The notes under the pieces were generated by a model that did no database searches, was not told where the DNA came from, and saw nothing but the letters and a program-made list of their open reading frames with translations. From Prevotella sp. (GTDB lineage: Bacteria > Bacteroidota > Bacteroidia > Bacteroidales > Bacteroidaceae), in the NCBI GenBank assembly GCA_017478025.1, contig JAFVGZ010000008.1, positions 1 through 34,175 on the forward strand: a DNA stretch of 34,175 nt, read 5' to 3'. Of this stretch, positions 1 through 34,175 are shown in pieces. Both the position numbers and the translations under genes were made by a program. How positions within the stretch are numbered: position 1 is the stretch's first letter; each line of letters starts with the position of its first letter.

Positions 1-1
1 G

Positions 2-595
2 CAGGTAACATCCCAACTTGCTCCCGCCAAGCTGATGACCCTCACCAGCGCCTCCTTTTCAGCAGGTACGCTGACACTGAATTTCTCTGACGCCGCAAGC
101 ATCGAGGCCGGCAAGCCCTACATCATCAAATGGGCATCGGGGACAAGCATCACATCGCCCACCTTCAACGATGTGACCATCAGCAGCACCGCGCCAACGG
201 ACGTGACAGGCACAGCCGCCAACTTCCATGGCATCTATGCCCCCTACTCCACCGGCGGAGAGAACAAAAAGATGCTATACCTCGGTGCTGACAACAAAGT
301 ATATTACCCCTCAAAGAGCAGGACCATCAATGCCTTTCGTGCATACTTCACGCTGAACAAAGGCATTGAGGCAGGCGACCCCGCCAGCACATCAGCATTG
401 GCAGCCCGTGCCTTTGTGCTAAACTTTGACGATGGAGAGACCACAGGCATCACTGATGTGAAATCAAATTCTTCACTCTTCACTCTTCACTCTTCACTCT
501 CCGGCTGGTACACCATCAACGGTCGCAAGCTAAACGGTAAGCCCACGATAAAGGGACTATATATATATAATGGAAAAGGAATTGTAATCAAGTAA
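2..595 (+). CDS. C-terminal part of a secreted/surface protein with a sorting-like tail (5' partial)
   Basis: The reading frame is open from base 2, so this is the 3' end of a gene that begins outside the window; an internal ATG at 35 need not be the start. The visible 198 residues are rich in Ser, Thr, Ala and Gly and look like a beta-rich extracellular domain, with no recognised catalytic motif. The protein ends with a short module (W-Y-T-I-N-G-R-K-L ... G-L-Y-I-Y-N-G-K-G-I-V-I-K) of the kind found at the C-terminus of many Bacteroidales secreted proteins, and three other proteins here carry a related tail. Just before it, bases 471-498 are four copies of the 7-bp unit CTTCACT, encoding a Ser/Leu/Phe/Thr/His linker. 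Seven is not a multiple of three, so a copy-number change would shift the frame and remove the tail. Function unknown. Confidence 0.8.
   Translation, partial: QVTSQLAPAKLMTLTSASFSAGTLTLNFSDAASIEAGKPYIIKWASGTSITSPTFNDVTISSTAPTDVTGTAANFHGIYAPYSTGGENKKMLYLGADNKVYYPSKSRTINAFRAYFTLNKGIEAGDPASTSALAARAFVLNFDDGETTGITDVKSNSSLFTLHSSLSGWYTINGRKLNGKPTIKGLYIYNGKGIVIK
471..498 (+). repeat. In-frame 7-bp tandem repeat (CTTCACT x4)
   Basis: Four exact tandem copies of CTTCACT lie inside the coding region, directly upstream of the C-terminal tail of the partial surface protein. The unit is not a multiple of three, so slippage would frameshift the tail. Confidence 0.85.
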
Positions 596-610
596 AGTCA
601 ACTTTCTGAA

Positions 611-634
611 GCCCGGGACGTGGGCGTCCCCGGC
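611..634 (+). terminator. GC-rich hairpin after the first gene
   Basis: GCCCGGGACG and CGTCCCCGGC form a 10-bp stem with one mismatch around a four-base loop, 15 bases after the stop codon. No T-run follows, so it may be a weak terminator or a REP-like hairpin. Confidence 0.35.
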
Positions 635-694
635 CTCAGCGCTCGTATTATGCAGAAAAGTAGGTACATCATATTTCCGTATTAAGGGCATGTT

Positions 695-729
695 TGCAAC
701 GCGGTTGCACTTTTTTTGCCATAACTTTG
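695..729 (+). promoter_or_regulatory. Promoter -7 element with upstream dyad for the metal permease
   Basis: TAACTTTG at 722-729 matches the Bacteroidetes -7 box TAnnTTTG and lies 65 bases before the permease ATG. A perfect 6-bp dyad TGCAAC-GCG-GTTGCA at 695-709 covers the -33 region, and no well-spaced TTG is present. A dyad there would suit a metal-sensing regulator; that role is inferred. Confidence 0.5.
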
Positions 730-794
730 CACCCGCAAAACGCATGATATTAATAAACTCACATACCTATTACCTTGTAATAATACAATAACCC

Positions 795-2180
795 ATGCTT
801 ACATTCATTGAACACTATTGGGACGCGCTGATCGTGATGCTTGCCGAGATGGCTCCCTATCTTCTCTTAGGTTTCTTCTTTGCCGGACTGCTGCGTGCCT
901 TTGTCCCCAAGACGATGCTGAAAAAACACCTTGCCTCTCACGACATGAAGAGCGTCGTGAAGGCCGCTGCCCTCGGCGTTCCATTGCCTCTGTGCTCCTG
1001 TGGTGTCATCCCTACCACCGTAGGTCTGCATAAGGAGGGGGCGTCAAAAGGCGCCTGCACCAGTTTCCTCATAGCCACGCCGCAGACAGGCGTTGACTCC
1101 ATAGCCGCCACCTATTCGCTCATGGGACTGCCCTTCGCCATCGTGCGCCCCATCGCTGCACTGTTCACCGCGATATTCGGAGGCTGGATGGTGAACCGTT
1201 TCGAAAGTGAAGCCCCCCACCAGCTCCCCCCAAGGGAAGAGGGATGCAAGAAGGATGAGGAGACAGAACACGACCACTGCTCCTGCGGCTGCCACCATGA
1301 GGAGGCCAGCGAGGATGCCTCCTTTGCCGCCAAGTTCCTCTATAGTATGCGCTACGCCTTTGTGGAGATGCTGCAGGATGTAGGCAAATGGCTCGTCATC
1401 GGCCTGCTCATTGCAGCGCTTATCACCGTCGCCGTGCCCGATGAATGGCTTGCTGCACTGCACGACTACAAGCTGCTGAATATGCTCATAGTGCTCGCCA
1501 TCGCCATACCGATGTATGTATGCGCCACGGGCAGCATACCTATCGCCGTATCGCTGATGGCCAAGGGCCTCACGCCGGGCGCGGCACTGGTGCTGCTCAT
1601 GGCGGGTCCGGCGGTGAACAGCGCCTCGATGCTCGTCATAGGCAAGGTGTTCGGCAAGCGTACGATGTCGCTCTACATCCTCTCCATCATCATCGGAGCC
1701 GTTGCCTTCGGCCTCGGCATAGACTATTTTCTGCCCGCAAAGTGGTTTGAGGTGAGCAGCGCCATGATAGCCGGAGGCGACTGTATGCATTGCCTCACCG
1801 CGATGGACTGGATATGGATAGGCGTCTTCGTGCTGCTGCTCATCAATGCCTTTACATCCCAACACCGCCACTCACACGCCCTGGAGCATGAGCACAGCCA
1901 CCATCACCATGAGCATGACGGGGAGCATTGCCACTGTCACGACCACTCAGAGGAAAGCGAATGCCCTGCCGACGCAGAGGATGTCACCATCTATAAGGTG
2001 GACGACATGCATTGCAATCACTGCAGTGCCAATGTAGAGAAGGCCATCCGCGGCATCCCCGGCGTGGAGACCGTGGACATAGACCGCATCAAGGGCATTG
2101 CCTACGTCCGCGGCAAACACGACTCCGAAGCCCTCATCAAGGCCGTATCAGACATCGGATACCCCACACGCAAGGCGTAA
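795..2180 (+). CDS. SO_0444/YraQ-type metal efflux permease with C-terminal HMA domain
   Basis: A 461-residue inner-membrane permease of the COG0701 (YraQ/ArsP-like) group, close to the type annotated as SO_0444 family Cu/Zn efflux transporter. Visible marks: an N-terminal hydrophobic block with the motif P-L-P-L-C-S-C-G-V-I-P (Cys67 and Cys69), the conserved T-P-Q-T-G-V-D-S segment, and in the second half A-T-G-S-I-P-I-A and M-A-G-P-A-V-N-S-A-S. Between the halves, around residues 145-175, is a Cys/His/Glu-rich loop, and a second very His-rich stretch (about 355-395) precedes a C-terminal heavy-metal-associated domain with M-H-C-N-H-C (Cys407, Cys410). The metal sites suggest that the cytosolic tail captures a soft metal ion and delivers it to the permease. 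The metal is not determinable from sequence. It appears monocistronic, with its own -7 box and a downstream hairpin. Confidence 0.88.
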   Translation: MLTFIEHYWDALIVMLAEMAPYLLLGFFFAGLLRAFVPKTMLKKHLASHDMKSVVKAAALGVPLPLCSCGVIPTTVGLHKEGASKGACTSFLIATPQTGVDSIAATYSLMGLPFAIVRPIAALFTAIFGGWMVNRFESEAPHQLPPREEGCKKDEETEHDHCSCGCHHEEASEDASFAAKFLYSMRYAFVEMLQDVGKWLVIGLLIAALITVAVPDEWLAALHDYKLLNMLIVLAIAIPMYVCATGSIPIAVSLMAKGLTPGAALVLLMAGPAVNSASMLVIGKVFGKRTMSLYILSIIIGAVAFGLGIDYFLPAKWFEVSSAMIAGGDCMHCLTAMDWIWIGVFVLLLINAFTSQHRHSHALEHEHSHHHHEHDGEHCHCHDHSEESECPADAEDVTIYKVDDMHCNHCSANVEKAIRGIPGVETVDIDRIKGIAYVRGKHDSEALIKAVSDIGYPTRKA

Positions 2181-2208
2181 GAGCCAAGCAAACACGACAT
2201 ATAAAAAG

Positions 2209-2246
2209 AGGTGTGGCACCAGCGTAATCCGCCTGTTGCCACACCT
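2209..2246. terminator. Hairpin between permease and Nudix genes
   Basis: A perfect 10-bp stem, AGGTGTGGCA (2209-2218) with TGCCACACCT (2237-2246), has an 18-base loop. An A-run precedes it on the + strand, so a T-run follows it only on the minus strand. It may separate the two + strand transcripts, but the canonical orientation is minus. Confidence 0.45.
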
Positions 2247-2276
2247 CCGAATCTTAATAAAATAGCATAACCATTC

Positions 2277-2834
2277 ATGAGAGAAGTTCAGAATGCTGCC
2301 GGACAGCACTATTTGGAGAGTTTCCGATATTGCCCCGTCTGTGGGTCACAACGCTTCGTGGTGCATGATTTCAAGTCGAAACGCTGCGAACATTGTGGTT
2401 TCACGCTCTACCACAACTCTTCTGCCGCCACCGTTGCCATCATAGAGAACGAGCGAGGCGAGGTGCTGGTGGCACGGCGCGCCTGTGAGCCCATGCAGGG
2501 AACCCTCGACCTCATCGGCGGCTTTGTTGATCCAGGCGAGAGAAGCGAAGAGGCAATGGTAAGGGAAATCATGGAGGAGACAGGCATAGACGTGAAGGAG
2601 AGCCAGCTGACATATCTCTTCACCCTGCCAAACACCTATAACTTCAGTGGTTTCCTCATCCACACCACCGACGCTTTTTTCCATGTCAACATACCCTCCA
2701 CCGCTTCCATCAAGGCTCAGGACGACGTGGCCGCATGCTGGTGGGTAACCAAAGAAGCGCTGAACACCGCCGACATCGGCCTCGACTCCGTCAGACGAGG
2801 CATGGAACAATGGCTGAACTGTTTACCCCGATAA
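2277..2834 (+). CDS. Zinc-ribbon Nudix hydrolase
   Basis: A 185-residue cytosolic protein with two parts. Residues 19-40 form a small zinc ribbon (C-P-V-C ... C-E-H-C; Cys19, 22, 37, 40), as in NADH pyrophosphatase NudC and related enzymes. Residues from about 81 carry a complete Nudix box: G-G-F-V-D-P-G-E, then seven residues, R-E-I-M-E-E-T-G-I. This family cleaves nucleoside diphosphates linked to another moiety, using Mg2+ or Mn2+ held by the box glutamates. It is shorter than E. coli NudC (257 residues) and lacks most of the NudC N-terminal domain, so NAD(H) specificity should not be assumed. It stands alone between a hairpin and the tRNA-Lys region. Confidence 0.88.
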   Translation: MREVQNAAGQHYLESFRYCPVCGSQRFVVHDFKSKRCEHCGFTLYHNSSAATVAIIENERGEVLVARRACEPMQGTLDLIGGFVDPGERSEEAMVREIMEETGIDVKESQLTYLFTLPNTYNFSGFLIHTTDAFFHVNIPSTASIKAQDDVAACWWVTKEALNTADIGLDSVRRGMEQWLNCLPR

Positions 2835-2922
2835 CCTCTCAAATAAGTAACATCCCATCTACCATTCAAATAAAAAGGCATGAAAAAAGGGAACCTGATT
2901 GGCTCCATTGACGTGGTTTTTA

Positions 2923-3069
2923 GTGATCCGCTTGGGTTCGTAATCGGCTCGATAGAGACGCTTTCACAAAGCAAAGCGACTGAAAGAACCCTTGGGTGAG
3001 AAGCCCAAACGGATATAAACGACACAAGGAGCACCCAGGTGCTCCTTGTGTCGTGGTGATCCGCTTGGG
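2923..3069. repeat. Element A: core between direct and inverted copies of the tRNA-Lys 3' end
   Basis: GTGATCCGCTTGGG occurs at 2923-2936 (continuing as TTCG to 2940) and again at 3056-3069 inside tRNA-Lys. Between them lie a 33-bp core (2957-2989, starting GACGCTTTCAC and ending AGCGACTGAAAGAAC) and an inverted imperfect copy (2991-3034) of the tRNA T-arm, acceptor end and trailing 15 bases. The inner arms 3020-3034 and 3039-3053 pair perfectly over 15 bp. The same core, in the same arrangement, occurs at 8331-8482. Confidence 0.7.
3020..3053 (-). terminator. Strong hairpin directly 3' of tRNA-Lys
   Basis: CGACACAAGGAGCAC pairs perfectly with GTGCTCCTTGTGTCG around a four-base loop, starting one base after the encoded CCA on the minus strand. 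Only a weak T-rich stretch follows. It could terminate the tRNA transcript or mark its 3' processing. Confidence 0.5.
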
Positions 3070-3129
3070 GTTCGAACCCAAGACCCCCACATTAAAAGTG
3101 TGATGCTCTACCGACTGAGCTAGCGGATC
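3054..3129 (-). tRNA. tRNA-Lys (anticodon TTT), CCA encoded
   Basis: Read on the minus strand from 3129, the sequence folds into a full cloverleaf. The 7-bp acceptor stem is GATCCGC/GCGGATC. The D arm is GCTC...GAGC, the anticodon stem is TCACA/TGTGG with loop CTTTTAA (anticodon TTT), and the T arm is TTGGG-TTCGAAC-CCCAA. The discriminator is A, and CCA is encoded at 3056-3054. It reads AAA/AAG codons. The 3' third has been copied twice nearby, once directly (2923-2940) and once inverted (2991-3034), which is typical neither of ordinary tRNA clusters nor of a complete integrated island. Confidence 0.96.
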
Positions 3130-3245
3130 AACCGAAGAATCATCTTTGCCTGTCTCTGCTATGACGTGTTCAGGTTCCTATACGGAGGGCCTGACAGACG
3201 TAGTAATGACCCCGAAAGATGAGGCAACAGGCGAAAATGCGGCTG

Positions 3246-3275
3246 CAAAGGTAATAAGAATTATGCAAATAGCAA
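3246..3275 (-). promoter_or_regulatory. Promoter for tRNA-Lys
   Basis: On the minus strand TTG (3275-3273), 19 bases and TACCTTTG (3253-3246) form a good Bacteroidetes promoter. Transcription would start near 3240, leaving about 110 bases of leader before the tRNA. Confidence 0.6.
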
Positions 3276-3337
3276 AGGAAATGTGAGAAAAGTTGTTAAA
3301 AAGTTAGTGTTTTTTAACTCATTCTATGTTTTTTCAT

Positions 3338-3345
3338 TACCTTTG
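3338..3345 (+). promoter_or_regulatory. -7 element for the AI-2E family transporter
   Basis: TACCTTTG fits the TAnnTTTG box. The -33 TTG is not clear (only T-rich sequence). The leader to the ATG at 3453 would be about 100 bases. Confidence 0.45.
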
Positions 3346-3452
3346 CAAGGCGGTATGGATTAACCGCAAGAAACTCTGAAACGTATAGAATACCATACAT
3401 AATTAAATGTCATGGTAGGAATAAATAGAACCCACCAATTAATTCTCAGACA

Positions 3453-4535
3453 ATGATTGAAGGCCCCATCACATTTGATCGCATGGCGCGATGGACTGTT
3501 ATTGCAGTAATAGTAGTCGCCGTTTTCTTCATTCTGGATAAGCTCAGCGCCGTATTGCTTCCTTTTGCCATTGCATGGCTGTTTGCCTACCTGCTATATC
3601 CGTTGGTGAGGTTCATACAGTATCGGCTGCACATAAAGGTGCGCGCCATTGCCATCATCATCACTATGATACTGGCGTTGGCGGTGCTGGCAGGCATTTT
3701 CTGGCTGATTATCCCTCCGATAATCTCGGAGTTCGGGCGCTTTACCAAGGTGTTGACGCACTATCTGGAAAACACCATACACACGGACAGCCTGCCTGAC
3801 ACCATAAACGATTACCTGTTTGCCAACCAAGCACAGATAAAGAAGTTCCTGACATCTGAGAACTTCATGACTGCCCTCAAGGAGGCGATGCCGCAGTTAT
3901 TCACGTTCATGGGCGAGACGATGAGCATCATCATGAGCATCTGCGCGTCGTTCATCACATTATTATACATGTTCTTCATCCTTTTAGACTATGAATACCT
4001 GTCAGAGAACTGGATAAAGATATTCCCCAAGAAGCACCGCCCCTTCTGGGCATCACTCATGGGTGACGTTGAGATAGCCCTGAACAACTACATCAGGGGT
4101 CAGGGACTGGTGGCTACCACGATGGGAATACTCTTCATCATCGGCTTTGCCATAATAAACTTCCCTATGGCTGTGGGCCTGGGCATCCTTATCGGCATAC
4201 TCGACATGGTGCCTTATCTCCATACCTTCGCCCTGATTCCTACTGCATTCCTTGCCTTCCTGAAGGCATCAGAGACGGGACAGAACTTCTGGGTAATCTT
4301 TGCAAGCGCCCTGGCTGTATTCTGTATCGTACAGGTCATCATCGACGCCATCGTGACTCCCAAGATTATGGGGCATAGGATGGGGCTGAACCCTGCAGTG
4401 CTGCTGCTGTCATTGTCGGTATGGGGCGCGCTGTTAGGCTTCATCGGACTTATCATTGCCCTTCCCGCTACAACAATTATCATCTCGTATTGGCAGAGAT
4501 ATATCACTAAAGACACTGACGAGGTGACGAATTGA
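3453..4535 (+). CDS. AI-2E family (PerM/YdiK-type) membrane transporter
   Basis: A 360-residue polytopic inner-membrane protein of the AI-2E_transport family. Two pairs of hydrophobic helices lie near the N-terminus (about 12-50 and 64-90). A soluble, mostly helical middle (about 95-150) separates them from a C-terminal cluster of helices (about 155-350) with the family-typical segment rich in G-I-L-x-G-I-L-D-x-x-P-Y and the late V-x-P-K-I-M-G region. Family members have been linked to export of signalling molecules or to Na+/H+ exchange, so the substrate cannot be named. The stop codon TGA lies inside the first unit of an 8-bp repeat array that fills the gap to rsmI. The two genes may be cotranscribed. 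Confidence 0.87.
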   Translation: MIEGPITFDRMARWTVIAVIVVAVFFILDKLSAVLLPFAIAWLFAYLLYPLVRFIQYRLHIKVRAIAIIITMILALAVLAGIFWLIIPPIISEFGRFTKVLTHYLENTIHTDSLPDTINDYLFANQAQIKKFLTSENFMTALKEAMPQLFTFMGETMSIIMSICASFITLLYMFFILLDYEYLSENWIKIFPKKHRPFWASLMGDVEIALNNYIRGQGLVATTMGILFIIGFAIINFPMAVGLGILIGILDMVPYLHTFALIPTAFLAFLKASETGQNFWVIFASALAVFCIVQVIIDAIVTPKIMGHRMGLNPAVLLLSLSVWGALLGFIGLIIALPATTIIISYWQRYITKDTDEVTN

Positions 4536-4619
4536 CAAATTTACGAATTAACAAATTAACGAGTTAACGAGTTAACAAATTGATAAATTAGCGAGTTAAC
4601 ACATTAACGAATCAACTTA
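4532..4619 (+). repeat. 8-bp tandem repeat array (TTAACRAR type, 11 units)
   Basis: Eleven degenerate 8-bp units, such as TTAACAAA, TTAACGAG and TTAACGAA, run without a break in phase from the stop codon of the transporter to 19 bases before rsmI. The same unit recurs at 11733-11844. Confidence 0.85.
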
Positions 4620-4637
4620 ATCTCCCCCCGCTGAAAG

Positions 4638-5432
4638 ATGCTTTACCTTGTTCCTACCCCTGTGGGCAATATGGAGGATATGACATTCAGGGCCGTACGG
4701 CTGCTGAAGGAGGCCGATGTGATACTCTGTGAGGACACACGCACCAGCGGAATCTTGCTCAAACATTTCGATATCAGCGGCAAGAAACTGCTGGCCCACC
4801 ATAAGTTCAATGAGCATTCCACGACGTCTAACATCATCGAACGTCTAATGGGAGGCGAGCTGATATGCCTCATCACCGATGCCGGGACGCCCGGTATCAG
4901 CGACCCCGGCTTCTTCCTGGTGCGCGAGGCAGTAGCCGCGGGCATAGAAGTGCAGACGCTCCCGGGCGCTACGGCATTTGTTCCGGCACTCGTCAGCAGC
5001 GGATTGCCGTGTGACAAGTTCTGCTTTGAGGGCTTCCTGCCACAGAAGAAAGGAAGGCAGACACGGTTGCAGGAGCTGGCAAGGGAGCCGCGTACCATTA
5101 TTATATATGAGTCTCCGCGGCGCGTTATAAAGACCTTAGAGCAGATATGCGAGCTATTCGGTGCTGACAGACAAGTCAGCGCCTGCCGCGAGATAAGCAA
5201 GATACACGAGGAGAGCGTGAGAGGCACGGCGCAGGAGGTGCTGCAACACTTCATGGACAATGAGCCGCGAGGGGAGTTTGTCATCATCATCGGAGGTGCT
5301 ACAGGCAGTCCCGAAGGCCCGGACTACGCCGATGAAACCGATTCTTTCAGCGAAAAAGACAATCCCCACAACCGTGAAAAGCACGAAAGCAAGTACCAAC
5401 GGAAACTGCGTCAACGCAACAACGAGCAATAA
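4638..5432 (+). CDS. rsmI: 16S rRNA (cytidine(1402)-2'-O)-methyltransferase RsmI
   Basis: A 264-residue tetrapyrrole-methylase-fold enzyme that uses S-adenosylmethionine to 2'-O-methylate C1402 in the decoding centre of 16S rRNA. Diagnostic stretches are the N-terminal L-V-P-T-P-V-G-N-M-E-D, then C-E-D-T-R, L-I-T-D-A-G-T-P-G-I-S-D-P-G, the L-P-G-A-T-A stretch, and F-E-G-F-L-P with Y-E-S-P-R-R. The last 35 or so residues are a charged, Lys/Glu/Asn-rich tail likely to be flexible. The start ATG at 4638 gives the canonical N-terminus. Its stop codon overlaps the next start by one base (TAATG), so translation is probably coupled to the DUF2851 gene. Confidence 0.96.
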   Translation: MLYLVPTPVGNMEDMTFRAVRLLKEADVILCEDTRTSGILLKHFDISGKKLLAHHKFNEHSTTSNIIERLMGGELICLITDAGTPGISDPGFFLVREAVAAGIEVQTLPGATAFVPALVSSGLPCDKFCFEGFLPQKKGRQTRLQELAREPRTIIIYESPRRVIKTLEQICELFGADRQVSACREISKIHEESVRGTAQEVLQHFMDNEPRGEFVIIIGGATGSPEGPDYADETDSFSEKDNPHNREKHESKYQRKLRQRNNEQ

Positions 5433-6682
5433 TGGAGTCACTGTTACACTACACATGGCGACATAAGATACTGCCTCTCGGCGACCTTCACACCACCGAC
5501 GGGCGGCTTGTGGAGGTCATCAACCCCGGACTGCACAACCGTTCGGGCAGCGGTCCGGACTTCTTCAACGCCCAACTGAAGATTGACGGCATGCTGTGGG
5601 TGGGCAACGTAGAAATCCATACGAAGGCAAGTGACTGGTATCGACACCACCATGACAGCGACAAGGCCTACGATAACGTAATCCTCCACGTGGTGGAGCA
5701 GGCCGACATGGACGTCACCACCTCCCAGGGGCGCACCCTTCCCACCCTCGTCATCCCAGTTGCCGAGCAGCTGAGCCGCGACTATGCCGCGCTTCTCAAC
5801 TCTGAGAAGTACCCACCATGCTATGAGATAATCCCCGATCTGCCGCGCCTGAAGGTGCATTCATGGATCAGCGCGCTGCAGACAGAGCGTCTGGAGCAGA
5901 AGACGCGGGCCATGAGTGACCGCGTAGCCCTCATGAACGGCTCGTGGGATGACGGCTATTTCATCACCTTGGCACGCAACTTCGGCTTCGGCGTCAACGG
6001 CGACGCCTTTGAGTCGTGGGCCAAGACGGTGCCTCTGCGCGCAGTAGATCATCACCGCGATGACCTGATGCAGGTCGAAGCGATATTCATCGGCGTTGCG
6101 GGACTGTTGCCACGCCTCGCAAATGACAAGTCTGTCAAGGATGCCGACAGGTATCGCAAGGAGTACGAATATCTGCAGAAGAAATTCGGTCTGCCCACGA
6201 TGGAACCGTCATTATGGAGCTATAAGACCCGTCCGCAGAACCATCCTCACGTGCGTCTGCTTGAGTTGGCGAGGATGTACCACGAGCGCCGCACATCGAT
6301 AAGCAGCCTGTTGGAATGCAAGACGGTGAAGGACATCGGAAAACTCTATAACATCAGCGGCAGCAAACTGACGCTATTGGCCATAAATACCGCCATTCCA
6401 TCGATATTTGCCTATGGTCGCAGCCACGACAAGGAGGCGCTCTGCCAGCTGGCTTTTGACATGCTGGACTCGCTGAAATGTGAGGATAACAACATCATCC
6501 GCATGTGGAGAGAGTGCGGGCTGGAGGTGACGACGGCTGGAGACTCACAGGCTCTGATACAACTGAAGAAGGAATACTGCGACAAGAAGGGGTGCCTGAG
6601 ATGCCGTTTCGGCTATGAATTTCTTACCGGCATGCATAGGAACAGATTCCTCGGGGAGACTACAGATCAGGCAGACGAATAA
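5432..6682 (+). CDS. DUF2851 family protein
   Basis: A 416-residue, probably cytosolic protein (no signal peptide or membrane segment) matching the Bacteroidetes family DUF2851. The conserved N-terminal half holds G-x-H-N-R-S-G-S-G-P-D-F-F-N-A, then V-G-N-V-E-I-H-x-K-A-S-D-W and H-H-x-x-D-x-A-Y-D-N-V-I-L-H-V-V. This arrangement of Asp, Glu and Lys residues resembles a restriction-endonuclease-like core, but that is my inference. The end contains a C-x-K-K-G-C-L-x-C pattern that may bind metal. Function is not known. It starts on the last base of rsmI. Confidence 0.85.
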   Translation: MESLLHYTWRHKILPLGDLHTTDGRLVEVINPGLHNRSGSGPDFFNAQLKIDGMLWVGNVEIHTKASDWYRHHHDSDKAYDNVILHVVEQADMDVTTSQGRTLPTLVIPVAEQLSRDYAALLNSEKYPPCYEIIPDLPRLKVHSWISALQTERLEQKTRAMSDRVALMNGSWDDGYFITLARNFGFGVNGDAFESWAKTVPLRAVDHHRDDLMQVEAIFIGVAGLLPRLANDKSVKDADRYRKEYEYLQKKFGLPTMEPSLWSYKTRPQNHPHVRLLELARMYHERRTSISSLLECKTVKDIGKLYNISGSKLTLLAINTAIPSIFAYGRSHDKEALCQLAFDMLDSLKCEDNNIIRMWRECGLEVTTAGDSQALIQLKKEYCDKKGCLRCRFGYEFLTGMHRNRFLGETTDQADE

Positions 6683-6716
6683 GCATCACACAATATAAAC
6701 GACCAAACAACATAAT

Positions 6717-7994
6717 ATGGTATTAAATTACATCTTTGTAGCATTCTTTTTCATAGCCTTTCTTATAGGGCTCTTTCGATTGATTTTCCTTGGCGATGTG
6801 GAGGTTTTCCCAGCCATGATGAACTCCACCTTCGACTCTTCCAAGACGGCTTTCGAGATTTCCCTGGGCCTCACGGGCGTCCTGTCGCTGTGGCTCGGCA
6901 TCATGAAAATAGGCGAGAAGGGCGGCGTGGTGAACGTGATAGCCCGTCTGTTGACGCCCATCTTCACACGATTGTTTCCCGATATCCCAAAGGGGCACCC
7001 CGTGACGGGCAGCATCTTCATGAATATCGCCGCCAATATGCTGGGTCTTGACAATGCCGCCACGCCATTAGGCCTGAAGGCAATGGAGCAGATGCAGCAG
7101 CTGAACGAGGAGAATATATCCAAGATGCAGGTGAGCGAGAGCGAGAAAGCCACGCTCCGCGCCACTGCCACGAACCCGATGATAATGTTCCTGGTGCTCA
7201 ACACCTCCGGCCTGACGCTCATTCCGGTGTCCATCATGGTGTATAGGGCACAGATGGGAGCGGCACAACCCACCGACATCTTCATACCGATACTGCTTGC
7301 AACCGCTGTCGCCACATTGGCTGGAATGATTGTCACGGCACTCTATCAGCGCATCAACCTCCTGAACCGCACCCTGATACTGACCCTCCTCGGAGCGATA
7401 GCCATAATGGGCGGCATCATCTGGGGCTTCTCACAGATGGACAAGGACACGATGAACAATGTTTCTACAACGGCTGCAAACATCATGCTGATGACAATAA
7501 TCGTCGGTTTCATCGCTGCCGGAGTAAAGAAAAGGGTCAACGTCTATGAGGCCTTCATCGAAGGAGCAAAGGACGGTTTCACCACCGCCGTGCGCATCAT
7601 CCCATACCTTGTAGCCATCCTCGTAGGCATCGCCGTGTTCCGCGCATCAGGCGCTATGGACGCATTGATAGACGGAGTGAAGTGGACCGTAGAGCTCTGC
7701 GGCATGAACGCCGACTTTGTGGGAGCCCTGCCTACCGCCCTTATGAAACCCCTCTCAGGCAGCGGAGCACGCGGTATGATGGTGGATGCCATGACAGCAT
7801 ACGGTGCAGACAGCTTCATCGGACGCCTGAGCTGCATCTTCCAGGGCAGCACCGACACCACCTTCTACATCCTCGCCGTCTATTTCGGCAGTGTCGGCAT
7901 ACGCCACACCCGCCACGCCGTAGCATGCGGACTGCTGGCAGACCTCGCAGGAATCCTTGCCGCCATTGCCGTAGCCTATATGTTCTTCGGGTAA
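6717..7994 (+). CDS. Fused SpmA-SpmB nucleoside-recognition (Gate) membrane protein
   Basis: A 425-residue integral membrane protein with two related halves. The N-terminal half (about 1-200) resembles SpmA, with G-L-T-G-V-L-S-L-W-L-G and M-N-I-A-A-N-M-L-G-L-D-N-A-A-T-P-L-G. The C-terminal half (about 245-425) resembles SpmB, with a Gate-type I-P-Y-L-V-A-I-L-V-G stretch and a final G-S-T-D-T-T-F-Y-I-L-A-V-Y-F-G-S-V-G. In Bacillus the two are separate spore-maturation genes; in non-sporulating Bacteroidetes the fused form is common and its substrate is unknown. It starts 34 bases after DUF2851. Its stop codon TAA is part of GTAAGACAAT, the left flank of the first 22-bp repeat array. Confidence 0.87.
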   Translation: MVLNYIFVAFFFIAFLIGLFRLIFLGDVEVFPAMMNSTFDSSKTAFEISLGLTGVLSLWLGIMKIGEKGGVVNVIARLLTPIFTRLFPDIPKGHPVTGSIFMNIAANMLGLDNAATPLGLKAMEQMQQLNEENISKMQVSESEKATLRATATNPMIMFLVLNTSGLTLIPVSIMVYRAQMGAAQPTDIFIPILLATAVATLAGMIVTALYQRINLLNRTLILTLLGAIAIMGGIIWGFSQMDKDTMNNVSTTAANIMLMTIIVGFIAAGVKKRVNVYEAFIEGAKDGFTTAVRIIPYLVAILVGIAVFRASGAMDALIDGVKWTVELCGMNADFVGALPTALMKPLSGSGARGMMVDAMTAYGADSFIGRLSCIFQGSTDTTFYILAVYFGSVGIRHTRHAVACGLLADLAGILAAIAVAYMFFG

Positions 7995-8097
7995 GACAAT
8001 GTCGTTTCTATTTTGTTTCGACCTACGAAACAGTTTGTTTCCACCTGCGAAACAAACTGTTTCCCTTTGAGAAACAAAGTGTTTCACAGGTGGAAAT
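7991..8097. repeat. Array 1: four GTTTC-N7-GAAAC dyads on a 22-bp period
   Basis: Left flank GTAAGACAAT (7991-8000) is followed by four 17-bp units starting at 8015, 8037, 8059 and 8081, each spaced exactly 22 bases from the last with 5-base spacers. Unit 1 is GTTTCGACCTACGAAAC. Unit 4 is nearly unit 2 inverted, because the 7-base centre CACCTGC recurs as ACAGGTG. An inverted copy of the right flank seen at array 2 (TTTCTCAAGTAG) lies at 8114-8125. Confidence 0.9.
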
Positions 8098-8202
8098 AAA
8101 TTTGAAACTCGACTTTCTCAAGTAGATAAGCGCCCTGCTCTGGGCTTTCTTCGCCTGAGTACAGCTAAAGATAGGCAGCGTGTGAAGAGAGGCCTAAGCT
8201 GA

Positions 8203-8319
8203 GTAAGACAATTACCAAAGGCTGGTAAACCGATTACCAACGCTTGGTAACCACCTTACCAAGGCTTGGTAACTCAATTACCAACGCTTGGTAACTTCTG
8301 ACTACTTGAGAAACTTGAA
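8203..8319. repeat. Array 2: four TTACCAA/TTGGTAA dyads on a 22-bp period
   Basis: The left flank GTAAGACAAT (8203-8212) runs into four 17-bp dyads at 8212, 8234, 8256 and 8278, for example TTACCAACGCTTGGTAA. The period is exactly 22 and the spacers are 5 bases. The right flank CTGACTACTTGAGAAAC begins at 8298. The geometry equals array 1, but the dyad sequence is different. A single unit with both flanks is at 20931-20981. Confidence 0.92.
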
Positions 8320-8330
8320 TCTGAAACTGT

Positions 8331-8482
8331 ATATCTCAAAACTTAATCGTACTCTGACCTACGTCGCGCTCGGCACACTGTGACGCTTTCACCAAGCGTA
8401 GCGACTGAAAGAACTTACTCCGTCTTGGATATGCAAGAGAAAAAACGAGCTTTTCTCTTGCATATCTCAAAACTTAATCGTA
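8331..8482. repeat. Element B: core between direct copies of a promoter sequence
   Basis: A 21-base sequence beginning ATATCTCAAAACTTAATCG occurs exactly at 8331-8351 and 8462-8482, where the second copy carries the flippase promoter. Between them are a 33-bp core at 8382-8414 (30 of 33 identical to 2957-2989) and a perfect 16-bp inverted repeat (8428-8443 with 8451-8466, 7-base loop) whose right arm is the promoter -33 region. Confidence 0.75.
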
Positions 8483-8488
8483 ACTTTG
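8458..8488 (+). promoter_or_regulatory. Promoter of the flippase gene; decides its start
   Basis: TTG (8458-8460), 20 bases, TAACTTTG (8481-8488) is an ideal Bacteroidetes promoter. It lies downstream of the first possible ATG (8380) of the flippase frame, so that ATG cannot be used from this promoter. The expected transcription start is about 8493-8495, two to four bases before the ATG at 8497. Confidence 0.75.
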
Positions 8489-8496
8489 CACTCGAT

Positions 8497-10017
8497 ATGA
8501 ATATATCGAACAGCGGAATGAAAGTGCTGGCCAAGGACACCGCCGTGTATGGTCTCAGCAGTATTGTGGGCAGGTTTCTGAATTACCTGCTCGTGCCTTT
8601 ATATACAAATGTAATCAGCGCTGAGAGCGGTGGCTACGGCATTGTGACCAATCTGTACGCCTATGTTGCCCTGATATTGGTGTTCCTTACATTCGGCATG
8701 GAAACGACATTCTTCCGCTTTGCCAACAAGGAGGACGAGAATCCGCATCAGGTATTCCGCACCGCACTTGGTATTGTCACCACATTGAGTGTGATATTCC
8801 TCGCTATTGTATTCCTATTTATATCGCCCATAGCACACATTATAGGTTATGACGGCGATACCGAAAAGCTCTACATACAGATAATGGCGTGCGTCGTGGC
8901 GCTGGATGCCATACAGGCGATACCGTTCTCGTACCTCAGATATAAGGGGAAAGCGATAAAATTTGCTACGCTGAAACTGTTGTTTATCGCCCTGAACATC
9001 GGCCTCAACCTGTTTGTATTCGTAGGTCTGCGGTTCACAGACGTTTACTACGTATTCTTCCTGAACCTGGTATGCACGGGCTTTATCACGTTTTTCTTTA
9101 TCCCCGAGCTTGTCGCAGAGTTCAAAAATCACGGTTCCATCGCCTCTGATGCCGCTGCAATGCAGGCAGAAGGTAGCGCTGCCCAAGGCAGTTGGGTATC
9201 GTTATGCAAGCGTATGCTCAGCTATTCGTGGCCCATCTTGGTGCTCGGCATAGCAGGAATACTGAACCAGACTGCTGACAAGATGCTCTTCCCACTGGTA
9301 TATCCCGACCCTCGCGAGGCGCAGGTACAGCTTGGTATCTACGGAGCATGCGTGAAGATAGCCATGATTATGGCGATGATAACACAGGCCTTCCGCTACG
9401 CCTACGAGCCAATAGTGTTCCGTCTGAGCGGCAAGCGAGGCGACAATACAGACAGCAACGGGAGCGCAGAGGAGAAGAGTAAGGCTACTCAGGCACGTGC
9501 CATGAAGTTCTTTCTCATGGGAACGCTGTTCGCCTTCCTGTGCGTGGTGGGCTATATGCCATTACTGCAATACATCATCGGCGAGGACTATCGCGCCGGA
9601 TTGCGCGTGGTGCCCATCGTGATGGTGGCCGAAATAATGATGGGAATATATTTCAACCTGTCCTTCTGGTACAAGCTGATAGACAAGACCATCTGGGGTG
9701 CATGGTTCTCCTTAGCGGGATGCACGGTGCTCGTGGCCGTGAATGTGCTGTTCATTCCACAGTATAGCTACATGGCCTGCGCGTGGGGCGGCGTGGCAGG
9801 TTACGGTACGGCGATGGTGCTTTCCTATTTGGTGGGTCAGCGAAAGTACCCCATCGACTATGACCTCAAGACGCTGGGAGTCTATGTATCACTTACCGTG
9901 GTGCTATACTACGTCATGACAGATGTCAGCGCCCTGCTCCCGACCATCTTGCAACTGCTTAGCAATACACTATTAATTGCCCTCTTCATACTTTATCTCA
10001 TAAAGACCGAACGATGA
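8497..10017 (+). CDS. Polysaccharide/lipid-linked oligosaccharide flippase (Wzx/MATE-like)
   Basis: A membrane protein of about 506 residues from this start, of the polysaccharide biosynthesis (MVF/MATE) superfamily, that would move lipid-linked sugar precursors across the inner membrane. It shows the typical start K-V-L-A-K-D-T-A-V-Y-G-L-S-S-I-V-G-R-F-L-N-Y, about 12-14 hydrophobic helices over its length, and a charged cytoplasmic loop near the middle (G-K-R-G-D-N ... E-E-K-S-K). The frame is open upstream to an ATG at 8380, but that stretch is repeat element B plus the promoter, so I start at 8497 (probable leaderless mRNA); ATG 8518 is the alternative. The end overlaps the next gene (ATGA, four bases), indicating an operon with the Na/Pi cotransporter. 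Confidence 0.87.
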   Translation: MNISNSGMKVLAKDTAVYGLSSIVGRFLNYLLVPLYTNVISAESGGYGIVTNLYAYVALILVFLTFGMETTFFRFANKEDENPHQVFRTALGIVTTLSVIFLAIVFLFISPIAHIIGYDGDTEKLYIQIMACVVALDAIQAIPFSYLRYKGKAIKFATLKLLFIALNIGLNLFVFVGLRFTDVYYVFFLNLVCTGFITFFFIPELVAEFKNHGSIASDAAAMQAEGSAAQGSWVSLCKRMLSYSWPILVLGIAGILNQTADKMLFPLVYPDPREAQVQLGIYGACVKIAMIMAMITQAFRYAYEPIVFRLSGKRGDNTDSNGSAEEKSKATQARAMKFFLMGTLFAFLCVVGYMPLLQYIIGEDYRAGLRVVPIVMVAEIMMGIYFNLSFWYKLIDKTIWGAWFSLAGCTVLVAVNVLFIPQYSYMACAWGGVAGYGTAMVLSYLVGQRKYPIDYDLKTLGVYVSLTVVLYYVMTDVSALLPTILQLLSNTLLIALFILYLIKTER

Positions 10018-11726
10018 CACAAGATTACCTATTACTTTCCTTCAGACTGTTAGGATCGCTGGCCCTGCTTATGTATGGCATGAAGACGATGAGTGATGCA
10101 CTTCAGAAAATGGCCGGTCCGCAATTGCGCCACGTGCTTGGAGCGATGACAACCAACCGTTTCACCGGAATGCTGACAGGCACCCTGGTGACGGCAGCCG
10201 TGCAGTCTTCCACCGCCACGACGGTGATGACCGTGAGCTTTGTATCTGCCGGACTGCTGACATTGGCCCAGGCCATCAGCGTCATCATGGGTGCAAACAT
10301 CGGTACTACGCTGACGGCATGGATTATGTCGGCAGGCTTTTCATTCAATATCACAGACTTCGTCTATCCCGTGTTCTTCATGGCTATCATCCTGATATAC
10401 CGGAAGAACCACCGCGTGATAGGCGATTTTCTTTTTGGTATAGCCTTCATGTTCCTGGGACTGGGCACTCTGAGACAGACAGGTATCGATATACACCTGG
10501 GCGAAAACGAGGCCGTTCTGGCTTTCTTCTCATCGTTTGACCCACAGAGTTTCGTCACCACCCTGCTGTTCTTGCTTATCGGTGGCATTCTGACGATGTG
10601 CGTACAGTCCAGTGCGGCGGTGATGGCCATAACGATGATACTCTGTTCCAGCGGCGTGCTGCCCATCTATCAGGGCATAGCACTCGTGATGGGCGAGAAT
10701 ATCGGTACCACCGTGACATCAAATATCGTTGCCATGTCTGCCGGCAAACAGGCTCGGAGAGCGGCCTTCGCACACATGTTCTTCAACATCTTCGGCGTCT
10801 GCTGGGTGCTGCTGCTCTTCCGTCCGTTCGTGGATATGGTGTGCGGACTGGTGGGATATGACGTGGAGATGACGAAGGAGACAGCGGGACAGGCGGCATT
10901 CCTGGCCAACGCAGCAAAGCTGAGCTTCGTGCTGGCTGCATTCCATACCTGCTTCAACCTCATCAATACGGGCATCCTGATATGGTTCATACCGCAGATA
11001 GAGCGCCTGGTATGCCATGTGATAAAGCAGGAGAAAGCGGACGAGGAGGAGGACTTCCGTCTGCAATACATCTCTGCCGGCATCATGAAGACCCCGGAAA
11101 TCTCGGTGCTGCAGGCACAGAAGGAGATCACTCTCTTTGGCGAGAGAATGCAGAGGATGTTCGGAATGTCATGCGATTTGCTTGCTGAACGCAACAAGGA
11201 GAAGTTTGAGAAGATCTTTGAGCGCATAGCAAAGTACGAGGGTATCAGCGACAACATGGAGCTTGAGATAGCCAACTACCTGGAGCAGGTGAGCGACGCG
11301 CACCTCTCTGATGAGACGAAATGGAAGATCCGCCTGATGCTGCGTCAGGTGTCTGAGCTGGAGAGTATCGGTGATTCCTGCTACAACCTGGCCCGCACCA
11401 TGAAGCGCCGCATGCAGTCAAAGAGCGATTTCACAGAGAAACAATATGAGCAGATACACAGCATGATGAAGCTGACAGACGAATCACTCACACAGATGAA
11501 CCGCGTCATTGAGGGTCGCCGTGAGGAGCAGCACATCGAAGACACGTACAACATCGAGAATCAGATTAACGAACTGCGCAACAAGCTGAAGGCCGACAAC
11601 ATCCAGGCCATCAATGACCATGAGTATGACTACGCTATCGGCACCATGTATATCGACCTTGTCAGCGAGTGTGAGAAGCTGGGTGACTATGTAGTGAACG
11701 TGGTACAGGCCAAGCTGGGAGCGTAA
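10014..11726 (+). CDS. Na/Pi cotransporter family protein with PhoU-like domain
   Basis: A 570-residue protein of the NptA/YjbB type. The membrane part (about 1-330) contains the inverted pair of signature repeats, A-A-V-Q-S-S-T-A-T-T-V near residue 62 and M-C-V-Q-S-S-A-A-V-M near residue 198. Each is followed by a G-A-N-I-G-T-T or G-E-N-I-G-T-T motif; these motifs form the Na+ and phosphate sites in the PF02690 family. The C-terminal 230 residues are a charged helical, PhoU-like domain (E-S-I-G-D-S-C-Y-N-L-A and C-E-K-L-G-D-Y-V-V-N-V), probably regulatory. It likely imports or exports phosphate driven by sodium. The start overlaps the flippase stop, so the two are cotranscribed, although no functional link is obvious. 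Confidence 0.92.
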   Translation: MTQDYLLLSFRLLGSLALLMYGMKTMSDALQKMAGPQLRHVLGAMTTNRFTGMLTGTLVTAAVQSSTATTVMTVSFVSAGLLTLAQAISVIMGANIGTTLTAWIMSAGFSFNITDFVYPVFFMAIILIYRKNHRVIGDFLFGIAFMFLGLGTLRQTGIDIHLGENEAVLAFFSSFDPQSFVTTLLFLLIGGILTMCVQSSAAVMAITMILCSSGVLPIYQGIALVMGENIGTTVTSNIVAMSAGKQARRAAFAHMFFNIFGVCWVLLLFRPFVDMVCGLVGYDVEMTKETAGQAAFLANAAKLSFVLAAFHTCFNLINTGILIWFIPQIERLVCHVIKQEKADEEEDFRLQYISAGIMKTPEISVLQAQKEITLFGERMQRMFGMSCDLLAERNKEKFEKIFERIAKYEGISDNMELEIANYLEQVSDAHLSDETKWKIRLMLRQVSELESIGDSCYNLARTMKRRMQSKSDFTEKQYEQIHSMMKLTDESLTQMNRVIEGRREEQHIEDTYNIENQINELRNKLKADNIQAINDHEYDYAIGTMYIDLVSECEKLGDYVVNVVQAKLGA

Positions 11727-11732
11727 AACAAA

Positions 11733-11844
11733 TTAACGAATTAACAAATTAACGAATTAACAAATTAACAAATTAACAAATTAACAAATTAACAAATTAA
11801 CGAATTATCGACTCATCGAAATAACAAACTCACGGATTAACAAC
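11733..11844 (+). repeat. 8-bp tandem repeat array (TTAACRAA type, 14 units)
   Basis: Fourteen 8-bp units, the first nine being TTAACGAA or TTAACAAA without error and the last five degenerate, fill the space from just after the Na/Pi stop codon to the TTG start of the next gene. The phase stays at 8 throughout. Confidence 0.92.
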
Positions 11845-13647
11845 TTGCTACACAAACTCTTCATACTTCTTTTCGCCCTGCTGTTATCGCAGGATATCTT
11901 CAGTCAGGAGCTGAATTTGCGGTCTTATGTATCGCTGGGCGAGCAGTATTTAGGCAAGCCTTGGGAGGCTTTGTCCATGCAGTCCTTTGCCCGATACCGC
12001 ACTGACGGCAACCGCGTGGAGTATGAAGGTCAGGTGTTTGCACGCCGCCGCCAGCTGGCATCGCTTGTGATGGCAGAGGTGGCAGAGCAGCAGGGACGCT
12101 TCATGCCAGCCATCCTTGCAGGCATCGACAGCATGTTAGCAGAGAAATGGTGGGGCATTCCGGCGCATTACAAGCATGACACGCCGAGGGATGATGACCA
12201 GACAGTGGATCTTTTCAACGCCGAGTCAGCCTCTCTCCTGGCGTGGACAGGCCAGGCACTGGGCAAGCAACTGGATGCTGCGCGCCCCGGAATGACTGCC
12301 ACCATAGGCAGGGAGATGAAGCGACGCATGCTGATACCGGTACTCGGAGCTAAGTATTGGTGGAAGAAAGCATCGATGAACTGGAACCCGTGGATCTGCT
12401 CCAACTGGCTCACATGCCTGTATCTCTATGAGGATGACGCTGACAAGCGCCAACAGGCCGTGACCGAAATAGAGGGATGTCTGCGCACATTCATTGACGG
12501 CTACCCCGACGATGGCGGCTGTGATGAGGGTACAGGATACTGGGATCGCGCCGCAGCATCGCTATTTGAGTGCCTCAGATTGCTGAACCTCATGAAGCAG
12601 GAGGGCCTGGCCACAGTTACCCTGACGGACTATAAGAAGGATAAGATAGCACGCATGGGGGCATATATATATAATATGTATATAGGAAACGACTACTGCG
12701 TGACCTTTGCCGACACCCATGAGAACCACAGCGCAGTGCAGCTGAACGTGCTCTACCCCTTTGCCATATACCTCAACGACCCGCAGATGCGCTCGTTTGC
12801 CGCCTATATAGCAAAGGAAAAGAACTACTGGCAGGACCCTGCACGGCTCTATGAGAAGAGCGGAAACTTCCCCACCTTGGGGCGTGAGCTGCTGCTTCTC
12901 TCGATGACTGACCGACTGAAGCAGGAGCAACCCTCTGAGCCCACAACGACAGCGTGGTACCCTGACCTGCAGGTTAAGACGTTCCGCAGCCCTCTCAACA
13001 GGAAGAGCGCTGGCAAGAAGGGACTCTATTGCGCCTTCAAGGGCGGTCACAACGGCGAGAGTCACAACCACAACGACGTGGGTTCGTTCATCGTTTATGC
13101 TGACGGCGAGCCGCTGCTGATAGACTGTGGCGCAGGGGAATACACCAATAAGACGTTCGGCAAGGAGCGCTATAGCATCTGGACGATGCAGACGGCATAT
13201 CACAATGCGCCGCTCGTCAATGGCTATAACCAGCGCGAGGGCAAGCTATACGCTGCCGCCGTGATGGAAGAGGATGACAACAGCCTGACGCTTGAGTTGG
13301 CAAACGCATACCCCGAGGACGCTGAGGTGGCCTCATGGCAACGCACCATTTCAATGGACGGGGAGGAGATAAAGCTGACGGAAGACTTCAACCTCAAGAC
13401 CGTAAAGGCCTCCACAAGGCTCATATTCATCACCCCGGTGAAGCCCGACGTGTCCCGACCCGGGCAGATAAGGATAGGCAAGCACACCATCAGCTACCCG
13501 ATAGGGTGGATGACAGCCGGTGTCGAAGATATTTCAGACAAGATAGACCTGGCCATTGAGAGCATGTGGGGAAAGCAACTCTACCGCATCGGACTCGGCA
13601 TGAACAACGGAAAGATTGTCGGAAAGACAACATTGAAAATAAAATAA
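11845..13647 (+). CDS. Secreted heparinase II/III-like polysaccharide lyase
   Basis: A 600-residue exported protein; residues 1-20 form a signal peptide (hydrophobic L-F-I-L-L-F-A-L-L-L, cut near S-Q-E). The middle (about 60-340) is helical, with many Trp and Tyr, as in the alpha/alpha-toroid of these lyases. The C-terminal half (about 370-590) is the beta-sandwich of the heparinase II/III family (PF07940), with G-G-H-N-G-E-S-H-N-H-N-D-V-G-S-F and I-D-C-G-A-G-E-Y. Family members cleave uronic-acid-containing glycans by beta-elimination. The substrate is uncertain; location next to pectin genes allows but does not show a pectin role. The start is TTG at 11845, directly after the repeat array; no in-frame ATG gives a signal peptide. 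Confidence 0.82.
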   Translation: MLHKLFILLFALLLSQDIFSQELNLRSYVSLGEQYLGKPWEALSMQSFARYRTDGNRVEYEGQVFARRRQLASLVMAEVAEQQGRFMPAILAGIDSMLAEKWWGIPAHYKHDTPRDDDQTVDLFNAESASLLAWTGQALGKQLDAARPGMTATIGREMKRRMLIPVLGAKYWWKKASMNWNPWICSNWLTCLYLYEDDADKRQQAVTEIEGCLRTFIDGYPDDGGCDEGTGYWDRAAASLFECLRLLNLMKQEGLATVTLTDYKKDKIARMGAYIYNMYIGNDYCVTFADTHENHSAVQLNVLYPFAIYLNDPQMRSFAAYIAKEKNYWQDPARLYEKSGNFPTLGRELLLLSMTDRLKQEQPSEPTTTAWYPDLQVKTFRSPLNRKSAGKKGLYCAFKGGHNGESHNHNDVGSFIVYADGEPLLIDCGAGEYTNKTFGKERYSIWTMQTAYHNAPLVNGYNQREGKLYAAAVMEEDDNSLTLELANAYPEDAEVASWQRTISMDGEEIKLTEDFNLKTVKASTRLIFITPVKPDVSRPGQIRIGKHTISYPIGWMTAGVEDISDKIDLAIESMWGKQLYRIGLGMNNGKIVGKTTLKIK

Positions 13648-13766
13648 AGCAAACAAAGCAAAGAGGAGAGACTTGGAATAACGGCATAGATTCCGGCAAA
13701 AAAAGAATCTGTACTGAATAACCATAAAGACACAGAGTAAAACCTTAAGTACGTGTATTCAGGATT

Positions 13767-15950
13767 ATGATGTATTATCAACTTTTAATTGCATTACTAA
13801 TATCTTTACTGCCCTTGTCATCAAAGGCCGACGAAGGCATGTGGACACTCTTCAATCTGCCCGATGTAGTCTATGAACAGATGCGCGAAGAGGGCTTCAC
13901 CCTGCCCCGCACATGGCTGTACAACGACTCATTGGGCCGCTCGGCACATAGCGACGCTGGCGAAGAGAGGCAGACCAAGAACAACTGCGCTGCCTCGGCG
14001 GTGGTCAACTTCAGCGGTTTCTGCACAGGAGTGGTGGTGTCACCCTCCGGTCTGGTGCTGACAAACCACCATTGCGGCTTTGATGCCATCAGGGAACTCT
14101 CATCTGTTGAGAACAATTACCTGCGCGACGGCTTCTGTGCAAAGGAGCTGACCGATGAGCTGCCTGCTGAGAATACGTTCGTCGCGTTCATGCGCAAGCA
14201 GGAGGACATTACTCCTCTGCTCGATTCTTTGGGCATGAAGGAAATGTCAGCCTTCGACCAAGGGGCGCTTATCGACTCGCTGGAGGAGGCCATGACAGAG
14301 CAGGCCAGGGGCATTGACTCTACCTATTACGTTGAGATCACGCCGTTCTTTGAGGGCAATGCCTATTATGCCACGACATACCAGAGCTACCCCGACGTAC
14401 GTCTGGTGTTTACTCCCAGCAAGTCAATGGGCAAATTCGGCGGCGAGACGGACAACTGGATGTGGCCGCGACAGACGTGCGACTTCTCCGTCTTCCGCAT
14501 CTATGCCGACCCGAACAGCGGTGCTCCGGCACCTTACAGCAAGGACAATACGCCCCTGAAGTCAGAGCAGTATATCCCCATCAGCACCAACGGCTACCGC
14601 GAGGGCGACTTTGCCATGACCATCGGCTACCCGGGGTCAACGGAGCGATACCTCAGCAGCTACGGCATAGAGGAGATGAGAAACTGCAAGAACGCTCCCA
14701 CATGGCAGGTGAGGGGCGTGAAACAGCAGGTGATGAAGCGCCACATGGAGGCTTCGGAGGCTGTGAGGATAAAGTATGATGCCAAGTATGCCAGCAGCTG
14801 CAACTACTGGAAGAATGCCATCGGAATGAACAAATGCATCGATTCCATCGACATTATCGGCATAAAGCGCCAGATGAAGGCCGTAATAGACACGCTGCAC
14901 TACCCGGGACTGGACCTCAACCTGCTGAAAAGGCTATACGAAGAGCGCGCAGTGGCACAGCATACATACACCATGTTCAAGGAAAGCTTCATGCGTCAGA
15001 GCAACAATGAGCTGGCCAACAGAGCGCGGAAGTACTTCAACGGCATGCCCGTACACGGTCCGGCCAAGCTTCCGAAGAGGCAATACACCATGTTCCCGGA
15101 CAACAGTGACACCTGGGACAGGGATCTGGACATCGATGCAATGGCTGCTTTGATGCGCAACTACCGCGAGCAACTGAAGCCCGAAGCGCTCAAGGCAGGC
15201 TATCTACCCACGTTCTATAAGCGTGTGGATGAGCAGTATCAGGGCGACTACCGCAGGTATGTGGAGGATATTTTCAACAATAGCATACTGTTTAAGAAAG
15301 GTGCCAAGATACCCGTCTTCACCACGCGCAAGTTGAAGAAGGACATCGGAATAGAGTTCAGCACCTCGCTCATGGAGACACAGGCCGACCTGAAAATGGT
15401 TGTCGATGCGCCTCTCAGTGACAGCATCGCCACGCAGGAGCGACTGCTCTGTGCGGCAAAATTGCAACTGGAAGAGGGCCTGCCGCACTATAGCGACGCC
15501 AATTTCACCATGCGTATCAGCTACGGACAGGTTGGAGGATACAGCATAGGCAACTATAATTCAGGCTATTACACCACCGCCGCGTCACTCTCAGACAAGA
15601 TGCTGCAGGGCGGCGACAACAGCGATTACTATGTGGAGCCCCACATCCGCGCAATGATGGACCAAAAGACTTACGGCATTTTCACCGATGACATAAGCAA
15701 AACCCTGAACCTCTGCTTCCTGACCAACAACGACATCACAGGCGGCAACAGCGGCTCACCGGTGATCAACGGCAACGGTCACCTCATAGGCCTGGCCTTT
15801 GACGGCAATTGGGACAGCCTTGCAGACGACATACGCTTTGACACCTCACTGGCACGCACCATCTGCGTCGATATCCGCTACGTGCTGTTCCTTATCAACC
15901 AATGGTCCGGCTCCCAGCGCCTGATGCACGAAATGGGAATAGACGATTAA
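13767..15950 (+). CDS. S46 family dipeptidyl peptidase, DPP7-like
   Basis: A 727-residue exported serine peptidase of family S46, which removes dipeptides from peptide N-termini in the periplasm of asaccharolytic and gut Bacteroidetes. It has a signal peptide (1-21). The catalytic His lies in T-N-H-H-C (residues 101-102), an N-W-M-W-P-R-x-T-C-D-F-S-V-F-R stretch contains the likely Asp, and Ser662 is in G-G-N-S-G-S-P-V. The residue 18 after the serine, which sets the S1 pocket (Arg in DPP11, Gly in DPP7), is Gly680 in A-F-D-G-N-W. This predicts a DPP7-like preference for hydrophobic P1 residues rather than Asp/Glu. The first two codons are both ATG, so 13770 is also possible. Its stop codon abuts the stop codon of the convergent gene without a gap. 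Confidence 0.93.
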   Translation: MMYYQLLIALLISLLPLSSKADEGMWTLFNLPDVVYEQMREEGFTLPRTWLYNDSLGRSAHSDAGEERQTKNNCAASAVVNFSGFCTGVVVSPSGLVLTNHHCGFDAIRELSSVENNYLRDGFCAKELTDELPAENTFVAFMRKQEDITPLLDSLGMKEMSAFDQGALIDSLEEAMTEQARGIDSTYYVEITPFFEGNAYYATTYQSYPDVRLVFTPSKSMGKFGGETDNWMWPRQTCDFSVFRIYADPNSGAPAPYSKDNTPLKSEQYIPISTNGYREGDFAMTIGYPGSTERYLSSYGIEEMRNCKNAPTWQVRGVKQQVMKRHMEASEAVRIKYDAKYASSCNYWKNAIGMNKCIDSIDIIGIKRQMKAVIDTLHYPGLDLNLLKRLYEERAVAQHTYTMFKESFMRQSNNELANRARKYFNGMPVHGPAKLPKRQYTMFPDNSDTWDRDLDIDAMAALMRNYREQLKPEALKAGYLPTFYKRVDEQYQGDYRRYVEDIFNNSILFKKGAKIPVFTTRKLKKDIGIEFSTSLMETQADLKMVVDAPLSDSIATQERLLCAAKLQLEEGLPHYSDANFTMRISYGQVGGYSIGNYNSGYYTTAASLSDKMLQGGDNSDYYVEPHIRAMMDQKTYGIFTDDISKTLNLCFLTNNDITGGNSGSPVINGNGHLIGLAFDGNWDSLADDIRFDTSLARTICVDIRYVLFLINQWSGSQRLMHEMGIDD

Positions 15951-18536
15951 TCAGTCAGATAATACAAGCGTTGACTTCTCTCCCGGATAGGTGATATCCT
16001 TTGGCCTCTGTCCGTTGATGATGACCCCGAGCATCATTACTCCGGTACATCCGTCAATGGATGCCGTTGGGTCTTCTGCCGTGATTGTCGCGTCCTGTAA
16101 TACGAAGCCCTGCGTGTCGCGCATCTTCATATATTGGTTGCAGTTAGCTCGTATGTTGCTGATAAGTACGTTGCGCAATGGCCGCTCTGGCAGCCCGAGC
16201 GCGAAGACAAGCTGACGGCAGTTCTCTATGATGACATTATTAACTTTGACAGTGTTAAAGTCTGGCGTCTGAATGTTAATGGGTTGAGCCGGCAATCGTT
16301 TAGCCAGGTCTCCCCCCCACTTGATGCTTCCAAGCATGTCGCAGAAGAAAGCATAATCCTTTACATTGGCTCTGATACGCTCCACAGTAAGCCCTTCCAC
16401 GCCTCCTCCGCGTGGACGCAGCGTCTTAATACGTACCGCCTGGTCTGTCCCTTGGAATACGCAGTCGTGGCAGTAGATATTCTTTATGCCACCAGCGACT
16501 TCGGTTCCACATACTATTCCTCCTGCTCCACGCAGCGCGAGACAGTGGCGCACGACTACGTTCTGCGTAGGAATTCCTACGCGCACACCCTCTTCGTTAC
16601 GTCCGCTCTTCATGGTGTAGCAATCGTCCTGACAATCCAGAGAGCAATACTCCACAAGCACATTCTTTGACGATTCTATGTCTATGCCGTCCGTTCTTCC
16701 GTGTCCGTAGCTGCTGACTGTGACACCACGTATTATGACGTTTTCACAGTATTGCGGCACTATGTTCCAGTATAGCCCCTGACATACTGTGATGCCTTCG
16801 ATCAGTACGTTCTTACAGCGTATCGGTGCTACAGACTTTGGCAGGAACACCTCGCCGTTTCGATGCTTGCCATCAAATACACGCTCTGAGATTGGCATGT
16901 CCGGCGAGATTATCTTCTCTATGTTGAGCGCCTTTTCCTTGTTAATCTGATAAATCTCACAGTCTGTGGATGGACCGATTATTTTTCCCTTACCTGTCAG
17001 AGCTATGTTTTCAGCTTCATTAGCATAGATAAACGCTCCGAGCGACATGATTTCGATACCCTCATCGCGTGTGAACACAACGGGCAGATAGTCCTTAATG
17101 TGTCCGCTGAAAGAGAGTTCGCACCCTTCGCTAAGATGCAGCTCCACGCCGGATTTGAGTTCTATGCGTCCCGACATCCACTTTCCTGCGGGGATGATGA
17201 CCTTTCCTCCGCCCCGCTTTGCCATTTTGTCTATGGCTGCCTGTATGGCTTTGGTGGACATTCCTTTTTTCGACATGCTGACGACAGCTTTTCTTGCAGC
17301 TATCTGTGGTCGCTGTAACTGTGGCATAGTAAATGGTGCGCAGATGGGTGCTATCTCCGGTGTCATGGCTTCAGGCCCTACATCCTGCAATGTGGGGATA
17401 TCGTAATCCTCAATCCTCCATTCATCTTGCCAGATTAGCATTGGCTTTCCCTCGGGTGAGAATGTGATGGGAAGGAATACGTAGCGCGAGTCTTCGGTGG
17501 TGTCCCACTTATTACGTTTCACCCCGGTCTTGTCTTTCACCTGCGGTGTGGTGAAGTCACGGTCGAAAGGCTTGTGATTGGTGTAGCGCTGCGCGTAGTT
17601 CTTGGCTATGCGTACAGGGATATCCGTCCCCACGAGATTAGGCAGCCACCTGTCTGCCAAGGCGACATAGAGATTGCGTCCCGGTATCTTGATAACGCTG
17701 GTTATCTGTGATGCGAAGGAGTCTTCAAACTTGTCATCAATGCATGGATCACCTAAGTCGGTATAGTGTCCGTGATATTGGTCAAAGACGCATACCTTTG
17801 ACGGGTTGGGCACATAGCCTGTCGTACCGCTTGTAAACATATAGTGCCGTCCTCTCCATGTGAAGTGTGCCGGCGCTTCACGCGTGTATGGAGGTTTGTT
17901 GCCTATGAAGTGCTCAGAGAACTTGCCGTTGGTTCCGAGGAAGTCGTCTGTCAGTTCAGCACAGATCATTTCCCAGTGTGGACGCTCAAACCATACGTAG
18001 CCTTTACCTGTTTCAGGATCACAGTACATGTCAAAGTCTCCCACTCCGAATCCTTCTGGCTTCAGGCTCTTGACGAGCGTGTATGGTCCTTCAAACTTGT
18101 CAGCCTGGAGTATCACGAAAAAGCCGTCCGTGTCCATTGACTTTATCCAGCATACCCATTTGTCCATCTTTTTGTTGTAGAGTATGTGCGGTCTGTCCAA
18201 GGTCTGCGAAAAGTGCAGTGGTGAGAGAGGGTTCACCGTGTCGGGTGGTATGATGAGTCCAAGGTCTTCCCAGTTGTAGAAGTCCTTTGAGCGATACGCC
18301 CGTATGCCCCATGTCCACACGTTAGAGTCCATCTTTGTGTTTTCCTTGTTCTCTCCATACCAATAGTATGTACCGTCTTTCTCAAATATCTGAAAGCCGT
18401 GCGCATGGATGGGGTTGCCATTGGTGTCCAGCCATTTTTGCCCCGGACGTATGCTGTTGTAGCGCTGCGCTGAGGCATTGATGGTGAGAGCCAAGAGAAT
18501 CAGGATAGTAGAGAGGATTGATAATGTCTTGTTCAT
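15951..18536 (-). CDS. Secreted GH43-GH28 fusion glycoside hydrolase
   Basis: An 861-residue exported protein (signal peptide 1-23, A-S-A-Q). Residues about 25-400 are a five-bladed GH43-type domain, with the entry motif D-T-N-G-N-P-I-H-A-H-G and Y-Y-W-Y-G-E typical of the beta-galactosidase/exo-galactanase-like subfamilies. Residues about 425-850 are a GH28 right-handed beta-helix (polygalacturonase/rhamnogalacturonan hydrolase). It starts I-Q-A-A-I-D-K-M-A-K-R-G-G-G-K-V-I-I-P-A-G and keeps catalytic Asp616 (T-D-G-I-D), Asp637-Asp638 and Arg702-Ile-Lys704. The His of the G-H-G motif is Ala671 (G-A-G-G-I-V), and the Asn of N-T-D is Arg614. Activity of the GH28 half is therefore uncertain. Together the domains suggest trimming of galactan or other side chains and backbone of pectin. 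No promoter is clear within 180 bases upstream, so it may be read from the upstream minus-strand genes. Confidence 0.88.
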   Translation of the reverse strand: MNKTLSILSTILILLALTINASAQRYNSIRPGQKWLDTNGNPIHAHGFQIFEKDGTYYWYGENKENTKMDSNVWTWGIRAYRSKDFYNWEDLGLIIPPDTVNPLSPLHFSQTLDRPHILYNKKMDKWVCWIKSMDTDGFFVILQADKFEGPYTLVKSLKPEGFGVGDFDMYCDPETGKGYVWFERPHWEMICAELTDDFLGTNGKFSEHFIGNKPPYTREAPAHFTWRGRHYMFTSGTTGYVPNPSKVCVFDQYHGHYTDLGDPCIDDKFEDSFASQITSVIKIPGRNLYVALADRWLPNLVGTDIPVRIAKNYAQRYTNHKPFDRDFTTPQVKDKTGVKRNKWDTTEDSRYVFLPITFSPEGKPMLIWQDEWRIEDYDIPTLQDVGPEAMTPEIAPICAPFTMPQLQRPQIAARKAVVSMSKKGMSTKAIQAAIDKMAKRGGGKVIIPAGKWMSGRIELKSGVELHLSEGCELSFSGHIKDYLPVVFTRDEGIEIMSLGAFIYANEAENIALTGKGKIIGPSTDCEIYQINKEKALNIEKIISPDMPISERVFDGKHRNGEVFLPKSVAPIRCKNVLIEGITVCQGLYWNIVPQYCENVIIRGVTVSSYGHGRTDGIDIESSKNVLVEYCSLDCQDDCYTMKSGRNEEGVRVGIPTQNVVVRHCLALRGAGGIVCGTEVAGGIKNIYCHDCVFQGTDQAVRIKTLRPRGGGVEGLTVERIRANVKDYAFFCDMLGSIKWGGDLAKRLPAQPINIQTPDFNTVKVNNVIIENCRQLVFALGLPERPLRNVLISNIRANCNQYMKMRDTQGFVLQDATITAEDPTASIDGCTGVMMLGVIINGQRPKDITYPGEKSTLVLSD

Positions 18537-18736
18537 AGGTTATTGTTTGTTATTATATTGTTGGGTCTGCATAATTTTGCTTATCACATTCTGCTGCTGT
18601 AATAGGATAATTAGGTTTGGTGTCGCGGAGCATGCATCGATATCACAACGACGCATCTCCGCTAGATACACCTCCAGTAAGGGGATTCTTACTGATAAAC
18701 TAACTAAAAACTACTATACTTGATGAAACAAAAAAA

Positions 18737-18913
18737 CTACTCTACCTCTTCATCTTCCCACAACATGAAGCCACCTCGGGCCTGTTGTGTGAAACCTTCG
18801 GTGTTATCATCCACCACATCTTTCTTCAAGGTTTCGGTCAATGAAGTTACCGTAAGAGTGATAGCAGATATTTTAGCAATCGTTATGTTGGGAATTATAT
18901 ACTCTTTTTTCAT
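18737..18913 (-). CDS. Small 58-residue Bacteroidales-type peptide
   Basis: A short frame beginning M-K-K-E-Y-I-I-P-N-I-T-I-A-K-I-S-A. It ends with a Gly/Trp/acidic tail (A-R-G-G-F-M-L-W-E-D-E-E-V-E). Prevotella and Bacteroides carry many unannotated peptides of 50-70 residues with this build: a K-K-x-Y-x-x-P-x-(T/I)-x-(V/I) start, a hydrophobic centre with Ser, and an acidic, often Trp-containing end. Their function is unknown. There is no signal peptide. I start at 18913 rather than the longer frame start (18964), because the extra 17 residues come from AT-rich repeat sequence. It lies between two minus-strand secreted-protein genes and may be cotranscribed with the GH43-GH28 gene 200 bases downstream. 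Confidence 0.55.
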   Translation of the reverse strand: MKKEYIIPNITIAKISAITLTVTSLTETLKKDVVDDNTEGFTQQARGGFMLWEDEEVE

Positions 18914-18923
18914 TGTTGTCAGC

Positions 18924-19016
18924 GAATTATGAATTATACATTCTTGCTCCACTTTGTTACGCAAGCGTCACAGAGTGCCGAGCGATAAATTATGAATTAT
19001 GAATTATGAATTATGC
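18924..19016. repeat. Partial copy of the dispersed core flanked by GAATTATG repeats
   Basis: AAGCGTCACAG-A-GTGCCGAGCG at 18963-18984 matches, inverted, 21 of 22 bases at 8367-8388 (element B). On both sides lies 8-bp-periodic GAATTATG sequence, at 18924-18937 and 18988-19016, each preceded by AGCGA. This is the third case in the window of a core copy lying between direct copies of local sequence. Confidence 0.6.
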
Positions 19017-19017
19017 A

Positions 19018-20652
19018 TTACTTTATCACCTTCTTGCCATTCACGATGTAGAGGCCCTTAGTGGGGTTCGCTACGCGCTGACCAGAGATATTATAATATA
19101 CATTCTCTGCCATTGTCTGCCTTACCGTTGCAATCCCTGTAGGAGCAGCATCAAACACAAAGTTCATCTCTATAGCACGCGCACCTGCAGCCTGCCCATC
19201 AGTCAGCTCAAGATATGCCTTACCTGCTGCGCTGTTGAATGAACTTGAAGAGCTGACAGGATAGAAGCCTGCCTCATTGCCTTTCACTCCAAAGACATAG
19301 TATGTCTTATTCGTTGTTGATTGCAAAGAGGTCTGACTTGTTGCAGAACCCTTGAGGAGGTTGGTAGCACTATAGTCAACTGCACCTTCTGTTGCCTCAG
19401 GAACGTTAACATTGATAACAGAACCACTTTCTTCATTAGCCTTAATATAAAGCGGTGTATTTTCAGCCACTTTGGTTACAGGACTGAACGTCACACTACC
19501 CGCACTGGCTTTGGTTGCCACATAAGCAGTGATGTCATTAACATCTGTAAAGTCTAAAGCTTTATCGCTAACCAAGGTTGCACCGATGTAGGTGCCTGTA
19601 GTCACGTCTGCAGGCTCGATAGTAACCTTATAGATATATACGCGTTTGTCTTTTGTATTTGAACCTTCGTTCAGTATCAAATCACCATCTTCTTTGACTG
19701 TATATACTTGATCGCTAACAACTGCATCATTAGCACTTACACCATTGACAATCGCATTATTGAATATTAACGACTGTTCGCTGTCACAAATAAACTTGAT
19801 GCTTACCTTGTCACCGGCTTTTAGACCGAGGATAGCCAAATAGCGACCACTATAGCCGTCTTTAGTGCATAGGCCGCAGTACGCAGCATTGCTATGCTTG
19901 CGGATAGCCCAATCGCGGTTACCGGCAAAACGGTCGTTAAATGTTTTTTCGCTAAAAGAAATCAACTTGATGGACGCAGGTGAAGTGAGGACCTCTGTGC
20001 CGTAAGTAACCTCTGTCATGCCATCTGACGCCTGTGCCTGACCTAATGCCTGGAAGTCATACGTCTCGGTAGTAGCGTTAGGAATGACATTGATAGTTAC
20101 TGGAACAGATGAGGCGATGACAATCTTCTGGATGTTGACCTTAGCAGTACCAGTTTTCATATCGAAACGTCCGTCGGCAGCAATGGTGTACTCTGTACCA
20201 GAGACGATGGCTGCAGCGTCGGCAAGACCGGTGATGGTGGCACTGCCGTCGCGGGTGTAGTTGTTGAGCGCACCCTGGTTGTAGGTGATGGTTACCTTGT
20301 CGCCAGCCTTAAGGTCGAGGATAGAGAAATAACGTTCAGCAGCATAGCCGGAGTTCAGGCCATTCCCGTTGTTACCACCCTTAAGTAGGTTGAAGCCGCT
20401 GGAACTACGAGCTTCGGCAGCGAAGCGGCCGTTGACGTCAATCTGGGTGAGAGTCATTTTCTCGATGTTAACCCAGCCTGGGTTCTCTACGTTAAAGATA
20501 CGTGTACCATCGTAGGTGGGATAATGCTCATTAGCATCCTCAAGCGCTTTGGCAGCTGCCTCGAAGTCATACGTCTCAGTAGCGGCGTTCACGCTACTTG
20601 CGGTTATTGCTGCGATGAGCAGCAACGTAATTTTAAGTAAAGTTTTCTTCAT
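19018..20652 (-). CDS. Secreted two-repeat beta-rich protein with C-terminal sorting-like tail
   Basis: A 544-residue exported protein (signal peptide 1-23, ending V-N-A-A). It contains two tandem repeats of about 160 residues. Each begins T-E-T-Y-D-F and contains a central segment L-D-L-K-A-G-D-K-V-T-I-T-Y (first) or L-G-L-K-A-G-D-K-V-S-I-K-F (second), then a V-Y-T-x-x-x-D-G-x-x segment and a final K-(I/V)-x-I-x-K-(I/V) strand, around residues 25-185 and 195-350. This looks like a jelly-roll, carbohydrate-binding type of fold, but no catalytic motif is seen. The end, Y-N-I-S-G-Q-R-V ... G-L-Y-I-V-N-G-K-K-V-I-K, is the tail shared with other surface proteins here. It diverges from the GH106 gene and has its own promoter at 20741-20769. 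I infer a surface or secreted glycan-binding role. Confidence 0.75.
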   Translation of the reverse strand: MKKTLLKITLLLIAAITASSVNAATETYDFEAAAKALEDANEHYPTYDGTRIFNVENPGWVNIEKMTLTQIDVNGRFAAEARSSSGFNLLKGGNNGNGLNSGYAAERYFSILDLKAGDKVTITYNQGALNNYTRDGSATITGLADAAAIVSGTEYTIAADGRFDMKTGTAKVNIQKIVIASSVPVTINVIPNATTETYDFQALGQAQASDGMTEVTYGTEVLTSPASIKLISFSEKTFNDRFAGNRDWAIRKHSNAAYCGLCTKDGYSGRYLAILGLKAGDKVSIKFICDSEQSLIFNNAIVNGVSANDAVVSDQVYTVKEDGDLILNEGSNTKDKRVYIYKVTIEPADVTTGTYIGATLVSDKALDFTDVNDITAYVATKASAGSVTFSPVTKVAENTPLYIKANEESGSVINVNVPEATEGAVDYSATNLLKGSATSQTSLQSTTNKTYYVFGVKGNEAGFYPVSSSSSFNSAAGKAYLELTDGQAAGARAIEMNFVFDAAPTGIATVRQTMAENVYYNISGQRVANPTKGLYIVNGKKVIK

Positions 20653-20740
20653 AGTTTTGTTCGGTTGTTTAGTTATTTGATTTATACCTTATTATATTAT
20701 ATACTGTATATTCACGCAAAACCCTTTCAGGTTCCGAGTG

Positions 20741-20769
20741 CAAAGTTACGGCTTATCGTATATGCGCAA
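20741..20769 (-). promoter_or_regulatory. Promoter of the two-repeat secreted protein
   Basis: On the minus strand TTG (20769-20767), 18 bases and TAACTTTG (20748-20741). The leader is about 80 bases. A TACACAAAATTACCC sequence lies some 15-40 bases farther upstream (20783-20805, minus strand), similar to one before the 24595 gene. Confidence 0.6.
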
Positions 20770-20883
20770 AGTGCCATCTTGTCTAAAAAAGGGTAATTTT
20801 GTGTACCGGTGATTGTTTAAGGCGCAGAAAGGCCTACGCGCGCGAGTGTTTACTTTTTTTCACCTTTGTGTACAAATTTATCG

Positions 20884-20912
20884 TTGCAGGTGAATTATAA
20901 TTATTAACTTTG
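20884..20912 (+). promoter_or_regulatory. Promoter of the GH106 gene
   Basis: TTG (20884-20886), 18 bases, TAACTTTG (20905-20912). Transcription from about 20918 gives a leader of roughly 97 bases that contains the 17-bp dyad at 20940-20956. Confidence 0.6.
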
Positions 20913-20930
20913 CAGCAGATAATTGCAGCG

Positions 20931-20981
20931 GTAAGACGATTACCAAAGCTTGGTAATGCCTGACTACTTGATAAACCTGAA
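20931..20981. repeat. Solitary copy of the array-2 unit with both flanks
   Basis: GTAAGACGAT, one dyad TTACCAAAGCTTGGTAA (20940-20956), three bases, then CTGACTACTTGATAAAC. The flanks match array 2 in sequence and spacing (9 of 10 on the left, 20 of 22 on the right), but there is one unit rather than four. It sits in the 5' leader of the GH106 gene and could form a hairpin in the mRNA. Confidence 0.88.
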
Positions 20982-21014
20982 CACATAATATAGACACACT
21001 ATAAACAAAAAGGT

Positions 21015-24000
21015 ATGCAAAAGACTAAACTCCTGACTCTATTTCTGCTTTTCATCGCAGCGAACACCCTCATGGCTCAAAGCTCCTCATCCCTCTATCC
21101 TTGCTTTCTCAATCCCCAAGACACTGCCCGCACAAAGGTGTGGTGGTTTCATGGCGAGACGGAAGGGACGCACCAGGGCATCACCGCCGACCTTGAGGCA
21201 TTCCGTCAAGCAGGCGTAGGAGGTGTGGTTTATTACGACCAGGTGCACGGCAACGGCGAGGGAGCGGCACAGGTTTTCACGCCCGAATGGTGGGACGAGA
21301 TAGTCTTTTCGGCGCAGGAAGCGCAGCGGCTCGGGCTGAGTTTTGAGGTCAATGCCAGCAACGGCTATGTGGCAGGCGGGAAATGGATAACCCCCGACAA
21401 GAGCATGCAGCGCCTGGACAGCCACGAGATGCTGCTCAACAGCAGAGGCGGCGATGTGCAGTTCAGCCTGCCAGCCATTAAGACACCGGAGGGATGGCAA
21501 AAGACGGTGGCGGTGTATGCGCTGCCATACGACGCTGAGCTCATGGGTGACTCACGCAGTGTCTTCAGCCCCGACTCCGTGATGCGGCTCAACGACCCGT
21601 CACAGACGGCATACCTTGTGATAGACTTCGGCAAAAACTTCACCGCGCGCAGCATCACCTATATCACCGGAGGACGCGGCAAGGCACGCACATCGTCCAT
21701 GCAGGTGCCCAAGTCACACTTTCAGGTGCACCCCGACAACGGCATCTATCAGGAAGGCTCTTTCTTCGGCTGCGGCTTCCGCAACCTCCCCGACATCGGC
21801 GAGCTGCAAGTGTCTGACGATGGAGTGAACTACCGCACCGTGTGCAGCCTGCGCCCCAAGTACCAGAACCTCGGCGGCAGCAAGGAGCAGACCATCGCCT
21901 TCCCCACCACCAGAGGGCGCTACTTCCGCATCATGCTACATGACTGGGCATCGGGAATGAAGAGCGACGACCGTCTCACCTTCGGCAATGTCGTTATCTC
22001 TGCACGTGCCAGCGTGGATGTGTGGCAGGAGAAGGCCAGCCTCATCTCGGAGCTTATGGAGCCTGACCGCACACCTGCATACGAAAAGACCGAAATCATC
22101 GACTTCTCACGCGCCATAGACCTTACCTCATGCACCGATGACAAGGGAGTCATCACATGGAAGGGCGCGCCGAAGGGCCAGTGGCTGATACTGCGTCTTT
22201 TCGCTGCATCCACCGGCGGCCACACCAAGCACGGGCGCAAGGAAGCCCTCGGCTACGAATGCGACAAGCTGTCCACCGACGGTGCCCGCCTGCAGTGGCA
22301 GAGCTACGTGAAGCCTATCATAGACACCCTTCGCACACACGTCCCCTCTGCCCTCAGCGGCGTGTGCATGGACAGCCATGAGGCAGGTCCGCAGAACTGG
22401 ACTGCCGGCATGCCGCAAGAGTTCAAGGCTGCGAGGGGATATGACATCACTCCGTTCCTGCCCGTTATGGCGGGATACGTGGTAGGCTCTGCCGAAGAGT
22501 CCAATAAATTCCTCTATGACCTGCGCCAAACCATCAACACCCTCATCACCGACCGCTACTATGGTGAGTTCAACCGCCTCTGCCGTGCCGAGGGGCTCAC
22601 CCTCACCGCACAGGCCATAGGCGGCGCACTGTGTATGGCAGGCGATGCCGTGTCCGTAAAGAAACTCGTTGACAAGCCGCAGGCTGAGTTCTGGGGCTAT
22701 CAGACCGAGGGAAACTATGATATCAAGGACTGCTCCAGCGCCGCACACGTCTATGGCAAGCAGATAGCCTCCGGCGAGGCATTCACCGATATCACCTACA
22801 AACATTCGCTGGCCGACATCAAGAACCTCGCTGACTACGCATACGCCTTCGGCATCAATGAGCTTGTAGTCTGCGCCGTGGCCTATCAGCCCTGGGTGAG
22901 GCAGGCGGGGGAGCAACTGCGCATAAGCACCGCCAACGGCAGGCAGTACGTTCTGAACCGCCTCAACACATTGTGGCCGCTCAGCAAACCATTCTGGGAC
23001 TATCAGGCTCGCTGCTCGTGGATGCTGCGGCAGGGAAAGCCCGTCAGCGACATCTGCTATTACCTCGGCGACGATATACCGGCACGCATCCTCTCCCACA
23101 AGCTGCCTGACATACCGCAGGGCTACGACTTCGACGCCTTTACCACCGACGCCCTGCTCAGCCGCATGTCAGCATCCGACGGGCGCATCATCCTGCCCGA
23201 TGGCGTCAGCTATCGCATGATGATATTACCCTCCGACGGTCAGTTGCCCGATGAGGTCAGGCAGCAGATCTCACGATTGCGTCAGCAAGGTATCTCCATC
23301 TACAACCCGCAGACCGACAGCAGGACACTGCCCGAGGCCCTTCGGGATTTCGGTATGCAGCCCGATGTGGAGGCTCCACGTGCCGACGGCCTCTATTTCT
23401 GCCACAGGCGCACGGACACTGCCGACATCTATTTCCTTCACAACCACTCCGACCAAGACATCACAGGCACCTTCAGCTTCAACGTCACCGCCTCTGCGGC
23501 AGAACTATGGAACCCCGTGACAGGGGAACGCACCCCTCTCCCATCATCCAACAACCCTAATCCCTCATCCACCGCCCTCCCTCTCACCCTCCACGCACGC
23601 GAGTCATATTTTATTATATTTAGCGATGCCCCTCGTCCAGTAGCCTGCGATGCCATCGCAAGCACAAAAATACCGACGGAAGAAGTACCCCTAACCCAGC
23701 CTTGGACCGTCACTTTCGACACCCAGATGGGAGGTTCAAGCGAAACCGTTCTTATGTCTTCGCCCCTCAACTGGGCTGCCAGCGACGATCCGCGCATCAG
23801 GTATTATTCTGGAACAGCCGTCTGCCGCTCCACCTTCCGCATGGATAACCTCACACGGAAGCACAAATATCTGCTTACCCTTCCGCTGCTTAACGCTGCC
23901 GCCGAGGTCATCATCAATGGCCAGACTGCCGGCATCGTATGGTGCTCACCCTGGGACATCGACATCACCCGCCTGCTCCGTTCGGGCAAGAACACCATAG

Positions 24001-24161
24001 AGCTGCGCATAGCCAACACGCTGTGGAACCGCCTCGTAGGCGACGCATGCCTGCCAGAGGCACAACGCATGACGTGGCAAACCACCCCATTAGCAAAGCC
24101 CGACGACACCTTAGTACCATCAGGCCTCAGCGCAATGCCTACGATACACATCATCAGATAG
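21015..24161 (+). CDS. GH106 family alpha-L-rhamnosidase
   Basis: A 1048-residue exported enzyme (signal peptide 1-21, ending L-M-A-Q). The N-terminal catalytic region has the family pattern W-W-F-H-G-E-T-E-G-T-H-Q-G-I-T-A-D-L-E-A, then F-R-Q-A-G-V-G-G-V. A likely catalytic Glu456 is in M-D-S-H-E-A-G. A C-terminal beta-sandwich (about 890-1040) shows the usual V-I-I-N-G-Q-T-A-G-I-V-W-C-S-P-W and A-N-T-L-W-N-R-L-V-G-D. Known GH106 enzymes release L-rhamnose from rhamnogalacturonan and related pectins by inversion. With PL11 and GH28 encoded close by, rhamnogalacturonan is the probable substrate. It lacks the C-terminal tail seen on its neighbours, so it is more likely periplasmic. A strong terminator follows at 24226. 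Confidence 0.9.
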   Translation: MQKTKLLTLFLLFIAANTLMAQSSSSLYPCFLNPQDTARTKVWWFHGETEGTHQGITADLEAFRQAGVGGVVYYDQVHGNGEGAAQVFTPEWWDEIVFSAQEAQRLGLSFEVNASNGYVAGGKWITPDKSMQRLDSHEMLLNSRGGDVQFSLPAIKTPEGWQKTVAVYALPYDAELMGDSRSVFSPDSVMRLNDPSQTAYLVIDFGKNFTARSITYITGGRGKARTSSMQVPKSHFQVHPDNGIYQEGSFFGCGFRNLPDIGELQVSDDGVNYRTVCSLRPKYQNLGGSKEQTIAFPTTRGRYFRIMLHDWASGMKSDDRLTFGNVVISARASVDVWQEKASLISELMEPDRTPAYEKTEIIDFSRAIDLTSCTDDKGVITWKGAPKGQWLILRLFAASTGGHTKHGRKEALGYECDKLSTDGARLQWQSYVKPIIDTLRTHVPSALSGVCMDSHEAGPQNWTAGMPQEFKAARGYDITPFLPVMAGYVVGSAEESNKFLYDLRQTINTLITDRYYGEFNRLCRAEGLTLTAQAIGGALCMAGDAVSVKKLVDKPQAEFWGYQTEGNYDIKDCSSAAHVYGKQIASGEAFTDITYKHSLADIKNLADYAYAFGINELVVCAVAYQPWVRQAGEQLRISTANGRQYVLNRLNTLWPLSKPFWDYQARCSWMLRQGKPVSDICYYLGDDIPARILSHKLPDIPQGYDFDAFTTDALLSRMSASDGRIILPDGVSYRMMILPSDGQLPDEVRQQISRLRQQGISIYNPQTDSRTLPEALRDFGMQPDVEAPRADGLYFCHRRTDTADIYFLHNHSDQDITGTFSFNVTASAAELWNPVTGERTPLPSSNNPNPSSTALPLTLHARESYFIIFSDAPRPVACDAIASTKIPTEEVPLTQPWTVTFDTQMGGSSETVLMSSPLNWAASDDPRIRYYSGTAVCRSTFRMDNLTRKHKYLLTLPLLNAAAEVIINGQTAGIVWCSPWDIDITRLLRSGKNTIELRIANTLWNRLVGDACLPEAQRMTWQTTPLAKPDDTLVPSGLSAMPTIHIIR

Positions 24162-24225
24162 AAGCCACCTCCTACAGGGTGTCATCCGCAATTAGAGGCT
24201 TTTTAAGTCAAAATCATCATATTTT

Positions 24226-24260
24226 CCGCATAACAGCATCGTGTTATGCGGATTTTTTTT
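24226..24260 (+). terminator. Rho-independent terminator after GH106
   Basis: CCGCATAACA pairs perfectly with TGTTATGCGG around a six-base loop and is followed by A and eight T residues, 65 bases after the stop codon. Confidence 0.88.
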
Positions 24261-24470
24261 ATTTTTGCAGCGGATTCTTGGTGGTATATCACCGAAATCG
24301 GTGATATACAGGGGGTTAGCTATTCGTGCTTTTTTTGGGCGTTATTTGCGGGCGAGGGTGCAGGCGCTTCTGAATATGCGCAAATTTTTGAAGGGCCGAA
24401 AATCACTTTTGTCACTTTTTTAACATAAAAATGAACAAAAGTGATTTTGGGGTGAAAAAGTTGTATTCAC

Positions 24471-24534
24471 ATACAAAATAATCCTTTTTTACACAAAATT
24501 ACCCTCTTTATACATATATACTAATGTAATTTTG
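24471..24534 (+). promoter_or_regulatory. Promoter region with direct repeat before the 949-residue protein
   Basis: TAATTTTG at 24527-24534 is a -7 box without a clear TTG. Just upstream, two 20-base units (24471-24490 and 24491-24510) align as a direct repeat with ACAAAAT in common. AraC-type DNA-binding domains of hybrid two-component regulators often bind direct repeats of about this spacing, so this is a candidate operator; that is inference. Confidence 0.45.
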
Positions 24535-24594
24535 CGCTCAGAAATCCTCGCGACAGAGAGTTTTTGCATTATTAACCCATAACATCAACTAATT

Positions 24595-27444
24595 ATGAAA
24601 AAAAGACTATTACTCCAAATGCTGTTAGCAATGGTTGCCATTTGCAGCTATGCTCAGGGAGAGTATCTCTACTCTCACACAGCAAAGTACGTGACTATTG
24701 GCGAGAACCATATCACCAATGCCACATTTGCCGATTTCACTGGTTGGCAGAACGAGCTGGGCCAGGAAGTCATGGCACAGTTCTGGGAGACATCCGCAGG
24801 TGCGGGCTATGGTGGTGCTAACGCAGCTATGGCACTCAGCAGCGATGCTGCCGACGGGGGTGCCCTCGTATGGAAGACGAAAAGCCTTCAGGAAGGTGAG
24901 TATGCCGTATCATTCTACGTGAAGAGCGAGACCACTTTCACCAGCAGTATCACTGCCGGCACCGACAACTACATTGACGTATTCACCAACAAGACCGGCA
25001 GCGTCGTCAAGGTTACAGACGGTGACACACCCGACACACAGATTGCCAAAGTTGAGGTAATCGACGACAAGTGGCAGCAGATCACCTATCCGGTCTCTGT
25101 TGCCAGCGGTGACTACATCATCATCAACATTGCCAAGCTGCCAGCAGGAACACTGCTGTCTGGCTTTATCATCAGCGAGACATTAGAGGTATTTGACAAT
25201 CGTATCGCTGACCGTCTGCTGGCATTCGCAGACAAGCTGATGAAGGAAGAGAGCCTGCCTAACGGTCGTGAGGACTTCGCCGCATGGATAGAGAACGACT
25301 GGAAGCCCGCTCTGGCTGATCCTGAGACAAAGGACTCCAAGGACGAGATGATGGACTACGTGTCTGCATTCAATGATGAATATCTCCCCGCATTCCTCGG
25401 TGCCAACGGCGGCAACCTGATGCCTAACTACCTGCAGGATTGGTCGGCGTGGGGCAAGTATAATTATAACAACCTCGGCACCAAGGACAACTGGACATTC
25501 ACCGGCGGTCGCTGGGGATGCACAGGCAACGAAGATTATCTGGAGTTCAATGCCGGTGACGGCTACATCTGCTCCGCAGGTATTCAGGTAACACAGAACG
25601 CGCTGAACGTAGGCGTTCAGACACGCGAAGGTAAGTTGGACAACCTGCCATACGGCAAGTATTTCTTCTCCATAGAGGTACAGGCTGTGACAGCATCAAA
25701 CCGTGCTAACCCTTACGGTGCCGACCACAGCGTAGTGATTGCAGAGCCTTGGTTCATCTTCGGCGAAGAGAATACGGTGCTGCCCGACACGCTGAACGGC
25801 TACTACTGGAAGACCCTCTATGCCATCGGCGAGATAAAGGAAGGCCAGCCGAAGGTAATCGGTTTCCACTTCCCCGTACTGGATCACAAGAAGGGTGGCC
25901 GCTATAGTGTGCGCAATCCTAAGATATACATGCTTGGCGAGAATGAAGAGGACATGAACTACAAGGCTCAGAAGGAGGCGTTCATGGTACAGCAGTACAA
26001 CCTGAACAAGCGCATCACGGAGTATCCTGTTGAGCTGAATGCTACTGACTACCCTTGGGAGCAGGAGACACTGTCTGCTGCGATAGCAGAAGCAACGCCT
26101 GTCTATGAGGCTTCCTTAGCTATCATCGATGCCGAGGGCAACGTGCTGAACAAGGATGAGGTCGTTGAGGAGAACACGCAGTTGCTGCTTGACCAGGTGA
26201 ACGCACTGGGTCGTGCCCGCAACTATCTCATTGAGCAGAATGCTCCTATCTCCACTCTGAAGGAGGCTGTGGCTGCTGCCAAGGAGTCTTTGGCTGCTGC
26301 CGAGAATGCCGGTGCATCTGCTGAGAAGCGCAGCAATCTGGAGGCTGCCGTAGCTGAAGGCGAGAAGCTGATCGCAGCCATCTCATCAACCAACGAAGGT
26401 GAGAAATTCACATCAGCCACAGCTGACATCCTTGCCGCGAAGGAGGAATTTGAATCTACTTCCGCTTCACGCGCCAATCCTACAGAGATACAGATAAAGA
26501 ATGCTGACTTCACTGACTTCTCCGCCGGCAGCAATGTGACCGCCGCAGGAACCAACAAGGACTGGAACTGGTCAATGGGAGCATCTACATCACGCTGGGA
26601 GATCCGTGACAATGAGACGCTGACACAGGGACACGGTGCAAGCATCTGGAGAGGTACTACGGTCGGTCTGGACGGAAAGTGCCAGCAGACAGTGGAGCTG
26701 ACTTACGAAGGTCTGTATGAGTATCGTGCCGAGGCATATATCTCTGAGGAGAACGTCAACGAACTCGTTGCCGCTGCCGAGGTGCTGGAGAACGATACTG
26801 TCTTCAAGCCAAACATCCGCCTCTTCTTCGGTGAGGACGGTCTGTCTGACTCTATCGCCATCTCTAAGTGGTACCACGGCGTGAAGGCTGACGGCACATA
26901 CTTCACACGTGACGTAAACGGCAAGACATATCCAGGCATGGTTTACGCTACATACTCCGTTTACTTCAAGAAGACCGGTGCTGCCCCCGTGACTGCCGAG
27001 TTTGGCTTTGAGGCGCTGGGCAATGGTGCTAAGTCAGGTGCAAACGGCTTCGGCTTTGGCAACAACAGAATATACTATGTAGGCGATGAGGCACAGTATC
27101 TCACAGATACGAAGTCAGAGCTCACTGCTGCCGTTGCTACTGCCAAGACTCTTGCAGGCAATTATCCTGACAGCTATTGGACTGTCAAGCTGAACCGCTA
27201 CATCAGCGATGCAGAGGCAGCTACTACGGCAAAGGCAATGCAGAATGCGCTGCACGGCATCAATGAGGTATCTTCCCGCCTTGCAAACACCACTACAGCT
27301 ATCGTTGCGGTGAAGTCTTCCGACAAGACCAACGCGAAAGCAGCCAAGGGCGTCTATAACCTTGCAGGCGTGAAGGTGGCAGACAATGCCGACGGTCTGA
27401 AGGCTGGCATCTACATCATCGATGGCAAGAAGGTAATAAAGTAA
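24595..27444 (+). CDS. Large secreted protein with binding-like and coiled-coil domains and sorting-like tail
   Basis: A 949-residue exported protein (signal peptide 1-20, ending S-Y-A-Q). Three beta-rich regions resembling carbohydrate-binding jelly rolls (around residues 35-200, 270-450 and 625-830; each begins with a phrase like N-A-T-F-A-D-F-T-G-W or N-A-D-F-T-D-F-S) are separated by helical stretches. The main one, about 525-620, is Ala/Glu-rich and coiled-coil or FIVAR-like. The end reads V-Y-N-L-A-G-V-K-V ... G-I-Y-I-I-D-G-K-K-V-I-K, the shared C-terminal tail. No catalytic motif is recognised. It is followed by the PL11 gene 92 bases on, with a perfect hairpin between, so the pair may be cotranscribed. 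I infer a surface glycan-binding role in the pectin system. Confidence 0.72.
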   Translation: MKKRLLLQMLLAMVAICSYAQGEYLYSHTAKYVTIGENHITNATFADFTGWQNELGQEVMAQFWETSAGAGYGGANAAMALSSDAADGGALVWKTKSLQEGEYAVSFYVKSETTFTSSITAGTDNYIDVFTNKTGSVVKVTDGDTPDTQIAKVEVIDDKWQQITYPVSVASGDYIIINIAKLPAGTLLSGFIISETLEVFDNRIADRLLAFADKLMKEESLPNGREDFAAWIENDWKPALADPETKDSKDEMMDYVSAFNDEYLPAFLGANGGNLMPNYLQDWSAWGKYNYNNLGTKDNWTFTGGRWGCTGNEDYLEFNAGDGYICSAGIQVTQNALNVGVQTREGKLDNLPYGKYFFSIEVQAVTASNRANPYGADHSVVIAEPWFIFGEENTVLPDTLNGYYWKTLYAIGEIKEGQPKVIGFHFPVLDHKKGGRYSVRNPKIYMLGENEEDMNYKAQKEAFMVQQYNLNKRITEYPVELNATDYPWEQETLSAAIAEATPVYEASLAIIDAEGNVLNKDEVVEENTQLLLDQVNALGRARNYLIEQNAPISTLKEAVAAAKESLAAAENAGASAEKRSNLEAAVAEGEKLIAAISSTNEGEKFTSATADILAAKEEFESTSASRANPTEIQIKNADFTDFSAGSNVTAAGTNKDWNWSMGASTSRWEIRDNETLTQGHGASIWRGTTVGLDGKCQQTVELTYEGLYEYRAEAYISEENVNELVAAAEVLENDTVFKPNIRLFFGEDGLSDSIAISKWYHGVKADGTYFTRDVNGKTYPGMVYATYSVYFKKTGAAPVTAEFGFEALGNGAKSGANGFGFGNNRIYYVGDEAQYLTDTKSELTAAVATAKTLAGNYPDSYWTVKLNRYISDAEAATTAKAMQNALHGINEVSSRLANTTTAIVAVKSSDKTNAKAAKGVYNLAGVKVADNADGLKAGIYIIDGKKVIK

Positions 27445-27462
27445 TACATAATTCATAATTCG

Positions 27463-27496
27463 CTGAAGTTTCGCCTTAATTTAGGCGAAACTTCAG
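27463..27496. terminator. Perfect 13-bp hairpin between the 949-residue protein and PL11
   Basis: CTGAAGTTTCGCC pairs perfectly with GGCGAAACTTCAG around an eight-base loop. No T-run follows, so it may be an mRNA-processing or stabilising element, or an attenuator lowering PL11 expression, rather than a full terminator. Confidence 0.55.
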
Positions 27497-27536
27497 TTAC
27501 GATTATAACGCACAACTAACTAAAACGACATCATCC

Positions 27537-29972
27537 ATGAGACTACTATCCACTATTCTTTTTGCCTTATTATATATATGTAATGGTGAAGCACAGATTT
27601 TACCACAACCGCAGCTTGAGAAGCTGGACCGCGGTGTGGTAGCTATCAAAAGCGGTTCGAATACGTTTATCAGCTGGAGGATTCTGGCTACCGATGCAGC
27701 AAATACCACCTTTGACGTGCTGCGTGACGGTAACGTGCTGTCAACCGCCAAGAACCTGACGGTAAGCAATGTCAGCGTGACCGGCGGCACTGATGCCAGC
27801 AAGTATGAGGTAGTGAGAAAGGTGGATGGCGTTGCCGTAGATACGAGCAAGGCCGTCACCCGATGGGCTGACATCTACCGTAGCCTGAAGTTGGATCGCC
27901 CCGCATCACAGTCTGGCTATCACTATTTCCCCAATGACTGCGCCGTAGCAGACCTTGACGGAGACGGTGAATATGAGTTAGTAATCAAGTGGGACCCTTC
28001 CAATAACCAGGATAATTCAAAAAGCGGCAAGACGGGCAATGTGTATCTGGATGCCTACAAGCTTGACGGCACGAAGCTGTGGCGCGTGGATTTGGGCCCG
28101 AATATCCGTGCCGGTGCCCACTACACACAGTTCTTAGTCTATGACTTCAATGGCGACGGCGTTGCCGAGATGATCTGCAAGACTGCGCCCGGCTCAGTGG
28201 ATGGTCAGGGAAAATACGTGAACCAAGCCTCTGATGACAGCAAGATTACATCGGCCAACAACAGCCTGAAGTATGCTAACAGCAACGGCTACATCCTTCA
28301 GGGTGGCGAATACCTTACCGTCTTTGAGGGTACCACGGGACGCGCCATCAATACTATATGGTATAACCCGAACCGCGGTTGCACTACCGGCGAGGTGAAA
28401 GTCCCATCGACATCTGAGATGAACACACTGTGGGGAGACAGCTATGGCAACCGTTGTGACCGCTTCCTGGCCTGTGTGGCACATCTGGACGGCGCAGACA
28501 AGAATGCCTCTGCAGTGATGTGTCGCGGCTACTACACGCGTGCCTACCTGTGGGCAGTGGATTTTGACGGAGAGAAACTCACTACCAAATGGCTCCACGC
28601 CTCGGTATCGCCTACAGTCGTGGAAGTCACCGATGCCGCCGGCACAAAGACATCCAAGACCTACTCCACCAATACATCGGGCATCAGCAGCGGCACTACA
28701 GACAAGCACTTCTATTGCACTGCATACGGTCAGGGCTGCCACTCGGTATCGGTAGGTGATGTGGATGGCGACGGCTGCGATGAAATCATCTACGGTTCGG
28801 CAGCGATAGACAATGACGGCGAGCTGCTACACACGACTGGTTTGGGACATGGCGATGCGCTGCATCTGTCAGACCTGATGCCCGACCATGAGGGACTGGA
28901 GGTGATGATGGTCCATGAAGAGGCTCCCTTCGGCTGGAGCGTGCGCGATGCAAAGACCGGCGAGCTGCTGATCCACCATACTGGACGCGGTGATACTGGC
29001 CGCGGCATAGCTGCCGACATATTGGCAGACAAGCGAGGATTTGAGTATTGGCATTCCGATGACAATGACTATAAGGATGCTGCAGGCAACTATAACATAT
29101 ACGGCAGCAACGATGCCGTCGTAGCACACTACACGAAAGACTATCCCTTCTATAACTTCAGACTCTATTGGGACGGTGATGCACTGGATGACCTGTTTGA
29201 CAAGGGAGCCGTGAACAACGGTAAGTGGAGCCGACTGCTCTCTACAGGCAACTATGGCAATTCCACCACATACGGCACGAAAGCCAACCCGCTGCTCATT
29301 GCCGACATTCTGGGTGACTGGCGTGAAGAGATTGTCATGTTTGACAAGTCGGACTCCTGCACCATCAACATCTTCTCGACCACCACTACGACCAAGCTGA
29401 GCGTGCCAACCCTGATGCACGACCATATATACCGCATGTCCGTAGCGTGGCAGAATGTGGGATATAACCAGCCACCGCATCTGGGCTATTATCTGCCCGA
29501 CTACGTCGGGACACGCTTTGAGGCTATGGAAGGAGTAGCTAAGGAGCAGACCATCCAGCTGGGCTCTCCTATCCAGGACATCGTCTGCCGCTACGTGAAC
29601 TGCACGTCTGCAAGCCTGCAGTACGTATATCTGAACGGTACGCGCATTAAGTCATACACAGCTCCCGACGGCATGACATTCACCCGCAATTCTATTGACA
29701 AGACAATCACGCTCAGCGGCACGCCTCAGGAGGCTGGCGACTATGAGTTCATCGTGAAGTCAAGCGGTGACATCAGCGGCACCTCGGTTACGGACACGCT
29801 GTGTGTGCATGTGGAGAATGCAACAGGCATCAGCGAAGTGAACTACGATGCTGCCTCACAAGGCACAGAGATATATGACCTTGAGGGCCGTCGCGTTGAG
29901 AAGATGCAGAAAGGACGCGTATATATCATCTGTCAGGATGGTGAGAGGCGCAAGATCATAGCACGCAAGTAA
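27537..29972 (+). CDS. PL11 rhamnogalacturonan lyase
   Basis: An 811-residue exported lyase (signal peptide 1-19) of family PL11, related to Bacillus YesW/YesX, which cuts the rhamnogalacturonan-I backbone by beta-elimination and needs Ca2+. The beta-propeller body (about 20-620) shows the family start L-E-K-L-D-R-G-V-V-A, then F-I-S-W-R. It also has several Ca-binding loops of the form D-x-D-G-D-G (D-L-D-G-D-G-E-Y-E-L-V-I-K-W-D; D-F-N-G-D-G-V-A-E; D-V-D-G-D-G-C-D-E) and the G-H-G-D-A-L-H segment. Beyond about residue 690 there is an added Ig-like module and a degenerate sorting-like tail (I-Y-D-L-E-G-R-R-V). This length exceeds YesW by roughly 190 residues, owing to those additions. It supplies oligosaccharides for the GH106 enzyme. 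Confidence 0.94.
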   Translation: MRLLSTILFALLYICNGEAQILPQPQLEKLDRGVVAIKSGSNTFISWRILATDAANTTFDVLRDGNVLSTAKNLTVSNVSVTGGTDASKYEVVRKVDGVAVDTSKAVTRWADIYRSLKLDRPASQSGYHYFPNDCAVADLDGDGEYELVIKWDPSNNQDNSKSGKTGNVYLDAYKLDGTKLWRVDLGPNIRAGAHYTQFLVYDFNGDGVAEMICKTAPGSVDGQGKYVNQASDDSKITSANNSLKYANSNGYILQGGEYLTVFEGTTGRAINTIWYNPNRGCTTGEVKVPSTSEMNTLWGDSYGNRCDRFLACVAHLDGADKNASAVMCRGYYTRAYLWAVDFDGEKLTTKWLHASVSPTVVEVTDAAGTKTSKTYSTNTSGISSGTTDKHFYCTAYGQGCHSVSVGDVDGDGCDEIIYGSAAIDNDGELLHTTGLGHGDALHLSDLMPDHEGLEVMMVHEEAPFGWSVRDAKTGELLIHHTGRGDTGRGIAADILADKRGFEYWHSDDNDYKDAAGNYNIYGSNDAVVAHYTKDYPFYNFRLYWDGDALDDLFDKGAVNNGKWSRLLSTGNYGNSTTYGTKANPLLIADILGDWREEIVMFDKSDSCTINIFSTTTTTKLSVPTLMHDHIYRMSVAWQNVGYNQPPHLGYYLPDYVGTRFEAMEGVAKEQTIQLGSPIQDIVCRYVNCTSASLQYVYLNGTRIKSYTAPDGMTFTRNSIDKTITLSGTPQEAGDYEFIVKSSGDISGTSVTDTLCVHVENATGISEVNYDAASQGTEIYDLEGRRVEKMQKGRVYIICQDGERRKIIARK

Positions 29973-29998
29973 ATACATTATCCTTTAGAATACAGAAA

Positions 29999-30044
29999 AG
30001 AAGGTGGCTATTCCTATTGCAAGGAAGGCCACCTTCTCCGTTTT
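29999..30044 (+). terminator. Terminator after PL11
   Basis: AGAAGGTGGC (29999-30008) pairs with GCCACCTTCT (30028-30037), followed by CCG and TTTT, 26 bases after the stop codon. Confidence 0.75.
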
Positions 30045-30103
30045 GGCATACACTTCTAAATACGGTCTCAACATTTTAAGATACAGAAAAAATATATAAA
30101 AAG

Positions 30104-30134
30104 TTGCTTAAATGACATATTATTATTATTTTTG
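30104..30134 (+). promoter_or_regulatory. Promoter of the hybrid two-component regulator
   Basis: TTG (30104-30106), 20 bases, TATTTTTG (30127-30134): an exact fit. Only eight bases separate the -7 box from the ATG at 30143, so the mRNA is probably leaderless or nearly so. Confidence 0.75.
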
Positions 30135-30142
30135 CACCTGAA

Positions 30143-33100
30143 ATGAAAAGACTACTACTAACCTTCACAATAATCATTGTGGGCATGACGTGTGTCCATG
30201 CCTTCCATCTCCAGTCGCGCTTGATAAACATGGAGAGCGGTTTGCCAGACAATAACGTCCGCAGCCTGTGCCAGGATGACAAGGGGTACATCTGGCTCGG
30301 CACGCCGAATGGCCTGTACCGCTATGACGGATACTCCTTTATCACCTTCCGCTATGCTGCCGAGGGCAATATGCGGCTGCTGAACAACAATCATATCACC
30401 GCCATACGTGCTAAAGGAAACCTCGTTTTCATCAGAGAAGCGGGCAACCATTTCTCTGTCTTTGACACTCATCTCAACCGCTTCATTGAGAAGCATGATA
30501 AAGATGCAGAGGATTATTTCGCCTCAAAAAAGACGGACTGGCTCCATCATCGGCTCGTCGCACCCTACGTGAAAAGCGTGATAGCCAATGGCGGCAACGT
30601 CATAGAGGACAACAAGGGCAATCCCGTGGTGATAGACAACAGCGGACTCTTGTGGCACATCAACAAGAATACCGGCGAAACTGTCAAGATGAGGGTGTAT
30701 GACGAATATCTCTACCCTCTCATCAGCAGTCATAAGTATAAGGTGTGCCTCACTGACGATGGCGGACAGATATGGGTGAGCACCAACGGATGTGGCATCA
30801 CGGTATATGACAAGGCAGAGGGCACTACGCAGCAGATACGCCATAGCTCGGGACTCATACCCACTGATTATATCCTTGACATGCTTATAGACAACTTAGG
30901 GAACGTGTGGGTAGTGAACGAATATCACGGTCTGACGTGTCTGAAGGTAACAAGGTCCAACGGACAAGACATACTCCTAAACCCCGACACCCATGAGATG
31001 CGCAGCAACCAGATATACATCATCCATCAGACGGCAGACTCTACGTACCTTATTGCCAACACCAAGGGCGACGCATGGTTTGCAGGACGCGATATGCAAA
31101 TACCCGCACATCCCTCGGTCACCGGACAAGACATCCATGCTATCTGCAACGATGGTAACGGGATGCTGATAGGAACGCGGCAGCAGGGACTGAGGACGGC
31201 AGACGGAAAGTGGTATCGGCACAATGACAGAGATCCCGGTAGCCTGTCATCCAACAATATCTACTACATCTTCAAGGACAAGGATAAGAATGTGTGGGTG
31301 GCTGGACAGGACTCACCGCTGGACCTCGCCACTCCCAAAGAGGACGGCAGCCTCAGCTTCCAGCATTTCTTTGATGCAGACTTTGGAGCCAGGGTGCTGA
31401 TGCAAGACAAGAGAGGATGGCTATGGGTAGGAGCGAAAAAGGGGCTCTACAGGTTCCTGCCACACGAGCTGAAGCTAAATCCGCAGCGTTATGAAAGGAT
31501 GCTTTCAGAAGAGGAAACCGACTTCAGCCCCGTGAGTACCATTCTGGAAGACAGTCACTACAGGATATGGGCAGGAACCATAGGCAGCGGAGTATTCTTG
31601 GTGGAGAATGGAAAGCACACTAAACTCACTACCGCGAACGGACTGTGCTCTAATGAAATCCACGCACTTGCAGAGGATAACTACGGACACATCTGGATAG
31701 CGACGAGCAGCGGTATCACTATCCTTGACCCCGACTCGCGGGAATATACCCATATCCTGACGCACTCACAGCCGCTACTGGATCGTTATTCCGACAACTG
31801 TGTATGCAAGTTGCCGGACGGCAGGCTCGCATTCGGAACCAATATGGGCATGAGGATATTCACTCCGACCAAGAGTATCACATCTACACTGAAGAAGGTG
31901 CCTCCAACCATTACCAACATCATGATCAACGGCGTACCGCTACAACAGATGGGAGACGATGCTCCGCTCAGCGTGGCACCAGATGATGCAGAGACACTGA
32001 CTCTGAATCATGACCAGAACTCACTGACGATAGAATGCACTCACTTCAACTGGTTCTCTGCAAGAGGCACTACATACAGCTTCTTTCTTGAAGGATATGA
32101 CCGGAAATGGAGCGAGCCGTCACCGCATAACTTTGCCACATACAAGAACCTGCCCCCAGGTAAATATGTGCTACACATCAAGTCCTTTGACAACACATCA
32201 CAGAAGGATGCCGAGCACCTGCTCACCATCGTCATACGTCATCCTTGGTGGGCTACATGGTGGGCATATCTCATCTATCTCACCCTGCTTGCTGCAATAG
32301 GGCTGGCAGTATATCGCCAGTTGCGCACGGTCTATCAGTTGCGACGCCGCATCAGCATCGAGAAGGAGCTGACTGACTATAAGCTGCAATTCTTCACAAA
32401 CATATCACATGAATTCCGTACTCCGCTGACCATCATACGCGGTGCAATGGACCGCATCAGGGCCATAGGGGGAATGCCGGCAGAACTGCGCCAGCCTATA
32501 AGCAACATGGAGCATAGCACTAACCGTATGCTAAGGCTCATAAATCAGCTGCTCGAATTCAGGAAGATGCAAAACAACAAGCTGCAACTTGCACTCGAGG
32601 AGACGGATGTTGTAGCTTTCGTACAGGATATATTCCATCATTTCACCGACCTGGCACAAAACAAGCGCGTCAGCTATACCTTTGTCTCAAGCTCAAAGAA
32701 GTTCCTAATGCCTGTTGACAGGCAGCACTTAGACAAAATAGTTCACAATCTCCTGTCAAATGCACTCAAATATACTCCCTCCGGAGGAAGCGTAGCAGTG
32801 AGCGTAAAGAATGGTAAGGGGGAGCTGATTATCTCCGTTAAGGACACCGGTGTCGGCATACCCAAAGAGAAGCAGCCCGAACTCTTCCATCGCTTCATGC
32901 AAAGCACGTTCTCCGCTGACAGCATCGGAATAGGTCTGCACCTGACCAAGGCGCTCGTGGAGAGGCATCATGGACAGATACAATTCAAAGAGAACAGCCC
33001 CACAGGCTCTGTCTTCACCGTCTCACTGCCTACTGATATGAGCGTATATCAGCCCGAAGATTTCCTCAGGCAGTCCAAATTGGAACGGAAGGTCGTGGCG

Positions 33101-33937
33101 CAGGAGATACCATACCATGAGTTGCTGCCCACACCGATGAACGACAGGAATATCCTGGTGACAGATGATGACCCTGATATATCGGCATTCCTGAAACAGA
33201 CATTGCAACCATATTTTCACGTGGAGACGGCGATGGACGGCCAGACAGCACTCGACATGATACAACAGAAGCAGCCCGACTTGGTAATCAGCGATGTCGT
33301 AATGCCTGTCATGGACGGCTATGAACTGACTCGACGCATACGCAGCAATAAAGCTACGCAGACCATACCCGTCATTCTGCTTACCGCACTTGATGCTGAC
33401 GATAAACATCTCAAGGGTATAAAGGAAGGAGCCGATGCCTATATCACAAAACCATTCGACATGCAGCTGCTGATAGCCACATGCCGACAACTGATAGAAC
33501 AGAGAGACAAGATACACCACAGTGCTGCCAACAATGCCGACACGACATCGCGCACGGTAGCACCGCCTGAGATAATAGTGGAAGAAAGGGACAAGCGTCT
33601 GCTCAACGCAATGAACACATGGCTCTACTCACACGTAGGAGACCCCATGCTATCAGTCGATGACTGGGCAGAGGCAATGGGATACAACAGGTCTATATTC
33701 TATAAAAAGGTAAAGGCACTGACAGGACAGACACCTGCCGACTATATACGCACACTGCGCATGGACCGCGCGGCACAGATGCTGGAAGATGAAACCGTAA
33801 CTGTTGCTGAGGTGTGCTACAGTGTGGGCATCAGTGACCCACACTATTTCACCAAGGTATTCAAGCAACAGTTCGGCATATCTCCAAAGAAGTATCAGCA
33901 GGGGAAGAAAGCAGGAAAGCCCGCTCCGCAAGAATAA
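30143..33937 (+). CDS. Hybrid two-component system regulator (HTCS), probable pectin sensor
   Basis: A 1264-residue single-chain sensor and regulator. In order: signal peptide or anchor (1-20); a periplasmic sensor of two seven-bladed propellers built from two-component-propeller repeats (W-L-G-T-P-N-G-L-Y-R, W-V-S-T-N-G, W-I-A-T-S-S-G-I and similar; about 25-590); a Y_Y_Y domain (about 600-695); a membrane helix (about 701-725); histidine kinase with phospho-acceptor His756 in N-I-S-H-E-F-R-T-P-L; ATPase domain with N-L-L-S-N-A-L-K-Y-T and D-T-G-V-G-I-P; receiver domain with Asp1051 in I-S-D-V-V-M-P-V-M-D-G; and a C-terminal AraC-type DNA-binding domain (about 1155-1260). Such proteins sense released oligosaccharides in the periplasm and activate neighbouring polysaccharide genes. 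The GH106/PL11 neighbours suggest a rhamnogalacturonan fragment as ligand. Confidence 0.96.
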   Translation: MKRLLLTFTIIIVGMTCVHAFHLQSRLINMESGLPDNNVRSLCQDDKGYIWLGTPNGLYRYDGYSFITFRYAAEGNMRLLNNNHITAIRAKGNLVFIREAGNHFSVFDTHLNRFIEKHDKDAEDYFASKKTDWLHHRLVAPYVKSVIANGGNVIEDNKGNPVVIDNSGLLWHINKNTGETVKMRVYDEYLYPLISSHKYKVCLTDDGGQIWVSTNGCGITVYDKAEGTTQQIRHSSGLIPTDYILDMLIDNLGNVWVVNEYHGLTCLKVTRSNGQDILLNPDTHEMRSNQIYIIHQTADSTYLIANTKGDAWFAGRDMQIPAHPSVTGQDIHAICNDGNGMLIGTRQQGLRTADGKWYRHNDRDPGSLSSNNIYYIFKDKDKNVWVAGQDSPLDLATPKEDGSLSFQHFFDADFGARVLMQDKRGWLWVGAKKGLYRFLPHELKLNPQRYERMLSEEETDFSPVSTILEDSHYRIWAGTIGSGVFLVENGKHTKLTTANGLCSNEIHALAEDNYGHIWIATSSGITILDPDSREYTHILTHSQPLLDRYSDNCVCKLPDGRLAFGTNMGMRIFTPTKSITSTLKKVPPTITNIMINGVPLQQMGDDAPLSVAPDDAETLTLNHDQNSLTIECTHFNWFSARGTTYSFFLEGYDRKWSEPSPHNFATYKNLPPGKYVLHIKSFDNTSQKDAEHLLTIVIRHPWWATWWAYLIYLTLLAAIGLAVYRQLRTVYQLRRRISIEKELTDYKLQFFTNISHEFRTPLTIIRGAMDRIRAIGGMPAELRQPISNMEHSTNRMLRLINQLLEFRKMQNNKLQLALEETDVVAFVQDIFHHFTDLAQNKRVSYTFVSSSKKFLMPVDRQHLDKIVHNLLSNALKYTPSGGSVAVSVKNGKGELIISVKDTGVGIPKEKQPELFHRFMQSTFSADSIGIGLHLTKALVERHHGQIQFKENSPTGSVFTVSLPTDMSVYQPEDFLRQSKLERKVVAQEIPYHELLPTPMNDRNILVTDDDPDISAFLKQTLQPYFHVETAMDGQTALDMIQQKQPDLVISDVVMPVMDGYELTRRIRSNKATQTIPVILLTALDADDKHLKGIKEGADAYITKPFDMQLLIATCRQLIEQRDKIHHSAANNADTTSRTVAPPEIIVEERDKRLLNAMNTWLYSHVGDPMLSVDDWAEAMGYNRSIFYKKVKALTGQTPADYIRTLRMDRAAQMLEDETVTVAEVCYSVGISDPHYFTKVFKQQFGISPKKYQQGKKAGKPAPQE

Positions 33938-34106
33938 AGTCCCACACAAGGAATGGGGCAGACTGTCCGAGAACTCTGAAGTAACAGTTTAGGATAAATT
34001 TTTGCAACCATCTAATTATCAAATAGTTTAATCGTTTTTAACTCTATATATTCTTTATTCTGCGATATTTTTTGTACCTTTACACCTGATTTAAGGTATC
34101 AGAGAT

Positions 34107-34175
34107 ATGGCATACATAAAAGGTGAAGACCGCCGGCAGTACATTCTGTTTCCCAACTGCATAGACGAATATGTA
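34107..34175 (+). CDS. N-terminus of a transposase, IS1182-like (3' partial)
   Basis: The last 23 codons of the window read M-A-Y-I-K-G-E-D-R-R-Q, then Y-I-L-F-P-N-C-I-D-E-Y-V. This resembles from memory the start of Bacteroidales IS1182-family transposases (M-A-Y-I-x-G-E-x-R-x-Q, a Phe/Leu-Pro pair, then I-D-x-Y-V/I). The gene runs off the right edge. I cannot place the left inverted repeat of the element with confidence between 33938 and 34106. An insertion sequence would mark the end of the pectin gene set. Confidence 0.6.
   Translation, partial: MAYIKGEDRRQYILFPNCIDEYV

Follow-up and report, generated by a model that had tools for sequence, protein, structure and literature searches.

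A widespread pairing of DUF6078 genes with palindrome arrays of 22-bp period suggests a fast-evolving protein–DNA recognition system in Prevotella and its relatives

Genes of the DUF6078 family are often accompanied by short palindromes arrayed in tandem, nearly always on a 22-bp period, in a pairing that is widespread and apparently undescribed. Strict arrays (at least three dyads with 6-bp arms, at most one mismatch and neighbouring arms alike) of period 22 lie within 400 bp of 83 of 151 distinct DUF6078 genes, which were obtained from 166 loci (ten of them first found through arrays) by removing repeats. Periods of 21 and 23 bp are found at three distinct genes each and the other periods between 18 and 28 bp at none; when two mismatches are tolerated (the weak rule) the count rises to 106 of 151, leaving 45 genes with no array within that distance. 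The letters of the dyads vary widely and follow those of the protein, which suggests a fast-evolving protein–DNA recognition system. We infer that the arrays are probably cognate binding sites of DUF6078, recognised as double-stranded DNA.

The window, meaning the whole 34,175-nt stretch of DNA analysed, is contig C18 of a Prevotella genome (G000, the source genome below) whose assembly is 84.7% complete. The first-pass annotation had described two adjacent arrays in it, each of four units on a 22-bp period, and rereading of the positions bore this out. The GTTTC-N7-GAAAC units of array 1 (8015..8097) start at 8015, 8037, 8059 and 8081, and the TTACCAA-N3-TTGGTAA units of array 2 (8212..8294; core TTACC-N7-GGTAA) start at 8212, 8234, 8256 and 8278. 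At periods of 14–44 bp, the strict detector finds these two arrays only in the whole window, both of period 22. Neither 20 locally shuffled windows scanned over the same periods nor one shuffle of each of 121 DUF6078 loci contained a strict array. The units had all been read as perfect dyads, and this stands for three of the four in each array (the exceptions are GTTTC-N7-GAAAT, fourth in array 1, and TTACCAA-AGG-CTGGTAA, first in array 2); constant arms of 7 bp do not stand, those of related arrays being about 5–6 bp (TTACC..GGTAA, GTTTC..GAAAC). Similarly, the decamer GTAAGACAAT does precede both arrays, at 7991..8000 (+) and at 8203..8212 (+), where it comprises the end of a leader and the first base of array 2, but as a meaningful introducer it fares less well. 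Since the first copy shares bases with the stop codon that closes the ORF at 6717–7994, and the decamer is absent from the stretches read around three other GTTTC arrays of the source genome, the sharing is probably a coincidence; faint likenesses, ATAAGACTC and GTAAGGCTC, are found some distance before two of those three arrays. The window also holds tandem arrays of 8/16-bp units (e.g. AACAAATTAACGAATT) at 4527–4616 and 11727–11843, and at 8420–8500 an inverted repeat that centres on TATGCAAGAGAAAAAACGAGCTTTTCTCTTGCATA and leads into CTCAAAACTTAATCGTAACTTTG, with likenesses beside the arrays at loci L043, L058 and L062. These stretches may form a further repeat family whose end resembles a promoter.

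Array 2 is enclosed, as had been reported, by an inverted pair, made up of the left terminal inverted repeat TTTCTCAAGTAG (8114..8125, +) and the right one CTACTTGAGAAA (8302..8313, +), with a leader (8126..8211, +) ahead of the units. Terminal inverted repeats, small size, lack of a transposase and many copies, which are features of a MITE, are all found here. The last 48 bp of the leader, which were used for recognition, recur with up to 14 mismatches at 10 places (array 2 included) among 26 loci scanned in the source genome, and CTACTTGAGAAA has 17 exact places. The layout of this subset is a leader, three or four units with position-conserved spacers, a tail that may be short or long, and CTACTTGAGAAA at the ends, both terminal repeats not being kept in every copy. 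A single-unit version lies in the window at 20931..20975 (+), with the leader end GTAAGACGA, one dyad TTACCAAAGCTTGGTAA (20940–20956) and a tail ending CTACTTGATAAA (20964–20975). Other TTACC arrays of the source genome have neither leader nor tail, and some have 28-bp units. The idea that the flanks of array 2 are common across genomes was not borne out: among 200 genomes of the same genus, leader and tail were not found beyond the source genome, and a 236-bp array 2 query matched nine others within the array part (104–196) only. Loci L063, L064 and L065 carry as inverted end either CTACTTGAGAAA itself or CTACTTGCGAAA, which differs by one letter, with cores of CGCCCTGAAAGGGC palindromes or GACGCTTGCGTAAC blocks, and from these shared ends and other cores the element looks modular.

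Both array classes extend beyond the window. In the source genome 24 places match the TTACCAA-N3-TTGGTAA pair pattern, with 49 forward matches in all (reversed control, none), and a DNA search adds further places, 26 arrays of this class having been read with their flanks; GTTTC arrays occur at four places, namely array 1 and contigs C30, C6 and C34. Exact TTACCAA pairs are found in one of 301 genomes of the family, the source genome itself, and in seven stretches of a named-record collection from which its own records are possibly excluded. With 5-bp arms, the TTACC-N7-GGTAA class is present in 17 of 200 same-genus genomes (reversed control, none), headed by the source genome with 77 pairs, and the GTTTC-N7-GAAAC class in 27 of 200, with up to 115 pairs per genome; the reversed control for the latter matches one of 200 genomes and is itself a palindromic array pattern. 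Within classes, loops and spacers differ freely between genomes. Some classes also have arrays dispersed about the genome at a distance from the DUF6078 gene. None of 48 TTACC arrays read in the source genome and its relatives, some of them adjoining DUF6078, lies within an ORF; by mechanical ORF calls, 31 are between tandem ORFs, nine between divergent and seven between convergent ones, and one is at a contig edge. Among GTTTC arrays, 19 of 49 fall within ORFs of at least 80 aa, some in real-looking genes (L145 2201–3451, L152 2174–3403, L116 1278–2399 and L139); by eye, the arrays of L145 and L152 occupy a similar spot of the same gene in two genomes.

A protein gene whose presence correlates with the arrays, for which the first-pass annotation had proposed a search, was found in DUF6078. 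Clustering of 295 proteins near 97 arrays showed one short protein family to adjoin arrays of both classes at six loci, tblastn extended it to ten genomes, and all ten proteins tested were PF19555 (DUF6078), with scores of 115–137 bits against a Pfam gathering cut-off of 27. The family occurs in 117 of the 200 same-genus genomes and in one of 14 control genomes; of the 42 genomes that have either class of array 33 carry it, versus 84 of 158 others (p 0.003). Nine of the 42 have no DUF6078 match; genome G310 (99% complete) has eight TTACC pairs and no match. Order-wide, the gene is present in nine of 295 genomes, the source genome included. Four plasmid-collection records carry it (Bacteroides finegoldii, Parabacteroides distasonis twice and Treponema saccharophilum), as do four phage-collection records that are unverified phage scaffolds; despite these, two scans of a viral-contig collection did not find it. 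Searches of PADLOC, PHROGs, NCBIfam and PDB sequences gave nothing of weight, and single-sequence structure prediction (pLDDT 38.8) was useless for a fold search. No paper using the term DUF6078 was found in literature coverage that leaves out most subscription papers, and the titles and opening lines of abstracts on palindromic, iteron-like and inverted repeats in these bacteria mention no such arrays.

By locus, repeats included, the weak rule places an array beside 118 of 166 DUF6078 loci versus 27 of 380 pseudo-genes in control DNA. In a first set of 121 loci (110 by gene match, ten via arrays and one fragment from the source genome), a strict period-22 array is present in 67, and periods of 21, 23 and 33 bp in two, three and two, with none at the others from 16 to 32 bp. 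The 110 gene-match loci hold 57 period-22 arrays in 321 kb versus nine in the control DNA (400 kb, drawn from 20 genomes of the same set), where all other periods from 16 to 33 bp together account for six; in genomes G481 and G323 the control array shares, by eye, its dyad with the DUF6078-side array of the same genome. Also in control DNA, L287 has a period-22 array at 16520–16667, as L285 does at 370–430 and 17482–17564, with dyads (AAAAGG..CCTTTT, CAAAAC..GTTTTG) that were not noticed beside any DUF6078 gene read. The 110 loci are not a random sample: 30 (L158–L187) have the best HMM scores, one a genome, the next 40 favoured genomes with TTACC or GTTTC arrays, and the last 40 (L228–L267) are from genomes with neither, the strict period-22 arrays numbering 9 of 30, 25 of 40 and 23 of 40, respectively. 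One apparent array (L315) is a run of N and was not counted, and later scans skip arrays containing N. In 13 loci from other genera or families of the order, there are five strict arrays of period 22, four weak ones, one strict array of period 21 and three loci without any, whilst all eight plasmid- and phage-collection records have an array (five strict, three weak), that of the Treponema plasmid being a weak-rule one.

The geometry of the arrays is tightly kept. In the source genome, TTACC units measure 17 bp (103 units), 18 bp (five), 28 bp (seven) or 29 bp (one), with none from 19 to 27 bp, and 91 of 92 spacers have a length of 5 bp, so that unit sizes step by about one helical turn. These figures fit the annotation's proposal of an operator array on one DNA face. 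Its view that geometry is constant whilst the dyad changes is strongly supported, many unlike dyads sharing the one 22-bp period. It had further supposed that a dedicated enzyme copies the layout; selection on a binding site is an alternative that can explain the conserved arms and drifting loops and spacers. Across eight leader-anchored four-unit copies in the source genome, departures from the majority letter number 0 of 384 cells in the arms and about 38 of 384 in the leader, a contrast that is somewhat inflated because these loci were found partly through their arms.

Dyad letters covary with the protein. Average linkage of 73 gene–array pairs gives 37, 24 or 16 dyad groups at cuts of 0.3, 0.4 and 0.5, some of them single. 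Mean array distance climbs from 0.18 to 0.71 with protein distance (Mantel rho 0.37; 0 of 999 permutations), and on a tree of the 73 proteins, built from few columns and with 22 of 70 inner branches open, nine dyad groups need 12 label changes, against 31.7 for shuffled labels (0 of 200); the small group c3 shows no clustering on it. The association beyond overall distance peaks in segments within residues 73–109 (numbering of the protein from the source genome), and five columns (73, 77, 84, 96 and 100) stand above the 95% threshold set by permutation maxima (0.145). Joint inheritance of gene and array could partly produce this covariation. Matching of class per genome stands at 11 of 13 versus 1 of 59 for TTACC, gene-side arrays being counted among the pairs; for GTTTC, an array of the class adjoins DUF6078 in 5 of 21 GTTTC genomes with a read gene versus 3 of 51 without the class (p 0.04), a weak match, and in genome G393, with 115 GTTTC pairs, all three DUF6078 genes nevertheless adjoin different dyads, in one case under the weak rule alone. 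In the source genome, contig C6 carries the one intact DUF6078 gene, which has a TTACCAA array beside it, and C4 carries a C-terminal fragment. Compared with 129 proteins, this fragment comes closest to three of GTTTC class (63, 59 and 47% identity over 51 residues); the next one (45%) is not of that class. The TTCCC class seen at L208 has an N5 loop, and the pattern searched had N7; the latter was found in one of 200 genomes, G420, with 36 pairs. This genome has five DUF6078 matches, three of which were read, and one gene (L264, the same as in L295) has a TTCCC-N7-class array by the weak rule only, a link that is suggestive but was drawn after the fact.

Among the closest known systems are REP/REPIN elements with their RAYT (TnpA-REP) proteins (REPtrons), in which palindromes are mobilised, in the form of single-stranded hairpins, by the protein of the adjoining gene, and which share with the present arrays a cognate gene beside the palindromes, dispersed copies and gene–palindrome co-evolution (parts of PMC3116915 and PMC8266576). 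The annotation's candidate partner was a Y1 (REP-associated) transposase or another protein. However, DUF6078 has no conserved histidine pair: no histidine column exceeds 40%, and the H-hydrophobic-H motif is present in only four of 129 proteins. The arrays differ further in having at least three dyads at a fixed 22-bp phase, freely varying loops and no sign of wobble pairing. A role for the GTAG pointed to by the annotation finds no support here; by eye, the spacers show no constant letters of GTAG or CGTC type. Membership of such a system was rejected on the missing HUH pair, and we regard mobilisation of this kind as very unlikely. The arrays could instead act as RNA hairpins in the 3′ UTR of the DUF6078 transcript, as an attenuator or through RNA-binding autoregulation, and have been copied elsewhere; their position would suit this, 69 of the 83 strict arrays being downstream of the gene and 14 upstream. 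RNA hairpins would favour G-T pairs, whilst double-stranded sites predict equality, and on the gene's strand the imperfect pairs of 60 downstream arrays comprise 88 G-T and 91 A-C (19 and 14 in 13 upstream arrays). This lack of wobble bias argues for double-stranded sites, and with the varied placement of TTACC arrays among tandem, divergent and convergent ORFs it makes the RNA reading, rejected on the wobble test, the most improbable that we considered. The element around array 2 resembles the BrickBuilt MITE of Porphyromonas gingivalis, which has 19 copies in one strain, in having a tandem repeat of nearly equal length, flanked by a leader and a tail, and terminal inverted repeats; the 23-nt repeat AGAYCATARTATCCTCTCRTRTG and IS5-like ends (e.g. 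GAGACCTTTGCA) of BrickBuilt differ by eye, for which reason that identity was rejected, and the word 'palindrom' occurs nowhere in the main text of its description (PMC4596501, in part). PINSR, the Prevotella intermedia/nigrescens repeat, is likewise a lineage-specific amplified intergenic repeat, but it is 188 bp long and lacks terminal inverted repeats, and the part of its description drawn on here mentions no 22-bp dyad array (PMC4755523). None of the known families compared holds the pairing, REP/RAYT systems and BrickBuilt each failing a tested feature, and a candidate initiator for an iteron replicon being present in only part of the loci.

It is also conceivable that gene and array are mere neighbours in a common mobile cassette, with no recognition between them and another factor holding the period. 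Their sporadic distribution, the plasmid- and phage-collection records and the hitchhiking of array 2 itself within a MITE-like element would agree with this, but conserved arms amid varying loops and spacers, and array letters that track the protein, make it quite unlikely. A more specific form of DUF6078 binding, whose confidence overlaps with that of binding in general, starts from the gene's neighbourhood. A BT4734-like gene neighbours DUF6078 in 63 of 166 loci, a count redone on all loci, whereas that of intergene positions skipped 14 without a called DUF6078. One full-length BT4734-like protein that was scanned contains PF08800, PF05272 and PF12990 (BT4734-like_N, VapE-like and DUF3874 domains). 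Array and BT4734 are both downstream of DUF6078 on the same strand in 24 distinct loci, and of the 25 such loci where the order is readable, 24 have the array between DUF6078 and BT4734; with BT4734 first, the array is upstream of it in 5 of 15 wider loci (15 of 21 known). RhuM-annotated-kind genes are found near DUF6078 in four loci, among them L334 (928–1971). BT4734-like proteins are listed among archaeo-eukaryotic primases, and VirE/PF05272 ATPase domains are predicted helicases of mobile elements (part of PMC5862659), so that, with the adjacency, a replication role in part of the DUF6078 family is plausible but unproven. The array may then act, like iterons, as the origin of a mobile replicon or as the region controlling its copy number, with the BT4734/VapE PrimPol-helicase as initiator, DUF6078 as an accessory origin binder and solitary arrays as relics. 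About 22 bp is the usual iteron period, and plasmid iterons with their Rep initiators are likewise helically phased short repeats, lying near a replication gene as the arrays do in a subset of loci. Classical iterons, however, are direct repeats, not inverted half-sites; DUF6078 is the more constant partner here, and many loci have no replication gene in reach, 76 of 106 genes with weak-rule arrays lacking a BT4734 neighbour in the stretch read. No other protein family occurs in at least three of 20 wider loci. We hold the replicon reading only tentatively, as possible but not the likelier case.

Returning to the arrays as cognate DUF6078 sites, a DUF6078 dimer would bind each dyad as double-stranded DNA, perhaps with a metal site formed by the four near-invariant cysteines of the protein. 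Half-sites would lie about 11 bp apart on one DNA face, so that neighbouring dimers could sit side by side. The gene-side array may serve control of the DUF6078 gene itself, the mostly downstream position being odd for an autorepressor, and replication control where a BT4734/VapE PrimPol-helicase gene is beside the array; the predicted binding may thus serve autoregulation, replication control or a selfish repeat. Arrays away from the gene would have spread by hitchhiking, as array 2 may have done inside its MITE-like element. The partner of array 2 would be the intact DUF6078 encoded on contig C6, and that of array 1, to judge from the nearest relatives, the DUF6078 now reduced to the C4 fragment. 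A bolder idea, which we think unlikely, is that DUF6078, with its PrimPol/VapE partner where present, forms an addressing system for DNA that is able to evolve: it would write or amplify phased arrays in the genome that match its own specificity, and would be re-targeted as protein and dyad co-evolve, the 22-bp frame remaining fixed.

These results provide a first lead to a role for DUF6078, a family of unknown function present in more than half of the genomes of the genus that were searched, and account for a class of palindrome arrays in these genomes. The 73 natural protein–site pairs, which combine many specificities (16–37 groups, depending on the cut) with a constant geometry, offer a data set for a recognition code.
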